A stretch of 64,000 bases of DNA, taken from NCBI RefSeq assembly GCF_001856665.1, contig NZ_CP017781.1, positions 2,079,501-2,143,500 of the forward strand, read 5' to 3'. The stretch is from Rhodobacter xanthinilyticus. GTDB taxonomy: Bacteria > Pseudomonadota > Alphaproteobacteria > Rhodobacterales > Rhodobacteraceae. Numbering within the stretch: position 1 is the stretch's first letter; each line of letters begins with the position of its first letter. Below are positions 1-64,000 of this stretch, piece by piece. A program made the translations under genes and the position numbers. Below the pieces are notes generated by a model. The model was not told the DNA's origin. It saw only the letters and a program-made list of their open reading frames with translations, and did no database searches.

Positions 1-876
1 GGGCTCGCGCGCAGCTCCGAGCTCGTGGTGATCCGCGCCTCGGGGCGCTCGGCGCTGCGGATGCTCGCCGCGCCGGTCACGGTGGCGCTCCTCGTGGGCC
101 TGCTCGCCATCGGCCTTGGCAACCCGATCGTCTCGGCCACCTCGAACCGCTATGAAGAGCTCGTCAGCCGCTACAAGCAGGGCGGGCTCGCCACCGTCTC
201 GATCGGCCGCGAGGGGGTCTGGATGCGCCAGGGCTCCGACGAGATCGCGGGCGGCCAGGCGGTGATCCGCGCCGCGCGCGCCAATCTCGACGCGACCGAG
301 CTTTACGACGTGACCTTCCTGATCTTCGCCCCCGACGAGGGCCCGGTGCGCCGCATCGACGCGGGCGCCGCGCGCCTCACGCCCGGCGCCTGGCAGCTCA
401 CCGATGTCAAGGACTGGCCGCTCGGCGCCTCGACCAACCCCGAGCGCGACGCGACCCGCGCCGAGAGCCTGCGCCTCGAGAGCGACCTGACCGCCGAGCG
501 CATCCGCGACAGCTTCGGCACCCCCTCGGCGGTGCCGATCTGGGATCTGCCGAGCTTCATCTCGGCGCTGCAAAAGGCCGGCTTCTCGGCGCGCCGCCAT
601 CAGGTCTGGCTCAACATGGAGCTCGCCCAGCCGCTGGTGCTCGCCGCCATGGTGCTGATCGCGGCGGGCTTCACCATGCGCCCGGCGCGCTTTGGCCATA
701 CCGGGGTGATGGTGCTTTTGGCCTTCATCGCCGGTCTGGGGGTGTTCTTCTTGCGCAATATCGCGCAGGTTCTGGGCGACAACGGGCAGATTCCGGTGCT
801 GCTGGCGGGCTGGGCGCCGCCGGCGATCGCGCTGATGCTCGCGATGACGCTGCTTTTGCATCTGGAGGACGGCTGA
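1..876 (+). CDS. lptG: LptG, LPS export permease (5' truncated by window edge)
   Basis: Inner-membrane permease subunit of the LptB2FG transporter, which extracts LPS from the inner membrane and passes it to the Lpt bridge. The reading frame is open from base 1, and the visible start SSELVVIRASG is an internal motif of the LptF/LptG (YjgP/YjgQ) family, so the true start lies upstream. 291 residues are visible: one membrane helix near residues 20-42, a periplasmic beta-jellyroll region, and three C-terminal helices (about 205-288). It is called LptG rather than LptF because lptD follows directly, with stop and start overlapping by one base. The partner lptF would be expected just outside the window. 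Confidence 0.9.
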   Translation, partial: GLARSSELVVIRASGRSALRMLAAPVTVALLVGLLAIGLGNPIVSATSNRYEELVSRYKQGGLATVSIGREGVWMRQGSDEIAGGQAVIRAARANLDATELYDVTFLIFAPDEGPVRRIDAGAARLTPGAWQLTDVKDWPLGASTNPERDATRAESLRLESDLTAERIRDSFGTPSAVPIWDLPSFISALQKAGFSARRHQVWLNMELAQPLVLAAMVLIAAGFTMRPARFGHTGVMVLLAFIAGLGVFFLRNIAQVLGDNGQIPVLLAGWAPPAIALMLAMTLLLHLEDG

Positions 877-3131
877 TGGCCGCGCGCGCCGATACCCCTC
901 GCAACATCGCCGCGCGCCGCGCGCGCGCGCTGGCGCTGTGCTCGGCCGCGGCGCTGGCGGGGCTCTGGGCGCTCGCGCCTGCCCGCGCGCAGGAGGCCGC
1001 CGCGCCCGCCTCCGCACAGGCCCCCGCGCCGGTCGTCGAGCCCGTCGACAATGCCGCCACCCTTCTGGCCGACCGGATCTTGCTCACCGGCTCGGATCAG
1101 CTCATCGCCGAGGGCGCGGTCGAGGTCTATTACCGCTCGAACCGGCTCTCCGCCACGCGCCTCACCTATGACCGCAAGACCGACACGCTCAGCATCGAGG
1201 GCCCGATCAAGCTGATCGAACCGGGCCAGACCGGCTCGGTGATCCTCGCCGAACAGGCCGAGCTCTCGCGCGATCTGCAAGACGGTATCCTGATCGGCGC
1301 GCGGATGGTGATGGCGCGCGAGCTGCAACTCGCCGCCGCCAAGATCGAGCGCCGCGACGGGCGCTATACCGAGCTCGACCATGTCACCGCCTCGTCTTGC
1401 GTGGTGTGCATCACCGACCCGGTGCCGCTGTGGGAGATCCGCGCGAAGAAGATCACCCATGACGCCGAAACCCGCCAGCTTCTGTTCGAGGGCGCGCAGT
1501 TCCGCGCGATGGGCGTGCCGCTCGCCTATCTGCCGCATCTGCGCATGCCCGACCCGACGGTCGAGCGCATGTCGGGCTTCCTGCGCCCCGAGGTCCGCAC
1601 CACCTCGAGCCTCGGCACCGGCATCAAGCTGCCCTATTTCCTCGCGCTGGGGCCCAGCCGCGATCTGACGCTCACCCCCTATGTCTCGACCTCGCGCACC
1701 CGCACGCTGGAGGGGCGCTACCGCCAGGCCTTCGACGCGGGCGCGCTCGAGATCGCCGGCGCGTTCTCGCGCGATGACATCCGCCCGGGCGAGACCCGCG
1801 GCTATCTCTTCGCCGATGGCAGCTTCGCGCTCGCCGATGAGTTCAAGCTCGGCCTGCAGATCCGCACCACCTCCGACGACAGCTATCTGCTCAACTACGA
1901 CGTGACCGACGAGGATCGCCTGTGGTCGGGCGTCACGCTCGAGCGGGTGCGCGCCGAGGAGCTGATCTGGGCGCGGATCGGCAACACCCATTCGATCCGC
2001 GAGGGCGAGAGCAATTCGACCGAGCCGATGCTGGCGGGCGATGCGCGCTGGGTGCGGGTGATCCGGCCGGCGGGCTTGGGCGGCGAGGCGACGGTGGAGG
2101 CGAGCCTCTCGAGCGCGCGCCGCGCCTCGGATGCCACCACCGACGGCGCCGATTTCGACACGATCTCCGACGGGCGCGACCGCACGCGGCTGACGCTGAA
2201 GACCGACTGGCGGCGCAATTACCTGCTCTCGGGCGGGATCATCGCCGCGACCGAGGCCGCGCTCGCCTTCGACGCGGTTCATGTCAATCAAGACCCGGCC
2301 TATGGCTCGACGATGACCCGCGCGCTGCCCTCGGCGGGGCTCGAGCTGCGCTGGCCCTGGGTGCAGACCTCGGGGCGCGCGGCCCATGTGATCGAGCCGG
2401 TCGCCCAGATCGTGTGGAGCCGCGGCAGCCTCAAACCCTTCCCCGACGAGGATAGCTGGCTGACCGAATTCGACGAGGGCAACCTCTTCTCGATGACCCG
2501 CTTCCCCGGCGAGGACGCGCGCGAGCGCGGGCTGCGGGCGAATCTCGGGCTGAGCTGGACGCGCCACGACGCCTCGGGCTGGTCGCTCGGCGTGACCGCG
2601 GGGCGGGTGGTGCGCGCCGAGGATCTGGGCCAGTTCTCCGCCGGCTCCGGGCTCTCGGGCGAGCTCTCGGATTGGCTGCTCGCCACCCATCTGACCACCG
2701 AGGCCGGGCTGATCCTGTCAAACCGGATGCTCTTCGACAGCGGCTTCGACATCTCGCGCGGCGAGCTGCGGATGGGCTATGGCGCGGCGCGCGGCACGGT
2801 CGCGGCGGGCTATCTGTGGATGGAGGCCAATGCCGCCGAGGGCCGCGCGGTGGCGACCTCCGAGCTCCTTTTCGAGAGCGACTGGCGCTTGGCCGAGGGC
2901 TGGTCGGGCAGCTTCGATGCGCGCTATGATTTCACCGCCAACCGCGCCACCAAGGCGGCGCTTGGGCTGCAATACGCCACCGAGTGCCTCGCCGTCGATC
3001 TTTCCCTCTCGCGCCGCTTCACATCCTCCTCTAGTGTGAAGCCCGAAACCGGGATCGGCCTGTCGGTGGAACTGATCGGCTTCGGCGCCTCGGCGGCCAA
3101 CAACGTCGCGCGGCGCAGCTGTGGCGGCTGA
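876..3131 (+). CDS. lptD: LPS-assembly protein LptD
   Basis: Outer-membrane beta-barrel that inserts LPS into the outer leaflet. 751 residues, a normal family length. Residues 1-38 form a signal peptide (arginine-rich start, hydrophobic core, cut near ARAQ-EA). An OstA/LptA-like beta domain follows (about 55-160), then the LptD barrel domain to the C-terminus. Two cysteines at about 174 and 177 (SCVVC) and one near the C-terminus (RRSCGG) could form the interdomain disulfides that mature LptD needs. The ATG overlaps the lptG stop by one base (translational coupling). The next gene is surA-like, as expected because SurA chaperones LptD. Confidence 0.95.
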   Translation: MAARADTPRNIAARRARALALCSAAALAGLWALAPARAQEAAAPASAQAPAPVVEPVDNAATLLADRILLTGSDQLIAEGAVEVYYRSNRLSATRLTYDRKTDTLSIEGPIKLIEPGQTGSVILAEQAELSRDLQDGILIGARMVMARELQLAAAKIERRDGRYTELDHVTASSCVVCITDPVPLWEIRAKKITHDAETRQLLFEGAQFRAMGVPLAYLPHLRMPDPTVERMSGFLRPEVRTTSSLGTGIKLPYFLALGPSRDLTLTPYVSTSRTRTLEGRYRQAFDAGALEIAGAFSRDDIRPGETRGYLFADGSFALADEFKLGLQIRTTSDDSYLLNYDVTDEDRLWSGVTLERVRAEELIWARIGNTHSIREGESNSTEPMLAGDARWVRVIRPAGLGGEATVEASLSSARRASDATTDGADFDTISDGRDRTRLTLKTDWRRNYLLSGGIIAATEAALAFDAVHVNQDPAYGSTMTRALPSAGLELRWPWVQTSGRAAHVIEPVAQIVWSRGSLKPFPDEDSWLTEFDEGNLFSMTRFPGEDARERGLRANLGLSWTRHDASGWSLGVTAGRVVRAEDLGQFSAGSGLSGELSDWLLATHLTTEAGLILSNRMLFDSGFDISRGELRMGYGAARGTVAAGYLWMEANAAEGRAVATSELLFESDWRLAEGWSGSFDARYDFTANRATKAALGLQYATECLAVDLSLSRRFTSSSSVKPETGIGLSVELIGFGASAANNVARRSCGG

Positions 3132-3162
3132 GCCCGGACAAGAGGCCGAGCCCGGAGAAGAG

Positions 3163-4428
3163 ATGAGACAGATGACGGACCGAGTGATGACGCGACCCCT
3201 TCCCCTTCTGGCCACCACGCTGGCGCTCACGCTCGCGGCGCTCGCCCCCGCGCCCGCGCCCGCCCAATCGGCAAACCCCTTCGCGCCGGTGATCCTGGTC
3301 AATGATCTCGGCATCACCGGCTATGAGATCGACCAGCGGATGAAATTCATGACGCTGCTGCGTCAGCCGGGCGATCTGCGCAAGGAGGCCGAGAAGGGCC
3401 TGATCGAGGACCGGCTGCGGATCGGCGAGGCCAAGCGCATGGGCATCACGCTCAACAAGGAAGGCCTCGCGCAGGGGATGGCGGAATTCGCCAGCCGCGC
3501 GAACCTCTCGACCGAGCAATTCCTCGCCGAGCTCGCCAAGGGCGGCGTCGAGGCGCAGACCTTCCGCGATTTCGTCGAGGCGGGGATGCTCTGGCGCGAG
3601 GTGGTCAAGCAGAAATACGCGCAGAAGGTGCGGGTGTCGGATGCCGATATCGACCGCGCGCTCCTGCTCGAGACGCAAGCGCGCGGGCAAGGCACGCGGG
3701 TGCTGATCTCGGAAATCATCGTCCCCGCGCCGCCCGGCCGCGAGGCCGAGGCGATGGCGGCGGCCAAACGCGCCTCGGCGGCCTCGGGCGACGGCAGCTT
3801 CGGGGCGCTCGCGCGCGAGATCTCCGCCGCGCCCTCCGCCGAGCGCGGCGGCCGGCTCGACTGGATGGATCTCGACAACCTGCCGCCGCAGCTGCGCCCG
3901 GTGATCCTCGGCCTCAAACCCGGTCAGGCGAGCGCGCCCCTCGCCATCCCGAACGCCGTCGCGGTCTTCATGCTGCGCGGGATCGACGACAAGGGCAACG
4001 TGAAGAACACCCCGCAACAGCTTGATTACGCGCGCTTTATCGCGGGTCCCGCCGGCGCGCCGGAAACCTCCGCGCTGATCGCGACGCTGAAAGCGGGCGC
4101 CGATCGCTGCGATGATCTCTATGGGCTCGCGAAGGGTCTGCCGGCCGAACGGCTCCTGCGCGAAAGCGGCGCGCAAGGCGCGCTGCCCGCCGATCTCTCG
4201 CTCGCGCTCGGCGCGATGGATATCGGCGAAAGCACGGTCCTGCAACGCGGCGCGAATGCCGAGCTGGTGATGCTCTGCGCGCGCAGCGCGCTGCCCGCCG
4301 AGGGCACCGAGGCCGCCAAGCCCGACCGCAATCAGGTCGCGCAAAACCTCACCAATCAGGCGCTCAACGCCTATGCCGATGCCGATCTGGCCGATCTGAT
4401 GGCACAGGCGGTGATCACCCGCAAATGA
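3163..4428 (+). CDS. surA: SurA-like periplasmic peptidyl-prolyl isomerase/chaperone
   Basis: Periplasmic chaperone for outer-membrane proteins. The ATG at 3163 is preferred over an upstream GTG at 3121 because GGAGAAG lies just before it; an in-frame ATG at 3187 is a possible alternative. The protein of 421 residues opens with a signal peptide (long Leu/Ala core ending APAPAQS). It continues with a SurA N-terminal helical domain and one parvulin/PpiC rotamase domain (about 180-285, beginning SEIIVPAP). E. coli SurA has two parvulin domains; only one is evident here, as is common in alphaproteobacteria. It lies between lptD and pdxA, the order conserved in many proteobacteria. Confidence 0.88.
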   Translation: MRQMTDRVMTRPLPLLATTLALTLAALAPAPAPAQSANPFAPVILVNDLGITGYEIDQRMKFMTLLRQPGDLRKEAEKGLIEDRLRIGEAKRMGITLNKEGLAQGMAEFASRANLSTEQFLAELAKGGVEAQTFRDFVEAGMLWREVVKQKYAQKVRVSDADIDRALLLETQARGQGTRVLISEIIVPAPPGREAEAMAAAKRASAASGDGSFGALAREISAAPSAERGGRLDWMDLDNLPPQLRPVILGLKPGQASAPLAIPNAVAVFMLRGIDDKGNVKNTPQQLDYARFIAGPAGAPETSALIATLKAGADRCDDLYGLAKGLPAERLLRESGAQGALPADLSLALGAMDIGESTVLQRGANAELVMLCARSALPAEGTEAAKPDRNQVAQNLTNQALNAYADADLADLMAQAVITRK

Positions 4429-5396
4429 GCGACGCGCCGGTCATCCTGAGCTGCGGCGACCCCTCGGGCATCGGCCCCGAGCTCGCCGCGAAGGCCTGGG
4501 AGGCGCTCGGCTCGACGCTGCCCTTCGTCTGGATCGGCGACCCCGCGCATCTGCCGCGCGGCACGCGGCTGCGCGAAGTGGCGAGCCCCGCCGAGGCGAT
4601 GAGCGCGGCGGGTGCGGGGCTGCCGGTGCTGCCCCACCCCTTCCCGGCCGCCGCCCTGCCCGGCCAGCCCGCCCCGGAAAACGCCCGCGCGGTGATCGAC
4701 GTGATCGCCCGCGGCGTCGATCTGGTGATGCGCGGCGAGGGGCTCGCGCTGACCACCGCGCCGATCCACAAGAAGGCGCTCAAAGACGGCGCGGGCTTCG
4801 CCTTCCCCGGCCATACCGAATATCTCGCCCATCTCGCGGGCGGCGCGAAAGTGGTGATGATGCTCGCCGCGCCCGCGCTGCGGGTGGTGCCCGCCACCAT
4901 CCATATCGCGCTCGCAGACGTGCCGCGCGCCTTCACGCCGGAGCTGCTGCGCGAGGTCGTGCGGATCACCGCCGAGGGCCTGCGCCGCGATTTCGGCATC
5001 GAGAACCCGCGCCTAGCGGTGGCGGGGCTGAACCCCCATGCCGGCGAAGGCGGCGCGATGGGCTGCGAGGAGCGCGACTGGATCGCGGCCGAGATCGAGA
5101 GCCTGCGCGCCGAGGGCTATGCGCTCGCCGGGCCGCTGCCCGCCGATACGATGTTCCACCCCGCGGCGCGCGCCCGCTATGACGCGGCGATCTGCGCCTA
5201 TCACGACCAGGCGCTGATCCCGATCAAGACGATCGCCTTCGACGAGGGGGTGAATGTCACCCTCGGCCTGCCCTTCGTGCGCACCTCGCCCGACCATGGC
5301 ACCGCCTATGATATCGCCGGCCAAGGCCGCGCCAACCCCTCCAGCCTGATCGCCGCGCTGAAAATGGCCGCCCAGATGGGCGCCGCACGGCGCTGA
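4425..5396 (+). CDS. pdxA: 4-hydroxythreonine-4-phosphate dehydrogenase PdxA
   Basis: NAD-dependent oxidation of 4-phosphohydroxy-L-threonine in pyridoxal 5'-phosphate synthesis. 323 residues, full length. Three metal-ligand histidines are visible at 160 (ATIHIALAD), 205 (NPHAGEGG) and 260 (AYHDQALIPIK); their 45/55-residue spacing matches E. coli PdxA. The substrate-loop motif GHTEYLAHL is also present. The ATG overlaps the surA stop by four bases (ATGA), so the two are probably cotranslated. The stop is followed by a composite intergenic repeat and not by a simple terminator. Confidence 0.95.
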   Translation: MSDAPVILSCGDPSGIGPELAAKAWEALGSTLPFVWIGDPAHLPRGTRLREVASPAEAMSAAGAGLPVLPHPFPAAALPGQPAPENARAVIDVIARGVDLVMRGEGLALTTAPIHKKALKDGAGFAFPGHTEYLAHLAGGAKVVMMLAAPALRVVPATIHIALADVPRAFTPELLREVVRITAEGLRRDFGIENPRLAVAGLNPHAGEGGAMGCEERDWIAAEIESLRAEGYALAGPLPADTMFHPAARARYDAAICAYHDQALIPIKTIAFDEGVNVTLGLPFVRTSPDHGTAYDIAGQGRANPSSLIAALKMAAQMGAARR

Positions 5397-5410
5397 GCCC
5401 GGCCCCGCCC

Positions 5411-5560
5411 CTTGCCCTTTCATCTTGCCTGAAATACCCCGGGGGTGAGGCCGCAGGCCGAGGGGGCAGCGCCCCCTGCCAACCGCCCGGCCTAGAGACG
5501 ACCGCCGGGGGCTGTCTGCCCCCGGACCCCCGAGGATATTTGTGGCAAGATGAAAGCAGG
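5411..5560. repeat. Composite intergenic repeat, copy 1 (pdxA-ksgA)
   Basis: Two oppositely oriented copies of the motif (TTTCATCTTGC plus AAATACCCCGGGGG at 5418-5445; CCCCGAGGATATTT plus GGCAAGATGAAAG at 5527-5556) enclose a GGGGGCAGCGCCCCC palindrome and a short GC-rich core. The arms could fold into a long hairpin in RNA or DNA. Confidence 0.8.
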
Positions 5561-5568
5561 AGGCCGGG

Positions 5569-6414
5569 ATGGCGGCGATTGACGGGCTGAAACCGCTGCG
5601 CGACGTGATCCGCGACCATGAGCTCGTGGCCAAGAAGAGCCTCGGCCAGAACTTCCTGCTCGATCTCAACCTCACCGCGAAGATCGCCCGGGCGGCGGGG
5701 GATCTGACCGGCGCCGATGTTCTGGAGGTCGGCCCCGGGCCCGGCGGCCTCACCCGCGGGCTTCTGGCCGAGGGGGCGCGGCGCGTGCTCGCGGTCGAGA
5801 AGGACAGCCGTTGCCTGCCCGCGCTTGCCGAGATCGCCGCGCATTACCCCGGCCGGCTCGAGGTGATCAACGGCGATGCGCTCGAGGTCGATGTGCGCGC
5901 CCATCTCACCCCGCCGATCAAGATCGCCGCGAACCTGCCCTATAACGTCGGCACCGAGCTTCTGGTGCGCTGGCTGACCCCGCCCGACTGGCCGCCCTTC
6001 TGGGAGAGCCTGACGCTGATGTTCCAAAAGGAGGTCGCCGAGCGGATCGTCGCGAAACCGGGCACGAACCACTATGGCCGCCTCGCCCTTCTCGCCCAAT
6101 GGCGGGCCGAGGCGCGGATCGTCATGGTCCTGCCGCCCGAGGCCTTCACCCCCGCCCCGAAGGTCCATTCCGCCGTCGTCCACCTCAAGGCGCTGCCCGA
6201 GCCGCGCTTCCCGGCCGACGCCAGAACCCTCGAGCGGATCGTCGCCGCCGGCTTCAACCAACGCCGCAAGATGCTGCGCGCCTCGCTCAAGGGCGTGCAT
6301 CCGCGGATCGAGGAGCTGCTCCTTAAGGCCGGCATCCCGCCCACCGAACGCGCCGAACAGGTCAGCCTCGAGCAGTTTTGCCACCTCGCCCGGCTGGTGA
6401 AAGCCGCCGCCTGA
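5569..6414 (+). CDS. ksgA: 16S rRNA dimethyladenosine transferase KsgA/RsmA
   Basis: Dimethylates the two adjacent adenosines in helix 45 of 16S rRNA during 30S maturation. 281 residues. Motifs include [11 protein letters not shown] near the N-terminus, the SAM-binding loop [12 protein letters not shown] at about 50-61, and the catalytic NLPYNV motif at about 122-127. The ATG at 5569 has an AGGAGG ribosome-binding site nine bases upstream. It is separated from pdxA by a 172-base repeat-bearing gap, so it may have its own promoter even though the surA-pdxA-ksgA order is ancestral. Confidence 0.96.
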
Positions 6415-6415
6415 G

Positions 6416-6450
6416 TTCAACGATGTCGAAATATCCCGGGGTCCGGGGCA
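6416..6450. repeat. Intergenic repeat, CAACGATG variant (ksgA/DUF4167 convergence)
   Basis: TTCAACGATGTCG followed by AAATATCCCGGGG. This variant keeps the AAATATCCCGGGG half but replaces CATCTTGCC with CAACGATG. It lies between two convergent genes. The same variant recurs near 30318 and as a pair near 45625-45670. Confidence 0.7.
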
Positions 6451-6520
6451 GAGCCCCGGCGCGGGCCAGGAAAAAGCCGCGCGCCCGGGGGCACGCGGCT
6501 GAAAAATGTCCTGCGCGGGC

Positions 6521-7120
6521 TCAGTCCTGCGCGGAGGTCGCCGGGGCCTCGGGCGCGCCCTCGGCCTTCGGCTCGCGCGGCTTGCGCGGGCTGCGGCGCG
6601 AGCGCGAGCGGGGGGCTTTCGCCTCGCCCTCGGGCGCGGCGGCGGGCGCGGCCTCTTCGGCCACCGGCTCGGCCTCGGCGCGCATCTCGGGCGTCTCGAC
6701 GAGCGTCGAGCCCTCGTCCTCGGCGCTCACCTCGGGCAAGGCCTGGGCCTCATCCTCACGCGGCTCGGCGCGCTCGAACCGCTCGCGGTTGCCGTTCTGG
6801 CCGCCGTTCTGACCGGTGTTGCCGTTGAAATTCTGCCCACCCTGACGCGCGCGCTCTTCCTGCTCGCGGGCCATTTCGCGCTGCGCCTCGCCCAGCATGC
6901 GGGTGTAATGCTCGGCGTGCTGCAGGAAATTCTGCTCCGCCACGCGGTCATTGGAGAGCTGCGCATCGCGCGCCAGCATCAGGTATTTGTCAATGATCTG
7001 CTGCGGCGTGCCGCGCACCTTGCCCTCGGGGCCGGAGCTGTCGAACACCCGGTTGATGATATTGCCGATCGAGCGCTGACGGTTCGATTTATTGCGCGAA
7101 CGGGATTTGGAAGATCTCAT
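6521..7120 (-). CDS. DUF4167 protein, arginine-rich, possible RNA-binding
   Basis: 199-residue protein starting MRSSKSRSRNKSNRQRS. The N-terminal ~80 residues match the alphaproteobacterial DUF4167 family (region IGNIINRVFDSSGPEGKVRGTPQQII and on to QHAEHYTRML). The rest is low complexity: an Asn/Gly stretch (FNGNTGQNGGQNGN), an acidic segment, then a basic tail (APRSRSRRSPRKPREPK). The start is placed at 7120 because upstream in-frame sequence lacks family similarity. The basic composition suggests nucleic-acid or ribosome association, which is inference. It is upstream of no cotranscribed gene and is preceded on its strand by a 310-base gap after prmC. Confidence 0.8.
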   Translation of the reverse strand: MRSSKSRSRNKSNRQRSIGNIINRVFDSSGPEGKVRGTPQQIIDKYLMLARDAQLSNDRVAEQNFLQHAEHYTRMLGEAQREMAREQEERARQGGQNFNGNTGQNGGQNGNRERFERAEPREDEAQALPEVSAEDEGSTLVETPEMRAEAEPVAEEAAPAAAPEGEAKAPRSRSRRSPRKPREPKAEGAPEAPATSAQD

Positions 7121-7430
7121 GAGCTTTCGTTCGTTTTGCCCAAAGGGCGCTGAAATCCTGATACGGCCCGGGACCGGGACCGGAAATCCGGCGCGGATAG
7201 GAGCCGCTTCCCGCGGATCGGTCTCACAGATCGGGCCGCGCCCGAGAAGACCATCAAGACCCGCAGTGTGAAGCTGAGCCGTGCGGGGGATCGACTTCCT
7301 CCCGGCACAGGTTTGACTAACCATGCGCCGGGCAGGCTGGCAAGCGGGAATCTGTGCCAAAACCCCCGGTTAGCGCTATTTTCGGGGAATTTTCTTGCGA
7401 TTCCGTGAAGGCTTGCGCGATTTTCCGCGC
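7121..7430. other. Gene-free gap between prmC and the DUF4167 gene
   Basis: 310 bases with no convincing coding frame. It should hold the promoter and leader of the minus-strand DUF4167 gene. The only local structure noticed is a small CCGGAAATCCGG dyad at 7180-7191. No recognised riboswitch or RNA gene was seen. Confidence 0.4.
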
Positions 7431-8273
7431 TCAGGCGTGGTCAAGCGGCGCGCGCGCCAGAACCGTGCGATCCCGTCCGTCGAGATCGGGGCGGATCTCG
7501 ACCGCCTCAAAGCCCGCCGCGCGCAGCATCCCCGCCACCGCCGCGCCCTGGGTCGGGCCGATCTCGAAGCCGATCCGCCCGCCGGGCACAAGATGCGCCC
7601 GCGCTTCGGCCGCGATGACGCGGTAGGGCGCGAGCCCGTCGCCGCCCGGCGTCAGCGCGCCCTCGGGCTCCCAGCCGCGCACCTCGGGCGAGAGCCCCGC
7701 CATCTCGGCCTCGGCGATATAGGGCGGGTTCGAGACGATCAGATCGAACAGCCCCGCCACGCCCGAAAACCAATCCGAGACCGCAAACTCCGACCGCGCG
7801 GCGACGCCGAGCGCCGCGGCATTTTCCGCGGCCACCTCGAGCGCGGCGGGCGAGAGATCCACCCCGAGGCCGGTCGCCTCGGCCCGCTCGCGCAGGAGCG
7901 AGATCAGGATGCAGCCGGTGCCGGTGCCCAGATCAAGCACCCGCGCAAACGGCGCCTCGAGCGCCGCCGCGACCAGGATCTCGGTCTCCGGGCGCGGGTC
8001 GAGCGTGTCGCGGGTGACGCGGAAGGGCGCGCCCCAGAAGAGCCGTTCGCCGACGATCTGCGCAACCGGCTGGCGCGCCGCGCGGGCGGCGATCAGCGCC
8101 TCGAAGGTGGCCTGCGCGGCCTCCGAGAGCGGGTCTTGCAGCGCGAGCGTCAGGCGTTCGGGCGCGAGGCCCAGCGCATGGGCCAAAAGCCGGCGCGCAT
8201 CGCCCGCGGCGCCCTCGATGCCCGCGCCCGCGAGCCGCCGCGTGGCCGCGACAAGGGCGGCTTGCGCGATCAT
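7431..8273 (-). CDS. prmC: Release factor glutamine N5-methyltransferase PrmC
   Basis: Methylates the GGQ glutamine of peptide-chain release factors. 280 residues. It has an N-terminal helical domain (about 1-75), the SAM-binding motif [16 protein letters not shown] (about 113-128) and the catalytic NPPYIAE motif (about 180), which contacts the substrate glutamine. Its ATG overlaps the stop of prfA by four bases (ATGA), coupling the enzyme to its substrate, a common prfA-prmC arrangement. Confidence 0.96.
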
Positions 8274-9325
8274 CCTTCGAGCTCCGCGAGTTTTTCGGCC
8301 TGATCCTGCGCGATCAGCGGCTCGATCACCGGGTCGAGATCGCCCGCGAGGATCTGCGCGAGCGCGTAGAGCGTGAGGTTGATGCGGTGATCGGTCAGGC
8401 GGCCTTGCGGGAAATTATAGGTGCGGATCCGCTCGGAGCGATCGCCCGAGCCGACCTGCGCGCGCCGGTCGGCGGCGCGGGCATCGGCGGCGCGGGCGCG
8501 CTCGATCTCGTAAAGCCGCGCGCGCAGCACCGCCATCGCATTGGCGCGATTCTGGTGCTGGCTCTTCTCCGAGGAGGTCACGACCAGCCCGGTCGGCAGG
8601 TGGGTGATCCGCACCGCCGAGTCGGTGGTGTTGACATGCTGGCCGCCCGCGCCCGAGGCGCGCATCGTGTCGATGCGGATATCGGCGGCCGGGATCTCGA
8701 TATCGACCTCGGCGGCCTCGGGCAGCACCGCGACGGTGGCGGCGGAGGTATGGATGCGCCCGCCCGCTTCGGTCTCGGGCACGCGCTGCACCCGGTGCAC
8801 GCCGCTTTCATATTTGAGCCGCGCGAAGACCCCCTCGCCCTCGATCCGCGCCACCGCCTCGCGCACGCCGCCCAGATCGGAGGCGGCGAAATCGAGCAGC
8901 TCGAAGCGCCAGCCCTTGGCCTCGGCGTAGCGCTGATACATGCGCAGGAGATCGGCGGCGAAGAGCGCCGCCTCCTCGCCGCCGGTGCCGGGGCGGATCT
9001 CGAGGATCGCCGGGCGCGCATCGGCGGCATCTTTGGGCAGGAGCGCGCGTTTGAGCGCCGCCTCGGCGGCGGGCAGCGCGGCGGAGAGGCGGGTGATTTC
9101 CTCCTCGGCGAGGCCGCGCAGCTCGGGGTCGGCGCGCCAGCCCTCGGCCTCGGCGAGATCGGCGAGGAGTTGGCGATAGGCCGCGATTTCCGCCACCACC
9201 GGGCGCAGATCGGCATATTCGCGCGAGAGCGCGGCGATCTCGGCGGGGGTTGCGGCCGCGCCGAGGCGGGCCTCGAGGAATTCGAAGCGCTGGGTGATCT
9301 GGGCAAGGGTATCGAGCGGAACCAT
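8270..9325 (-). CDS. prfA: Peptide chain release factor 1
   Basis: Recognises UAA and UAG and triggers peptidyl-tRNA hydrolysis. 351 residues when started at the ATG at 9325 ([21 protein letters not shown]). The longer open frame upstream is not homologous and runs through an intergenic repeat. Visible motifs are the domain 1-2 segment [24 protein letters not shown] and the catalytic GGQ loop [16 protein letters not shown], the target of PrmC encoded next door. The divergent neighbour is the SufT-like gene. Confidence 0.97.
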
Positions 9326-9404
9326 GCCCGGGGTTTGGCGCGGTTGGGCGCGCGCGTCAAGCGGAGCGGCGTGAGGGCGGCGCGGGGTGGCGGCGCCGGG
9401 GGCT

Positions 9405-9450
9405 TCGCGCCCCCGGACCCCCGCGGGATATTTTCGGCAAGATGAAGGGG
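9405..9450. repeat. Intergenic repeat, single half (prfA/sufT divergence)
   Basis: One arm of the composite repeat: CCCCCGCGGGATATTTT followed by CGGCAAGATGAAGGGGG. No opposing arm is present. It lies between divergent genes, so it cannot act only as a shared terminator. Confidence 0.7.
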
Positions 9451-9539
9451 GGGAAACTGTGACAAAGGCGACCTTTACCTTCGGCCGGGCTTTCCCTATA
9501 TAAACCCTCGACTTTCGCGCGAACCCGGGATTTCCGATC

Positions 9540-9902
9540 ATGACCGACGCCGAGCCGCCTCTCGAGGGCACGCCGCTGATCAAACCGTCGACGACCGACC
9601 ATCCGCTGCATGAGGCGGTGGTGGAGGCCTGCCGGACGGTGTTCGACCCCGAGATCCCGGTCAATATCTATGACCTCGGGCTGATCTACACGATCGAGAT
9701 CAGCGCGGAAAACGCGGTGAAGATCATCATGACGCTGACCGCGCCGGGCTGTCCGGTGGCGGGCGACATGCCCGGCTGGGTGCAAGATGCGGTGAGCTGT
9801 GTGCCCGGCGTGCGCGAGGTCGATGTGGAGATGACCTTCGATCCGCAATGGGGGATGGACATGATGTCCGACGAGGCGCGGCTTGAGCTTGGCTTCATGT
9901 GA
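9540..9902 (+). CDS. sufT: SufT-like (DUF59/MIP18) iron-sulfur assembly protein
   Basis: Small single-domain protein of 120 residues in the DUF59/MIP18 family, implicated in iron-sulfur cluster assembly or carrier maturation. Family hallmarks are [17 protein letters not shown] (about 35-51), the cysteine motif [15 protein letters not shown] (about 68-82) and the C-terminal [24 protein letters not shown]. An acidic/proline-rich N-terminal 20 residues precedes the domain. It is unlinked to a suf operon here, but an A-type carrier gene lies 1.3 kb downstream. The symbol is by similarity; PaaD-like function is less likely without paa genes. Confidence 0.85.
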
Positions 9903-9926
9903 GCCGGGCCCTGCGGGCGGATGCGG

Positions 9927-9950
9927 CGGCGCCTCTCGGGGCGCCGTTTT
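9927..9950 (+). terminator. Intrinsic terminator after the SufT-like gene
   Basis: A 7-bp GC stem (CGGCGCC with GGCGCCG) and a six-base loop, followed by TTTT, 25 bases after the stop codon. Confidence 0.75.
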
Positions 9951-10079
9951 CATTTGCGTCCGTGCACAGAAGCGGGCGGCGCTGTGCGTGGGCGCGGCGT
10001 TGTCTTGGGCGCGGGGCGGCGTATTTCTGAACGCAGCAGTTCACTTCCCGCCTGCGGGCGGATCAACATGGAGCCCCTC

Positions 10080-11153
10080 ATGCCCCAACCGATGCTTTTC
10101 ACCCAAGGCCAGCTCGGCGCGATCGAGATCGCCAACCGTCTCGTCATGGCGCCCTTGACCCGCAACCGTGCGCCCGAGGGCGTGCCCACCGATCTGACGG
10201 TGGAATATTACCGCCAGCGCGCGAGCGCGGGGCTGATCGTGACCGAGGGCGCGCAGATCTCGCCGATCGGACAGGGCTATGCCTGGACGCCGGGCATTCA
10301 CACCGAGGCGCAGGTCGCGGGCTGGCGCAAGGTCACCGAGGCGGTCCATGCGGCGGGCGGCAAGATCGTCGTGCAGCTGTGGCATGTCGGGCGGATCTCG
10401 CACCCCAATGTGCTGGGCGGCGCGCAGCCCGTGGCCCCCTCGCCGATCGGCGCGGCCTCGAAGACCTTTGACGGCGCGGGCTTTGTCGAGACGGCCGAGC
10501 CGCGCGCGCTGAGCCTCGAGGAGATCGCCGCGACGGTGGCCGATTACGCCCATGCCACGCGCTGCGCGCGCGCGGCGGGGTTTGATGGCGTCGAGATCCA
10601 TGCCGCGAACGGCTATCTGATCGACCAGTTCCTGCGCGATACCTCGAACCAGCGCACCGATGCCTATGGCGGGGCGATCGAGAACCGGGTGCGGTTCCTG
10701 ACCGAGGTGGTCGATGCGGTCACCGGCGCCTGGGAGCCCGGGCGGGTGGGCATCCGCCTCTCGCCCTTCTCGAACGCGAACAATGTGGGCATCGACAGCG
10801 ACACGCCTGCGCTCTTTGGCGCGGTGATCGCGGCGCTCAATGCGCGCGGGCTCGCCTTCGTGCATATGGTCGAGGGCCAGACCGGCGGCCCGCGGGAGTG
10901 GCCCGAGGGCGCGCTCGAGGCGCTGCGCGGCGAGATCCGCGCGCCCTATATCGCCAACAACGGCTATAGCCGCGCGATGGCGCTCGAGGCGGTGGCGGCG
11001 GGGCGCGCGGCGGCGGTGGCCTTCGGGCGGGCGTTCATCGCCAACCCCGATCTGGTCGAGCGGCTCAAACGCGATGCGCCGCTCAACCCGCTGCGCGCCG
11101 AGCTCCTTTATGGCGGCGGCGCCGAGGGCTATACCGATTACCCGACGCTTTGA
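10080..11153 (+). CDS. nemA: Old yellow enzyme family alkene reductase (NemA-like)
   Basis: FMN-dependent NAD(P)H oxidoreductase that reduces activated alkenes or nitro/maleimide electrophiles. About 357 residues forming a TIM barrel. Motifs: MAPLTRNRA near the N-terminus (flavin-contacting threonine), QLWHVGRISHP (about 99-109), the substrate-binding GVEIHAANGYLIDQFL with the characteristic H-x-x-N pair, the NNGYSRAMA segment and the phosphate-binding GRAFIANPDLVERL. The ATG at 10080 has GGAG nearby; an ATG at 10068 is an alternative. The product stands alone in its transcription unit; a role in electrophile detoxification is inferred from the family. Confidence 0.88.
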   Translation: MPQPMLFTQGQLGAIEIANRLVMAPLTRNRAPEGVPTDLTVEYYRQRASAGLIVTEGAQISPIGQGYAWTPGIHTEAQVAGWRKVTEAVHAAGGKIVVQLWHVGRISHPNVLGGAQPVAPSPIGAASKTFDGAGFVETAEPRALSLEEIAATVADYAHATRCARAAGFDGVEIHAANGYLIDQFLRDTSNQRTDAYGGAIENRVRFLTEVVDAVTGAWEPGRVGIRLSPFSNANNVGIDSDTPALFGAVIAALNARGLAFVHMVEGQTGGPREWPEGALEALRGEIRAPYIANNGYSRAMALEAVAAGRAAAVAFGRAFIANPDLVERLKRDAPLNPLRAELLYGGGAEGYTDYPTL

Positions 11154-11229
11154 CACCCGGACCCGGGCGGGGCGCCTTGCCCTGCCCGGGCCGCGCGCCT
11201 ATCTTAGGGGCGCGCCACAGGAGAGACCG

Positions 11230-11589
11230 ATGTTCGCCATTCCCGGGAAACCGCCCGTCACCCTCACCCAGGCCGCGATCGACCAGATCGCGCGGCTGAT
11301 GGCGCGCGAGGGCGCCGCGGGCTTCCGTATCGGGGTCAAGAAGGGCGGCTGCGCGGGCATGGAATATACGATGGAGATCGCGGCCGAGGCGGGGCCGATG
11401 GATATCGTCGTCGAGGAGGGCGCCGCGCGGGTGCTGATCGCGCCAATGGCGCAGATGTTCCTGCTCGGCACCGAGATCGACTATGAGGTGGGCCTCCTTG
11501 AGAGCGGCTTCAAATTCCGCAACCCCAATGTCGTCGAGGCCTGCGGCTGCGGCGAGTCGGTGAAATTCCGCGACACGGCGGAGAGCTGA
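11230..11589 (+). CDS. A-type iron-sulfur carrier (HesB/IscA/SufA family)
   Basis: 119-residue scaffold/carrier that delivers Fe-S clusters to apoproteins. The three conserved cluster-ligand cysteines are present: one in KKGGCAGMEY and two in EACGCGESVKF near the C-terminus. The start ATG at 11230 has AGGAGAG about eight bases upstream. IscA and SufA cannot be separated by sequence alone, so no symbol is given. It sits alone between the old yellow enzyme gene and tpiA. Confidence 0.92.
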   Translation: MFAIPGKPPVTLTQAAIDQIARLMAREGAAGFRIGVKKGGCAGMEYTMEIAAEAGPMDIVVEEGAARVLIAPMAQMFLLGTEIDYEVGLLESGFKFRNPNVVEACGCGESVKFRDTAES

Positions 11590-11667
11590 TCGCCCCCGCC
11601 CGCGCCGATTTGCCCTTTGCGCCCGCCCGCCCTTCGGCCTAGATTGGCGGCAAAGATGGAGGGGCGG

Positions 11668-12411
11668 ATGCGCAGAAAACTCGCGGCAGGCAATTGGAAG
11701 ATGAATGGCACGGGCGCGAGCCTGGCCGAGGTGGAGGCGCTGATCGCGGCGCATCCGAACCCGGGCTGCGAGGTGCTGCTGTGCCCGCCCGCCACGCTGG
11801 TGGGCGCGATGGCGGCCAAGGCTGCGGGCCGGATCGGCGTCGGCGGTCAGGATTGCCACAGCGCGACATCGGGCGCCCATACCGGCGATATCTCGGCCCG
11901 GATGCTCAAGGATGCGGGCGCGACCCATGTGATCCTCGGCCATTCCGAGCGCCGCGCCGATCACGCCGAAACTGACGCCATGGTGCGCGCCAAGGCCGAA
12001 GCCGCGCGCACAGAGGGGCTTGTCGCGGTGATTTGCCTCGGCGAGACCGAGGCCCAGCGCGATGCGGGCACCACGCTCGAGGTGGTCGGGCGCCAGCTCT
12101 TCGGCTCGACCCCCGAGGGCGCGACCGGCACCAACACGGTGATCGCCTATGAGCCGATCTGGGCGATTGGCACCGGCCGCACGCCGACGCTCGCGCAGAT
12201 CGCCGAAGTGCATGATTTCCTGCGCTCCGAACTCGTCGGCCGGTTTGGCGCCGAGGGCGGGCTGATCCGGCTCCTCTACGGCGGCTCGGTCAAACCCTCG
12301 AACGCGGCCGAGATCTTCGCGACCTCGAATGTGGATGGCGCGCTGGTCGGCGGCGCCTCGCTGAAAGCCGCCGATTTCGGCGCGATCATCAGCGCGCTCG
12401 AGCGGGCCTGA
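11668..12411 (+). CDS. tpiA: Triosephosphate isomerase
   Basis: Interconverts dihydroxyacetone phosphate and glyceraldehyde 3-phosphate. 247 residues from the ATG at 11668 ([13 protein letters not shown]), preceded by GGAGGGG; earlier in-frame ATGs lack homology. The catalytic residues are visible: Asn/Lys in GNWKMNG, His in LGHSERR and Glu in [12 protein letters not shown]. The phosphate loop [11 protein letters not shown] is also present. It ends in a repeat-bearing convergent junction with dctM. Confidence 0.96.
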
Positions 12412-12415
12412 GGGC

Positions 12416-12562
12416 GCAGGGGGCGCTGCCCCCTCTGCCTGCGGCATTCACCCCCGGGATATTTCTGGCAAGATGAAAGGGGCCCCGGTCGCGCGAGGCC
12501 CCTTCCCTTTCATCTTGCTGCAAATATCCCGGGGGGTCCGGGGGCGGCGCCCCCCGGCTTGC
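12416..12562. repeat. Composite intergenic repeat, paired (tpiA/dctM convergence)
   Basis: GGGGGCGCTGCCCCC palindrome, then CCCCCGGGATATTT and GGCAAGATGAAAGG, a short GC core, then the inverted arm CCTTTCATCTTGC and AAATATCCCGGGGGG with a GGGGGCGGCGCCCCCC palindrome. The arms form an extended dyad that could terminate transcription from both sides. Confidence 0.8.
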
Positions 12563-12565
12563 CGG

Positions 12566-13954
12566 TCACTTGACGATCGTCTCGGGCCCCATGACCGAGG
12601 TCGGCAGCCAGGTGCTCAGGACCGGCACATAGGTGATCAGGATCAGGAAGGCGAAGAGCACGCCAAGGAACGGCAGCGCCGCACGCACGACCCGCATGAT
12701 CGGCATCCCCGCAACGCCCGAGGTCACGAAGAGGTTGAGCCCCACCGGCGGCGTGATCATCCCGATTTCCATGTTCACGACCATGATGATCCCCAGATGG
12801 ATCGGGTCGACGCCGAGTTCGATCGCGATCGGGAAGACCAGCGGCGCGACGATCAGGATCAGCCCCGAGGGCTCCATGAACTGCCCGCCGATCAGCAAGA
12901 TCACGTTGACGATCACGAGGAACATGATCTTGCCCAAGCCCGCGCCGAGGAGCGCTTCGGTGATCTTCTGCGGGATCTGTTCATCGGTCAGAACATGTTT
13001 CAGGATCAAGGCGTTGGCGATGATGAACATGAGCGTCACGGTGAGCTTGCCGGCCTCGAAGAGCGTCGCGCGGGTGCCCGGGTGGGCGAAGGCCGTCAGG
13101 AGCGCCTGCGGTTTTTTCCACAGCGGGATCTTCGCCGTGCCGGCATCGAGCGGGCCCATGTCGCGGTAGACGAAATTCGCCACGAGGAAGGCATAGACGG
13201 CGGCGACGGCGGCGGCTTCGGTGGGCGTGAAGATCCCGCCGGTGATGCCCGGGATGCCGTAGAGCCCGACCATGATGATCACGATCAGCATCAGCCCCCA
13301 GAAGGCATCGCGAAAGCTCGCCCAGACCTCGCCCCAGCCCTGCCATTCGCCCTTGGGCAGCTTCTTGTAGATCGCGATGACGAGGATCGTGGCCATCAGC
13401 ATCCCCCCGGCCAGAAGCCCCGGGATCACCCCCGCAAGGAACATCCGCCCCACCGAGACATCGGTCGCCGAGGCATAGACGACCATCACGATCGAGGGCG
13501 GGATCAGGATGCCCAGCGTGCCCGCGTTGCAGATCACGCCGGCGGCGAAATCCTTCGAATAGCCGACCTGGCGCATCGCCGAGATCACGATCGAGCCGAT
13601 CGCGACCACGGTTGCGGGCGAGGAGCCCGAGAGCGCGGCGAAGAGCATGCAGGCCAGCACCCCCGCGATCGCAAGCCCGCCCGGCAGGTGCCCCACGCAG
13701 GCCACCGCGAAGCGGATGATGCGTTTGGCCACGCCCCCCGTCGACATGAAGGACGAGGCGAGGATGAAGAACGGGATCGCGAGCAGCGTCGCATGGCCCT
13801 CCATCGCCTGGTAAAGCGCCTGGGCGATCGAGGCGAGCGAGGTATCTGACCACAGCAGCAGGAAGAGCATCGAGCTCAGCCCCAGCGAGATCGCGATCGG
13901 CACGCCGATCAGCATGAAGCCGATCACCATGACAAACAGAATGATGACATCCAT
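12566..13954 (-). CDS. dctM: TRAP C4-dicarboxylate transporter large permease DctM
   Basis: Ion-coupled membrane subunit of the DctPQM tripartite transporter for succinate, fumarate and malate. 462 residues with about 12 hydrophobic segments, opening MDVIILFVMVIGFMLIGVPIAIS. Signature TRAP-M stretches include SSPATVVAIGSIVISAMRQ and ITPPVGLNLFVTSGVAG. It is third in the order dctP-dctQ-dctM on the minus strand, four bases from dctQ. The 462-residue length exceeds short DctM forms because the central loop near the KKLPKGEWQGW segment is long. Confidence 0.95.
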   Translation of the reverse strand: MDVIILFVMVIGFMLIGVPIAISLGLSSMLFLLLWSDTSLASIAQALYQAMEGHATLLAIPFFILASSFMSTGGVAKRIIRFAVACVGHLPGGLAIAGVLACMLFAALSGSSPATVVAIGSIVISAMRQVGYSKDFAAGVICNAGTLGILIPPSIVMVVYASATDVSVGRMFLAGVIPGLLAGGMLMATILVIAIYKKLPKGEWQGWGEVWASFRDAFWGLMLIVIIMVGLYGIPGITGGIFTPTEAAAVAAVYAFLVANFVYRDMGPLDAGTAKIPLWKKPQALLTAFAHPGTRATLFEAGKLTVTLMFIIANALILKHVLTDEQIPQKITEALLGAGLGKIMFLVIVNVILLIGGQFMEPSGLILIVAPLVFPIAIELGVDPIHLGIIMVVNMEIGMITPPVGLNLFVTSGVAGMPIMRVVRAALPFLGVLFAFLILITYVPVLSTWLPTSVMGPETIVK

Positions 13955-13958
13955 GGGA

Positions 13959-14639
13959 TCACTCCTCGGCGTTCATATGGGCGACATCGGCCACGGCGTC
14001 TTCGGCCTCGTGGCTGACGATCAGCGCCTCGCGGCGGTGGCGCAGCACCTCCCAGCTCGCCTGCGCCAGCCGGAACAGGAGCAGCGCCGAGCCGAAGGGC
14101 AGGATGAAATAGGGGATGAACCGCGGCAGCTTGCGATATTCCTCGCCGCCGTTCATCGACCCCTCGAGAAAGCGCAGGAAGCCCGGCATCGGGATCGTCT
14201 CGGTCTCATACCAGGCCTGATCGCGGGTTTTCACAAAGCCGGTGGGGAACCAGCGGCCGCTGGTCTGCTCGAGCCCGGCGAAGGGGGCGAAATAATCCCA
14301 CGCGCCCTTGAGCAGGAAGACCGCATAGAGCAGGCAGAGCGCCGCCGAGACGAGCGCCATCACGCGCCGCGGCCCGCGCGAGACCATGCCCAGCACCGCA
14401 TCGACACCCAGATGCGCCGTGACCTTGACCGCATAGGACATGCCAAAGAGCACGAGCCAGGCAAACAGGATCAGCGACGCCTCGAGCCCCCACAGGAGCG
14501 AATGGTTGAACACGTAGCGCAGCACCACGTTGATGAAGGTGATCGCCGTCATCAGTCCGAGGATCACCGCGATCGCGGTCTCCTCAAAGGCGTGGACGGC
14601 CCGCCCGAGCGGGGTTTTCGGCGCATATCTCGCGCTCAT
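13959..14639 (-). CDS. dctQ: TRAP transporter small permease DctQ
   Basis: Small membrane subunit that pairs with DctM. 226 residues with four predicted membrane helices (about 20-45, 55-75, 95-118 and 175-200). A hydrophilic stretch of roughly 50 residues separates helices three and four, as in the DctQ of dicarboxylate systems. The gene lies 61 bases downstream of dctP and four bases upstream of dctM, so all three should be cotranscribed. Confidence 0.93.
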   Translation of the reverse strand: MSARYAPKTPLGRAVHAFEETAIAVILGLMTAITFINVVLRYVFNHSLLWGLEASLILFAWLVLFGMSYAVKVTAHLGVDAVLGMVSRGPRRVMALVSAALCLLYAVFLLKGAWDYFAPFAGLEQTSGRWFPTGFVKTRDQAWYETETIPMPGFLRFLEGSMNGGEEYRKLPRFIPYFILPFGSALLLFRLAQASWEVLRHRREALIVSHEAEDAVADVAHMNAEE

Positions 14640-14700
14640 GGTCTGTCTCCCGAGAGGGGTTGGGGCGGCGCGAGGGCCTCACGCCGCCGGGCCTTGGGCC

Positions 14701-15708
14701 TCAGTGCGCGGCGTTGATCGCCTGAGCCGCGTCGATCTTGTCCTGGCCGACACCTTCGGCGAATTGCGCCCAGACCGGCTTCATCGCATCGACCCAGGCC
14801 TGACGCTGCTCGGGGGTGAGCTCGTTGATCTTGCCGCCGGCATCGAGGATCGACTGACGCGCCTGCATCTCGACCTCGTTCACCGCCGCGTTGCGCTCGA
14901 GCGTCACCTCGTTCAGGATCGTCGCGATCTGCTCGGCCACCGCCGGGTCGAGGCTGTCCCACCAATCGGTCGAGACCACGACGAGATAGTCGAGCAGGCC
15001 GTGGTTGGTCTCGGTGATGCTGTCCTGAACCTCGTAATATTTCTGGCCATAGCTGTTCGACCAGGTGTTCTCCTGACCATCGACCACGCCGGTCTGCAGC
15101 GCGCCATAGACCTCGGAAAACGCCATCGGCTGCGGCGAGGCGCCGAGCGCCTGCATCTGCGCCACCAGCACATCGGAGGGCTGCACGCGGAACTTCAGCC
15201 CCTTGGCATCGGAGGGCAGCAGGAGCGGCTTCTTGGCCGAGAATTGCTTGAGCCCCGAATGCCAGAACTCGAGCCCCTTGAGCCCGCGCCGCTCCATCGA
15301 GCCCTTCATCTCCTGCCCCATCTCGGAGGTCTGGAAGGCGTCGACGGCTTCCATGTTCTTGAACATGAAGGGCAGATCGAAGAGGTTGAAAACCTTGGTG
15401 AAAGCCTCGAATTTCGAGAGCGAGGGCGCGGCCATCTGGACATCGCCCTGCAGCATCGCCTCGAGCACCTGATCATCATCGTAAAGGGTCGAGTTCGGAT
15501 AGACCTCGACGCAGACCTTGCCGTTCATCTCGGTGTTCACCCGGTCGGCGAAGAGCTGCGCGGCGATGCCCTTGGGATGTTTGTCGGCGTTCGTCACATG
15601 GCTGAACTTGATCACCATTTCGCCCGGGTCGCAGGCGCCGGCGGCGAGCGCCGCGCTGGCCGAGGTGGTGAGGGCAAGCGCCGCGAGGGTCGCGCTGAAT
15701 TTGATCAT
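14701..15708 (-). CDS. dctP: TRAP C4-dicarboxylate-binding protein DctP
   Basis: Periplasmic extracytoplasmic binding protein for C4-dicarboxylates. 335 residues, with a signal peptide of about 23 residues (cut after SAALAA). The substrate-clamping arginine lies in the conserved segment GLKFRVQPSDV. Other DctP hallmarks are VIKFSHVTNADKHPKG at the mature N-terminus and GALQTGVVDGQENTWSN. The sequence is strongly R. capsulatus DctP-like. Its ATG is preceded by AGGGAGG, and the upstream region holds the two palindromes and AT-rich promoter described separately. Confidence 0.96.
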   Translation of the reverse strand: MIKFSATLAALALTTSASAALAAGACDPGEMVIKFSHVTNADKHPKGIAAQLFADRVNTEMNGKVCVEVYPNSTLYDDDQVLEAMLQGDVQMAAPSLSKFEAFTKVFNLFDLPFMFKNMEAVDAFQTSEMGQEMKGSMERRGLKGLEFWHSGLKQFSAKKPLLLPSDAKGLKFRVQPSDVLVAQMQALGASPQPMAFSEVYGALQTGVVDGQENTWSNSYGQKYYEVQDSITETNHGLLDYLVVVSTDWWDSLDPAVAEQIATILNEVTLERNAAVNEVEMQARQSILDAGGKINELTPEQRQAWVDAMKPVWAQFAEGVGQDKIDAAQAINAAH

Positions 15709-15814
15709 GGTATCCTCCCTTTGCGCCCCCAGCGGGCGCTTGGCGGAAGAATCCTGCGCCGGGCGCGTCGATCAAGTGTTTCGTGAAGAGCCCGTGATGG
15801 GGGTTGGAAATTGT

Positions 15815-15820
15815 TTTATA
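15815..15820 (-). promoter_or_regulatory. Candidate -10 hexamer of the dctP promoter
   Basis: TATAAA on the minus strand in the only AT-rich stretch upstream of dctP, with no good -35 hexamer. A weak -35 would suit an activator-dependent sigma-70-type promoter. This would place the palindrome centres near -64 and -98. Confidence 0.35.
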
Positions 15821-15864
15821 TCAGGGATTTGGGGAGTTTTTGGGCGGCGGGCGCGGCGCGGGCC

Positions 15865-15880
15865 GTGCGGATTTCCGCAC
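15865..15880. promoter_or_regulatory. Palindromic operator 1, probable DctD site
   Basis: Perfect 7-bp inverted repeat GTGCGGA-TT-TCCGCAC. It has the form of a response-regulator enhancer site and lies promoter-proximal to dctP. Confidence 0.65.
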
Positions 15881-15898
15881 AAGGCCGAGGGGGCGAAT

Positions 15899-15914
15899 GT
15901 GCGGAAATCCGCAC
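15899..15914. promoter_or_regulatory. Palindromic operator 2, probable DctD site
   Basis: Perfect inverted repeat GTGCGGA-AA-TCCGCAC (flanked by T and A, extending the dyad to 8 bp), identical in arms to operator 1 and centred 34 bp from it, about three helical turns. Tandem sites on one DNA face suit cooperative dimers. Confidence 0.65.
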
Positions 15915-15959
15915 ATCTCTGGGGCTTCCCTGCGCGCCGCGCGCCTCGGGGTGAGGGCG

Positions 15960-15993
15960 GGATTTGCGTATTTGGGCCAAGAAGAAACGGGGA
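15960..15993. repeat. Intergenic repeat, GCGTATTTGG/CCAAGAAGAAAC variant
   Basis: GGATTTGCGTATTTGGGCC followed by AAGAAGAAACGG. This second subfamily recurs as an inverted pair at 49421-49532. It resembles the main repeat in layout (ATTT, G/C step, CAAGA-GAAA) but differs in sequence. Confidence 0.6.
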
Positions 15994-16036
15994 GGATTCG
16001 GCCCCGGGCGGGCGCAGGGAGAGGCCTCCCGCAGGC

Positions 16037-17269
16037 TCAGGGGCGGAAATCTTCGGGTTTGAGGCCATGGCGCGCGAGTTTGTCGTAGAAGGTCTTGCGC
16101 GGCAGTTTCAGCGCCGCGGCGGCCTCGGTGGCGTTGCCCTGTGCGCGGGCGAGCGCCTCGGTCAAGAGCGTGCGCTCGACTTGGGCCATCCGCGCGGCCA
16201 GGCCCAGCGCCGCGGCCTCGGGCGCGGGGGGCGCGGCGCCGCCGGTGGCAAAGCGCAGCGCCTCCGCCATCAGCGCGCGCGCATTGCCCGGCCAATCGCG
16301 CGCCATCAGCGCGGCCAGTAGCTCGGGGGTGATCTCGGGCGCGGGCAGGTTCGATTGCTCGCAGGCCTGCTGGACGTAGTGGCGAAAGAGCAGCGGGATA
16401 TCCTCGGGGCGCTCGGCGAGCGAGGGGATGCGCAGCTTGACGCCTTCGAGCTTCCAGAAGAGCTCGGGGTGGAAGCGCCCGGCCTGCGCCTCGGCGGCGA
16501 GGTCGCGATAGGTGCCCGCGATCAGCCGCGTTGCGGGGCGCGCCTCGAGCAGCTCGATCAGGGCGAATTGGGCGGGCGGCGGCAGGTCGGCCACCTCGTC
16601 GAGGTAGAGCGTGCCGCCCTCGGCGCGGGCAAATTCCGCGCCGAGCGTTTCCGGGGCGAGGCCGGCCGCGGCCTGTTTGACAAAGGCGCGCGGCGCGGCG
16701 GCGGAGAGCAGATGAATGACCTCGGCGACCTTGGCGTTGCCCGCGCCCGGCGCGCCGGTGATCAAGACCTCGGCGCCCGAGCGCGCCGCCGCCCGCGCCG
16801 CCTCGCGCAGCGCCTCGGCCACCGCCGAGGCCCCCACCAGCATCCGCGCCGCCGCATCGCCGCGTTTCGCCTCGCGCGAGAGTTTGCGGTTCTCCATCAC
16901 CCAGGCGCGGGTCTTCAGCGCCTTTTCGACCACGGCCAGCAACGCCTTGGGCGCGCAGGGTTTTTCGAGGAAATCGAAAGCGCCCCCCGCCATCCCGCGC
17001 ACCGCCATCGGCACATCGCCCTCGCCGGTCAGCAAGATCACCGGCAGCTCCGGGTCGCGTTTTTGCACGAGTTCGAGGAGCGCGAAGCCGTCCTTGCCGG
17101 GCATTCGGATATCGGAGACGACGACGCCCTCGAAGGCCGGCCCGACGTGATCCTTGGCCTCGATATAGCTCGAGGCGAGCACCGGCGTGAGCCCGGCCAG
17201 ATCGAGCGTCTGGCCCAGCGCCTCGCGCACCGCCCGGTCGTCATCGACCAAAAGCACCTTGCCGATCAT
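16037..17269 (-). CDS. dctD: DctD-type response regulator lacking the GAFTGA loop
   Basis: NtrC/DctD-family regulator, 410 residues: receiver domain 1-120 with phosphoacceptor Asp53 (SDIRMPGKDG), AAA+ domain about 145-330, Fis-type helix-turn-helix about 365-405 (NATEAAAALKLPRKTFYDKL). The AAA+ domain is degenerate. Walker A reads GAPGAGNA at 172-179 with Asn178 where Lys is expected. The segment between PETLG and GGTLYLDEVA is too short and lacks the ESELFGHEKGAFTGA region that contacts sigma-54. Walker B (LYLDEVA) survives. The start ATG at 17269 overlaps the dctB stop by four bases. It probably controls dctPQM; see findings. Confidence 0.85.
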   Translation of the reverse strand: MIGKVLLVDDDRAVREALGQTLDLAGLTPVLASSYIEAKDHVGPAFEGVVVSDIRMPGKDGFALLELVQKRDPELPVILLTGEGDVPMAVRGMAGGAFDFLEKPCAPKALLAVVEKALKTRAWVMENRKLSREAKRGDAAARMLVGASAVAEALREAARAAARSGAEVLITGAPGAGNAKVAEVIHLLSAAAPRAFVKQAAAGLAPETLGAEFARAEGGTLYLDEVADLPPPAQFALIELLEARPATRLIAGTYRDLAAEAQAGRFHPELFWKLEGVKLRIPSLAERPEDIPLLFRHYVQQACEQSNLPAPEITPELLAALMARDWPGNARALMAEALRFATGGAAPPAPEAAALGLAARMAQVERTLLTEALARAQGNATEAAAALKLPRKTFYDKLARHGLKPEDFRP

Positions 17270-19032
17270 CGCGCCCCTCCCTCGCCGCCGATCTCGGGCG
17301 CCGCGACCAGCCCGAGCGTGAAGAGCGCCCCGCCGCCGGGCGGGTTCTCGCCTGTGAGCGTGCCGCCAAAGCCCTGCACCAGACCATAGGAGATCGAGAG
17401 GCCAAGGCCCATCCCCTCGCCCGAGCCGGGCTCCTTGGTCGAATAGAACGGGTCGAAGATCCGCTCGGGCTCGGCGATGCCGGGGCCGGTGTCGCGGATC
17501 GTCAGGCGCACCCGCGCCCCCTCGGGGCGGATGCGGATGGTCAGGCGGCGCAGCGCCCGCCCCTCCATCGCGTCGATCGCATTGGCGATCAGGTTGACGA
17601 CGACCTGCGCAAGGCGCACCTCGCCGCCCATCACCACCGCGGGCCCCTCGGGGCGGCGCCAATCAAGGGCGATCCCGGCGGCGGCAAGGCGGGGCTGCAA
17701 GAGTTCAAGCGCGCTTTCCACCACCGCCGCGAGCCCCACCCGCGTCGCGGGCTCGGTCTCGGCGCGGGCGAAGGCGCGCAGGTTCTTGATGATCCGCCCC
17801 ATCCGGCGCGCCATGTCCGAGATCCGGCCAAGCGTCGCGGCGGCCTCGGGCACGCGGCCGCGCTCGAGCAGCAGCTCGGCGTTTTCCGCAAACGAGCGGA
17901 TCGCCATCAGCGGCTGGTTGAGCTCATGGCTGATCCCCGCCGACATCTGGCCGAGCGCGGAGAGTTTGCCCGCCTGCACGAGCTCGGCCTGGGTGCGGGT
18001 GAGCAAGTCATTGGCGGCGCTGAGCTCGGCGGTGCGCGCCGCCACCCGCGCCTCGAGCTCGGCCTTGGCGCGGGCCTCGGCGGCGAGGCGCTCGGCCAAG
18101 GTCCGGCGCCGCTCGAGGAGCGCGAGGATCACCGCACCAAAGCCGAAGAGCGCCAGCGCCACCGAGAGCGCCTGCGCCCGCGCGAGCCGCAGGAGCGGCC
18201 CGGCATCGGCCATCGAATGGCCCACCATCTCGATCACCGGCAGATCGCGCGTGAGCAGGAGGCCATAGCGCGGCAGATAGCCGCCGCCGGTGACCAGATC
18301 GACCCCGATCAGCGGCGCGGGGCGCAGCGCGCCGGGCTCCGCCGCGAAAAGCATCTCGGAGCGGTTGGCGACAAAGACCACCCCCGCCGCATCGGTGAAC
18401 CAGACCGGCACCGGGTCGCCCCGCCCGGGCGCCTCGACCCGCTCGGCGGCAAAGCTCAGCGCCAGAAGCCCCGCGACCGGCCCCGCGCGCGAAAAGACCG
18501 GCGCCGCATAACGAAAGAGCCGCTCGCCGGTGGCCGGATCGACGAAGTGAAAGGCCCCTGCCGCGCCCTGCGCCGCGCGCGCAAGATCGGCCGCGGAGGG
18601 GTCGAGCCGCGCGCCCGGCGCAACGCCGCCCGAGCTCGCCAGCACCTCGCCCGACGGGGTGAGCAGAGCCAGATCGCGCGCGCCGGCCTGATCGGCGATG
18701 CGGCGCAACACCGCGCCCACGGTCTCGGCGCCGGGCTCGGCCGCGCCCTCGGCCCGCGCCACGATATAGGGATGGGCCGCCGCCATCGCGACCACCTCGC
18801 GATAGGCCGCGAGCGCCGCGACGAGCCGGTTCGAGGCGAGCCGCAGATCGGCCGCGCCGCGCTCCTCGAGCTGGATCAGACCGCGGGCCAGCGCGCCTTG
18901 CCAGACGGCAACCGAGGCCCAGAGGATCAGCCCGAGCCCCGCCGCCAGAACCCCGATCCGGCGCAGGATCGGCTCGCGCGGGGCGGCGTCGGGCGGCGCC
19001 CCGGCAGGCGGCGGCTCAGGGCGCGACGGCAT
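17266..19032 (-). CDS. dctB: DctB-type C4-dicarboxylate sensor histidine kinase
   Basis: 588-residue membrane kinase that would sense periplasmic dicarboxylates and phosphorylate DctD. Order: N-terminal membrane helix (about 25-48), a periplasmic sensor of some 240 residues, second helix (about 285-305, QALSVALALFGFGAVILAL), a coiled-coil linker, HisKA domain with phosphoacceptor His369 (GISHELNQPLMAIRSF), and HATPase_c domain with N box VVNLIANAIDA and G boxes DTGPGIAEP and GSGEGMGLGLS. The ATG at 19032 overlaps the end of the GNAT gene by 17 bases. A DctB/DctD pair here differs from the DctS/DctR system described for R. capsulatus. Confidence 0.88.
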   Translation of the reverse strand: MPSRPEPPPAGAPPDAAPREPILRRIGVLAAGLGLILWASVAVWQGALARGLIQLEERGAADLRLASNRLVAALAAYREVVAMAAAHPYIVARAEGAAEPGAETVGAVLRRIADQAGARDLALLTPSGEVLASSGGVAPGARLDPSAADLARAAQGAAGAFHFVDPATGERLFRYAAPVFSRAGPVAGLLALSFAAERVEAPGRGDPVPVWFTDAAGVVFVANRSEMLFAAEPGALRPAPLIGVDLVTGGGYLPRYGLLLTRDLPVIEMVGHSMADAGPLLRLARAQALSVALALFGFGAVILALLERRRTLAERLAAEARAKAELEARVAARTAELSAANDLLTRTQAELVQAGKLSALGQMSAGISHELNQPLMAIRSFAENAELLLERGRVPEAAATLGRISDMARRMGRIIKNLRAFARAETEPATRVGLAAVVESALELLQPRLAAAGIALDWRRPEGPAVVMGGEVRLAQVVVNLIANAIDAMEGRALRRLTIRIRPEGARVRLTIRDTGPGIAEPERIFDPFYSTKEPGSGEGMGLGLSISYGLVQGFGGTLTGENPPGGGALFTLGLVAAPEIGGEGGAR

Positions 19033-19459
19033 AGAGGATGAACCCCGACGCCGGGGCGAAACTGTCATAAAGCGCGCGCGCCGGCGCATTCGTCTCGGCG
19101 GTGAGCCAGCGCACCGAAGGGTAACCGTTCTCGCGCGCAAACGCCCGCACCCGCTCGATCAGCGCCCGCCCGACGCCCAGCCCGCGCGCCGCGGGCTGGG
19201 TGAAGAGATCGGAGAGATAGACCACCGCCCCGCCCGAAAGCGAGCGATGCATCAGCGAATATTGCACAAGACCAAGGGCTTGGCCGGCCTCGCCCCAAGC
19301 GATCTCAGCCCAATAGGGTTCCTCAGGGTCGGTGACCCAGCCCCAGACCCGCTCGAGCACCGGCGCCGGATCGGTCGCGTAAAAGGCCGCATAGCCGCGA
19401 AACAGCGTCTCCCATGCGGCGCGGTCGGGTCCCTCCACCGGGCGGATCGTCAGGCTCAT
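19016..19459 (-). CDS. GNAT family N-acetyltransferase
   Basis: 147-residue acetyltransferase of unknown substrate, beginning MSLTIRPVEGPDRAAWETLFRGYA. The acetyl-CoA pyrophosphate loop appears as QPAARGLGVGRALIERV (about 88-104, R/Q-x-x-G-x-G/A pattern), followed by the motif B region ETNAPARALYDSF. Its 3' end overlaps the 5' end of dctB, so it may head the dctB-dctD transcript. A longer in-frame extension upstream is antisense to the P450 gene and is rejected. Confidence 0.85.
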   Translation of the reverse strand: MSLTIRPVEGPDRAAWETLFRGYAAFYATDPAPVLERVWGWVTDPEEPYWAEIAWGEAGQALGLVQYSLMHRSLSGGAVVYLSDLFTQPAARGLGVGRALIERVRAFARENGYPSVRWLTAETNAPARALYDSFAPASGFILYAVAP

Positions 19460-19564
19460 GCGGGTCTCCCTTGGCTTTCCCCCGGTGTGCCCGGCGCGCG
19501 CGCGCAGATCAAGCCCTTGCCGATGCCGCATTTGCACGGCACCCTGCGCCCGACAGGAGACCCG

Positions 19565-20746
19565 ATGCAAAGCCTCAGCCAATCGCCGACCGACCCCGGC
19601 TTCGTGCAAGACCCCTACCCGTTTTACGACCGCATCCGCGCGGCGGGGCCCTTCGCGCGCTGGGACGACTATGACCTCACGGTGAGCGCGCGGGCGACGG
19701 TGGTGGGGGCGGCGCTGCGCGACCGGCGGCTCGGGCGCGAGGCGCCTCCGGGCTTTGCGCCCGAACCGCCCGCCCATCTCGCGCCGTTCTACGCCGTCGA
19801 GGCGCAATCGATGCTCGAGCTTGACGGGCCGCGCCATGCGCGCCTGCGCCGGCTCGTCGCGCGCGCCTTCACCTCGGCGCGCATCGCCGCCCTCGCGCCA
19901 CAGATCACCGCGCTCGCAGACCGGCTGATCGACGCGCTGCCCGCAGACGGGGCCGATCTGATCGAAGATTTCGCCAAACCCCTGCCGGTGATCGTGATCG
20001 CGCGGCTGCTCGGCGTGCCCGAGGAACGCGCGCCCGATCTGCTCGCCTGGTCGAACGCGATGGTCGCGATGTATCAGGCGCGGCGCACGCCCGAGATCGA
20101 GGCCGAAGCCGTCGCCGCGACCGAGCGCTTCGTGGCCTTCCTCGAGGGCTATATCGCCGAGCGCCGCCGCACGCCGCGCGATGACCTGATCACCGATCTG
20201 ATCGCGGCCGAGGAAGCGGGCGAACAGCTCAGCACGGCCGAGCTGATCTCGACCTGCATCCTGCTTCTGAACGCAGGCCACGAGGCCACCGTCCACAGCC
20301 TCGGCAATGGCGTGAAGACCTTGCTCGAGAGCGGCGCGGGCGCCTATTGGCTCACCCGCAACCGCGTCGAGGGCACGGTGGAGGAGCTCTTGCGCTTCGA
20401 CCCGCCGCTCCACCTCTTCACCCGCTGGGTGCGCGAAGATCTTGAAATCGCGGGGCAAAAGTTTCGGCGCGGCGATCGGATCGGGCTCCTGCTCGCCGGC
20501 GCGAACCGCGACCCGGGGCCCTGGGAGACGCCCGCAACCTTCTCCCCCGGCAGACCCATCCAGACCCATTTCAGCTTCGGCGCGGGGGCGCATTTTTGCA
20601 TCGGCGCGCCGCTTGCGCGCCTCGAGATGAGCCTCGCGCTGCCCGCGCTCTTCAAACGGCTCCCCGCGCTCGCGCTCGACGACGCGCCGCGCTACGCCGA
20701 TCTCTACCATTTCCACGGGCTCGAGCGGCTGCGCGTGCGGTACTGA
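19565..20746 (+). CDS. Cytochrome P450
   Basis: 393-residue soluble bacterial P450. The heme-ligand loop is FGAGAHFCIGAPLARLE with Cys345. The I-helix oxygen-activation motif is LLNAGHEAT, the K-helix ExxR is EELLRF, and the substrate-recognition region LDGPRHARLRRLVARAFT follows the C-helix WxxxR-like pattern. The ATG at 19565 follows AGGAGACCCG. No ferredoxin or ferredoxin reductase is adjacent, so the electron donor would come from elsewhere; Fpr is encoded 4 kb away. The substrate cannot be told from sequence. Confidence 0.93.
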   Translation: MQSLSQSPTDPGFVQDPYPFYDRIRAAGPFARWDDYDLTVSARATVVGAALRDRRLGREAPPGFAPEPPAHLAPFYAVEAQSMLELDGPRHARLRRLVARAFTSARIAALAPQITALADRLIDALPADGADLIEDFAKPLPVIVIARLLGVPEERAPDLLAWSNAMVAMYQARRTPEIEAEAVAATERFVAFLEGYIAERRRTPRDDLITDLIAAEEAGEQLSTAELISTCILLLNAGHEATVHSLGNGVKTLLESGAGAYWLTRNRVEGTVEELLRFDPPLHLFTRWVREDLEIAGQKFRRGDRIGLLLAGANRDPGPWETPATFSPGRPIQTHFSFGAGAHFCIGAPLARLEMSLALPALFKRLPALALDDAPRYADLYHFHGLERLRVRY

Positions 20747-20750
20747 GGCA

Positions 20751-20882
20751 AGAAGGGGGCGCTGCCCCCTCTGCCTTCGGCATTCACCCCCGGGATATTT
20801 TCAGCAAGATGAAAAGAGCTGATTTCATCTTGCCCCAAATATCCCGGGGGGAGGCGAAGCCGGGGGGCGGCGCCCCCCCTCC
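20751..20882. repeat. Composite intergenic repeat, paired (P450/Lrp convergence)
   Basis: GGGGGCGCTGCCCCC, CCCCCGGGATATTTT, AGCAAGATGAAAAG, then inverted ATTTCATCTTGCCCC, AAATATCCCGGGGGG and GGGGGGCGGCGCCCCCC. The inverted arms are only a few bases apart, giving a long hairpin between two convergent genes. Confidence 0.8.
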
Positions 20883-20886
20883 GCCC

Positions 20887-21348
20887 TCAGAGCGGCAGAA
20901 GCGTCGTCGACTTGATCTCTTCCATGCTCAGCAGCGCGGTGACATTGTAGATCTTCACCTCGGAGATCAGCGCCTGATAGAATTGATCATAGGCGCGCGC
21001 GTTCTTCACCCGCACCTTCAGGATATAATCGATATCCCCCGCCAGCCGGTGCGCCTCGAGCACTTCGGGGCGCTCGCGCAGGGTCTTGAGGAAGGCCTGC
21101 TGCCAGCTCGCCTCATGTTCCGAGGTGCGGATCAGCACGAAGAAACAGGCCTCGAGCCCGAGCGAGTCCGGGTCCAGCAGCACCGTCTGGCGGCCGATCA
21201 CGCCGAGCTCCTTCATCTTGCGGATTCGGTTCCACACCGGGGTTTTCGACGAGCCCACCTTGCGCGCGATCTCGTCGAGCGACTGGCTGGCGTCCTCCTG
21301 CAGCTGGGAGAGGATTTTGCGATCCATGTCATCGAGCCGGACGGCCAT
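20887..21348 (-). CDS. Lrp/AsnC family transcriptional regulator
   Basis: 153 residues: N-terminal winged helix-turn-helix (LDDMDRKILSQLQEDASQSLDEIARKVGSSKTPVWNRI split over about 5-42) and a C-terminal RAM/AsnC ligand-binding domain (about 70-150). It is transcribed divergently from the sulfur operon across a 140-base gap, which suggests it controls that operon, perhaps in response to cysteine or another amino acid. The inferred target is from position only. Confidence 0.9.
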   Translation of the reverse strand: MAVRLDDMDRKILSQLQEDASQSLDEIARKVGSSKTPVWNRIRKMKELGVIGRQTVLLDPDSLGLEACFFVLIRTSEHEASWQQAFLKTLRERPEVLEAHRLAGDIDYILKVRVKNARAYDQFYQALISEVKIYNVTALLSMEEIKSTTLLPL

Positions 21349-21394
21349 TCGCGTTTTCTCCTGATCCGGGGAAGCCTATCCCCATTCCGCGCCA

Positions 21395-21417
21395 GAATAG
21401 AACAACGATCCTTATTC
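21395..21417. promoter_or_regulatory. Candidate operator between the Lrp gene and the cys operon
   Basis: Inverted arms GAATA and TATTC separated by 13 bases in an AT-rich island of a GC-rich genome. This suits an Lrp-type wrapped binding site. It is 90 bases upstream of the DUF2849 start. Confidence 0.3.
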
Positions 21418-21452
21418 GCAAGGGCGGCTGGCGAAATAGGGGAACAATTTTC

Positions 21453-21458
21453 TATATT
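21453..21458 (+). promoter_or_regulatory. Candidate -10 of the cys operon promoter
   Basis: TATATT about 31 bases before the DUF2849 ATG, inside the AT-rich sequence ACAATTTTCTATATTGC. The -35 is not clear. Confidence 0.35.
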
Positions 21459-21488
21459 GCAGGGCAGAAACCAGCCCCGGAGGCCGCC

Positions 21489-21794
21489 ATGAGCCGCAAA
21501 TTCACCCCGAAAGTCGTCACCGCGAACGACCTGCGCGAAGGCTTCGTGGTCTATATGACCGCCGCGGGCGCCTGGTCGGAGCACCACCACGAGGCCGAGC
21601 TCATCGAGGATGAGGCGATCGCCGAGCTGCGGCTGATCGCGGCGATGGGCCAGGGCGAGCGTGTGGTCGGCGCCTATCTGGCCGAGGCGCGCGCCGGCGC
21701 CGCGGGCCCCGAGCCCGTCCATTTCCGCGAGGCTTTCCGCACGCGCGGGCCCTCGAACTACGCCCACGGCAAGCAGGAGACCGCGCATGTATAA
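21489..21794 (+). CDS. DUF2849 protein, sulfite reductase-associated
   Basis: 101 residues, first gene of the sulfur assimilation operon, start preceded by CCGGAGG. The family (DUF2849) is typically encoded directly before cysI in alphaproteobacteria; its role is unproven. Visible features: FTPKVVTANDLREGFVVYMTA, an acidic/His-rich segment WSEHHHEAELIEDEA, and a C-terminal Gly/His tail. Its stop overlaps the cysI start by eight bases. A role as sulfite reductase partner or regulator is inferred from constant linkage. Confidence 0.85.
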   Translation: MSRKFTPKVVTANDLREGFVVYMTAAGAWSEHHHEAELIEDEAIAELRLIAAMGQGERVVGAYLAEARAGAAGPEPVHFREAFRTRGPSNYAHGKQETAHV

Positions 21795-23448
21795 GTATTC
21801 GGATTTCGACGAAGCCTTCGTGCGCGCGCGCACCGCGCAATTCCGCGCCCAGGTCGAGCGCCGCCTTTCGGGCGCGCTGACCGAGGACGAGTTCCGCCCG
21901 CTGCGGCTGATGAACGGCGTCTATCTGCAACTCCACGCCTATATGCTGCGCGTGGCGATCCCCTATGGCACGCTCTCCTCGGCGCAGATGCGCCAGCTCG
22001 CGCTGATCGCCGAGCGCTGGGACAAGGGCTATGGCCATTTCACCACCCGCCAGAACATCCAGTTCAACTGGCCCAAGCTCACCGAGATCCCGGATATTCT
22101 CGACGCGCTGGCCGATGTGCAGATGCATGCGATCCAGACCTCGGGCAACACGATCCGCAACGTCACGACCGATGCGTTCGCGGGCGCGGCCGCCGATGAG
22201 GTGGCCGACCCCCGCCCCTATGCCGAGCTGATCCGGCAATGGTCGACCGACCATGCCGAGTTCCAGTTCCTGCCGCGCAAGTTCAAGATCGCGATCACCG
22301 GCTCGCCCGAGGATCGCGCCGCGATCCGCGCCCATGACGTTGGCCTGCAACTCATTGAGCGCGATGGCGAAATCGGCTTCCGCGTGTTCGTCGGCGGGGG
22401 CTTGGGCCGCACCCCGATGGTCGCGCCCGAGCTGCGCGATTTCCTGCCCGCGGCGGATCTTCTGCCCTATCTCGAGGCGATCGTCTCGGCCTATAACCTG
22501 ATCGGCCGGCGCGACAACAAGTATAAAGCGCGGATCAAGATCACCGTCTTCGAGACCGGGATCGAGGCCTTCCGCGCCGCCGTCGAGGGCGAGTTCGCCC
22601 GCGTGCGCCCGCTCTTCAGCGGCGTCGATCAGGCGGCGCTGGCCGAGATCGCGACCCATTTCGCGCCCCCCGCCTTCGCGCCGACCGCGCCCGATCATTT
22701 CGAGCAGACCCGCGCCGTCGACCCGCTCTTCCGGGCTTGGGCCGAGACCAACCTGACCGCCCATCGCGAGGCCAACCACGCGATCGTGACGGTCTCGCTG
22801 AAGGAACATGGCGCGACCCCGGGCGACGCCTCGGCGCAGCAGATGCGGCTTCTCGCCGATCTCGCCGATCGCTACGGCTATGGCGAGCTGCGCATCTCGC
22901 ATATGCAAAACGTGGTGCTGCCGCATGTGGCGAAGGCCGATCTGCCGGCGCTCCATGCCGAGCTTATGCGCGCGGGCCTCGCCACCGCCAACGCGGGGCT
23001 GCTCTCCGATATCATCGCCTGCCCGGGGATGGATTACTGCGCGCTGGCCACCGCCCGCTCGATCCCGATCGCGCAGAAAATCGCGTTGCAGTTCAAGGCT
23101 CTCGGCTATGAACGCGAGGTCGGCAAGCTGAACATCAAGGTTTCGGGCTGCATCAATGCCTGCGGGCATCACCACATCGGCCATATCGGCATCCTCGGCC
23201 TCGACCGGGCGGGCGTGGAGAATTACCAGATCACGCTGGGCGGCGACGCGGGCCCCGAGACCGCGATCGGCGAGCGCGCGGGCCCGGGCTTTGCCTATGA
23301 CGAGGTGGTGCCCGCGGTCGAGCGGCTCTTGCGCGCCTATCTCGCGCATCGCGCAAGCCCGGCCGAGACCTTCATCGAGACCTACCGCCGCCTCGGCCCC
23401 GCGCCGTTCAAGGAGGCCCTCTATGGCGAGGCCCGCAATGCTGCCTGA
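21787..23448 (+). CDS. cysI: Assimilatory sulfite reductase hemoprotein (CysI/Sir type)
   Basis: Six-electron reduction of sulfite to sulfide with siroheme and a coupled 4Fe-4S cluster. 553 residues with two ferredoxin-like half-domain repeats. The cluster and siroheme cysteines are CPGMDYC (about 411-417) and SGCINACGHHHIG (about 455-459). HFTTRQNIQFNW matches the siroheme-binding arginine region. There is no CysJ flavoprotein nearby, so electrons probably come from reduced ferredoxin, consistent with fpr at the operon end. The start MYKYSDFDEAF overlaps the DUF2849 gene. Confidence 0.93.
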   Translation: MYKYSDFDEAFVRARTAQFRAQVERRLSGALTEDEFRPLRLMNGVYLQLHAYMLRVAIPYGTLSSAQMRQLALIAERWDKGYGHFTTRQNIQFNWPKLTEIPDILDALADVQMHAIQTSGNTIRNVTTDAFAGAAADEVADPRPYAELIRQWSTDHAEFQFLPRKFKIAITGSPEDRAAIRAHDVGLQLIERDGEIGFRVFVGGGLGRTPMVAPELRDFLPAADLLPYLEAIVSAYNLIGRRDNKYKARIKITVFETGIEAFRAAVEGEFARVRPLFSGVDQAALAEIATHFAPPAFAPTAPDHFEQTRAVDPLFRAWAETNLTAHREANHAIVTVSLKEHGATPGDASAQQMRLLADLADRYGYGELRISHMQNVVLPHVAKADLPALHAELMRAGLATANAGLLSDIIACPGMDYCALATARSIPIAQKIALQFKALGYEREVGKLNIKVSGCINACGHHHIGHIGILGLDRAGVENYQITLGGDAGPETAIGERAGPGFAYDEVVPAVERLLRAYLAHRASPAETFIETYRRLGPAPFKEALYGEARNAA

Positions 23449-24196
23449 GATCGGCCCGCGCGTCGCCGCGCTCAACGACCGCTACCGCCATCACGCGGCG
23501 GTTTCGGTGATGGAAAAGGCGCTGAAAGACCCCGACACCGGCGAGGTGGCGCTGGTCAGCTCCTTCGGGGCGGAATCGGTCGTGCTCCTGCACATGGTCT
23601 CGGTGATCGCGCCGGGCACGCCGGTTCTCTTCATCGACACGCTGATGCTGTTCCCCGAAACGCTGCGCTATCAACAGGATGTCGCGGCGCAGCTGGGGCT
23701 GACCGATGTCCGCACGATCCGCGCGAGCGAGGCGGCGCTGAAGCTCGACGACCCGGACGGCACGCTGCATCAGTTCAACACCGATGCCTGCTGCGCGCTG
23801 CGCAAGACAGTGCCGCTCGAGGCCGCGCTCTCGGGCTTCGATGCCTGGATCACCGGGCGCAAACGCTATCAGGGCGCGACCCGCCAGACCATCGACTTCT
23901 TCGAGGTCGAGACCGAAAAGCGCATGAAGATCAACCCCTTGGCGCATTGGGGCCGGGAAGATCTCGAGGAATACATGGTCGAGAACCGGCTGCCGCGGCA
24001 CCCGCTGGTGGCCAAGGGCTACCCCTCGATCGGCTGCGCGCCCTGCACCTCGCCGGTGAAACCCGGCGAAGACCCGCGGGCGGGCCGCTGGCGCGGCCAA
24101 GCCAAGACCGAATGCGGGATCCATTTCATCGGCGGCAAGGCCGTGCGCATCAAGAACGAGGCGGAAGCGCCTGAAAACAAGGAGAAAGTCGCATGA
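23423..24196 (+). CDS. cysH: Adenylylsulfate (APS/PAPS) reductase CysH
   Basis: Thiol-dependent reduction of adenylylsulfate to sulfite. 257 residues from the ATG at 23423, which has AGGAGG six bases upstream and overlaps the cysI 3' end by 26 bases. PP-loop motif SSFGAESVVLLHM (about 49-61). Paired cysteines in ACCALRK and GCAPCTSPV bind a 4Fe-4S cluster, marking the plant/APS-reductase type over the cluster-free enteric PAPS type. The catalytic cysteine is in KTECGIHF. Confidence 0.94.
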   Translation: MARPAMLPEIGPRVAALNDRYRHHAAVSVMEKALKDPDTGEVALVSSFGAESVVLLHMVSVIAPGTPVLFIDTLMLFPETLRYQQDVAAQLGLTDVRTIRASEAALKLDDPDGTLHQFNTDACCALRKTVPLEAALSGFDAWITGRKRYQGATRQTIDFFEVETEKRMKINPLAHWGREDLEEYMVENRLPRHPLVAKGYPSIGCAPCTSPVKPGEDPRAGRWRGQAKTECGIHFIGGKAVRIKNEAEAPENKEKVA

Positions 24197-24564
24197 GCAC
24201 GATCATCCGCGACGACGGGTTCCACGCCGAGGACTGGACCGGCCCCATGGTCGAGATCGCCCCCGACACCGCGCCCGAGGCGCTGCCGGGGCTGACCGCG
24301 GGGGCGGGGCTCGTGCGGGTGGCCTTCCCGGCCTTTTCCGACGGGCGCGGCTTCACGCTGGCCCGCTGGCTGCGCGCGCAGGGCTTCACGGGGCGGCTGC
24401 GCGCGGCGGGCCATGTGCTCGCCGATCAATACGCCATGGCGCGGCGCGCGGGCTTCGACGAGGTCGAGATCTCCGACGAGCTCGCCGCCCGTCAGGGCCC
24501 CGAGCAATGGCGCGCGCGCGCCGATTGGCAGGCCCATGATTATCGCGCGCGGCTGATGGGCTGA
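24193..24564 (+). CDS. DUF934 protein of the sulfite reduction operon
   Basis: 123 residues, start overlapping the cysH stop by four bases. Matches the DUF934 family, which is nearly always next to cysI/cysH; the biochemical role is not settled. Visible: VRVAFPAFSDGRGFTLARWLRAQGFTGRLRAAGHVLADQY split across about 40-78, the family core, and a C-terminal Trp/Asp segment (WRARADWQAHDYRARLMG). No catalytic motif can be assigned. Confidence 0.88.
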   Translation: MSTIIRDDGFHAEDWTGPMVEIAPDTAPEALPGLTAGAGLVRVAFPAFSDGRGFTLARWLRAQGFTGRLRAAGHVLADQYAMARRAGFDEVEISDELAARQGPEQWRARADWQAHDYRARLMG

Positions 24565-24732
24565 TTTCTTCTTCCCGCCTTAACCTTTCTTGCCTATGAG
24601 GCTTTCAGCCACCGACTTGAGCCAAATCAAGGAATCGACCCCGCGCGAAGAGGTATCTGCGGCATATGTTTGCCGCGCGCGTCCGCTGCGCGCCCCTCTG
24701 CCCCGCGCGGGGCCCAAGTGAAAGACACCGAC

Positions 24733-25545
24733 GTGACCGAGACCGCCACCATCCCGCCCGTCAAACACCTCCCCGACGCCCAGACCGTGACCTCGGTCCG
24801 CCACTGGACCGACCGGCTCTTTTCCTTCCGCGTCACCCGCCCGCAGACGCTGCGCTTCCGCTCGGGCGAATTCGTGATGATCGGGCTGCTCGACGACAAG
24901 AACAAACCTCTCCTGCGCGCCTATTCGATCGCCTCGCCCGCCTGGGATGAAGAACTCGAATTCTACTCGATCAAGGTCCCCGATGGCCCGCTGACCTCGC
25001 GGCTGCAACATATCGAGGTGGGCGACGAGATCATCTTGCGCCCGAAACCCGTGGGCACGCTGGTGATCGACGCGCTCTTGCCCGGCAAACGGGTGTGGTT
25101 CCTCGCCACCGGCACCGGCATCGCGCCCTTCGCCTCGCTGATGCGCGAGCCGGAAACCTATGAAAAGTTTGAAGAAGTCGTGATGATGCACACCTGCCGC
25201 ACGGTCGAGGAACTCGAATACGGCCGCCAGCTCGTGGAAAGCCTGAAAGACGACCCGCTGATCGGCGAACTGGTCGGCGACAAGCTCAAATACTACCCGA
25301 CCGCGACGCGCGAGGAGTTCCACCACCGCGGACGCATCACCGACAACCTGATGAGCGGCAAGGTCTTCGAAGACCTCGGCATCGCGCCGATGGATGCCGA
25401 ACATGACCGCGCGATGGTCTGCGGCTCGCTGGCCTTCAACAAGGATGTCATGGAAGTGCTCGAGCATTTCGGCCTGCGCGAGGGCGCGAATTCCGAGCCG
25501 CGCGAATATGTCGTCGAGAAAGCCTTCGTCGGCGAGGGGATCTGA
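24733..25545 (+). CDS. fpr: Ferredoxin-NADP+ reductase (Fpr, bacterial type)
   Basis: FAD enzyme exchanging electrons between NADPH and ferredoxin/flavodoxin. About 270 residues. FAD motif RAYSIASPAWDEELEFYSIKVPDGPLTS split at about 67-90, NADP motif FLATGTGIAPFASLMREPE, and C-terminal EYVVEKAFVGEGI. The sequence closely matches the R. capsulatus enzyme. The GTG at 24733 is chosen because it aligns with that N-terminus (V-T-E-T); a GTG at 24718 and a TTG at 24670 remain possible, and none has a strong ribosome-binding site. Position at the end of the cys operon suggests it feeds sulfite reductase. Confidence 0.92.
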   Translation: MTETATIPPVKHLPDAQTVTSVRHWTDRLFSFRVTRPQTLRFRSGEFVMIGLLDDKNKPLLRAYSIASPAWDEELEFYSIKVPDGPLTSRLQHIEVGDEIILRPKPVGTLVIDALLPGKRVWFLATGTGIAPFASLMREPETYEKFEEVVMMHTCRTVEELEYGRQLVESLKDDPLIGELVGDKLKYYPTATREEFHHRGRITDNLMSGKVFEDLGIAPMDAEHDRAMVCGSLAFNKDVMEVLEHFGLREGANSEPREYVVEKAFVGEGI

Positions 25546-25549
25546 GCGT

Positions 25550-25680
25550 AGAGGGGGCTCTGCCCCCGGCTTCGCCTCCCCCGGGATATTTAGGGCAAGA
25601 TGAAAGGGTCGCTTCTTCATCTTGCCCTAAATATCCCGGGGGTGAGGCGCCCTGGCGCCGAGGGGGCAGCGCCCCCTTCC
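25550..25680. repeat. Composite intergenic repeat, paired (fpr-infC)
   Basis: GGGGGCTCTGCCCCC, CCCCCGGGATATTT, GGGCAAGATGAAAGG, then inverted TTCATCTTGCCC, AAATATCCCGGGGG and GGGGGCAGCGCCCCC. The central hairpin is nearly perfect. Confidence 0.8.
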
Positions 25681-25782
25681 CCCCGCGGGATTTGCGCCCG
25701 CCCCCCGTTTTTCGGTTGAATACCGGCGCGTGCGTGCCTATTTTGCGCGCCATTCACGCTTGGCCACAGAAGGATCACAGCC

Positions 25783-26322
<540 letters not shown>

Positions 26323-26337
26323 TCCGGCCCGCGGCAT

Positions 26338-26356
26338 CCCCCCCCCCCCCCCCCCC
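26338..26356. repeat. Homopolymeric tract of 19 cytosines
   Basis: An uninterrupted run of 19 C between the infC stop and its terminator. Runs this long are prone to slippage and to sequencing error. It is not within a coding frame. Confidence 0.9.
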
Positions 26357-26357
26357 G

Positions 26358-26384
26358 AAACCCTCCCCCGCGGGAGGGTTTTTT
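26358..26384 (+). terminator. Intrinsic terminator of infC
   Basis: A 10-bp stem AAACCCTCCC / GGGAGGGTTT with a four-base loop and a run of T, 36 bases after the infC stop codon. Confidence 0.9.
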
Positions 26385-26479
26385 CATGGGCCCTCGCGGC
26401 GCTGTGAGCGGGCGTGATTTGCCCCCGGCGCGCCCCCGTGAGACCCTGCCCCCGGACACGCGACAACCGGACAGGACCC

Positions 26480-27067
26480 ATGACCCACCTCACCCGCCGC
26501 CGGGCGCTCGCCTCGGGGGCAGCGCTTTTGCTCACCCCCGCTCTCGCCCGCGCCGCCACGCAAGACATCCCGATGGCCGAGCAGCCCGCCATCGTCGCCC
26601 CCGCGCTCAACCACAACATCTCGGGCTTTCGCGAGATCGACTGGCGCGACCATTTCGACACGCTCGACACCGTGACGCTGATCGCCGACACGCGGTCAAA
26701 AGCGCTCCATTACTGGGCCAAGGACGGCGCCGAATACCGGCTCTACCCGACCTCGGTGCCGATGAGCGAGGAGCTGACCAAGCGCGGCTACACCAAGATC
26801 ACGCGCAAGAAGGTGGGCCCCGACTGGACGCCGACGCAATCCATGCTCGCGCGCGACCCGAGCCTGCATTACATGCCGCCCGGCCCCGACAACCCGCTCG
26901 GCACCCATGCGATGTATCTGAGCTGGCCCGCCTATATCATCCACGGCACCCATGACACCCGGAAGATCGGCCGCAAGAGCTCCTCGGGCTGCATCGGGCT
27001 CTTCAACGAGAAGATCGCCGAGCTTTATGAGCTCTGCCCGGTGGGCAGCCGGGTGAAGATCATCTGA
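26480..27067 (+). CDS. L,D-transpeptidase (YkuD domain), secreted
   Basis: 195 residues with a signal of twin-arginine-like appearance (MTHLTRRRALASGAALLLTP, cleavage near ARAA), then a YkuD domain. The catalytic motif is present as His155 (IIHGTH) and Cys171 in KSSSGCIGLFN. It would form 3-3 peptidoglycan cross-links or attach proteins to peptidoglycan in the periplasm. The start at 26480 is preferred over an in-frame start at 26414. It stands alone between infC and the small-RNA candidate. Confidence 0.9.
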   Translation: MTHLTRRRALASGAALLLTPALARAATQDIPMAEQPAIVAPALNHNISGFREIDWRDHFDTLDTVTLIADTRSKALHYWAKDGAEYRLYPTSVPMSEELTKRGYTKITRKKVGPDWTPTQSMLARDPSLHYMPPGPDNPLGTHAMYLSWPAYIIHGTHDTRKIGRKSSSGCIGLFNEKIAELYELCPVGSRVKII

Positions 27068-27140
27068 TTTCGTTATTTGGCGAAATTCGCAAATAAGGGG
27101 CGACATCTAACCCCTTGATTTCCCTTCATTCCGCCCCGCC

Positions 27141-27177
27141 AAAAAATAAAGCGCTGCGGGAGGGAGGCCCGCAGCGC
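27141..27177 (-). terminator. Minus-strand intrinsic terminator
   Basis: Perfect 10-bp stem with a seven-base loop, followed on the minus strand by TTTATTTTTT. On the plus strand the stem is followed by GTTATG, with no T-run, so it does not terminate the plus-strand transpeptidase gene. Confidence 0.8.
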
Positions 27178-27264
27178 GTTATGGGATGCTACGAGGGAGA
27201 GCGTCGCATCCTGTTTCGGGCTCCGGCGGCTGCCGCCGCATTTCAGGGAGATCACGAACCCGAT
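27141..27264 (-). ncRNA. Candidate small RNA with CUCCC-rich loops
   Basis: Predicted minus-strand transcript of about 125 nt. The 5' region can pair UCGGGUUC with GAGCCCGA around a loop containing UCUCCCU and an inner GGCGGC hairpin. A second hairpin (27184-27211) has stem GGAUGC/GCAUCC and loop CUCUCCCU. The third (27151-27177) is a perfect 10-bp stem GCGCUGCGGG/CCCGCAGCGC with loop CCUCCCU, followed by UUUAUUUUUU, an intrinsic terminator. Repeated anti-Shine-Dalgarno-like loops recall the alphaproteobacterial CcsR/'cuckoo' and alpha-r14 RNAs, although no sequence match is claimed. The ends are estimated from the promoter and terminator. Confidence 0.55.
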
Positions 27265-27269
27265 GCCCT

Positions 27270-27275
27270 TTGATA
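27270..27275 (-). promoter_or_regulatory. Candidate -10 of the small-RNA promoter
   Basis: TATCAA on the minus strand. It would place the transcript start at 27263-27264. Confidence 0.4.
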
Positions 27276-27297
27276 GCCGCGCGGGCGGGGCGCTCAC

Positions 27298-27313
27298 TTT
27301 GACCTAGGTCAAA
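27298..27313. promoter_or_regulatory. FNR/CRP-family palindrome
   Basis: Perfect 16-bp palindrome TTTGACCTAGGTCAAA, i.e. TTGAC-N4-GTCAA, one change per half from the FnrL consensus TTGAT-N4-ATCAA. Its centre (27305.5) is about 41.5 bases upstream of the predicted minus-strand start, the class II activator position. It is also 82 bases upstream of the plus-strand glycosyltransferase gene, so it could act on either. Confidence 0.55.
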
Positions 27314-27394
27314 CCCGGGCGCACCGTCCCTGCGACATTTTGGCGAAAGCGCCGCGCGCTTTACATCGGCGCGCGGAGCGGGCACCTTGGCGCC

Positions 27395-28453
27395 ATGCGC
27401 AGCCTCGCCATTCTCACCGTCAAGAACGAAGCCGCCTTTCTGCTGGAATGGTTGGCCCACCACCGCGCCGTGGGCTTCACGGATTTCCTCGTCTTTTCAA
27501 ACGATTGCGATGATGGCACCGATGCGATGCTCGAGCGGCTCGCGGCGCTTGGGTGGCTCAGCCATGTGCCCAACCCCGGCCCCTGGCCCGAGGGCCCGCA
27601 ATGGGCCGCGCTGAAGGCCGCCGACCGCCACCCGCTGACCCGCGCCGCCGACTGGATCCTGTTTCTCGACGTCGATGAATTCGTCAACATCCACGCCGGC
27701 GACGGCACCCTCGACGCGCTGCGCGCCGCCCTGCCCGAGGCCAGCGCGATCCCGCTCACCTGGCGGTTTTTCGGCAATTGCGGCGTGGTCGATTACCGCG
27801 ACACCCCGGTGACCGAGCAATTCACCCGCGCCGCCCCCTCCTCGATGCTCTGGCCCTGGCGCGCCTCGCTCTTCAAGACGCTGTTTCGCAACGACGGCAC
27901 CTATGGCAAGCTCGGCGTCCACCGCCCCCGCCAGCCCGACCCCGCCCGGATCGGCGCGGCGCGCTGGTTTGACGGCTCGGGCACGCCCCTGCCCCCCGAT
28001 TACGCCCGCTCGCGGATTTTCACCCCCCCGGGCCTCGATTGCCACCGCCTCGTGCAGCTCAACCATTACGCGCTCGGCGCGATGCAGAGCTATGTCCTCA
28101 AGGCCGCGCGCGGGCGCGCCAACCGCGAGGCGAGCCCCTTCGACATCTCCTATTGGGTCGAGCGCAATTTCTGCGCCGAGGAGGACCGCACGATCGCGCG
28201 GATGGCGGCGGCCTCGGGCGCGATTCTGGCCGAGCTGCGCGCCGATCCGGTGCTTGGGGCGCTGCACGAGCGGGCGGTGGCCTGGCGGCGGGCGCGAATC
28301 GACGCGCTGATGCTCGAGGAGGACTATCGCAGCCTCTTCGGGCGGCTGATGCTGACCCCGCCGTCGCGGCCGCTGCCGGCGCCCTTGGCGCGGCGGATGC
28401 TCGAGCTCGGGATGCGGGCGCGGGCGGCAGGTGACGCAGGGGAAACAATCTGA
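27395..28453 (+). CDS. Glycosyltransferase family 2-like (PF13704 type)
   Basis: 352-residue cytoplasmic or membrane-associated transferase. The N-terminus LAILTVKNEAAFLLEWLAHH and the NDCDDGTDAMLERL segment are typical of the Glyco_tranf_2_4 group. The nucleotide-sugar/metal DxD is Asp92-Val-Asp94 (FLDVDEF). It is clearly homologous to the N-terminal half of the fusion protein at 38483-40864 (shared NDC-DGTD, GDGTLD, W-FG--GVV, LG-HRP, VQLNHYA blocks). Donor, acceptor and product are unknown. The following gene is a paralogue of another member of the 34-42 kb island. Confidence 0.85.
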   Translation: MRSLAILTVKNEAAFLLEWLAHHRAVGFTDFLVFSNDCDDGTDAMLERLAALGWLSHVPNPGPWPEGPQWAALKAADRHPLTRAADWILFLDVDEFVNIHAGDGTLDALRAALPEASAIPLTWRFFGNCGVVDYRDTPVTEQFTRAAPSSMLWPWRASLFKTLFRNDGTYGKLGVHRPRQPDPARIGAARWFDGSGTPLPPDYARSRIFTPPGLDCHRLVQLNHYALGAMQSYVLKAARGRANREASPFDISYWVERNFCAEEDRTIARMAAASGAILAELRADPVLGALHERAVAWRRARIDALMLEEDYRSLFGRLMLTPPSRPLPAPLARRMLELGMRARAAGDAGETI

Positions 28454-28591
28454 GCCAAAGCGCCGGATTACCCCCGCCCCACGCATCAATCCCCTGAAAT
28501 TCCTGAACATCCCCTCATTTCGGCCGCAGTCCGCTAGTGATAGATTAACTATTAACCTGACACTCTGACGTATCTTCCCGGGGAGGACAGG

Positions 28592-29563
28592 ATGACGACC
28601 ATTGAGGACAGGCATAGACCCATGGAAGCGCTCAGCGATGCCGATTGGCAGGGCCGGATCGAGGAGATCGGCGAGGAGGCCGGTTATTTCGAACCCCTCG
28701 GCGCGAGCCATTGCGCGCTGTTTTCAGATGCGGGGCCGGTGCTGCTCGTCACCTTCGAGACGCGCGCCCAGATCCGGCGCCGCAACGAGGACCATCTGCC
28801 GAGCGGCTTCACGCTCGCCCAGGCCGAGGGCCATTCGAGCCTGACGCTGATCGCCGACCGCGAGACCTGGTTTCGCGACCCGGCGGTCTATGCCTATTTC
28901 GACCGGCTGGTCGATGAGGCCTTCTTCGCCGATTTCGACCGGGTGGTGTTTTACGGCTCGGGCCCCTGCGGCTATGCGGCCGCCGCCTTCTCCGTCGCCG
29001 CCCCCGGCGCGATCGTGATCGCCGCCCAGCCGCAAGCCACGCTCGAGGCCCGCCTCGCCGGCTGGGATGATCGCTTCCGCTTCATGCGCCGCACCTCCTT
29101 CACCGATCGCTACGGCTTCGCCCCCGACATGATCGACGGCGCCGAGGCCGCCTATATCCTCTACGACCCCCATGTCGCGCTCGATGCGATGCATGCCGCG
29201 CTCTACGCGCGCCCCAATGTCATGCTCCTGCCCTGCCCCCATGCCGGGCGCGCGGTGGAACGGATGTTCGTCGAAATGGGGATCCTCGAGGAGCTGCTGC
29301 GCAGCGCCTGCGCGGGCAGCTTCGATGCGGCGCGGTTCTGGCGCCTCTACCGCGCGCGCCGCGATACGCCGCGCTACCTGCGCACGCTGCTCGCCCGCCT
29401 CGCCGAGGCCGACCGCCCCTATCTCGAGGCGCTGGCCTGCCGCACCATGGTCACCCGGATCAACGGCCCGCGCTTCCGCGCCCGGCTGAGCCAGCTCGAG
29501 GAAGAACTCGAAGCCCGCGAGATCAGCTTGCCGCCGATGCGCGCCGAGCCCCGCGAGGGCTGA
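28592..29563 (+). CDS. Alpha/beta-hydrolase-like protein lacking the nucleophile
   Basis: 323 residues, ATG at 28592 after GGGGAGG. It is homologous to the N-terminal domain (about residues 70-345) of the protein at 35287-37524. Shared blocks: LVTFE/WVTFD, R-x-x-W-F/Y-R, Y/V-G-x-x-x-x-G-Y-A-A, YDP and a late His. In the paralogue the elbow is GASMG with Ser162; here the aligned sequence is GSGPCG, so Gly124 replaces the nucleophilic serine. Asp192 and His217 remain. Function is unknown; it may bind rather than hydrolyse its ligand, or use Cys126. Confidence 0.7.
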   Translation: MTTIEDRHRPMEALSDADWQGRIEEIGEEAGYFEPLGASHCALFSDAGPVLLVTFETRAQIRRRNEDHLPSGFTLAQAEGHSSLTLIADRETWFRDPAVYAYFDRLVDEAFFADFDRVVFYGSGPCGYAAAAFSVAAPGAIVIAAQPQATLEARLAGWDDRFRFMRRTSFTDRYGFAPDMIDGAEAAYILYDPHVALDAMHAALYARPNVMLLPCPHAGRAVERMFVEMGILEELLRSACAGSFDAARFWRLYRARRDTPRYLRTLLARLAEADRPYLEALACRTMVTRINGPRFRARLSQLEEELEAREISLPPMRAEPREG

Positions 29564-29566
29564 GAC

Positions 29567-29878
29567 TCAGGCGTTCGAACCGGGCGAGAAATCCTCGTCG
29601 GGCGCCTCGTCGTCGTGGTGGCGGCTGACATGGGTGCGCGCGGCGCGCAGATGCGGCCCCTCGGGCGCGAAACTCGGCGCGGGGGTGAAGACCGCCCCCT
29701 CCGGCGCCGGCACCACATCGATGCCCAGCGCCCGCAGCGCCGCCATCACAGGCTCGCCCGCCCGCACGATCAGCCGATCCGCCTCGATCTGGCACGGCGC
29801 CCGGAACTGCCCCACGCAAAGCGCCGCAAGAACGAGATCGCCGCGGCATTCGATGAGAGTAAAGGCGGATTGTGTCAT
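29567..29878 (-). CDS. Hypothetical small protein
   Basis: 103 residues from the ATG at 29878, with GGGAGGA upstream. No family was recognised. The first 55 residues look like a compact mixed alpha/beta domain (FTLIECRGDLVLAALCVGQ, then CQIEADRLIVRAGEPVMAAL); the C-terminal 25 residues are His/Asp-rich (THVSRHHDDEAPDEDF). It converges with the gene at 28592, stops three bases apart. Confidence 0.6.
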   Translation of the reverse strand: MTQSAFTLIECRGDLVLAALCVGQFRAPCQIEADRLIVRAGEPVMAALRALGIDVVPAPEGAVFTPAPSFAPEGPHLRAARTHVSRHHDDEAPDEDFSPGSNA

Positions 29879-29969
29879 GGCGTCCTCCCGGCTCGGCTGG
29901 CCCGCCCCGACTATCCGCCCGCGCGCCGCCCGCCGCAAGAGGCAACCGCGCCCCGCCCCCCGGCCCGCC

Positions 29970-30194
29970 TCAACAATAAAACCGGTCGCGATAGAGGTGA
30001 CCGGCCAGACGCGCGCGGCTCACCCCCATCGCCCCGAGCTCCGCATCGCTCTTGGCCTCGAGCCGCGCAAGCTCGCCCGCGCGGCCCTGTCGCTCAAGAT
30101 AGGCCGTCACCGCCGCGCCAAAATGCGCCACGGACGGGGCCAAGGCCCGGCGCAAACCGGACAAATGCGGGGCCCGAGAAAGAGTGAAAGCCAT
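29970..30194 (-). CDS. DUF1127 small basic protein
   Basis: 74 residues, ATG at 30194 after a near-perfect AGGAGGT. The C-terminal half shows the DUF1127 pattern (LERQGRAGELARLEAKSDAELGAMGVSRARL and a final HLYRDRFYC). In Rhodobacter some DUF1127 proteins act as RNA-binding regulators linked to stress sRNAs; whether this one does is unknown. No sRNA-like terminator is seen just downstream, where the small gene at 29567 follows after 90 bases. Confidence 0.85.
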   Translation of the reverse strand: MAFTLSRAPHLSGLRRALAPSVAHFGAAVTAYLERQGRAGELARLEAKSDAELGAMGVSRARLAGHLYRDRFYC

Positions 30195-30313
30195 CGAAAC
30201 CTCCTGAGATCGGGTCCAGGGAGGGTTCTCCCGGATCTCAGGATGCGTCAATATTGCTGACCTGACCTGCCAGCGCCAGGCAACCCGGCCATGCGCCCCG
30301 CGCAAGCCCGCCC

Positions 30314-30346
30314 CTTCAACGATGCCGAAATATCCCGGGGGCCGGG
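30314..30346. repeat. Intergenic repeat, CAACGATG variant
   Basis: CTTCAACGATGCCG followed by AAATATCCCGGGGG between the DUF1127 gene and the lipoprotein gene. Single arm. Confidence 0.65.
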
Positions 30347-30382
30347 CCTGCCCGGCGGGGCGGAGCCCCTCCCCGGCCGCCC

Positions 30383-30694
30383 TCAGCAGCTATAGGCCGT
30401 GCCCTTCACCTCGAGCACCGGCTCGCCCGGCACCACGGTCTCGAAGACGACCGTATTCGCGCCATCCGCCTGCGCCGATTCGAGCACCTTGTTGCGGGCG
30501 TATTTCACCCCCTCCTCGGCCAGAACCGGCCCATAGACCGAGGGCCGCATCGAGATATGCGAGACCATCCGACACGCGCCGACCTCGCCCGCCTCGGCCA
30601 CCCGCACGCCGGGCACGCCGCGAAAGCCCGGGTCGTTGCACCCGGCCAGAAGAGCCGCCACACAGCTCAGCGTCAAAGCGGATCGGATCATCAA
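30383..30694 (-). CDS. DUF4156-like lipoprotein
   Basis: 103 residues with a lipoprotein signal ending in the lipobox LLAGC (Cys19). The mature part contains an AGEVGACRMVSHIS segment and a C-terminal GANTVVFETVVPGEP stretch, resembling small DUF4156 outer-membrane lipoproteins. Cys41 and the C-terminal Cys103 could form a disulfide. Role unknown. It is divergent from pyrC. Confidence 0.75.
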   Translation of the reverse strand: MMIRSALTLSCVAALLAGCNDPGFRGVPGVRVAEAGEVGACRMVSHISMRPSVYGPVLAEEGVKYARNKVLESAQADGANTVVFETVVPGEPVLEVKGTAYSC

Positions 30695-30815
30695 AACCTC
30701 CCGGAAACAGTTGCGCCAAGATGCACCGCCCCCGCGCGCCCCGCAACGCCCCGCCCCTCACATCGGCGCGATCATGCCACTGGATTTTCACCCCCGCCCG
30801 CGCTAGAGCAACGCC

Positions 30816-31856
30816 ATGACCGAGCTGAGCATCCCCCGCCCCGACGACTGGCACCTGCACCTGCGCGATGGCGCAATGCTCAAAGGTGTCCTGCCCGAAA
30901 CCACGCGCCATTTCGCCCGCGCCATCGTGATGCCGAACCTCGTGCCGCCGGTGGTGACCGGGGCGCAGGCCGCGGCCTACCGCGACCGGATCCGCGCCGC
31001 GCTGCCGCCCGGCATGGCCTTCGAGCCGCTGATGACGCTCTACCTGACCGAAGAGACCGACCCCGAGGACGTGGCCGCGGCCGCCGCCACGGGCCTCGTG
31101 CGCGCGGTCAAACTCTACCCCGCCGGCGCCACCACCAACTCCGCCTCCGGCGTGCGCGATTTCGATAAAGTGCGCCCGGTGCTCGAGAAAATGGCCGAGA
31201 TCGGCCTGCCGCTCTGCGTCCATGGCGAGGTCACCACCGCCGAGCTCGATATCTTCGACCGCGAGGCGGTGTTCATCGACACTGTGCTCGACCCGATCCG
31301 CCGCGCCACCCCGGGGCTGCGGGTGGTGATGGAACATATCACCACCAAGGACGGCGTCGATTACGCGCGCGCTCAGGGCGATGACCTCGGCGCGACGATC
31401 ACCACCCATCACCTGATCATCAACCGCAACCACATCCTCGTGGGCGGGATCAAGCCGCATTACTACTGCCTGCCGGTCGCCAAACGCGAGATCCACCGCC
31501 GAGCGCTGGTCGAAGCGGCAACCAGCGGCGAGGCGCGCTTCTTCCTCGGCACCGACTCGGCGCCCCATATCGACGAGCTGAAAGAATCCGCCTGCGGCTG
31601 CGCGGGCTGCTTCACCGCCACCAACACGATGAGCCTCCTGGCCCATGTCTTCGAGGCCGAGGGCCGGCTGGCCAACCTCGCCGCCTTCGCCTCCGAGAAC
31701 GGCCCGGCCTTCTACCGCCTGCCGGTGAACACCGCGCGGCTGACGCTGGTGAAAACCGACGCCCCCGCCGCCTGGCCCGAAAAGATCGTCACCGGCGCCG
31801 GCCCCGTGACCGTTTTCAACCCGGGCTTCCCGGTCTATTGGCATGTGAAAGACTGA
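30816..31856 (+). CDS. pyrC: Dihydroorotase
   Basis: Cyclises carbamoyl-aspartate to dihydroorotate in pyrimidine synthesis. 346 residues, the size of the E. coli-type (class II) enzyme. Metal ligands are visible as DWHLHLRDG near the N-terminus, the carboxylated lysine in [13 protein letters not shown] (about 99), HGEV (about 135) and EHITT (about 173), with the catalytic Asp in FLGTDSAPH. pyrE follows after a 107-base repeat-bearing gap, grouping two steps of one pathway. Confidence 0.96.
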
Positions 31857-31857
31857 C

Positions 31858-31949
31858 CCTTTCATCTTGCCATAAATATCCCCGCCGGAGGCTCCCGGCC
31901 CCGCCATCGGACGCTCCGCGGGGGATATTTGGAGCAAGATGAAAGCATG
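31858..31949. repeat. Composite intergenic repeat, paired (pyrC-pyrE)
   Basis: TTTCATCTTGCC, AAATATCCCCGCCGG, a core of about 20 bases, then GCGGGGGATATTT and GAGCAAGATGAAAGC. Here the CATCTTGC halves are on the outside, opposite to most pairs. Confidence 0.75.
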
Positions 31950-31963
31950 AAAGGACGACAGAG

Positions 31964-32644
31964 ATGATCCCGACGAGCTTCCCCGCGAAGGACGAAATCG
32001 CCCGCCTCAGCGCGCGGATGTTGCTGGAAATCGGCGCGGTCAATTTCCGCCCCGAGGAGCCCTTCATCCTCGCCTCGGGCCTGCCGAGCCCGACCTATAT
32101 CGATTGCCGCAAGCTGATCAGCTTCCCGCGGATCCGCGCGACCTTGATGGATTTCCTGGCGGTGACGGTGATGCGCGAGGCGGGTTTCGAGGCCTTCGAC
32201 AATATCGCGGGCGGCGAAACCGCGGGGATCCCCTTCGCGGCGCTGGTGGCCGAGCGGCTCGCGCTGCCGATGACCTATGTGCGCAAGAAGCCGAAGGGCT
32301 ACGGGCGCAACGCGCGCATCGAAGGCGTGATGACCGAGGGCGAGCGGGTGCTCCTCGTCGAGGATCTGACCACCGACGGCGGCTCGAAGCTGAGCTTTGT
32401 CGACGCGATCCGCGAGACCGGGGCGAGCTGTGCGCATACGGCGGTGATCTTCTATTATGGGATCTTCCCCGAGACGGTGGGCAAGCTCGAGGAGCATGGC
32501 GTCGGGCTGCATTACCTGTGCACCTGGTGGGATGTGCTGGCCGAGGCCCGCGCGCAGGGGCATTTCTCGAAGGAGACCCTCGATGAGGTCGAGGCCTTCC
32601 TGAGCGATCCGCGCCCCTGGCAAGAGGCCCGCAAGCAGGGCTGA
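31964..32644 (+). CDS. pyrE: Orotate phosphoribosyltransferase
   Basis: Forms orotidine 5'-monophosphate from orotate and PRPP. 226 residues. The PRPP-binding motif is [14 protein letters not shown] (about 127-140). The catalytic loop [17 protein letters not shown] (about 105-121) carries the conserved lysines. The start ATG at 31964 lies in a purine-rich context (GGACGACAGAG). Confidence 0.95.
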
Positions 32645-32777
32645 GATAACGGGGGAAAAGCCTGTGGACAGGTTGGGGACGGTTCGCGCGCCGAATCGTC
32701 CCGCCCCGCCCCGCGCCCCCAGATCTTGCGGTGCGCCCCCGCGCCCCCCACATCAAACCCGCCAAGCTCGGCCCCGC

Positions 32778-32806
32778 GGCCGGGCTTATCCCCATTTTTA
32801 TCCAGA
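32778..32806. promoter_or_regulatory. DnaA-box-like sequences upstream of dnaB
   Basis: TTATCCCCA (one change from the DnaA box TTATCCACA) followed closely by TTTTTATCCAG, with a further CTGTGGACAGG near 32662. These may be DnaA sites regulating dnaB. There are too few boxes and no AT-rich unwinding region to suggest an origin. Confidence 0.25.
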
Positions 32807-32862
32807 TAGCCGAACCGGCGCAGGCTCCGCTAAGAGAGCCCCTTGAGCAGACAGAGGCGACG

Positions 32863-34353
32863 ATGACCACCCTTGCCGCGATCCCCACCGAAATGCCCGC
32901 AACCGCCGCGGAAGACATCGATCCGCATAATATCGAGGCCGAGCAACAGCTTCTCGGCGCGATCCTGACCAACAACGACATCTTCGACCGGATCGCCGCG
33001 ATCGTGCGGCCCGAGCATTTCTACGAGCCGGTGCACCGGCGCATCTATGAAACCGCGATCGCGCGGATCCAGAAGAATGCGCTGGCCTCGCCGGTCACGC
33101 TCAAGGGCTATCTCGAGGATGACCCGGGGCTCAAGGAGCTCGGCGGGCCGGCCTATCTCGCGCGGCTCGCGGGCGCGGCGATCTCGGCCTATGCGGCGCG
33201 CGATTATGCGCAGATGATCCATGACCTCGCGCTGCGCCGCGAGCTGATCCGGCTCGGCAAGGATCTCTCGGCCTCGGCCACCAAGCTCGATGTCGGCATC
33301 GAGCCCGAGGAGCTGATCGTGAAGACCGAGGGCGCGCTTTACAAGCTCGCCGAGACCGGCACCGCCGAGAAGGGATTTGTGAGCTTTCTCAAGGCGGTGA
33401 CCGAGGCCGTGCAATCGGCCAATGCCGCCTATCAGCGCGAGGGGGGCCTCGCCGGCGTCTCGACGGGCCTGCGCGATCTCGACAAGAAACTCGGCGGGCT
33501 GCACCCGTCCGACCTTCTGATCCTCGCCGGGCGCCCCTCGATGGGCAAGACCTCGCTCGCCACCAACATCGCCTTCAACATCGCCAAGGCCTACAAGCGC
33601 GGCCAGCGCCCCGACGGCTCGGAGGGCGCGGTCGAGGGCGGGGTCGTGGGCTTCTTCTCGCTGGAAATGTCGGCCGAGCAGCTCGCCGCGCGGGTGCTCT
33701 CCGAGGCCTCCGAAGTGCCCTCCGAACAGATCCGCCGCGGCGACATGACCGAGGCCGAGTTCCGCCGCTTCGTCGAGGCGGCGAAGGCGCTCGAGACCTG
33801 CCCGCTTTACATCGACGACACGCCCGCGCTGCCGATCAGCCAGGTCGCGGCGCGCTGCCGGCGGCTCAAGCGCACCCACGGGCTCGATGTGGTGATCGTC
33901 GACTACCTGCAACTGCTGCGCGGCACCGGGCGCACCGACAACCGCGTGCAGGAAATCGGCGAGATCTCGATGGGCCTCAAGGCGATCGCCAAGGAGCTCA
34001 ACATCCCGGTGATGGCGCTCTCGCAGCTCAGCCGGACGGTGGAAAGCCGCGAGGACAAGCGCCCGCAGCTCTCCGACCTGCGCGAATCCGGCTCGATCGA
34101 GCAGGACGCCGACGTGGTGATGTTCGTCTACCGCGACGAATATTACCACGAGCGCATGAAACCGCCGGAAGACGACCCGAAATTCGCCGAATGGATGCAG
34201 AAGGCCGAGCGGGTGCATGGCAAGGCCGAGGTGATCCTCGGCAAGCAGCGCCACGGGCCGATCGGCACCGTCGAGGTCGCCTTCGAGAGCCGCTTCACCC
34301 GCTTCTCCGATCTCGCCAAACCCTGGCAGGGCGAGGGCGGCGAGGGCTTCTGA
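32863..34353 (+). CDS. dnaB: Replicative DNA helicase DnaB
   Basis: Hexameric 5'-3' helicase at the replication fork. 496 residues from the ATG at 32863. N-terminal DnaG-interacting helical domain (PHNIEAEQQLLGAILTNN and on to about 170), linker, then the RecA-like domain. It shows Walker A GRPSMGKTS (about 222), a motif containing EMSAEQLAARVL, Walker B region VVIVDYLQLLRGTGR and arginine-finger segment SRTVESREDKRPQLSDLRESG split across about 388-408. No intein or insertion. Confidence 0.97.
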   Translation: MTTLAAIPTEMPATAAEDIDPHNIEAEQQLLGAILTNNDIFDRIAAIVRPEHFYEPVHRRIYETAIARIQKNALASPVTLKGYLEDDPGLKELGGPAYLARLAGAAISAYAARDYAQMIHDLALRRELIRLGKDLSASATKLDVGIEPEELIVKTEGALYKLAETGTAEKGFVSFLKAVTEAVQSANAAYQREGGLAGVSTGLRDLDKKLGGLHPSDLLILAGRPSMGKTSLATNIAFNIAKAYKRGQRPDGSEGAVEGGVVGFFSLEMSAEQLAARVLSEASEVPSEQIRRGDMTEAEFRRFVEAAKALETCPLYIDDTPALPISQVAARCRRLKRTHGLDVVIVDYLQLLRGTGRTDNRVQEIGEISMGLKAIAKELNIPVMALSQLSRTVESREDKRPQLSDLRESGSIEQDADVVMFVYRDEYYHERMKPPEDDPKFAEWMQKAERVHGKAEVILGKQRHGPIGTVEVAFESRFTRFSDLAKPWQGEGGEGF

Positions 34354-34376
34354 GCCCCGCCCCCCCCGCCTCGGGC

Positions 34377-35282
34377 CTATTCCAGCGCCTCGCCGGCCGC
34401 GGCCGGGGCGGCGTTCTTGATCTGGCCGATCCGGCGCACGCCCGCCCATTTCTCGAGATAATTCTTCGCCGGGCGCACAAGGCCGACCTCGCGCAGCACC
34501 TCGAGATTGCGGTAATGCACCGTGAAAATCTCGCGATCCGCCGGCAAGGGCTCGCCGCGCGAGCGCCCGCCGAGGATCCAGTGCTGCTCATCGGGCAGGA
34601 TGTTCCACGCCAGCCCCGCCCGGCGGATCGCGAGCGGCATCGACATCTGGTCGAGATAGGGGCGCTTTTTCGGGATCTCGGGCGCGGCGTCGATCTCCTG
34701 GGCGACCTGCATCCAGACCTCGGGGAAGCTCAGCCCCTCGGCGGAGCGATGATCCTCGGGGAAGCAAAACAGCCCCGAGGAGAAATAGGGCACCCGCTCC
34801 TCGCCGCGCTTTTGCTTCATCAGCTTGAAGCGCTCCTCGGGGATCTCCATCCCGCACACCCGGTAGATATCGTCCCAGATCGTCTGCGGCGCCCAGTTCA
34901 TCGAGGCCGCCTTCGAGAGCGACACATGCCCGGGCCGCGCCAGCGCCTCGACCACGTTCGGCCGGATGCACAGCACATCGGAATCCATGAAGCACGAAAA
35001 CGGCGTGTCGCGCTTTTCGAGCGTGGCGAGGAGCTTGTTGCCATGCGGATAGGGCGGGTCGAACCGCCCCTCGACCTCGAAGGGGCGCAGATCGCAGCCG
35101 AGCCGGTCGAGAACCTTGCGCACATCCCCCGAGACCTCGCCCATCCGCGGCGCCGGACAATAGCCGACGAGCGCGAGCTCGCCCTCGGCGAATTGCTCGC
35201 GCAGCGAGGCGGCGAGATAACAGGCCATGATCTGATAGCTCGGCGGCTCGACAATGAAATAGACGGTCATCCGCGGCGCCAT
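34377..35282 (-). CDS. DxD-containing glycosyltransferase-like protein
   Basis: 301 residues, ATG at 35282 with GAGGAG upstream. The fold signature is a nucleotide-sugar transferase type: opening YFIVEPPSYQIMACYLAASL, the metal-binding Asp100-Ser-Asp102 (CFMDSDVLCIRP) and a late acceptor-side segment PYFSSGLFCFPEDH. Resembles DUF6492/GT-A-like proteins, although the exact family is uncertain. It follows the hydrolase-GT61 gene by four bases and so ends a three-gene minus-strand unit with FkbM. Confidence 0.7.
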   Translation of the reverse strand: MAPRMTVYFIVEPPSYQIMACYLAASLREQFAEGELALVGYCPAPRMGEVSGDVRKVLDRLGCDLRPFEVEGRFDPPYPHGNKLLATLEKRDTPFSCFMDSDVLCIRPNVVEALARPGHVSLSKAASMNWAPQTIWDDIYRVCGMEIPEERFKLMKQKRGEERVPYFSSGLFCFPEDHRSAEGLSFPEVWMQVAQEIDAAPEIPKKRPYLDQMSMPLAIRRAGLAWNILPDEQHWILGGRSRGEPLPADREIFTVHYRNLEVLREVGLVRPAKNYLEKWAGVRRIGQIKNAAPAAAGEALE

Positions 35283-35286
35283 CTCG

Positions 35287-37524
35287 TTACTCCTCTTCCT
35301 CGTCCTCAGGGTGGCGCTCCTGCGCGCCCAGCGCCCGGAACGGCTCGCCCCGGCGCTCCTCATAACTCTCCAGAAGCGCCCGGATCTCGGCCTCGCTGGG
35401 CAGCTCGGGGCGGAAATCGGCCGGCAGATAGCCGCGCGCGATCAGCTGCGCGAAGAGCGCACCGAAATCGAGCTCGCCGATCGAGCGGAAATCGACCCGC
35501 GCCGCATCGCCCGCCACCCAATCGGCCTTGATCACATCGATCACATCCGGGGTAATGCCGCAGAAGTTGCGAAATTGCAGGTCGTAATCGGCCGCATTGG
35601 CCTTCGAGCGGCGCAAGATCATGCCCACGCGCCCGCCCGCGGGCATCACATAGGCCGCCAGATGCAGCGCCGACCCATCGAGCGCCACGATCTGCCGCGC
35701 GGCCTTGTAATGGGCGATCTGCTCGGTCAGCGGCGCCTTCTCGGGGTAGAAGATCTCATAGCCCGCCCGCGCGAGGTTCTCCTCGATCACCGTCTCGCCC
35801 AGGACCCCGCCGCGTTGCGCCGGCAGCCGCGCGCGCGAGACATAGAGCTTCTCGCCCCCCGCCGCGGGCGCCGCCGCGCCGAGCCGGCCCTGCATGAAGG
35901 CGCGGTAGGCGGGCGAGCCGGCATAGCGCTCGTTCCAGCCAAAGCCGAGCTCGGGCACGAACAGCCGCTCGACGCGCTGGATATGGGCAAAGCTGCGCAC
36001 CGGCAGGTCGATGCCGAGCGTCTGGAAGAACCCCGCCTGCCCCTCGATCGCGCGCCGCACCGGCTCGATCGCGCCGCGATAGGGCAGATAGATCAGCCCG
36101 TCGACGCCGCCCTCGATATGGTCGAGCGCCCAGAGCCGGGCCGAGGATTCCACCAGGAAATGGCCGAAATGGCCGCGGAAATGGCCGCAGAAGAGGTGCC
36201 GCCCGGCCAGCTCCTCGATCTCGTCCTCGGGGTGGATGGTCGGCGCGGGCGTGGTCTTGCGCGCCCGGATCCAGGCTTTCGAGAGCTCGACCCAGTCGCC
36301 CTTGGCGTCGATCACCCCGGAGGCCAGCGGCGTGTCATGTTCGCGCTCGGGCACCACAAGCGCCGCGCCGAGCGACAGGATCTCGCCGGTGAACACCCCG
36401 GCCGCACCGCCGGGCACGAGGATCCGCTCATCGCCCTCCGCGCGCGCCGCGCTCATCCGCCCGCGCGCCTCCTTCTCGGCGCGCCGCGCCTTGCGCTGCT
36501 TGCGCAAGAGCCGCCGCGCGGCCTTCATCTCCGGGTCGATCTCGAGGCTGAGCTCGGCCACCCGCGCCGCCAGCGCATCATGGCCGCGCGCATCGGCCGA
36601 TTTGATCAACCCGCGCCGCCAGCCATGCAGATCGCGCCGCCCGCGCATCGCGCGCGCCCAGGCCTGCGCATCGACCCGCCCCGCCGCCGCCGCCTCGATC
36701 AGATCTTGCAAGACGCCGAGCTCCTTGACCATCCGGATCGCCCGATGGCCAAAGAGCGGCGCGATCAGCCGCGTCACCCGCGGCCCCGCGATCCGCGCGG
36801 CATGCAGCCGGTCCTCATGCTCGAGCGGGTCATAGACCAGCGTCACCTCCTGATCGGTGATCGCCGCGGCCGCGTCGCGATAGGGCAGCTCCTCGCTCCA
36901 ATCCCATTTGCGCTGCGCATAGCGGTAGCGCTTGTCGAAGGGCACGATCTTGCGCGCGAGCGTCGTCTGCGGCGAAAACGCCAAGACCCGCGCCCCCGGC
37001 ACCAGCCCCGCATAGGCCAGCGCCGCATAGCCGCCCATCGAGGCGCCGACGAAGAGAATGTTGCGAAACCGCGCGAAGAACCCCGCCTCGCGCAGCGCGG
37101 TGATCACCGCCGCCGTCTCGGCATTGCGATACCAATCCTTGCGCGAGGCCATGATCCCGAGGATCGAGGCCCCGGCCTTGGCCGCGCGGCCCTGCAACCA
37201 GGGCTGCGGCGGGTCATATTCGCCGATCGAATTGAGGTTGTCGAAGGTCACCCAGAGCGTGTCGGAGCGGTGCAGGAACCACGCATCAACGAGCCCCGCG
37301 CGCAGCACAAACGCCGCGCGCCCCGCGGCCGCGGCGGCGTCGGGCGCCTCTTCGGGGGTCTCAAAGAGCGCCGGATAGGGCCGGCTCAGCCCCGGCTCCT
37401 GATCATCCGCGCCATCGCCGTCCTCGGCCAGATCCTCGGGCGCGCGGGTCTCCTCCGGCGCCTCACCCTGCCCCTGCGCGGCCCGCGTCTCGTCCAGCAC
37501 CCCGGCCGCTTCTTCCGGCTTCAT
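35287..37524 (-). CDS. Fusion: alpha/beta-hydrolase-like domain plus GT61 (DUF563) glycosyltransferase
   Basis: 745 residues. After an acidic, disordered N-terminus (1-65), residues about 70-345 form a hydrolase-like domain with nucleophile elbow GASMG (Ser162), Asp232 (LVYDP) and His260 (LFGHR). An arginine-rich linker follows, then about 360-740 is a GT61/DUF563 domain (LFCGHFRGHFGHFLVES near the start; YEIFYPEKAPLTEQIAHY and VALDGSALHLAAYVMPAG near the end, the family hallmark). The N-terminal domain is duplicated at 28592-29563. It may couple removal of an acyl group or sulfate ester with glycosyl transfer; this is speculation. The start at 37524 has GAGGAG and overlaps the FkbM stop region by 12 bases... 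downstream of the fkbM-like gene. Confidence 0.75.
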   Translation of the reverse strand: MKPEEAAGVLDETRAAQGQGEAPEETRAPEDLAEDGDGADDQEPGLSRPYPALFETPEEAPDAAAAAGRAAFVLRAGLVDAWFLHRSDTLWVTFDNLNSIGEYDPPQPWLQGRAAKAGASILGIMASRKDWYRNAETAAVITALREAGFFARFRNILFVGASMGGYAALAYAGLVPGARVLAFSPQTTLARKIVPFDKRYRYAQRKWDWSEELPYRDAAAAITDQEVTLVYDPLEHEDRLHAARIAGPRVTRLIAPLFGHRAIRMVKELGVLQDLIEAAAAGRVDAQAWARAMRGRRDLHGWRRGLIKSADARGHDALAARVAELSLEIDPEMKAARRLLRKQRKARRAEKEARGRMSAARAEGDERILVPGGAAGVFTGEILSLGAALVVPEREHDTPLASGVIDAKGDWVELSKAWIRARKTTPAPTIHPEDEIEELAGRHLFCGHFRGHFGHFLVESSARLWALDHIEGGVDGLIYLPYRGAIEPVRRAIEGQAGFFQTLGIDLPVRSFAHIQRVERLFVPELGFGWNERYAGSPAYRAFMQGRLGAAAPAAGGEKLYVSRARLPAQRGGVLGETVIEENLARAGYEIFYPEKAPLTEQIAHYKAARQIVALDGSALHLAAYVMPAGGRVGMILRRSKANAADYDLQFRNFCGITPDVIDVIKADWVAGDAARVDFRSIGELDFGALFAQLIARGYLPADFRPELPSEAEIRALLESYEERRGEPFRALGAQERHPEDEEEE

Positions 37525-37535
37525 CGCCGCTCTCC

Positions 37536-38282
37536 TCAACCCTTGCGATAGATATGCACACCCGGCAGCGAGTTTTCCTCGTCCTGCTCAAAGCCCTTGT
37601 CGCGCAGGATATGGCGGATCTCGCGCATCCCCTCGCGGCCATAGATCTTGCGATGCACCTCGAAGACCAGCACCGAAACCCCGCTCAGATCGGCATCGCG
37701 CAGGAACGGCAGCTCCCCCCCCTCGATATCCATCATGATCGCATCATGGGGGAATTCGGCGCTCAGATCGGCATAGCGGATCACCGGCACCTCGACCGCG
37801 GTGCCCGCCGCCGCCTTCGAGGCATCGAGCCCCGAGCCGAGGAAATTGGTCGCGACATGGAAGCTGACATGCTCAGGCGCATCGGGGGCGGAAAACACCA
37901 CCGAATGGCGCAGCTCGATCCGGTCGGCGAGCCCGTTATGGGCGTAAAGCGCGCGCGCGGGGTCGATCATCTTCGGGTTGGCCTCGATCGAGAGCACCGC
38001 GGCGAGATCGAGGTTCTTGGCCAGAACCGCCCCCACCACGCCCGAGCCCGCGCCCATTTCGAGCAGCCGCGCCCCCCGCGGGATCGCCTTGAGGCCGCAG
38101 GCGACCTCCTTGCCCTCATAGCCGCCCTCGCGCAGCCGCCCGCGCATCCGCGGCGTGAAATGCGGCATGTTGAGCACCTCGACGCCGTGATAGACGGCAA
38201 GCAGCGCGCCATAGGGCACCTTCGCGCCCGGCGTTTCGAGATCCGGCGCCGCGAAGGCCGCTTGCGTGTCGATATTGCTCAT
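37536..38282 (-). CDS. FkbM family SAM-dependent methyltransferase
   Basis: 248 residues. SAM-binding motif I is RLLEMGAGSGVVGAVLAKN (about 70-88), followed by SIEANP (motif II) and the FkbM hallmark IRYADLSAEFPHDAIMMDIEGGELPFL, with MDIEG typical of the family. FkbM enzymes usually O-methylate sugars or polyketides; here a glycan hydroxyl is the likely acceptor, given neighbours. It heads the minus-strand unit and is divergent from the GT2-methyltransferase gene across 200 bases, suggesting shared control. Confidence 0.88.
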   Translation of the reverse strand: MSNIDTQAAFAAPDLETPGAKVPYGALLAVYHGVEVLNMPHFTPRMRGRLREGGYEGKEVACGLKAIPRGARLLEMGAGSGVVGAVLAKNLDLAAVLSIEANPKMIDPARALYAHNGLADRIELRHSVVFSAPDAPEHVSFHVATNFLGSGLDASKAAAGTAVEVPVIRYADLSAEFPHDAIMMDIEGGELPFLRDADLSGVSVLVFEVHRKIYGREGMREIRHILRDKGFEQDEENSLPGVHIYRKG

Positions 38283-38482
38283 CCTGCCTCACCTTTGTGT
38301 CTGGTCCGCCACGTCCGGGCATTGTTTCCAGAATAGAGACGGTTAACAGGGCTGTCACCCCAAAACCGGCCAATGCCGCACCGCCCCTTGCCGTTGCAGA
38401 GGATCCTGCGATAAATTGGCGAAAATATGGAAATAAACGGTTTACGAGCGGGCATTACCCCGGCGGGGCAGAAAGGCAAGCG

Positions 38483-40864
38483 ATGACCAAGGACGCATCG
38501 CCCGAGGGGCAAGAGGCCGAGGCGGCGACCCCGGGCGACGACGCGGCGCGCGCGGCGGGTGAGCGCCCCGCCAAGGGCAAGAGCCAGGGCCAGGGCCAGG
38601 GCAAAGCCAAGGGCCAGGGCGGCGCAAAGGCCGCCGCCAAGACCAAGGCCGCCGCCAAGGCGAAGGCCAAGCCCCCCCACGCCGAGGAGGAGGCCGAGGA
38701 GGAGGGCTTTGGCGAGGACGATCTCGACAGCCCCGATGACGACGAGGCGCGCGAGGCCGCCGCCGAAGCCGCAGGCCAGCCCTCGCCGCGCGCCCGCCTG
38801 AAAGCCGCCCGCGAAGAGGCCGAGCGCCACCCCGAGCGCCCGCGCGGCGCGGCGCCGCTGTGGGGCACCGTGCCCTTCTCGCTCAAGCGCCATGTCTCGC
38901 CCCACGGTCAGGTGACCGCCGTCTCGATGATGAAGGACGAAGGCCCCTATGTCATCGAATGGGTCGCCCATCACCTCGCGATCGGCTTCACCGACCTGAT
39001 CGTCTACACCAATGATTGCTCGGACGGCACCGATGACATGCTGATCCGCCTCGAGGAGCTCGGCCTCGCGCATCACCGGCGCAACGTGATCCCCGAAGGC
39101 ATCCGCCCGCAGCCCTCCGCGCTCAACTACGCTCAGGACGACCCGCTCGTCGGGCTCTCCGACTGGGTTCTGGTCTTCGATGCCGATGAATTCGTCTCGA
39201 TCAAATACGGCGATGGCACGCTCGATCAGCTGATCGCCGCCGCCAAGGAGCAAGGCGCCAATGGCATCGTGATCACCTGGCGGATCTTCGGCTCGGGCGG
39301 CGTCGTCGAATGGTCGCGCGCGCCGGTGAGCGAGCAATATCTGATGGCCGCACCGCCCGAATGGAACAAGGGCTGGGGGGTGAAGACGCTGTTCACCTTC
39401 GACCCGGAGTATTGGAAGCTCGGCATCCACCGCCCGAAGATGAAGACCCGCCACATCAAGACCGAGTTCCCCGATCAGGTGAAATGGCTCAACGGCTCGG
39501 GCCGCGAGATGGAGGATTACTTCAAGTTCCGCGGCTGGCGCTCGATCACGCGCACGGTCGGCTATGACTGGGTGCAGCTCAACCATTACGCGGTGAAATC
39601 GGTCGACAGCTACGCGATCCGCAAGCTGCGCGGCAATGTCAACAACAAGAAAGACAAGTATAATTCCGATTACTGGTCGCTGCAGGACCGCAACGAGGTG
39701 CGCGACGAGACGATGCTGCGCTACAAGGCGCGGCGCGATGCGATCATTGCCGAGCTGCTGACCGATCCGGTGCTCAACCGCCTCCACCATGCCGCGGTGG
39801 CGCGCGCCGAGGCGCGGCTGGCCGAGATCAAGGGCACCGAGGCCTATGTCAAGCTCGTCGAGGATCTCGCCGCCGCCTCGGCGGTGCCGCTGAGCCAGAT
39901 CGTCGCCAAACCCCCGCAGGCGCGCGACCGCGAGAAGATCGCCGCGCTGATGAGCGAGGTGGAGCGCCAGCGCGGGCTGAAAGCGCGCGAGGAGCGCAAG
40001 GCCGCGGGCCCGCGCGAGCCGATCGAGACGGTGCCTTTGGGCAATTTCGTCGCCGGGCCGGTGGTGACCGAGCCGCCCTATGCGGGCGACTGGGTCAAGA
40101 ACCACACGATGGAGCTGCCGCTCGACCACCGGATCTTCAACACCCCGATGCTCGGCGTGATCGGCAAGGGCAAGTTCGACCGCGGGCTCGCGCGGCGGAT
40201 GCCCTCGGTGCTGCCGCAGGGCGCCAGCGTGCTCGAGATCGGCGCGGGGGTGGGCTTCGTGATGGGCCATCTGGCGGCGGTGCGCCCCGATCTGACCCTC
40301 GCGATGGCCGAGGAGGACGAAGGGCTCGCCGCCGCGCTGCGGCTGATCGCGGCGCGAAACGGCCGCGATCTGACCCGCGCGCCCGAGCTGATCGCCGCGC
40401 CGCTCGGCGCCGACCCGGCCGGCGCGATCCTCGCCCAGATCGCCGCGCGCCGCCCGCAGGCGCTGCTGCTCGCCGATCCGCGGATCTCGCCCGAGGTCTT
40501 CGCCGCGATCCTCGCCCATGCGGGGCGGCCCGATTGCCCGATGCCGGGGCTGGTGTTCCTCCATGGCCGGCTCCTCGAGGCCCATCGCGCGCGGCTGGCG
40601 GAGTATGACGCGCTGATCGAGCCGCGCGGTTTTGTGCAGGGCTTTGGCTTCGACCCGAACCTGACGCGCGGCTATGGCTATGGCCTCGCCCCGCCCGACC
40701 CCGCCGCCCGCGAGGCGCGCAAGCGCAAGAAAGCGGCGCAGTCCGAGGGCGACGAGCCCCAGACCGACGGGGCCGAGGGCGCCGAACCCCGGACCGACGA
40801 GACCGCCCCGAACGCCGACCTTGCCCCGAACTCCGACCTTGCCCGAGGGGCAGGCGAGTTGTAA
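38483..40864 (+). CDS. Fusion: GT2-like glycosyltransferase plus FkbM-like methyltransferase
   Basis: 793 residues from the ATG at 38483 (GAAAGG upstream). Residues 1-110 are low complexity: a basic KGKSQGQGQGKAKGQGGAK region followed by an acidic run (EEEAEEEGFGEDD). About 145-470 is a GT2 domain paralogous to 27395-28453, with Asp233-Ala-Asp235 (VFDADEF). About 530-750 resembles a SAM methyltransferase (SVLEIGAGVGFVMGHLA), akin to the FkbM protein divergent from it, but the MDIEG motif is not evident, so catalysis is uncertain. A second charged tail ends the protein. Confidence 0.8.
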   Translation: MTKDASPEGQEAEAATPGDDAARAAGERPAKGKSQGQGQGKAKGQGGAKAAAKTKAAAKAKAKPPHAEEEAEEEGFGEDDLDSPDDDEAREAAAEAAGQPSPRARLKAAREEAERHPERPRGAAPLWGTVPFSLKRHVSPHGQVTAVSMMKDEGPYVIEWVAHHLAIGFTDLIVYTNDCSDGTDDMLIRLEELGLAHHRRNVIPEGIRPQPSALNYAQDDPLVGLSDWVLVFDADEFVSIKYGDGTLDQLIAAAKEQGANGIVITWRIFGSGGVVEWSRAPVSEQYLMAAPPEWNKGWGVKTLFTFDPEYWKLGIHRPKMKTRHIKTEFPDQVKWLNGSGREMEDYFKFRGWRSITRTVGYDWVQLNHYAVKSVDSYAIRKLRGNVNNKKDKYNSDYWSLQDRNEVRDETMLRYKARRDAIIAELLTDPVLNRLHHAAVARAEARLAEIKGTEAYVKLVEDLAAASAVPLSQIVAKPPQARDREKIAALMSEVERQRGLKAREERKAAGPREPIETVPLGNFVAGPVVTEPPYAGDWVKNHTMELPLDHRIFNTPMLGVIGKGKFDRGLARRMPSVLPQGASVLEIGAGVGFVMGHLAAVRPDLTLAMAEEDEGLAAALRLIAARNGRDLTRAPELIAAPLGADPAGAILAQIAARRPQALLLADPRISPEVFAAILAHAGRPDCPMPGLVFLHGRLLEAHRARLAEYDALIEPRGFVQGFGFDPNLTRGYGYGLAPPDPAAREARKRKKAAQSEGDEPQTDGAEGAEPRTDETAPNADLAPNSDLARGAGEL

Positions 40865-40923
40865 CCCTTGAGAAACCCCGCCGCCGCGCGCCGCGCGCGG
40901 CCAAAGCGAAAGGCCGCCTTCCC

Positions 40924-41739
40924 GTGTCGAACACCATCCGCCGCCCCGTCGCCTCGCTCTGGATCGGCGAGCGCCTGCATTATCTCAACCAGATGTGCCT
41001 GCTCTCCCATGTCCAGGCCGGCCACCCGACCACGCTTTACTGCACCGACACGGTGACCAATGTCCCCGAGGGCGTCGAGGTCCGCCCGGCGACCGAGATC
41101 ATGGATATCGACATGGCGATCGTCGAGCAGACCTCGGCCTCGTTCCTGTCGAACGTGTTCCGCTACAAGATGATCAAGAAGACCGATGCGGTCTGGATCG
41201 ACTGCGATGCGTTTTGCCACCGCCCCTTCCCCGACGAGATGCAGAACATCTACGCCGGCCACGGCTTCCGCGGCGCGCTCAACTGCGGGGTGGTCTATAT
41301 CCCGCGCGAGGGCGAGCTGATCGACGTGCTGCTCGATTACTACGAAAACCTCCCCGAGGCGCCGCCGTGGTTCAACAAGCAGCAACGCAAGCGGATCGCC
41401 AAGCAGGACACCTCGCTGCCGCAGGCGGTGCGGATCTACAACGCCGAGCGCACCGCCTTTGGCCCGCAGGCCTTCACCTATTTCGCCCAGCAGACCGGCG
41501 ATTACGAGAAGGCGCTCAGCCACGACGTGCTCTACCCGGTGCCGTTCCAGCTCAACGACATCTTCTACGACCCCTATGGCCGCGTCGAGGGCTGGTTCAC
41601 CGATGCGACCCTCTCGGTCCATCTCTACACCAACGGCACCAAGCCCTGGTGGCGCAAGAACGTGCCGCTCGAGAATTCCTATGCCGCGCGGATGGCCGCG
41701 CAGACCGGCGTCGACCCGGCCAAGGCGCTCGAGGAATAA
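40924..41739 (+). CDS. GT32-like glycosyltransferase
   Basis: 271 residues. The opening SLWIGERLHYLNQMCLLSHVQAGH resembles the glycosyltransferase sugar-binding (DXD) region of GT32 family proteins, and Asp93-Cys-Asp95 (WIDCDAFCHRP) is the DxD motif. LNCGVVYIPREGELID matches the acceptor-side region. It follows the GT2-methyltransferase gene by 59 bases and probably belongs to the same transcript. Substrate unknown. Confidence 0.8.
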   Translation: MSNTIRRPVASLWIGERLHYLNQMCLLSHVQAGHPTTLYCTDTVTNVPEGVEVRPATEIMDIDMAIVEQTSASFLSNVFRYKMIKKTDAVWIDCDAFCHRPFPDEMQNIYAGHGFRGALNCGVVYIPREGELIDVLLDYYENLPEAPPWFNKQQRKRIAKQDTSLPQAVRIYNAERTAFGPQAFTYFAQQTGDYEKALSHDVLYPVPFQLNDIFYDPYGRVEGWFTDATLSVHLYTNGTKPWWRKNVPLENSYAARMAAQTGVDPAKALEE

Positions 41740-41784
41740 TCCCGGTCGGGGGGCCCGCCGCCCCCCGCACCTGAAAGGACGACC

Positions 41785-42486
41785 ATGGGCATTTCCCTGA
41801 TCCCCGCGCTGTTTCTGGCCCGCAACGCCGCCCATGTCGCCCCCGAAGGCCGCGGGCTGGTGCTCGGGCGGCAAAAGCTGCACATGCGCGACCGCCGCGT
41901 CGTGCGCTTTCTCAAGATGATGGCCGCGATGGGCAAGCCGCTCACCGAGGAGCAGATCCGCCAGGAGGACGGCTTCACCGAGGCGCTCTTCACCGCGCTC
42001 GGCTACCCGGAGATGGAGGCGCTCGATTTCACCGATGCCGAGGGCGCGCAGCATGTGCACGACCTCAACCACCCCTGCCCCGACCATCTGCGCGGCCAGT
42101 TCGACGTGGTGCTCGATGGCGGCACGACCGAACATATCTTCCACATCGGCGCCGCGCTCGATACCTGCCATGAGCTGCTCAAACCCGGCGGCGTGGTGAT
42201 GTCCTATGTCGCGGCCGATGGCTGGTTCGGGCATGGCTTCTTCCAGACCGGGCCCGATGTGCCCTGGCGCTACTGGCACCATGCGCGCGGCTACGAGATG
42301 CTCGAGGTCTCGATCGCGCCGCGCGCCTTCCCCGGCCAGCTGATCGAGATCCCCGATCCGACCGGCCAGCCCCGCGGCGGCGAGCGCTTCCTCGAGGGCC
42401 CGCATATGATCGTCTATGCCGCGCGCAAACCGCTCGAGGCGCCGCCCTACGCACCGCCGATCCAGGGCCATTACGTCCACGACTGA
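41785..42486 (+). CDS. Putative class I SAM methyltransferase
   Basis: 233 residues. The core reads as a methyltransferase-type Rossmann segment: ALDFTDAEGAQHVHDLNHP, then FDVVLDGGTTEHIFHIGAALDTCHELLKPGGVVMSYVA split across about 112-147, where LKPGG is the post-motif III signature. The usual glycine-rich motif I is weak. An N-terminal FLARNAAHVAPEGRGLVLGRQ segment precedes it. It is the last plus-strand gene of the island, 40 bases before alr. Confidence 0.7.
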   Translation: MGISLIPALFLARNAAHVAPEGRGLVLGRQKLHMRDRRVVRFLKMMAAMGKPLTEEQIRQEDGFTEALFTALGYPEMEALDFTDAEGAQHVHDLNHPCPDHLRGQFDVVLDGGTTEHIFHIGAALDTCHELLKPGGVVMSYVAADGWFGHGFFQTGPDVPWRYWHHARGYEMLEVSIAPRAFPGQLIEIPDPTGQPRGGERFLEGPHMIVYAARKPLEAPPYAPPIQGHYVHD

Positions 42487-42526
42487 CGCCCTCCCCCCTC
42501 CCTCCCAGACCAAGACCGGATAGACC

Positions 42527-43576
42527 ATGGCCACCGCTTCGCTCCGCATCGACCTCGACGCAATCCTCGCCAACTGGCGCGCGCTGGACGCGCTCTCGGG
42601 CCCCGCCACCGAAACCGGCGCGGTGGTCAAGGCCAACAGCTACGGGCTCGGCGCGGCGCGCGTGGCGCGCGCGCTGGCCCGCGCGGGGGCGCGCAAGTTC
42701 TTCGTGGCCTGCACCGAGGAGGGCGTGGCGGTGCGTCAGGCGCTCGGCGAGGGGCCGCAGATCTTCATCTTCTCCGGCCATATGGCGGGCGATACCGAGA
42801 TGATCGCCGATCTCGGGCTGACGCCGATGCTCAACTCGCTCGATCAGGTCACCCGCCATTTCGAGGCCCTGCCCGGCGCGCCCTTCGGGATCCAGCTCGA
42901 TACCGGCATGAACCGGCTTGGCTTCGAGGCGCCCGAATGGCAGGCCGTCGCGCCGATCGTGCTGCCGCAGGGCCCCGAACTCGTGATGTCGCATCTGGCC
43001 TGCTCGGATGAGCCCGAACACCCGATGAACGCCGCCCAGCTCGCGCAATTCCACGCGATGACCGACGGGCTCGGCGTCAAACGCTCGCTCTCGGCGACGG
43101 GCGGGCTCCTGATGGGCCCGGCCTTCCACTTCGACGTGGTGCGCCCCGGCATCGGCCTTTACGGCGGGCTGCCCTTCGAGGCGGCCGAGCCCGTTGTGCG
43201 CCTGACCCTGCCGGTGGTGCAGGTCCGCGAGGTCGCGCCGGGCGAGACGGTGGGCTATTCCAACGCCTGGGAGGCCGAGGGGCCGAGCCGCATCGCCACC
43301 GTCTCGGCGGGCTATGCCGACGGCATCCACCGCACGCTCGGCGGGCGCGCGACGCTCTGGGCGGGCGATGTGCCCTGCCCGGTCGTCGGCCGGATCTCGA
43401 TGGATCTGATCACCGTCGATGTCACCCATCTGAGCGAGATCCCCGCCGGGCTCGACCTGCTCGGGCCCTGTCAGGGGGTCGATGATGTCGCCGATGTCGC
43501 GGGCACGATCGGCTATGAGATCCTGACCGGGCTCGGCCAGCGCTACGCGCGCCACTATGTCGAGGGCGCGCGGTGA
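42527..43576 (+). CDS. alr: Alanine racemase
   Basis: PLP enzyme making D-alanine for peptidoglycan. 349 residues. The PLP lysine is in [18 protein letters not shown] (Lys34 region); note Asn-Ser-Tyr where AxAYGHG is usual. The second-domain catalytic tyrosine lies in GYSNAW and the C-terminal [10 protein letters not shown] motif is typical. It returns to the housekeeping set after the glycan island. Its stop overlaps the mlaE GTG start by four bases. Confidence 0.94.
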
Positions 43577-44352
43577 TCGCTGCCGCGCTCGCAGGCCTCG
43601 GCCGCGCCGCCTTGGGCGCGCTCGCGGGCCTCGGACGCGGCGCCCTCTTCGCGGCGCGGGCGACGAGCCATATCGTCCGCCCGCCCTTCTACCCGCGCGA
43701 ATTCGGCCAGGCGCTTTTGCAGATCGGCTGGCTCTCGCTACCGGTCGTCGGGCTCACCGCGCTCTTCACCGGCGCGGCGCTCGCGCTGCAGATCTACGCA
43801 GGCTCCTCGCGGTTCTCGGCCGAAAGCGTTGTCCCCACGATCACCGCGATCGGCATGGTGCGCGAGCTCGGCCCGGTGCTCGGCGGGCTGATGGTGGCGG
43901 CGCGCGTGGCCTCCTCGATCGCGGCCGAAATCGGCACGATGAAGGTCACCGAACAGATCGACGCGCTCGTCACCCTCTCGACCAACCCGATGAAATATCT
44001 CGTGGCGCCGCGGCTTCTGGCGGCAGTGGTGAGCGTGCCGGCGCTCGTCGCGGTGGGCGATGCGATCGGGATCCTGGGCGGGTGGCTCGTGGGCACCGGG
44101 CGGCTCGGCTTCAACGCGGCGGCCTATCTCGACAACACCTGGGCCTATCTCGAGCCCTGTGATGTGGGCTCGGGGCTGGTGAAAGGCGCGGTCTTCGGCG
44201 CGGTGATCGCGCTCGCGGGCTGCTATGCGGGGATGCAGTCGGGGCGCGGCGCGCAGGGCGTGGGGCGGGCCACGAAATCGGCCGTCGTGCTCGCCTCGAT
44301 CGCGATCCTCGGCTCGAATTACCTGCTCACGGAGGCGTTCTTCCGGTCATGA
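43573..44352 (+). CDS. mlaE: MlaE-type ABC transporter permease
   Basis: Inner-membrane permease of a phospholipid/lipid transport ABC system (MlaFEDB type). 259 residues with five to six helices. The conserved stretch [39 protein letters not shown] (about 87-125, in parts) is the family signature. GTG start overlapping the alr stop. The ATPase follows with a four-base overlap, but no MCE-domain (MlaD) gene follows. Confidence 0.93.
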
Positions 44353-45095
44353 TCGAGCTTGAGCGCGTCACCAAATCCTTCGGCCCGAACGCCGTCCTGC
44401 GCGGGCTCGACCTTTCCGTCGCGCGCGGCGAAAGCCTCGTGGTGATCGGCGGCTCGGGCAGCGGAAAATCCATTCTTCTCAAATGCATCCTCGGCCTTGT
44501 TGAACCAGATGGCGGGGTCATCCGGCTCGAGGGGCGCGATGTCCGCGAGGCCCCGCGCGAGGCGTTTCTGGCGCGCTTTGGCATGCTCTTTCAGGGCGGC
44601 GCGCTCTTCGACAGCCTGCCGGTATGGCAAAACGTGGCGTTTCGGCTGCTGCGCGGGCGCCTCAAACGCCCCCGCGCCGAGGCCCGCGAGATCGCGGTCG
44701 AAAAGCTCCGCCGCGTCGGCCTCGCCCCCGAGGTCGCCGATCTCTACCCCGCCGAACTCTCGGGCGGCATGCAAAAACGCGTGGCGCTGGCCCGCGCCAT
44801 CGCCGCCGAGCCCGAGGTGATCTTCTTCGACGAACCCACCACCGGCCTCGACCCGATCATGGCCGGCGTGATCAACGACCTGATCCGCGAGATCGTGACC
44901 GAAATGGGCGCCACCGCGATCACCATCACCCATGACATGACCTCGGTCCGCGCCATCGCCGACCGCGTCGCGATGCTCTATCAGGGGCGTATCGAATGGG
45001 CCGGGCCGATCACGGAAATGGACGCAACCTCAAACCCTTACGTCCAACAGTTCATCCATGGCCGCGCCACCGGCCCGATCGCCGCGCTGCGCTGA
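44349..45095 (+). CDS. mlaF: MlaF-type ABC transporter ATPase
   Basis: 248-residue ATP-binding subunit that drives the MlaE permease. Walker A GGSGSGKSILLK (about 36-47), Q-loop MLFQGG, ABC signature LSGGMQKRVALARAIA, Walker B VIFFDEPTTGLDP and switch His in THDMTS are all intact. The C-terminus ends HGRATGPIAAL. The ATG overlaps the mlaE stop by four bases. Confidence 0.94.
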   Translation: MIELERVTKSFGPNAVLRGLDLSVARGESLVVIGGSGSGKSILLKCILGLVEPDGGVIRLEGRDVREAPREAFLARFGMLFQGGALFDSLPVWQNVAFRLLRGRLKRPRAEAREIAVEKLRRVGLAPEVADLYPAELSGGMQKRVALARAIAAEPEVIFFDEPTTGLDPIMAGVINDLIREIVTEMGATAITITHDMTSVRAIADRVAMLYQGRIEWAGPITEMDATSNPYVQQFIHGRATGPIAALR

Positions 45096-45101
45096 CCCCG
45101 C

Positions 45102-45569
45102 ATGAAGATCACACCGCAATCCCCTGAGCTGAAATCATTTTTCTTCCAAATGGCGCCTTTTGCGCTGCTCCTTCTCTTCCCCATCGCCTGGGCGGCGCCG
45201 CTGCTGCGCGCAGGGCTCCTGCCGATCTTCGGCCTCGAGGAAATCTCGGTCCTCTCCGGCCTCGCGGCGCTTTGGGAAAAAGATATCCTGCTCGCGCTCC
45301 TCGTGGCCTTTTTCGCCATCGTCGCGCCCTGGCTGAAGCTCCTCGGCCTGATCGCGCTGCAATCGGGCCGCGCGCCGGCCCGCCTCGCCCGCCCGCTCAC
45401 CGCCCTCGGCCGCCTCGCAATGGCCGATATCTTCCTGATCGCGCTCTATATTGTCATCGCGAAGGGCGTCGGCGTCGGCCGGCTCGAGACCGGCTGGGGG
45501 CTTTACCTGCTGAGCTTTTGCATCCTCGCCTCGCTCGCGCTCTCGCATCTGCCGCCGCGCAAGGCCTGA
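45102..45569 (+). CDS. PqiA-type membrane protein
   Basis: 155 residues with four predicted membrane helices (about 18-35, 55-85, 100-125 and 130-150). It resembles half of E. coli PqiA (YebS/PqiA module), which works with MCE proteins in lipid traffic to the outer membrane. No zinc-ribbon cysteines are seen. It starts six bases after mlaF, so it likely joins the same transcript. No PqiB/MCE partner gene is present here. Confidence 0.85.
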   Translation: MKITPQSPELKSFFFQMAPFALLLLFPIAWAAPLLRAGLLPIFGLEEISVLSGLAALWEKDILLALLVAFFAIVAPWLKLLGLIALQSGRAPARLARPLTALGRLAMADIFLIALYIVIAKGVGVGRLETGWGLYLLSFCILASLALSHLPPRKA

Positions 45570-45574
45570 GCGCC

Positions 45575-45712
45575 AGGGGGCGCCGCCCCCTCGGGCTACG
45601 CCCTCACCCCCGGGATATTTCGACATCGTTGAAGGGAAACCGTCTGCTTTCAACGATGTGCAAATATCCCGGGGGACCGAGGCTCTGCCTCGGGGGGGCA
45701 GCGCCCCCGAGC
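45575..45712. repeat. Composite intergenic repeat, paired, CAACGATG variant (pqiA-radA)
   Basis: GGGGGCGCCGCCCCC, CCCCCGGGATATTTCG, ACATCGTTGAAGG, then inverted TTCAACGATGTGC, AAATATCCCGGGGG and GGGGGGCAGCGCCCCC. The only full pair of the CAACGATG subfamily in the window. Confidence 0.8.
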
Positions 45713-45750
45713 GCCCTTGCCGCCCGCGCGGGGCTCTGCCATGAAGGGCC

Positions 45751-47118
45751 ATGGCCAAAGCACCCGCTCTTTTCACCTGCACCGCCTGCGGCGCCGCCCA
45801 CAAGAAATGGGCCGGGCGCTGCGAGGCTTGTGGCGCCTGGAACACGATCATCGAGGAGGCGCCGCTCTCGGCGGGGCCTTCGGGCAAGGGGCTGGGCGGG
45901 GTCAAGGGGCGCCAGATCGCGCTGACCACGCTCTCGGTCGAAGAGCCGCCGCCGCCGCGCACGCTCTCGGGGATGGCGGAGTTCGACCGGGTGCTGGGGG
46001 GCGGGCTGGTGCCGGGCTCGGCGATCCTGGTGGGCGGCGATCCGGGCATCGGGAAATCCACGCTGCTGCTGCAAGCCATCTCAAGTTTTGCCCGCAAGGG
46101 GCTGAAAACGATCTACATTTCCGGCGAAGAGGCCTCGGCGCAGGTGCGCATGCGGGCCGCGCGGCTCGGGCTTGCGGATGCGCCGGTGGCGCTTGGTGCC
46201 GAGACCAATCTGCGCGATATCCTGACCACGCTCGAGGCCGAGCGCCCCGATCTCGCGGTGATCGATTCGATCCAGACGATGTGGGTCGACACGGTCGAGG
46301 CCGCGCCCGGCTCGGTCAGCCAGGTGCGCGCGGCCGCGCATGAGCTCGTCACCTTCGCGAAATCGCGCGGCGTCTCGATCGTGCTCGTTGGCCATGTCAC
46401 CAAGGAGGGTCAGATCGCGGGCCCGCGCGTCGTCGAGCATATGGTCGACACGGTGCTCTATTTCGAGGGCGAGCGGGGCCATCAGTTCCGCATCCTGCGC
46501 GCGGTCAAGAACCGCTTCGGCCCGGCCTCCGAGATCGGCGTCTTCGAGATGACCGGCGCGGGGCTGGCCGAGGTCGCCAACCCCTCGGCGCTGTTTCTGA
46601 GCGAGCGCGGCCAGCCCGCGCCGGGCTCTGCGGTCTTTGCCGGCATCGAGGGCACGCGCCCGGTTCTGACCGAGATCCAGGCGCTCGTCGCGCCCTCCTC
46701 GCTCGCCTCGCCCCGGCGCACGGTGGTGGGGCTCGACTCGGGCCGCGTCTCGACGATCCTCGCCGTGCTCGAGAGCCGCTGCGGCATCCCCTTCACCGGG
46801 CTCGATGTGTTTCTCAACGTCGCGGGCGGCATGCGCGTGATGGAGCCCGCCGCCGATCTCGCCCTCGCCGCGGCGCTTCTGAGCGCGCGCGAAGATGTGG
46901 CACTTCCGCCAGACATGGTGATTTTCGGCGAGATTTCCCTCTCGGCGGCGCTGCGGCCGGTCGGTCAGGCGGAAAACAGGTTGAAAGAGGCGGAGAAACT
47001 TGGTTTCTCACAGGCAATCCTGCCGCAAGGGACCAAGGTCGCGGGCGGCGCCGGGATGCGGCTGCGACAGCTGCCGGATCTCGTGACATTCGTTGGGGAC
47101 ATGTTCGGCGCGGGGTGA
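45751..47118 (+). CDS. radA: DNA repair protein RadA
   Basis: RecA-like branch-migration ATPase in recombination. 455 residues: N-terminal zinc finger CTACGAAHKKWAGRCEAC (about 10-27), Walker A GGDPGIGKST (about 94-103), RadA motif KNRFG (about 254) and a Lon-like C-terminal domain (about 280-455). Start at 45751; the preceding repeat ends about 40 bases upstream. cvpA follows after 21 bases. Confidence 0.96.
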   Translation: MAKAPALFTCTACGAAHKKWAGRCEACGAWNTIIEEAPLSAGPSGKGLGGVKGRQIALTTLSVEEPPPPRTLSGMAEFDRVLGGGLVPGSAILVGGDPGIGKSTLLLQAISSFARKGLKTIYISGEEASAQVRMRAARLGLADAPVALGAETNLRDILTTLEAERPDLAVIDSIQTMWVDTVEAAPGSVSQVRAAAHELVTFAKSRGVSIVLVGHVTKEGQIAGPRVVEHMVDTVLYFEGERGHQFRILRAVKNRFGPASEIGVFEMTGAGLAEVANPSALFLSERGQPAPGSAVFAGIEGTRPVLTEIQALVAPSSLASPRRTVVGLDSGRVSTILAVLESRCGIPFTGLDVFLNVAGGMRVMEPAADLALAAALLSAREDVALPPDMVIFGEISLSAALRPVGQAENRLKEAEKLGFSQAILPQGTKVAGGAGMRLRQLPDLVTFVGDMFGAG

Positions 47119-47139
47119 CGCGCCCTGAAGCGGGGACGC

Positions 47140-47751
47140 ATGGACGGCTTTACCATCATCGACGCCATCGTGGCGATCGTCATCATTCTCTCGGCGATCC
47201 TCGCCTACAGCCGCGGCTTCGTGCGCGAAGGGCTCGCGATTGCGGGCTGGGTCGCGGCGGCGGTCGTGGCCTATATCTTCGCCGATGCGGCGCGGCCCTT
47301 GATCGCGCAGCTGCCGGTGCTGAACAAATTCCTCGCCGACAGCTGCGAGCTCGCCACGATCGGCGGCTTTGCGGCGGTCTTTGCGCTCGCGCTCGTGGTC
47401 TTCTCGATCCTGACGCCGCTCTTTGCCTCGGCGGTGCAGCGCTCGGCGCTCGGCGGGCTCGATCAGGGCCTGGGCTTCCTCTTTGGCGTGCTGCGCGGGG
47501 TCGTGCTCGTGGCGGTGGCCTTCGTGGTCTATGACCGGGTGGTGGTCTCCGATGCGATCCCGGTGGTCGAGGCCTCGCGCTCGGCCAAGGTGTTTTCGCG
47601 GATGAGCGGGCAGATGGATGAGACCATGCCCGCCGATGCGCCCGGCTGGATCGTGGCGCGCTATGAGCAGCTCGTGTCGAAATGCGTGGCGCCCGCCGTG
47701 CCCGCGACACCTGCGGCGACGCCCGCGCCCACGACCGCGCCCGCGAACTGA
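47140..47751 (+). CDS. cvpA: CvpA family membrane protein
   Basis: 203 residues with four membrane helices in the N-terminal 125 residues (opening FTIIDAIVAIVIILSAILAYSRGFVREGL in parts, the family hallmark). The C-terminal tail is Ala/Pro/Thr-rich (PAVPATPAATPAPTTAPAN), a disordered stretch. CvpA sits next to purF in many proteobacteria; its role is linked to colicin V production and envelope stress. Confidence 0.9.
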   Translation: MDGFTIIDAIVAIVIILSAILAYSRGFVREGLAIAGWVAAAVVAYIFADAARPLIAQLPVLNKFLADSCELATIGGFAAVFALALVVFSILTPLFASAVQRSALGGLDQGLGFLFGVLRGVVLVAVAFVVYDRVVVSDAIPVVEASRSAKVFSRMSGQMDETMPADAPGWIVARYEQLVSKCVAPAVPATPAATPAPTTAPAN

Positions 47752-47786
47752 GCGCGAAAGTGACATCAAGGTGACAACTTTCCAGG

Positions 47787-47817
47787 CGGGAGGGCTTTGC
47801 AGCCCTCCCGTTTCGCA
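47787..47817 (+). terminator. Intrinsic terminator after cvpA
   Basis: Perfect 10-bp stem CGGGAGGGCT / AGCCCTCCCG with a TTGC loop and a short T-rich tail (TTTCGCATT), between cvpA and purF. The weak tail may allow partial read-through. Confidence 0.75.
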
Positions 47818-47860
47818 TTAAATGACCCTCGCAAGCCTCCCGGACCAAGGACAGCTCCCC

Positions 47861-49333
47861 ATGACCCACCCGGCCAGCCCGTTCCTCTCGCACCCGTTCG
47901 ACGACGACAAGCTCAAGGAAGAATGCGGCGTCTTCGGCGTCATCGGCGTGGCGGATGCCGCGAATTTCGTGGCGCTCGGGCTCCACGCGCTGCAACACCG
48001 CGGCCAGGAAGCGGGCGGCATCGTCTCGCATCACCCCGAGAAGGGCTTCAACTCCGCCCATCGCTTCGGCTATGTGCGCGACAATTTCACCAAGGCCTCC
48101 TTGATGGAGACCCTGCCGGGCCCGCTCGCGATCGGCCATGTGCGCTATTCGACCGCGGGCTCGAAGGGCGCGGTGATCCGCGATATCCAGCCCTTCTTCG
48201 GCGAATTCTCGATGGGCGGCTGCGCGATCGCGCATAACGGCAACCTGACGAACGCCGAGGCGCTGCGCCTCGAGCTGATCGAACGCGGCGCGATCTTCCA
48301 ATCCTCCTCGGATTCGGAATGCATCATCCACCTGATGGCGCGCTCGATCCAGAAGCACCACGCCGACCGCATCGCCGATGCGCTGCGCCGCGTCGAGGGC
48401 GCCTTCTCGGTGATCGCGATGACGCGCACCAAGCTGATCGGCGTGCGCGACCCGCTCGGCGTGCGCCCCTTGGTGCTCGGCCGGATCGGCGACAACGGCT
48501 TCGTGCTCTCCTCCGAGACCTGCGGGCTCGACATCATCGGCGCGGAATTCGTGCGCGAGATCGAGCCGGGCGAGATGGTGGTGATCCAGGACGGCCGGGT
48601 CGAGAGCTCGCGCCCCTTCGGCCCCTCGAAAGGCCGCTTCTGCATCTTCGAACATGTCTATTTCTCGCGCCCCGACAGCATCATCAGCGGCCGCTCGGTC
48701 TATGAGACGCGCTTCCAGATCGGCGTCGAACTCGCGAAAGAAGCCCCCGTCGAGGCCGATCTCGTCTGCCCGGTGCCCGATAGCGGCACCCCCGCCGCGA
48801 TCGGCTATTCGCACCAGTCGGGGATCCCCTTCGCGCTCGGCATCACCCGCAACCAATACATGGGCCGCACCTTCATCGAGCCGACCGAGCAGATCCGCAA
48901 CATGGGCGTGCGCCTGAAGCTCAACGTCAACAAGTCGATCATCAAGGGCAAGCGGGTGATCCTCGTCGACGACTCGGTCGTGCGCGGCACCACCTCGCGC
49001 AAGATCAAGGAGATGATCCTCGATGCGGGCGCGGCCGAGGTGCATTTCCGCATCGCCTCCCCGCCGACCGCCTGGCCGTGCTTCTATGGCGTCGATACGC
49101 CCGATCGCAACAAGCTCCTCGCCGCGCGGATGACCGAGGACGAGATGCGCGACTGGATCGGGGTGAACAGCCTGAAATTCATCTCGCTCGACGGGCTCTA
49201 CCGCGCCGCGGGCGAAAGCGGCGGGCGCAACAACGCCTGCCCGCAATATTGCGACGCCTGTTTCTCGGGCGAATATCCGATCGCGCCCTCGGATCGGATC
49301 GCGCATGGCTTCCAGATGAAGGCCGCCGAGTAA
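47861..49333 (+). CDS. purF: Amidophosphoribosyltransferase PurF
   Basis: First committed step of purine synthesis: glutamine plus PRPP to 5-phosphoribosylamine. 490 residues from the ATG at 47861 (MTHPASPF), with AAGGACAG upstream; an ATG at 47822 would add 13 residues. A propeptide of about 22 residues precedes the Ntn nucleophile cysteine in KEECGVFGVIG. The PRPP motif is VILVDDSVVRGTTS. The C-terminal CPQYCDACFSGEYP is typical. Followed by a strong terminator. Confidence 0.96.
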   Translation: MTHPASPFLSHPFDDDKLKEECGVFGVIGVADAANFVALGLHALQHRGQEAGGIVSHHPEKGFNSAHRFGYVRDNFTKASLMETLPGPLAIGHVRYSTAGSKGAVIRDIQPFFGEFSMGGCAIAHNGNLTNAEALRLELIERGAIFQSSSDSECIIHLMARSIQKHHADRIADALRRVEGAFSVIAMTRTKLIGVRDPLGVRPLVLGRIGDNGFVLSSETCGLDIIGAEFVREIEPGEMVVIQDGRVESSRPFGPSKGRFCIFEHVYFSRPDSIISGRSVYETRFQIGVELAKEAPVEADLVCPVPDSGTPAAIGYSHQSGIPFALGITRNQYMGRTFIEPTEQIRNMGVRLKLNVNKSIIKGKRVILVDDSVVRGTTSRKIKEMILDAGAAEVHFRIASPPTAWPCFYGVDTPDRNKLLAARMTEDEMRDWIGVNSLKFISLDGLYRAAGESGGRNNACPQYCDACFSGEYPIAPSDRIAHGFQMKAAE

Positions 49334-49350
49334 GCCTTTGCCCTGAAATG

Positions 49351-49388
49351 AAAAACCGGCGTGCGGAGCCCTCGCGCGCCGGTTTTTT
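49351..49388 (+). terminator. Intrinsic terminator of purF
   Basis: Stem AAAAACCGGCG / CGCCGGTTTTTT around a 15-base loop, 18 bases after the stop. The A-run on the 5' side makes it potentially bidirectional. Confidence 0.88.
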
Positions 49389-49420
49389 CCTGCCCGACCG
49401 GTCTGCGGAGCGGGCGCTGT

Positions 49421-49532
49421 CGGATTTTGCGTATTTTTGCCAAGAAGAAACGGCAAGGTCCGGGCAAGAGACTTGGGGCAGAGGCGCGCGCCCTCCCTCT
49501 TCTCCTTGGCCAAATACGCAAATCCCCGCGGG
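49421..49532. repeat. Intergenic repeat, GCGTATTT/AAGAAGAAAC variant pair (purF/zapA convergence)
   Basis: GGATTTTGCGTATTTTTGCC and AAGAAGAAACGG, then about 60 bases on, the inverted CCTTGGCCAAATACGCAAAT and CCCCGCGGG. Same subfamily as the single arm at 15960. Confidence 0.7.
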
Positions 49533-49552
49533 CCAAAGGCGCCCGGCGGGGC

Positions 49553-49930
49553 TCAGAGCGCCTCTTCGACCCGCTCGGCCAGCGCCTCGGCGCGCGCCGC
49601 GATCTCGGCCAGCGTCTCGCTCACCTGCGCGGGGATCACCGGCACCTCGACCTTCGCGGGGTTGGCGCGCAGATCGGCGATCTCGGCCTCGAGCGCGTCG
49701 AGCTTTTCCTGCGCGAGGCGGAGCTGATCCTCCATCGAGGCGGTCTTGTCGGCGAGCATCAGCCCCGCCATCAGGAGCATCCGCGATTCCGGCATCCGGC
49801 CGATCTGGCCCATGATCACCTGCGCCTCGGTATCGAGCATCCCGGCCGCGGCGCGCAGGAAATGTTCCTCGCCCTGCTGGCAGGCCACGTCGAAATCGCG
49901 CCCGCCGATCGTGACTTTCACCTCAGGCAT
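49553..49930 (-). CDS. zapA: Cell division protein ZapA
   Basis: 125-residue FtsZ-ring stabiliser. N-terminal domain begins [30 protein letters not shown] in parts (the ZapA signature), followed by a long coiled coil ([27 protein letters not shown], about 57-88). The C-terminus is Ala/Glu-rich. It overlaps the upstream coiled-coil gene by eight bases. Confidence 0.9.
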
Positions 49931-50552
49931 GTTCCGCCCCCGTTTCCTTGGCCGCCAAGAGCGGCTCGATCGCGCCCAGCACCTCTTCGATCTCCGCCGC
50001 CTCGCTCGCCCGCGCCGCGCGCAGCGCCTCGAGCTCGGCCATCGCGGCGCGGTTGATCAGATGCGCGGCGGGCGACGTGCCCGATTCCATGAATTCCGCG
50101 TTGACGGTGCTCAGATCCTTGTTGACCCGCCGCAGCCGGGCGATCTCGACCTGCGCGGCCTCATAGCTCTTCATCGTCTGCGCGAGGCGTTTTTCCATCG
50201 CCGAGACCATGGTTTCCTGTTTCTCGCGGATCGCGCGGACGCGTTCGGAGAGCTGGGCATTGGCGGTGCGCTCGGCCTCGAGCGCCTCGGTCAGCCGCGC
50301 GATCTCGGCCTGGGCGGCGGCGGCGGCTTGTTGCTCGGCGGCGCGGGCCAGCACTGCGGGGATCTCAGGCGCGGCTTCGGGCGCGGCTTCGGGCTGCGGT
50401 TCGGGCGCGGGTTCGGGCTGCGTCTCGACCGCCTCCTCCTCGACCGTCCCTGCCTCGGGCGCGGCCGGGCGGCTGGTCAGCGTCTCGACCCCGCGCGAGA
50501 TCCGTTCCAGCGCGAAACTGATCCGGCGTTCATATTCGGCAATCTCGCTCAT
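49923..50552 (-). CDS. Coiled-coil protein cotranscribed with zapA
   Basis: 209 residues from the ATG at 50552 ([18 protein letters not shown]). An N-terminal helix is followed by a Glu/Pro repeat region ([20 protein letters not shown]) and a long coiled coil (about 85-170; [47 protein letters not shown]). No known domain. Overlap with zapA suggests a role in division or ring assembly, analogous to ZapB, but this is inference. Confidence 0.7.
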
Positions 50553-50750
50553 CGGCCTCTTTCCCTGCCCCCGCAAACCCGCCCCTGGCGGCGCGAATCG
50601 CACCTGGGGCTCTTTCGTAACAGTTTACACATCAAGCGCACCCCAAGCCCACCCTTTTGCATCAAGGACTTGGGCGCCGCGCTTGATCTCGCGCCGATCC
50701 CTGCTATCAGGGGCGCAAGTTACCGTTATCACCGCAATGAGGACAGGCTC

Positions 50751-52769
50751 TTGGATATCGCCAGCTTGCGTGCCGCGCACCCCGACCATTGGAAACTCGC
50801 CACCGCGATCCGCGCGCTTGCGATGGATGCCGTGCAGGCGGCGAATTCGGGCCACCCCGGCATGCCGATGGGCATGGCCGATGTCGCCACGGTGCTCTAC
50901 CGCAACCACCTCAAATTCGATGCCTCGGCCCCCAACTGGGCGGACCGTGACCGTTTCATCCTCTCGGCGGGCCATGGCTCGATGCTGCTTTATGCGCTCT
51001 TGCATCTGACCGGCTATGCCCAGGCGACGCTGGCCGAAGTGAAGACCTTCCGCCAATGGGGCTCGCGGATGGCGGGGCACCCGGAATACGGCCATCTCGA
51101 GGGCGTCGAGACCACCACCGGCCCGCTCGGCCAGGGGATCTCGACCGCGGTCGGCATGGCGATCGCCGAGAAATCGATGAAGGCGCGCTTTGGCGCCAAG
51201 GTCGTCGATCACAAGATCTGGGTGATCGCGGGCGATGGCTGTCTGATGGAGGGCATCAGCCAGGAGGCGATCGGCCTTGCGGGCAAGCAGGAGCTCGACA
51301 ACCTGATCGTGCTTTGGGACAACAACAACATCACCATCGATGGCCGCGTCACGGTGTCGGACATCACCGATCAGCACGCGCGCTTTGCCGCTTCGGGCTG
51401 GGATGTGCTGGCCTGCGACGGCCATGACCCGGCCGATATCGACCGCGCCTTGACTGAGGCGAAAAAGGCCAAGCGCCCGGTTCTGGTCGATTGCAAGACG
51501 ATCATCGGCTTCGGCTCGCCCAACAAGGCCGACAGCTATTCGGTCCATGGCGCGCCGCTGGGCGATGCCGAGATCGCCGCGACGCGGGCGGTCTATGGCT
51601 GGGAGCATGGGCCCTTCGAGATCCCGGCCGAGATCAAGGCCGAATGGGAAGCGATCGGCGCGCGCGGCGCGGCGGAGCGGGCCGAGTGGGAGGCGCGACT
51701 GGCTGCGCTCTCGCCGGCGAAAGCGGCCGAGTTCGAGCGGCAGATGAGCCGCGGTGTGTCGAAGAAGCTCGGCGCCGCGATCCGCGCCTTCAAGAAGGCC
51801 AATTCCGAGGCCGCGCCGAAGGTGGCGACCCGCAAGGCCTCCGAGATGGTGCTGGCCGCCGTCAACCCGGTGGTGCCCGAGACGATGGGCGGCTCGGCCG
51901 ACCTGACCGGCTCGAACCTGACCAAGACCTCCGACATCTCGGATTTCATGCCCGACAACCGCAAGGGCCGTTACCTGCGCTACGGCATCCGCGAGCATGG
52001 CATGGCGGCGGCGATGAACGGGCTCTACCTGCATGGCGGCGTGCGCCCCTATGGCGGCACCTTCTTCTGCTTCACCGATTACGCCCGCGGCGCGATGCGT
52101 CTTTCGGCGCTGATGGGGGTTCCGGCGGTCTATGTCATGACCCATGACTCGATTGGCCTGGGCGAAGACGGCCCGACCCACCAGCCGGTCGAGCATCTCG
52201 CGATCTGCCGCGCGACGCCGAACACCTGGACCTTCCGCCCCGCCGATGTGATCGAGACCGCCGAGGCCTGGGAGCTCGCGCTCTCGGCCGAGAAGACCCC
52301 CTCGGTGCTCGCGCTCTCGCGCCAGAACCTGCCCACGCTGCGCACCAAGCACACCGCGACCAACATGGTCGCCAAGGGCGCCTATGTGCTCGAGGAAGCG
52401 GCGGGCAAGCGTCAGGTGATCCTGATGGCGACCGGCTCCGAGGTCGAGATCGCGCTGAAAGCGCGCGATCTCTTGCAAGCCGAGGCGATCGGCACCCGCG
52501 TCGTCTCGATGCCCTGCATGGAGCTTTTCGCGGCGCAGGACGAGGCCTACCGGCGCAAGATCCTGCCGCCCGGCGCGGTGCGTGTGGCGGTCGAGGCCGC
52601 GGTGCGCCAGCCCTGGGATCGCTGGCTCCTGGGCGAGCGCGGCTCCGAGAAGAAGGCGGGCTTTGTCGGCATGGAGGGCTTTGGCGCCTCCGCCCCGGCC
52701 GAGCGGCTCTATGCCGAATTCGGCATCACCCCCGAGGCGATCGTCGCCAAGGTCAAGGCCCTGCTGTGA
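50751..52769 (+). CDS. tkt: Transketolase
   Basis: Thiamine-diphosphate enzyme of the pentose phosphate and Calvin cycles. 672 residues. The best start is a TTG at 50751 (translated [16 protein letters not shown]) preceded by GAGGACAGG, as the homology begins there; the frame stays open upstream but is unrelated. Motifs: [12 protein letters not shown], the ThDP GDG...N segment ([10 protein letters not shown] to NNNITIDG), catalytic Glu in [14 protein letters not shown], and [16 protein letters not shown]. The DMT transporter GTG overlaps its stop by four bases. Confidence 0.94.
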
Positions 52770-53743
52770 GCCTGAGCGCGCAGGAGACATCCAAGGGGGG
52801 GCCGGCCGCGGCCCCCTCTGCCATTTCGTGCCCCTCCGCCGCCGCCCCCGCCGCCCCGCCGCAGGGCGCGAGCGCGCGCGGCATCGCCTATCTGCTCGGC
52901 GCGCTCGCGCTCTTCACGCTGATGGATGCGACGGCGAAATTCCTCGGCACGCGCTACCATCCGTTCGAGATCGTCTGGGTGCGGTTCGCGCTGAACTTCC
53001 TGATCCTGCTCGCGATCTTCCGCGCCCGGGTGCCGGGGCTCTTGCGCAGCCGCCAGCCGGGGCTGCAGCTTGCGCGCACGCTCGCGCAGGTGGCGACGGT
53101 GACGCTCTTCTTCGCCGCGGTGAGCCGGCTCGGCCTTGCCGAGGTCACCGCGCTTTTCGATATCAACCCGGTGCTGATCTCGCTCGGCGCGGCGCTCTTT
53201 CTGGGCGAGCGGCTCGGGCCGCGCCGCCTTGCGGGGATCGGCGCGGCCTTTGTCGGCGCGCTGATCATCCTGCGCCCCGGGGTGGCGGCCTTCGACCCGG
53301 TGGCGCTTCTGGCGCTCGCGGGTGCGGTGACCTATGCCGCGGGCGCGCTGCTCACGCGGGTGCTGCGCGACGAGCCGATCGGCACCTCGCTTCTGTGGTC
53401 GGCGCTGGTGGGGGTGCTGGCCTCCTCGCTCGCGCTGCCCTTCGTCTGGACCCCGCCTGCGCTCGCCGATCTGTGGCTTTTCGCGGCGCTCGGCGGGCTC
53501 GGCTCGCTGGGCCAGCTCCTCTTGCTGCGCGCCTTCGCCGAGACCGAGGCCGGCGCGCTCGCGCCGTTCGGCTATTTCGGGCTGATCTTCGCGAGCCTCT
53601 GGGGCGCGCTGATCTTCGGGCAATTGCCTGACGTCGCGACCTGCCTCGGTGCGCTTGTGATCGTGGGCGCGGGTGTTTATGTCTGGGCCCGAGAACGCCG
53701 TGCGGCGCGGCCCGCGCCCGCCCCCGATCCTTTCGAGCCATGA
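52766..53743 (+). CDS. EamA/DMT family transporter
   Basis: 325-residue inner-membrane permease with ten predicted helices and two EamA repeats (about 38-165 and 178-310). The GTG start at 52766 overlaps the tkt stop by four bases. The N-terminal 35 residues are Ala/Pro-rich and probably cytosolic. Substrate unknown; homologues in this lineage are often annotated as RhaT-like or S-adenosylmethionine uptake-like without proof. Overlaps the acyltransferase gene by four bases. Confidence 0.85.
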
Positions 53744-54663
53744 GCGACACTGACCCCACCTCCCCCGCGCCGCTGACCGACCGCCTCGTCGCGCGCGGCT
53801 TTGCGCTGGCGATGGGCGCGCTCGGGCGCCTGCCCTATCCGCGCCGGATCGCCACCGCCGGCGCCATCGCGCGCGGCCTCGCGCCGCTGATCGGCTGGCG
53901 CCGCCGGATCCGCGAGAACCTCGCGCTCGCCTGCCCCGATCTGCCGCCCGAGGAGGTCGCGCGGCTCACCCGCGCGGTGCCCGACAATATCGGCCGCTCG
54001 CTCGCCGAGATCTACGCCGGCCCCGAATTCCTCGCCCGGGTGCGCGATCTGCCGCTCACCGGCCCCGGCGCGGCGCTCCTCGAAAGCCTGAAGGCCGAGG
54101 GCAAGCCCGCCGTGCTGGTGACCGGCCATTACGGCAATTACGACGCCTGGCGCGGCGCACTCGGCCAGCGCGGCTACCCCGTCGGCGCGCTCTACCGGCC
54201 GATGAACAACCGCGCCTTCAACGACGCTTATGTCGCCGCGATCCAGGGCATCGCCGGGCCGATGTGGCCGCGCGACAAACGCGGCATGGGCCAGATGCTG
54301 CGCCATCTGCGCGAGGGCGGCATGGTCGGGCTCGCGATCGACCAGTTCTTCCATATCGGCGCGCGGCTGACCTTCTTCGGCCAGATCGCCAACACCCCCC
54401 TCTCGGCCGCCGAGCTCGCGCTGAAATATGACGCGCCGCTGATCCCGATCTTTGCCCGCCGCCTGCCCGATGGCTTGCGCTTCGAGATCACCGTCGAGGC
54501 GCCGATCCCGTCGGGCACGCCCGAGGAGATGTCACAGGCCTTCAACGACCGGCTCGAGGCGCAGGTGCGCGCCCATATGGAGCAATGGCTCTGGGTGCAT
54601 CGGCGCTGGAAGGTCTGGAACCACGAGGAAGAGCTCGCCCGCGCCCGAGGCGAGATCGACTGA
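53740..54663 (+). CDS. LpxL/HtrB-like lysophospholipid or lipid A acyltransferase
   Basis: 307 residues. The acyltransferase H-x4-D motif is TGHYGNYDAWRG (about 126-137), and a second conserved block PMNNRAFNDAYV and a MVGLAIDQFFHIGARLTFFG segment (like the LpxL DQ-x-x-x-x-x-G-x-x-x-x-F-F-G motif) are present. It is a membrane-associated enzyme, probably adding a secondary acyl chain to lipid A. Cotranscribed with the DMT permease by a four-base overlap. Confidence 0.85.
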   Translation: MSDTDPTSPAPLTDRLVARGFALAMGALGRLPYPRRIATAGAIARGLAPLIGWRRRIRENLALACPDLPPEEVARLTRAVPDNIGRSLAEIYAGPEFLARVRDLPLTGPGAALLESLKAEGKPAVLVTGHYGNYDAWRGALGQRGYPVGALYRPMNNRAFNDAYVAAIQGIAGPMWPRDKRGMGQMLRHLREGGMVGLAIDQFFHIGARLTFFGQIANTPLSAAELALKYDAPLIPIFARRLPDGLRFEITVEAPIPSGTPEEMSQAFNDRLEAQVRAHMEQWLWVHRRWKVWNHEEELARARGEID

Positions 54664-54681
54664 GCCCGCGAAATCAGGGGG

Positions 54682-55719
54682 TTACTGCAACCGCGCCGCG
54701 GCGAGGATCGCCCCCGGCAGCGGCACCGATTTGCCCGGATGGGCGCGCTGCACGATCACCACGGCGGGCTGCTCGCCCTCGATCTTGGCGTTGAGCCGGG
54801 TCGGCGCGGTGCCGTCCCATTCGGCCACCGCATGCCAGGCGGTGACGACATTGGCGTAATCGAGCTCAAGCCCGGCATTCTCGCCGCGCAGGATCTCGAC
54901 CCGGGCCTGCGGCGCATAGCGCACGATCTGCACCACGGTGCCCTCGGTGAGCGGCGGGTTGGCCCAGAGCTCGATCTGATATTGCCCGGCGCCGCCCGAA
55001 ACCTGAATACCGACCGGGCTCGGCGCGGCGGCGGCCTTCGCCACCGCGGCCTCGAGCGCGGGCGCCTCAGGCGCGACGAGCGCCTCGGCGCCGCCCACGA
55101 TCATCTGCGGCGTGTAGATCATCCGCTCACCCTTGGCGCGGGCATAGGCCTTCTGGCGGGCGGTGAAGGCGGGCTGGGCGAAAGGGTCCTCCCAGCCGAG
55201 ATAATCCCAATAATCGACATGCAGCGCGAGCGCGATGATATCGGTGCGCGGCGCGATCTTGGCCATCAGCGCATCGGCGGGCGGGCAGGCCGAACAGCCC
55301 TGCGAGGTGAAGAGTTCGACGACGATCGGGCTTTGCACCGGCGGGCGGCTCGCGGTGGCGGCCATCTCAGGGGCGCTGAGGGGGCCGGCGGGGCCCGAAA
55401 CGGCGCCCGCGACAGCGCCCGAAACCGCACCGGAAACCGCGCCCGTCACCGCACCGGCGACCGCCGAGGCCGCGCCCGCGACATTCGAGGCCGCCGAGCC
55501 TGCCGCCGAGAGCGCGCCCGACGCGGCGCCAGAGGCGGGCCCAGACACCGAAGCGGGGCCAGCGCCGCCCGGGCCCGCGCCATTGGCCGCCCCCGCAGCC
55601 GTATCGGCGCCGCCCGAGGCCGCGCCCACGGCCTGCGCAAGGGCCGTGCCCGCGCCAAACCCGAGCGCCACAAGGGCGATCCATCCACCGAAAGCTGCGT
55701 TGATCGTCGCGCGTGCCAT
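54682..55719 (-). CDS. DUF1223 secreted thioredoxin-fold-like protein
   Basis: 345 residues with a signal peptide (about 1-28, cut near ALAQA) followed by an unusual Ala/Gly/Ser low-complexity region (about 30-118) with repeated GAVSGAV units. The DUF1223 domain begins at VVELFTSQGCSACPPADAL (about 130), where CSAC is a CxxC redox-like motif, and continues with HVDYWDYLGWEDPFA and MIYTPQMIVGG. DUF1223 proteins are periplasmic and of unknown activity. The low-complexity region looks expanded by short DNA repeats. Confidence 0.85.
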   Translation of the reverse strand: MARATINAAFGGWIALVALGFGAGTALAQAVGAASGGADTAAGAANGAGPGGAGPASVSGPASGAASGALSAAGSAASNVAGAASAVAGAVTGAVSGAVSGAVAGAVSGPAGPLSAPEMAATASRPPVQSPIVVELFTSQGCSACPPADALMAKIAPRTDIIALALHVDYWDYLGWEDPFAQPAFTARQKAYARAKGERMIYTPQMIVGGAEALVAPEAPALEAAVAKAAAAPSPVGIQVSGGAGQYQIELWANPPLTEGTVVQIVRYAPQARVEILRGENAGLELDYANVVTAWHAVAEWDGTAPTRLNAKIEGEQPAVVIVQRAHPGKSVPLPGAILAAARLQ

Positions 55720-55816
55720 ACTGCCTCTGTCGTAGCTGTCCCCTACCTAAAACGCCGCAGGGGCCTTTGCCAATCAAGGTTTTGCGAGGCGCGCCCGGCG
55801 CCGCGCCGCGGCACAG

Positions 55817-55886
55817 CCCGACGCCCCCGCCCCGACGCCCCCGCCCCGACGCCCGCGCCCCGACGCCCGCGCCCCGACGCCCGCGC
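55817..55886. repeat. 14-bp tandem repeat, five units
   Basis: Five consecutive units of CCCGACGCCCSCGC (the first two with C, the last three with G at the variable site), followed by a CGCGCGCGC run. Likely slippage-generated and variable in length between strains. Confidence 0.9.
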
Positions 55887-56026
55887 GCGCGCTTTCCCGG
55901 CCCCGCAGGCCGATCCGGCCTTGCCCCCAAGGCGGTTTCCGGTCCAGATAGAGGCGGGCCGCCCGCCAAACCGCCCGCGCCCGCCTGCGGCCGGCGCCCC
56001 GGCGCATCGGCAAAAACTGTGTGCAA

Positions 56027-56036
56027 TGGTATACAA
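56027..56036. promoter_or_regulatory. GntR-like operator candidate upstream of acnA
   Basis: TGGTATACAA with the palindromic core GTATAC, one change from the FadR-type consensus TGGTATACCA. Position is 87 bases before the acnA ATG. Assignment is tentative. Confidence 0.3.
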
Positions 56037-56122
56037 ATTTGCCACCCCCCCCTTGATCGACTCTCGCAAAAGGGGCAAACACTTGCCCAGCGACACCCTA
56101 GAGAGCCAAGGGAGGCCATCTG

Positions 56123-58876
56123 ATGCCCATCGTTACCGGCAAGGATACCGCCAAGACCCGCCGTCAGCTGACGGTCGGCGGCAAATCCGTTTCCTATTAT
56201 TCGATCCCCGCCGCGCAGGACGCGGGCCTGGGCGATTTCTCGAAGCTGCCCGCTTCGCTGAAAGTCGTTCTGGAGAACATGCTGCGCTTCGAGGATGGCG
56301 GGTTCACCGTCTCGGTCGAAGACATCAAAGCCTTCGGTGACTGGGCCAAGATGGGCGGCAAGAACCCGCGCGAGATCGCCTATCGCCCGGCGCGCGTGCT
56401 GATGCAGGACTTCACCGGCGTTCCCGCCGTGGTCGACCTCGCGGCGATGCGCGATGGCATCAAGGCGCTCGGCGGCGACGCCAAGAAGATCAACCCGCTG
56501 GTCCCGGTCGACCTGGTGATCGACCACTCGGTGATGATCGACGAATTCGGCAACCCGCGCGCCTTCCAGAAGAACGTCGACCTGGAATATGAGCGCAACA
56601 TGGAGCGCTACCAGTTCCTCAAATGGGGTCAGGGCGCGTTCGACAACTTCCGCGTGGTGCCGCCCGGCACCGGCATCTGCCACCAGGTGAACGTCGAATA
56701 TCTGGCCCAGACCGTCTGGACCGATACCGACCAGGCCGGTGAGACCGTGGCCTACCCCGACACCCTCGTCGGCACCGACAGCCACACCACCATGGTCAAC
56801 GGCATGGCCGTGCTCGGCTGGGGCGTGGGCGGGATCGAGGCGGAAGCCGCGATGCTCGGCCAGCCGATCTCGATGCTGATCCCCGAAGTCGTCGGCTTCA
56901 AGCTCACCGGCAAGCTCAAGGAAGGCTGCACCGGCACCGACCTCGTGCTGAAAGTCGTGCAGATGCTGCGCAAACACGGCGTGGTCGGCAAATTCGTCGA
57001 ATTCTACGGCGAAGGCCTCGACAACCTGCCGCTCGCGCAGCGTTCGACGATCGCCAACATGGCGCCCGAATATGGCGCGACCTGCGGCTTCTTCCCGATC
57101 GACGATGAAACCCTGCGCTACCTGCGCCAGACCGGCCGCGACGAGGACCGCATCGCGCTCGTCGAAGCCTATGCCAAGGAAAACGGCTTCTGGCGCGGCG
57201 CCGATTACGCGCCGGTCTATTCCTCGACGCTCGAGCTCGACATGGGCGCGATCGTGCCGGCGATCTCGGGCCCGAAACGCCCGCAAGATTACCTGCCGCT
57301 GACCGATGCCGCCCCGGCCTTCGCCAAGGTCGTCGCCGATTACCGCGGCGTGGACATGAGCGCGCCCGCCAAGGAAATGACCGATGAAGGCGGCCTCGCG
57401 GTCGCGCCGAAATCGGGGATCAAGACCGTCGCGGTCGAGGGCAAGGATTATTCGGTCGGTGACGGCTCGGTGGTGATCGCCTCGATCACGTCCTGCACCA
57501 ACACCTCGAACCCCTATGTGCTGATCGGCGCCGGTCTCGTCGCCCGCAAGGCGCGCGCGCTCGGGCTCAAATCGAAACCCTGGGTGAAGACCTCGCTCGC
57601 CCCCGGGAGCCAGGTCGTGCAGGAATATCTCGCCGCGGCGAACCTGCAAGACGATCTCGACGCGATGGGCTTCAACATCGTCGGCTTCGGCTGCACCACC
57701 TGCATCGGCAACTCGGGCCCGCTCGGCGACCCGGCGATCTCGAAGGCGATCAACGAGAACGATCTCGTCGCCGCGGCCGTGCTCTCGGGCAACCGCAACT
57801 TCGAAGGCCGGATCTCGCCCGATGTGCGCGCGAACTTCCTCGCCTCGCCGCCGCTCGTCGTCGCCTATGCGATCGCGGGCGACATGAACATCGACATCAC
57901 CAAGGATCCGATCGCCCAGACCCCGGAGGGCAAGGATGTCTTCCTCAAGGACATCTGGCCGACCGATGCCGAGATCGCCGAGCTGGTCGAGAAGACCGTG
58001 ACGCGCGAGGCGTTCCTGTCGAAATACGCCGATGTGTTCAAGGGCGACGCCAAATGGCAGGGCGTGCAGACCTCGGAAGGCGAGACCTATGATTGGCCGG
58101 CCGAGTCGACCTACATCCAGAACCCGCCCTACTTCCGCGGCATGTCGCAAGAGCCGGGCGTGATCTCGAACGTCAAGAACGCGCGCGTGCTCGCGATCCT
58201 CGGCGACATGATCACCACCGACCACATCTCGCCCGCGGGCTCGTTCAAGCCGACCACCCCGGCCGGCAAATACCTGACCGAGCGCGGCGTGAAGCCGGTC
58301 GACTTCAACAGCTACGGCTCGCGCCGCGGCAACCATGAAGTCATGATGCGCGGCACCTTCGCCAATATCCGCATCAAGAACGAGATGCTGGACGGCGTCG
58401 AGGGCGGCTATTCCAAGGGCCCGAACGGCGAGCAGACCTCGATCTACGACGCCTCGATGGAATACCAGGCGGCCGGCATCCCGCTGGTGATCTTCGGCGG
58501 CATCGAATATGGCGCGGGCTCCTCGCGCGATTGGGCGGCGAAGGGCACCAACCTGCTCGGCGTCAAGGCGGTCATCGCGGAGAGCTTCGAGCGGATCCAC
58601 CGTTCGAACCTGATCGGCATGGGCGTCATCCCGTTCGAGTTCACCGGCGGCGAAAACCGCAAGTCGCTCGGCCTGACCGGCGACGAAGTGGTGACCATCG
58701 AAGGGCTCGAAGGCGATATCAAGCCGCTCTCGCTCGTGCCCTGCACGATCACCTTCAAGGATGGCACCGTCAAAACCATCCAGCTCAAGTCGCGCATCGA
58801 TACCGAGGTCGAGATCGAATACCTCAAGAACGGCGGCGTGCTGCACTACGTGCTGCGCAACCTCGCCAAGTCGTAA
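56123..58876 (+). CDS. acnA: Aconitate hydratase A
   Basis: TCA-cycle and glyoxylate-linked isomerisation of citrate to isocitrate with a 4Fe-4S cluster. 917 residues, normal for AcnA/IRP-type enzymes. Cluster cysteines lie in ITSCTNTSNP (about 457) and GCTTCIGNSGPLGDP (about 523, 526). Swivel domain EYGAGSSRDWAAKGTNLLGVKA is at the C-terminal end. Codon usage is less extreme in GC third positions than its neighbours, as expected for high expression. Followed by a strong terminator. Confidence 0.97.
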   Translation: MPIVTGKDTAKTRRQLTVGGKSVSYYSIPAAQDAGLGDFSKLPASLKVVLENMLRFEDGGFTVSVEDIKAFGDWAKMGGKNPREIAYRPARVLMQDFTGVPAVVDLAAMRDGIKALGGDAKKINPLVPVDLVIDHSVMIDEFGNPRAFQKNVDLEYERNMERYQFLKWGQGAFDNFRVVPPGTGICHQVNVEYLAQTVWTDTDQAGETVAYPDTLVGTDSHTTMVNGMAVLGWGVGGIEAEAAMLGQPISMLIPEVVGFKLTGKLKEGCTGTDLVLKVVQMLRKHGVVGKFVEFYGEGLDNLPLAQRSTIANMAPEYGATCGFFPIDDETLRYLRQTGRDEDRIALVEAYAKENGFWRGADYAPVYSSTLELDMGAIVPAISGPKRPQDYLPLTDAAPAFAKVVADYRGVDMSAPAKEMTDEGGLAVAPKSGIKTVAVEGKDYSVGDGSVVIASITSCTNTSNPYVLIGAGLVARKARALGLKSKPWVKTSLAPGSQVVQEYLAAANLQDDLDAMGFNIVGFGCTTCIGNSGPLGDPAISKAINENDLVAAAVLSGNRNFEGRISPDVRANFLASPPLVVAYAIAGDMNIDITKDPIAQTPEGKDVFLKDIWPTDAEIAELVEKTVTREAFLSKYADVFKGDAKWQGVQTSEGETYDWPAESTYIQNPPYFRGMSQEPGVISNVKNARVLAILGDMITTDHISPAGSFKPTTPAGKYLTERGVKPVDFNSYGSRRGNHEVMMRGTFANIRIKNEMLDGVEGGYSKGPNGEQTSIYDASMEYQAAGIPLVIFGGIEYGAGSSRDWAAKGTNLLGVKAVIAESFERIHRSNLIGMGVIPFEFTGGENRKSLGLTGDEVVTIEGLEGDIKPLSLVPCTITFKDGTVKTIQLKSRIDTEVEIEYLKNGGVLHYVLRNLAKS

Positions 58877-58894
58877 GCGCCCCACACCGAACCG

Positions 58895-58922
58895 AAAGGC
58901 CCCGCGCTTGCGGGGCCTTTTG
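58895..58922 (+). terminator. Intrinsic terminator of acnA
   Basis: Perfect 11-bp stem AAAGGCCCCGC / GCGGGGCCTTT with a four-base loop and T-run, 18 bases after the stop. Confidence 0.92.
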
Positions 58923-59016
58923 CATTGCGCGACGAGGGGCTGCGCCGGGCGAGGCCCTCCCCCCTTGCGCAACCGCCCGGCCCTCCCCATATCTCCCCCA
59001 TGTTAAGGAGGTTCAC

Positions 59017-59325
59017 ATGACCGACACCCGCGCGCTCTACATCGAACAACGCGTCGCCAATGAAAGCCCCTCGGCGCTGGTGGCTTACCTGCTGTGGTTC
59101 TTCCTCGGCATGTTCGGCGCGCATCGCTTCTACCTCGGGCGCTGGCTCTCGGGGCTGATCATGCTCGTGCTCTTCGGGATCGGCTCGGCGCTGGCCTTCA
59201 TCCTGGTGGGCTATATCCCGCTCGCGCTCGTCGGGCTCTGGTGGCTGCTCGATGCGCTCCTGATCCCCGGGATGATCGCGACCGACCGCGCCATCTTGCG
59301 CGCCCAGATCGCCTACGGCGGTTAA
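59017..59325 (+). CDS. TM2 domain membrane protein
   Basis: 102 residues, ATG at 59017 with AAGGAGGT upstream. TM2 hallmark: YLLWFFLGMFGAHRFYLGR, then a second hydrophobic span LIMLVLFGIGSALAF and a third LALVGLWWLLDALLIPGM. The first 24 residues are cytosolic. Function unknown; TM2 proteins are widespread small membrane proteins. Confidence 0.9.
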   Translation: MTDTRALYIEQRVANESPSALVAYLLWFFLGMFGAHRFYLGRWLSGLIMLVLFGIGSALAFILVGYIPLALVGLWWLLDALLIPGMIATDRAILRAQIAYGG

Positions 59326-59469
59326 CCACGACAAGCGGGGAAATTCCCCCTCTGGCCCGGCACGCCCCCGCCCGCCACGATGGGCCACGGCGCCTTGGCG
59401 ACACACCGCCCCGGAGCCGGTTTTCACCAGGCTTTTCAGACCCTCTGCCATCGGCCCCCGGGCCGGTGG

Positions 59470-59513
59470 CCATTCGCCGGGGGCCAGCCGCCGGGGTCCA
59501 TTCGCCGGGGGCC
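59470..59513. repeat. 16-bp direct repeat in GC-rich spacer
   Basis: CCATTCGCCGGGGGCC at 59470-59485 and again at 59498-59513. It lies in a 238-base gap between the TM2 gene and the convergent LuxR gene that also has two CGCTCAGCCCCCCC-like units near 59533-59571. No gene seen. Confidence 0.75.
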
Positions 59514-59563
59514 TGCCGCGCCCCGGGTCAGTCGCTCAGCCCCCCCCCGCTCAGCCCCCCCGC

Positions 59564-60310
59564 TCAGGGCGTGACGATGTTCAGGATCAAGGCCTTGGCC
59601 ACCGCCTGATCGCGGGTGCGCGCGCGCAGCCGGTCCTTGGCGCGGGCGATATGCTTCTCGAAGGTCTTCTCCGAGATCCCCAGCCGGAAACAGATCTCCG
59701 CCGGGCGCAACCCCGCCGCGAGATAGCTCAGACAATCGAGCTCGCGCGGGGTGAGGCCCACGAAATCATTGGCCCGGTCGCGCCGCACCCGCGCATCGAG
59801 AAGCCGCCCCGCCGCGCGGATCGTGGCGCCCTGCGCCTCCCAGTCGCGCCGATAGGCCGGCGCCGCCGTCGCGCCATGCCACACGCCGAGCCCCGCGACG
59901 ACCCGCCCCGCAGGATCGGCGCTGATCGGCAGGCTCACGCCAAACCGCATCCCCAGATCGCGCTCGATCTCGAATTGCGCGCGCTGCTCGGGGCGCATCT
60001 GCGCCATCCAGCCGGCCAGATCGGGCGGCTCCCATTGCACCTCGGCGGCGCCATTCACCAGCAACTCGAGCGAGGCATCGTGATCGAGCAAGGTGCCCGC
60101 GCCCACCGCCTGCACCCAATCCTCGGGGTAGGTGTGGTGGAAATAGAGCGCGCGGGTATAGGGCAGGGTCAAGAGATCCGAGGGCATCGCGGCAAAACCG
60201 TAAAACCAGCCCACACCCCCATGGTCGCGCAAGAAACGATCAAAAATCTCATAGGGGTTCTCGGCCGCGCGCAATAGCTCGGCCAACCCCACCAGCTCAT
60301 ACTGACGCAT
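59564..60310 (-). CDS. LuxR-family regulator with autoinducer-binding-like domain (solo)
   Basis: 248 residues: N-terminal autoinducer-binding-like domain (about 15-165) and C-terminal LuxR helix-turn-helix (about 182-240, VGLTPRELDCLSYLAAGLRPAEI then LGISEKTFEKHIARAKDRL). The domain keeps TYPEDWV but reads LLDHDASL where the ligand-pocket Asp-Pro pair is usual. No luxI synthase is present in the window, so it is a solo, possibly sensing a foreign or different ligand. Confidence 0.85.
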   Translation of the reverse strand: MRQYELVGLAELLRAAENPYEIFDRFLRDHGGVGWFYGFAAMPSDLLTLPYTRALYFHHTYPEDWVQAVGAGTLLDHDASLELLVNGAAEVQWEPPDLAGWMAQMRPEQRAQFEIERDLGMRFGVSLPISADPAGRVVAGLGVWHGATAAPAYRRDWEAQGATIRAAGRLLDARVRRDRANDFVGLTPRELDCLSYLAAGLRPAEICFRLGISEKTFEKHIARAKDRLRARTRDQAVAKALILNIVTP

Positions 60311-60392
60311 CCTGTCCCCACGGCCTCAATTGCCCTCCTCTCAGATGACCCGAGCGCCCGCGCCATTCAAGCGCGAAAGCGGCGCGCCGAGG

Positions 60393-61178
60393 TTATTGCG
60401 AGGCGCGGATCGGAAACGCCGCGAGCGAGGCGGCCTGATCGGGGCTGAGCGCCTCGGGGCGCACCAAATAGCTGTGGATCGAAAACGCCACCGCCCGGCT
60501 CTCGGGCAGCCGCACGAGGCCCTGCCGCTCGACCCGGATGAAGGGCGCCGCGCCATGCAAGGCGCGGTCCTCGGCCTCGCCGCGCGGGTTGTGGAGCGGC
60601 GCATCGGAGAAATGCGCCGTGCCGCGCATCAAGGGGCGGCCGGGCTGCACCCCGTCGAGCAGCCGCTGCACCCGCGCGCCGATCTCCTCGGTATAGGCCT
60701 TGACCGGCACATGGATCCCCATCATCGGGCGGCCGAATTTCTCCGCCAGACGCCAGCCCGAGGGGAAACAGAGCACCGCCCCGGTCAGGACATGGCCCTC
60801 GGGGCCCGCCTCCATCAGACAGAAATCCTCCTGCACGAGGCGCCCGAGCGTGGCGAGCGGATCGGCGCGCTCGAGCGTGACCCACACCCCATCCGGGCGC
60901 CGCACCTCGCCCCCCGCGAACTCGAACCCAAGCCCCGGCAAGAGGCCCAGAACCAGGTCATAAAGCTCCTCCGCCGCCGGACGCGCCGCCTCCGCAAGCG
61001 CCAGAACCGCCGCCCGATCGCCCTCGATCAGCCGCACCCGCTCGGCCATCTGCGCGCTATAGGCGTCATCCACCTCGAGCCAGTCCGCCATCTCGATCGG
61101 CACCACCCCGGGCAAACGACGGGTGCGCGGATCATGCCAGGGGGCAAACGACAGACGGTTTTGCAGAATCGGGCTCAT
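60393..61178 (-). CDS. DUF3445 / heme-dependent oxidative N-demethylase-like protein
   Basis: 261 residues from the ATG at 61178. It matches the DUF3445 family, which includes the heme-binding subunit of dimethylamine monooxygenase and related N-demethylases: a DYLEVD-like ADWLEVDDAY, EDFCLMEAG-x-x-G-HVLTGAVLCFPSGWRLAEKFGRP block (about 135-175, in parts), the IHVPVKAYTEEI segment and a C-terminal HSYLVRPEAL. The companion flavin/ferredoxin subunits are absent. Substrate unknown. Confidence 0.8.
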   Translation of the reverse strand: MSPILQNRLSFAPWHDPRTRRLPGVVPIEMADWLEVDDAYSAQMAERVRLIEGDRAAVLALAEAARPAAEELYDLVLGLLPGLGFEFAGGEVRRPDGVWVTLERADPLATLGRLVQEDFCLMEAGPEGHVLTGAVLCFPSGWRLAEKFGRPMMGIHVPVKAYTEEIGARVQRLLDGVQPGRPLMRGTAHFSDAPLHNPRGEAEDRALHGAAPFIRVERQGLVRLPESRAVAFSIHSYLVRPEALSPDQAASLAAFPIRASQ

Positions 61179-61225
61179 GGCGCCAAGCTCGCGCCGAACC
61201 GGGCGCCGCGCAAGACCCAACGCTG

Positions 61226-61351
61226 CAGGGGGGCGCCGCCCCCCGGCTTCGCCTCCCCCCGGGATATTTTTGGCAAGATGAAGGGGGCTCATTCATCTTG
61301 CTCCAAATATCCCGGGGGTGAATGCCGAAGGCAGAGGGGGCAGCGCCCCCT
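61226..61351. repeat. Composite intergenic repeat, paired (DUF3445/DUF6314 junction)
   Basis: GGGGGGCGCCGCCCCCC, CCCCCCGGGATATTTTT, GGCAAGATGAAGGGGG, then inverted TTCATCTTGCTCC, AAATATCCCGGGGG, GAATGCCGAAGGC and GGGGGCAGCGCCCCC. A complete copy with all modules. Confidence 0.82.
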
Positions 61352-61765
61352 TCACGCCCGCCGGTAATCGGAGATCATCGTGTAATCCTTGCGCGGGCCG
61401 CGCACCCGCCACTCGGCGCGCCAGGCGGGCCAGACGGAGAAATCATAGCGCACGCGGTAATCATCGGGGTCGCACCAATGCTGCGCCTCGGCCGCGGTCT
61501 GATCGGGGGAGAAGCGGTGAAAGAACCGCCCGTCGGAGAAATGGACCGCGATCGCGCCGCCCTCCTCGGCCCAAGCGTAGGCGCGTTCGGCGCGCATCGG
61601 GCGCGCGCCGGGGATCAGGAGCTCCCCCTCCTCGCGGTAGGCAAGCCCCCCGCCCTCGGGTCGGAGCCAGGCGCGGCCGGTGAAGGCGGCCTCGGGCTGC
61701 CCCGCCGCCCGGATCCGCCGCGCAACCGTCCATTCCCCCGCAAAATCCGCCAGTTTCCGCGCCAT
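61352..61765 (-). CDS. DUF6314-like protein
   Basis: 137 residues from the ATG at 61765. A lipocalin-like beta-rich pattern: LADFAGEWTVARRI opening, Arg/Glu/Tyr alternation (AYREEGELL, AERAYAWAE), HFSDGRFFHRF and a final QHWCDPDDYRVRYDFS. It is divergent from purB (78 bases). Biochemical role unknown; some homologues occur beside purB in this lineage. Confidence 0.7.
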   Translation of the reverse strand: MARKLADFAGEWTVARRIRAAGQPEAAFTGRAWLRPEGGGLAYREEGELLIPGARPMRAERAYAWAEEGGAIAVHFSDGRFFHRFSPDQTAAEAQHWCDPDDYRVRYDFSVWPAWRAEWRVRGPRKDYTMISDYRRA

Positions 61766-61843
61766 CCGCCCCCCATCCGCCTTGCCCCAAAGCCCCTGCC
61801 AGTCTAGAAGCGCGCCAGATCCGCCACAAGCAAGAGGCCCGCC

Positions 61844-63148
61844 ATGATCCCGCGTTATTCCCGCAAAGAGATGGTCGACATCTGGGAACCCGCCACGAAA
61901 TTCAAGATCTGGTATGAGATCGAGGCCCATGCCTGTGACGCGCAGGCGGCTCTCGGCGTGATCCCGAAGGAAAGCGCCGCCGCCGTCTGGACCGCCAAGG
62001 ATGTCGAATTCGATGTCGCGCGGATCGACGAGATCGAGGCCGTCACCAAACATGACGTGATCGCCTTCCTGACCCATTTGGCCGAGCATATCGGCTCGAC
62101 CGAGGCGCGCTTCGTGCACCAGGGCATGACCTCCTCGGACGTGCTCGACACCACGCTCAACGTGCAGCTCGTGCGCGCCGCCGATATCTTGCTCAAGGAC
62201 ATGGACCGGCTGCTCGCGGCGCTGAAAAAGCGCGCCTTCGAGCACAAGGACACGGTGCGCATCGGCCGCTCGCACGGCATCCACGCCGAGCCCACCACCA
62301 TGGGCCTGACATTCGCGCGCTTCTACGCCGAGATGGACCGCAACAAGAACCGCCTCGAGAAGGCGCGCTGGGAGGTCGCCACCGGCGCGATCTCGGGCGC
62401 GGTCGGCACCTTCGCCAATATCGACCCGGCGGTCGAGGAACATGTCTGCGAGAAGCTCGGCCTGCGCCCCGAGCCGATCTCGACCCAGGTGATCCCGCGC
62501 GACCGTCACGCGATGTTCTTCGCGACGCTCGGCGTGATCGCGAGCTCGATCGAGAATGTCGCGATCGAGATCCGCCACATGCAGCGCACCGAGGTGCTGG
62601 AAGCGGAAGAGTTCTTCTCGAAGGGCCAGAAGGGCTCCTCGGCGATGCCGCACAAGCGCAACCCGGTGCTGACCGAGAACCTCACCGGGCTTGCGCGGCT
62701 GGTTCGGATGGCGGTCGTGCCGGCGATGGAGAACGTGGCGCTCTGGCATGAGCGCGACATCTCGCACAGCTCGGTCGAGCGCGGCATCGGCCCGGATGCG
62801 ACGATCACCCTCGATTTCGCGCTCAACCGGCTCGCCGGCGTGATCGAGAACCTCGTGATCTACCCCGACAACATGCTCAAGAACATGAACAAGTTCAAAG
62901 GCCTGGTGATGTCGCAGCGGGTTTTGCTGGCGCTGACGCAGGCGGGGGTGTCGCGCGAGGATGCCTATCGGCTGGTGCAGCGCAACGCGATGAAAGTCTG
63001 GGAACAGGGCGCGGATTTCAAGACCGAGCTCCTGGCCGACCCCGAGGTCACCGCCGCGCTCTCGCCCGCCGAGATCGAGGAGAAATTCGACCTCGGCTAT
63101 CACACCAAACATGTCGACACGATCTTCCGCCGCGTGTTTGGCGCGTGA
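61844..63148 (+). CDS. purB: Adenylosuccinate lyase
   Basis: Two steps of purine synthesis (SAICAR to AICAR; adenylosuccinate to AMP). 434 residues in the fumarase/aspartase fold. Signature SSAMPHKRNP (about 265-274), general-acid His region GRSHGIHAEPTTMG (about 140-153) and QGMTSSDVLDT near residue 90. The start at 61844 follows CAAGAGG. Followed by a terminator. Confidence 0.96.
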   Translation: MIPRYSRKEMVDIWEPATKFKIWYEIEAHACDAQAALGVIPKESAAAVWTAKDVEFDVARIDEIEAVTKHDVIAFLTHLAEHIGSTEARFVHQGMTSSDVLDTTLNVQLVRAADILLKDMDRLLAALKKRAFEHKDTVRIGRSHGIHAEPTTMGLTFARFYAEMDRNKNRLEKARWEVATGAISGAVGTFANIDPAVEEHVCEKLGLRPEPISTQVIPRDRHAMFFATLGVIASSIENVAIEIRHMQRTEVLEAEEFFSKGQKGSSAMPHKRNPVLTENLTGLARLVRMAVVPAMENVALWHERDISHSSVERGIGPDATITLDFALNRLAGVIENLVIYPDNMLKNMNKFKGLVMSQRVLLALTQAGVSREDAYRLVQRNAMKVWEQGADFKTELLADPEVTAALSPAEIEEKFDLGYHTKHVDTIFRRVFGA

Positions 63149-63167
63149 TCGGCGCGACGCGCGATCC

Positions 63168-63190
63168 GGGGGCCCTTCGGGGCCCCTTTT
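63168..63190 (+). terminator. Intrinsic terminator of purB
   Basis: 7-bp stem GGGGCCC / GGGCCCC with a TTCG tetraloop and TTTT, 20 bases after the stop. Confidence 0.88.
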
Positions 63191-63273
63191 GCATGGGCGA
63201 CGGGGCGATGGTAACCGCGCCTTAACCGCCTTCGTGCCACCCTGCCGGAAAGCCGCAGGAATCGGAGGAACGG

Positions 63274-64000
63274 GTGAACGCGATCGCTCAGATGCAGCCC
63301 TTGGGTCAGTTGACGGGCTTTGGCGGCTCGGCGCGGCCGGTGCTGTCGAAAAAGCAAAAGGCCGCGATCATCGTGCGGCTTCTGTCGGCCGAGGGGCTGA
63401 AGGTGCCGCTGACCGATCTGAGCGAGGATCAGCAGACGCAGCTGACCGAGCATATCGCGGCGATGAAACTCGTCGACAAGGAGACGCTGCAGGAGGTTGT
63501 CGAGGAATTCTGCCATGAGCTCGAGGCGGTGGGGCTCGCCTTCCCCGGCGGGCTCGATGGCGCGCTCTCGCTGCTCGATGGGCAGCTCTCGGCCTCCGCC
63601 GCGACCCGGCTGCGCCGGCTCGCTTCGGGCAGCTCGCGCGCCGACCCCTGGGAGCGGCTCGCCGGGCTCAACGCGCAGGTGCTTCTGCCGGTGATCGAGG
63701 CGGAAAGCACCGAGGTGGGGGCGGTCGTGCTCTCCAAGCTCTCGGTCGCCAAGGCCGCGGAAATCCTGGGGAAATTGCCGGGCGAGAAGGCGCGGCGGAT
63801 CGCCTATGCGGTGTCGCTGACCGGCAATGTCGCGCCCGAGACGGTGCATCGGATCGGCCTCGCCCTCGCCCAGCAGCTCGATGCGGCGCCGCCCAAGGCC
63901 TTTGACACCGGCCCGGTGGAGCGCGTCGGCGCGATCCTCAACTACTCCCCCGCCGCGACCCGCGATGCGGTGCTCAAAGGGCTCGAGGAGGAGGATCAGG
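63274..64000 (+). CDS. fliG: Flagellar motor switch protein FliG (3' truncated by window edge)
   Basis: Cytoplasmic rotor protein that transmits torque. The frame opens at the GTG at 63274, with GGAGGAA six bases upstream, and remains open to base 64000 (242 codons). The N-terminal LSKKQKAAIIVRLLSAEGLKVPL, the TEVGAVVLSKLSVAKAAEILGKLPGE middle segment and a C-terminal GAILNYSPAATRDAVLKGLEEED match FliG. The rest would continue past the window; the family is about 330-370 residues. The LSEDQQ-to-MKL linker region differs from enteric FliG. Confidence 0.88.
   Translation, partial: MNAIAQMQPLGQLTGFGGSARPVLSKKQKAAIIVRLLSAEGLKVPLTDLSEDQQTQLTEHIAAMKLVDKETLQEVVEEFCHELEAVGLAFPGGLDGALSLLDGQLSASAATRLRRLASGSSRADPWERLAGLNAQVLLPVIEAESTEVGAVVLSKLSVAKAAEILGKLPGEKARRIAYAVSLTGNVAPETVHRIGLALAQQLDAAPPKAFDTGPVERVGAILNYSPAATRDAVLKGLEEEDQ

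Follow-up and report, generated by a model that had tools for sequence, protein, structure and literature searches.

A putative exchangeable glycan-modifying gene set between dnaB and alr in Rhodobacter xanthinilyticus

On balance, we read six genes found between dnaB and alr in Rhodobacter xanthinilyticus as a cassette of cytosolic glycan-modifying enzymes (type B below) that was acquired by horizontal exchange and inserted at this junction and whose product is exported by a resident system. Within the window, by which we mean the whole stretch of 64,000 nucleotides analysed, all six open reading frames were confirmed at 34377-42486 on the strands given in Table 1. This agrees with an earlier note made from the letters alone, which had described six transferase or methyltransferase genes around a central divergent gap of 200 bases. 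Most likely the six gene products glycosylate, methylate and perhaps acylate, in the cytosol, material that resident systems export.

Table 1. Positions of the island genes and neighbouring features within the window
Feature	Position	Strand	Description	Basis or detail
GT2up	27395-28453	+	resident GT2_4 transferase	Pfam, 79.8 bits
HYDup	28592-29563	+	hydrolase-like protein	no Pfam match
P1	34377-35282	-	DxD-type putative glycosyltransferase, 301 aa, unnamed family	
P2	35287-37524	-	alpha/beta-hydrolase domain (~aa 48-285) fused to GT61 domain (~aa 364-700)	
P3	37536-38282	-	FkbM-family methyltransferase	Pfam and NCBIfam above cut-off
divergent intergenic region	38283-38482		separates the two gene groups	200 bp
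P4	38483-40864	+	GT2_4 glycosyltransferase with methyltransferase-like C-terminal domain	low-complexity N-terminal stretch of ~130 aa
P5	40924-41739	+	predicted GT-A-fold DxD glycosyltransferase	AF2 model, fold matches
P6	41785-42486	+	SAM-dependent methyltransferase-like protein	sub-cut-off Pfam match
P6-alr spacer	42487-42526	+	lacks the TTGAC of congeners	40 bp
alr (alanine racemase)	42527-43576	+	directly behind P6	

The open reading frames are ordered pyrC, pyrE, dnaB, the island, alr, two mla-like genes, radA, cvpA and purF; the names of these flanking housekeeping genes are in part presumed, and homologous blocks were matched in relatives. Comparison of the dnaB-alr junctions bore out the claim of an insertion. 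The two genes are separated by 63-255 bp in 12 of 17 congeners, by 5.4 kb in two (G011 and G016, with arsenic genes in G011, the one scanned) and by 38.7 kb in one (G005); of the remaining two, one has its junction split over contigs and the other yielded no match. The six island genes are absent from the junction in each of the 16 congeners with matches, and by this sequence comparison the island is inserted as compared with every congener that has a comparable junction. The G016 interval was seen to hold genes of the same sizes as those of G011. G+C content is 64-73% inside the island and 66-71% beside it, giving no clear island signal from composition, and no tRNA lies within the window. 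One promoter-like match, by consensus only, is present on the minus strand of the divergent gap.

Pfam supports the GT61, FkbM and GT2 labels given to the products in the earlier note. P4 matches Glyco_tranf_2_4 (PF13704, GT2_4) with 73 bits against a cut-off of 27.5 and shows, in addition, weak similarity to methyltransferases (15 bits, under the cut-off of 23). P2 matches Glyco_transf_61 (PF04577) with 43.2 bits (cut-off 27), its N-terminal half has a weak esterase match, and P3 is assigned to FkbM by both Pfam (39.4 bits, cut-off 22.7) and NCBIfam (47.1, cut-off 37.7). The methyltransferase match of P6 (28.6 bits) falls just under the cut-off of 30. For P1 there is only a sub-threshold match to DUF6492 (12.3 bits, cut-off 22.9); residues D102, D104, Y168 and D200, numbered on P0001, which begins two residues early, are invariant across 31 aligned sequences of its family, and the Pfam matches within that family are to GT2_4 or DUF6492, in five of the 31 members each. 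Pfam lends no support to the proposal that P5 is GT32-like. No Pfam glycosyltransferase match was found for P5, the GT32-type families PF04488 and PF04572 being absent among matches up to E = 1, but its AF2 model (mean pLDDT 91.3) has the predicted fold of a DxD GT-A transferase. The nearest fold is YeGT (Z 15.7, rmsd 2.7, 182 aligned), which denotes fold kinship only.

The earlier reading of an insertion holds, but it needs amending in that the genes are not confined to this genome; related sets occur in many Rhodobacteraceae. A single scan of species genomes returned 166 relatives of the P5 transferase, of which the best 80, at 75-87% identity, were kept; 66 of these loci were testable, and the co-occurrence counts therefore lean to close relatives. 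Of the 66, 63 have a P4 relative (GT2 half at least 60% identical) no further than about 10 kb from P5, and in 54 the two are within two genes of each other, the arrangement we call type B; in the window they are adjacent. Around these pairs the P1, hydrolase-GT61 and methyltransferase parts vary in presence: P1 relatives at 45% identity or more were found in 51 of the 66 testable loci, P6 relatives with at least 40% identity were found in 18, and the fetched loci contain 18 fused hydrolase-GT61 relatives of P2. In 20 of the testable loci there is also a member of a sulfatase-like family, many of whose proteins are RTX-bearing. In the window's genome the best match to the RTX sulfatase is 32% identical over residues 11-442 (C1:1830630), the others being RTX-repeat stretches, and the trio of related loci is therefore probably absent from it. 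In the open-licence literature searched we found no published description of a recurring sugar-modifying cassette of this kind.

The order seen in the window recurs in UBA1943 (L034), a Rhodobacter MAG (L035) and Fuscibacter oryzae (L041), where one strand carries P1, the P2 fusion and P3 (P3 of L034 being split in two by the gene calls) and the other carries P4 and P5. Unlike in the window, dnaB and alr are not nearby within the fetched stretch, and the gene behind P5 is not P6 but an FkbM-type cluster 4 gene in L034 and L041 and an unassigned 245-aa gene in L035. In eight of the 66 testable loci, from Palleronia, Oceaniglobus, Oceaniovalibus and Profundibacterium (L054, L069, L077, L084, L085, L086, L094 and L103), P4, P5 and a P1 relative instead lie beside and upstream of pyrC, as against dnaB-alr in the window. 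Of these eight, seven also have dnaB within reach and seven have the set flanked by GT2up- and HYDup-like genes; none has a labelled hydrolase-GT61 fusion.

GT2up and HYDup themselves, which the earlier note did not connect with the island, are genes related to those of the island and located in the same window. They are 72-75% and 63-66% identical, respectively, to their counterparts in the six congeners read. In HYDup the Ser and His that belong to the triad of P2 are missing, as seen in its own sequence and in an alignment of two relatives.

A diverged alternative set, type A, is present in 14 of the 17 congeners and lies beside pyrC in seven of them. Type A was read in L007, L008, L010, L011, L015 and L018, and in L020 of a sister genus. 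Like type B it includes GT2_4 proteins, and several examples have P5-like and hydrolase proteins alongside a GT2up-HYDup pair, although identity between the two types is only about 26-45%. In some type A sets the P5-like protein is fused to the hydrolase; the type A GT2 is fused to an N-terminal half without a Pfam match, and G009 and G012 have a methyltransferase and a separate GT61 instead. The window's genome lacks the type A genes except for two. Across the 18 genomes of the genus we counted 14 with type A, two with type B, none with both and two with neither; the chance of zero overlap, no lower than 0.039, comes from these related genomes, with open-frame lengths used for 8 of the 14, and the count was confined to the genus, since lengths of open frames are an unreliable guide beyond it. 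Type A probably does a job similar to that of type B. The variable part of type A may have been replaced here by type B, which would stand in for it and give a different surface structure.

A tree of P4 and P5 together rejects the type B copy of G003 as the sister of the window's copy (p-AU for one clade 1.9e-7), although with P5 alone a single clade with G003 is not rejected (p-AU 0.227). Since the two copies are not sisters in the joint tree, horizontal transfer of the cassette is likely. In support of exchange, 13 of the 18 genomes compared have P5 at 82-87% and the GT2 half of P4 at 75-85% identity against 74-80% for dnaB. In the other five P5 is 76-84% and dnaB 68-78% identical, and the high identity of P5 may also come from slow evolution. 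Among 72,556 plasmid records only two, pP78_c and M344, hold P1 relatives, and it is these that also give the best matches to P4 and P5. Positions 59361-66045 of pP78_c, from Phaeobacter inhibens P78, carry relatives of P1 (53%), P5 (81%), P4 (58%) and the hydrolase domain (46%), annotated as hypothetical, GT2, FkbM and glycosyltransferase. As in the window, an FkbM gene is present and the stretch has no export gene. It differs in being on a plasmid, in its gene order, in a hydrolase unfused to GT61 and in an extra rhamnosyltransferase-like gene (PF11316). A cassette moving between the chromosomes and plasmids of this abundant family might alter recognition of the cell by phages, gene transfer agents or algae.

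Three further connections were considered and set aside. Phage origin is not shown, no P5 relative having been confirmed in IMG/VR viral contigs, and a link to biofilm plasmids was dropped because no rhamnose operon is annotated in pP78_c 24000-72715. For the gene-transfer-agent receptor capsule, PMC10218006 names rcc01081-01086 with lspL1, and we claim no link to the six genes.

In the mechanism we propose, sugars would be transferred in the cytosol from nucleotide donors by P4, P5, P1 and the GT61 domain of P2; P3, P6 and the tail of P4 would O-methylate these sugars; and the hydrolase half of P2 would put on or take off acyl groups (acetyl, for example). None of the six proteins has a clear membrane segment. 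Nor is there an export gene among the six, as had been noted, and with no export or assembly gene among them by Pfam and by membrane-segment prediction the island does not look like a self-contained capsule or exopolysaccharide locus. Because the cassette has no exporter of its own, its product would leave via a resident one. Six Poly_export matches elsewhere in the genome make the suggested decoration of an existing surface glycan or protein reasonable; among 102 fetched loci, L038 alone has relatives of these resident proteins nearby.

The folds predicted for P2 (AF2 model, mean pLDDT 82.5, pTM 0.51) bear on another reading, cytosolic protein O-glycosylation of the serine-rich-repeat type, in which the transferases would assemble a glycan directly on a protein and the hydrolase half, acting like Asp2, would acetylate that glycan ahead of export. 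The GT61 half resembles POMGNT2, a protein O-glycan enzyme (Z 17.3, rmsd 4.6, 292 aligned), and the hydrolase half resembles chain 6oyc_B of Gap123 from S. agalactiae (Z 14.2, rmsd 3.4, 201 aligned); the sulfatase-like genes at related loci also fit. The Gap123 match is, however, tied with many esterases, and the predicted hydrolase fold matches a serogroup A capsule O-acetyltransferase and plain esterases equally well, with identities of only about 9-12% to this acetyltransferase and to POMGNT2. Moreover, none of 1,432 called genes in the 80 loci encodes a serine-rich acceptor (at least 200 aa, S+T at least 20%), and we consider protein glycosylation of this type unlikely. Transferases that are soluble and have no polymerase genes with them fit a role in late decoration of the core or of side chains, and on that general ground the target might be LPS core or O-antigen rather than capsule or exopolysaccharide, which we hold to be less likely still. 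That the island is a neutral or decaying passenger, unrelated sugar genes gathered at a permissive junction, is suggested by the other contents of this junction in G011, G016 and G005, but is improbable given six open frames, the close spacing of P4 and P5 relatives, the high identity of P5 across the kept loci, and the joint presence of P1, P4 and P5 relatives on two plasmids.

The exchanged-cassette reading has a possible consequence for alr, the only alanine racemase match in the genome at E 1e-30. In 16 of 16 congeners a TTGAC, a conserved promoter-like motif rather than a mapped start, stands 34-38 bases before alr; it is missing in the window, where alr follows P6 by 40 bp. From this arrangement alr is probably transcribed together with P4, P5 and P6 and would be read from their transcript. 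A bolder and doubtful extension is that exchangeable, exporter-free cytosolic cassettes serve as surface-type switches, often at pyrC-dnaB-alr, and that here one has captured transcription of the sole alr found, coupling surface structure to D-alanine supply and making the cassette hard to silence or lose. With the element missing, this locus offers a simple test of the idea that an insertion can become tied to a gene the cell needs. A second short motif, CAAGA, remains 16 bases before the alr ATG in the window, and follows TTGAC in only 14 of the 16 congeners.

The six open reading frames P1 to P6 are present as described, and with their family matches they bear out the earlier note's account of six transferase or methyltransferase genes between dnaB and alr: Pfam and NCBIfam place P2 in GT61, P3 in FkbM and P4 in GT2_4, P6 and the P4 tail give methyltransferase signals below threshold, and P1 and P5 have no clear match in either collection. 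Among 31 aligned P1-type sequences, D102, D104, Y168 and D200 are invariant. The run P3-P2-P1 (gaps of 11 and 4 bp), whose end lies 23 bp from that of dnaB, and the run P4-P5-P6 (gaps of 59 and 45 bp), which stops 40 bp before alr, diverge from a 200-bp stretch, also as the note had claimed.

Genes of the window considered in this analysis
Feature	Position	Strand	Description
P1-P6	34377-42486		set between dnaB and alr
P1		minus	DxD-type putative glycosyltransferase
P2		minus	hydrolase-GT61 fusion
P3		minus	FkbM
P4		plus	GT2_4 with methyltransferase-like tail
P5		plus	GT-A DxD transferase (predicted fold)
P6		plus	methyltransferase-like
GT2up	27395-28453	plus	resident GT2_4 transferase
HYDup	28592-29563	plus	resident hydrolase-like protein

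The positions of dnaB and alr were determined in 61 genomes, the window's own (G000) and 60 relatives. The two matches lie 63-255 bp apart in 12 of the 17 congeners (G001-G017), 5.4 kb apart in G011 and G016, 38.7 kb in G005 and 8,176 bp in the window's genome; they are on separate contigs in G003, and G001 (81% complete) has no match for either. What the earlier note called an 'island' is an unnamed cassette of wide occurrence that has been inserted locally: no congener with matches carries relatives of P1-P6 at this junction, which upholds the earlier claim of an insertion here, but the set itself is not specific to this genome. The inserted genes in G011 encode an ArsP permease, a fusion of ArsR with a phosphatase, a GAPDH and, by a match below cut-off, an MFS-like protein, and the G016 insert (L022) has genes equal in size to those of G011 (L011).

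A single scan with the P5 alignment confirmed 166 P5 relatives in species genomes, and locus counts were taken from the best 80 of these (75-87% identity), which biases them to close relatives. Setting aside 11 in which the sequence to one side of P5 was shorter than 4 kb, and three in which a simple gene finder called no P5, leaves 66 testable loci. A P4 relative (at least 60% in the GT2 half) lies within about 10 kb of P5 in 63 of them, and at most two genes away in 54. Within the same distance are found a P1 relative (at least 45%) in 51, an FkbM-type family in 37, GT61 in 24, a sulfatase-like family in 20, a hydrolase in 19, a P6 relative in 18, a hydrolase-GT61 fusion in 16 and a P3 relative (at least 45%) in four. 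Three loci (L034, L035, L041) share the window's gene order for P1, fused P2, P3, P4 and P5; in eight of the 66 the set adjoins pyrC on its upstream side, with dnaB also seen in seven of these. A search of 72,556 plasmid records gave two matches to P1, 13 to P5 (11 of them under 60% identity) and 158 to P4 (none reaching 60%); the pair of records matched by P1 is also best for P4 (58%) and P5 (81% and 70%). Near P4-P5 in 16 loci (L004, L024, L031, L044, L050, L055, L057, L060, L081, L082, L092, L093, L096, L097, L101, L104) stands a trio of a sulfatase-like protein, with a CAPCR motif and RTX repeats, and families of 476 and 248 aa; members scanned gave no Pfam match above cut-off. DUF1800/DUF1501-containing families adjoin L027, L035, L036 and L038, both DUFs being identified in L027.

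GT2up and HYDup lie upstream of pyrC, and their counterparts in the six congeners read (G005, G007, G008, G009, G011, G012) are 72-75% and 63-66% identical, respectively. Match positions put the pair no more than about 15 kb from dnaB in nine congeners (G006-G012, G014, G016) and on a different contig from dnaB in G002, G004, G005, G013 and G017. Besides the pair, 14 of the 17 congeners have another, diverged GT2 whose open frame is long; it lies at the pyrC site in seven (G008-G012, G014, G016) and otherwise on another contig, as in G006 and G007. Where read, it is fused to an N-terminal half of no known family and neighbours either a P5-like protein and a hydrolase or a methyltransferase and a separate GT61. 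We call this alternative set type A and the P1-P6 kind type B; of the 14 congeners with type A, six were read at locus level and eight judged by open-frame length. Across the 18 genomes of the genus, type A is found in 14, type B in G000 and G003, both in none and neither in G001 and G015; the chance of zero overlap, ignoring kinship, is 0.039. Replacement of type A by type B is suggested, and this exchange and the coupling of alr are the points most worth testing. In G007 (L009, L010) the variable part of type A and the GT2up-HYDup pair are on different contigs, so this part may be mobile too.

Identity of dnaB to that of the window was compared in 18 genomes. For 13 of them (L025-L067 of the list) identity is 82-87% for P5, 75-85% for the P4 GT2 half and 74-80% for dnaB; for the other five the values are 76-84%, 71-76% where called, and 68-78%. 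Slow P5 evolution could partly explain its high identity. When P4 and P5 from 74 loci were combined in one tree, the window copy grouped with Rhodobacter-like genera (33 rows, support 100) and the G003 copy with Roseicyclus (10 rows, support 99); constraining the two together was rejected (p-AU 1.9e-7), and with P5 alone it was not (p-AU 0.227). The G003 copy is on a 63-kb contig bearing a ParA-like gene. We take type B to have been acquired at least twice within the genus.

TTGAC stands 34-38 bases upstream of the alr ATG in all 16 congeners with alr; seven of ten stretches from other genera also contain TTGAC. It is followed by CAAGA at a spacing of 17 bases in 11 congeners and 15 in three, CAAGA being absent in G005 and G017. 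TTGAC is intact in G011, with its arsenic-gene insert, and in G016, with its like-sized genes, and is retained in G005, which also has other DNA at the junction, and in G003. In the window it is missing before alr, CTTGAC-N14-20-AAGAA has no match in the whole 64 kb, and there is no sigma-70-like match in 42200-42560; the sole remnant is CAAGA, 16 bases ahead of the ATG. With these elements missing, alr, which has one match in the genome, probably depends on read-through of P4-P5-P6.

The P5 model (mean pLDDT 91.3) was built on a 29-sequence alignment in which D93 and D95 are invariant, and its predicted fold is GT-A. Among solved chains the closest are DxD transferases, including YeGT (Z 15.7, rmsd 2.7, 182 aligned), several bacterial glucosylating toxin domains (Z ~12-14) and glycogenin (Z ~12.5); on the model, these likenesses indicate kinship of fold only. 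The P2 model, from 23 sequences, has two domains (mean pLDDT 82.5, pTM 0.51). Residues 364-700 match POMGNT2 in predicted fold (Z 17.3, rmsd 4.6, 292 aligned), and residues 48-282 resemble alpha/beta hydrolases; for this domain the meningococcal serogroup A capsule O-acetyltransferase (Z 14.6, rmsd 3.7, 199 aligned) and a Gap123 chain (Z 14.2) score on a par with esterases. Judging by the alignment, S161, D231 and H259 would form the putative catalytic triad (numbering of P0002, the P2 version whose first Met is absent). HYDup and its relatives are of the P2 hydrolase family but have neither its nucleophilic Ser nor its His, and GSGPCG replaces GASMGG. Because its counterparts are retained in the congeners read, HYDup may be a non-catalytic partner.

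There is no export gene among the six, in agreement with the earlier note, nor any clear membrane segment in their products (highest 19-residue Kyte-Doolittle mean 1.68). Six Poly_export matches lie elsewhere in the window's genome, and scanned genes in their vicinity encode, among others, ABC transporter components, a Wzc-like protein, a protein of capsule synthesis and YjbH; among 102 fetched loci only L038 has relatives of these Poly_export proteins (E 1e-15, half-length coverage). Most likely the cassette acts in the cytosol to glycosylate, methylate and perhaps acylate a glycan or protein that other machinery exports. On contig C2 of G000 (264 kb), two stretches of ~11 kb (L121, L122), compared by gene sizes and scores, have near-identical size series and equal Poly_export scores, and one scanned gene of L121 is a Mu-type transposase.
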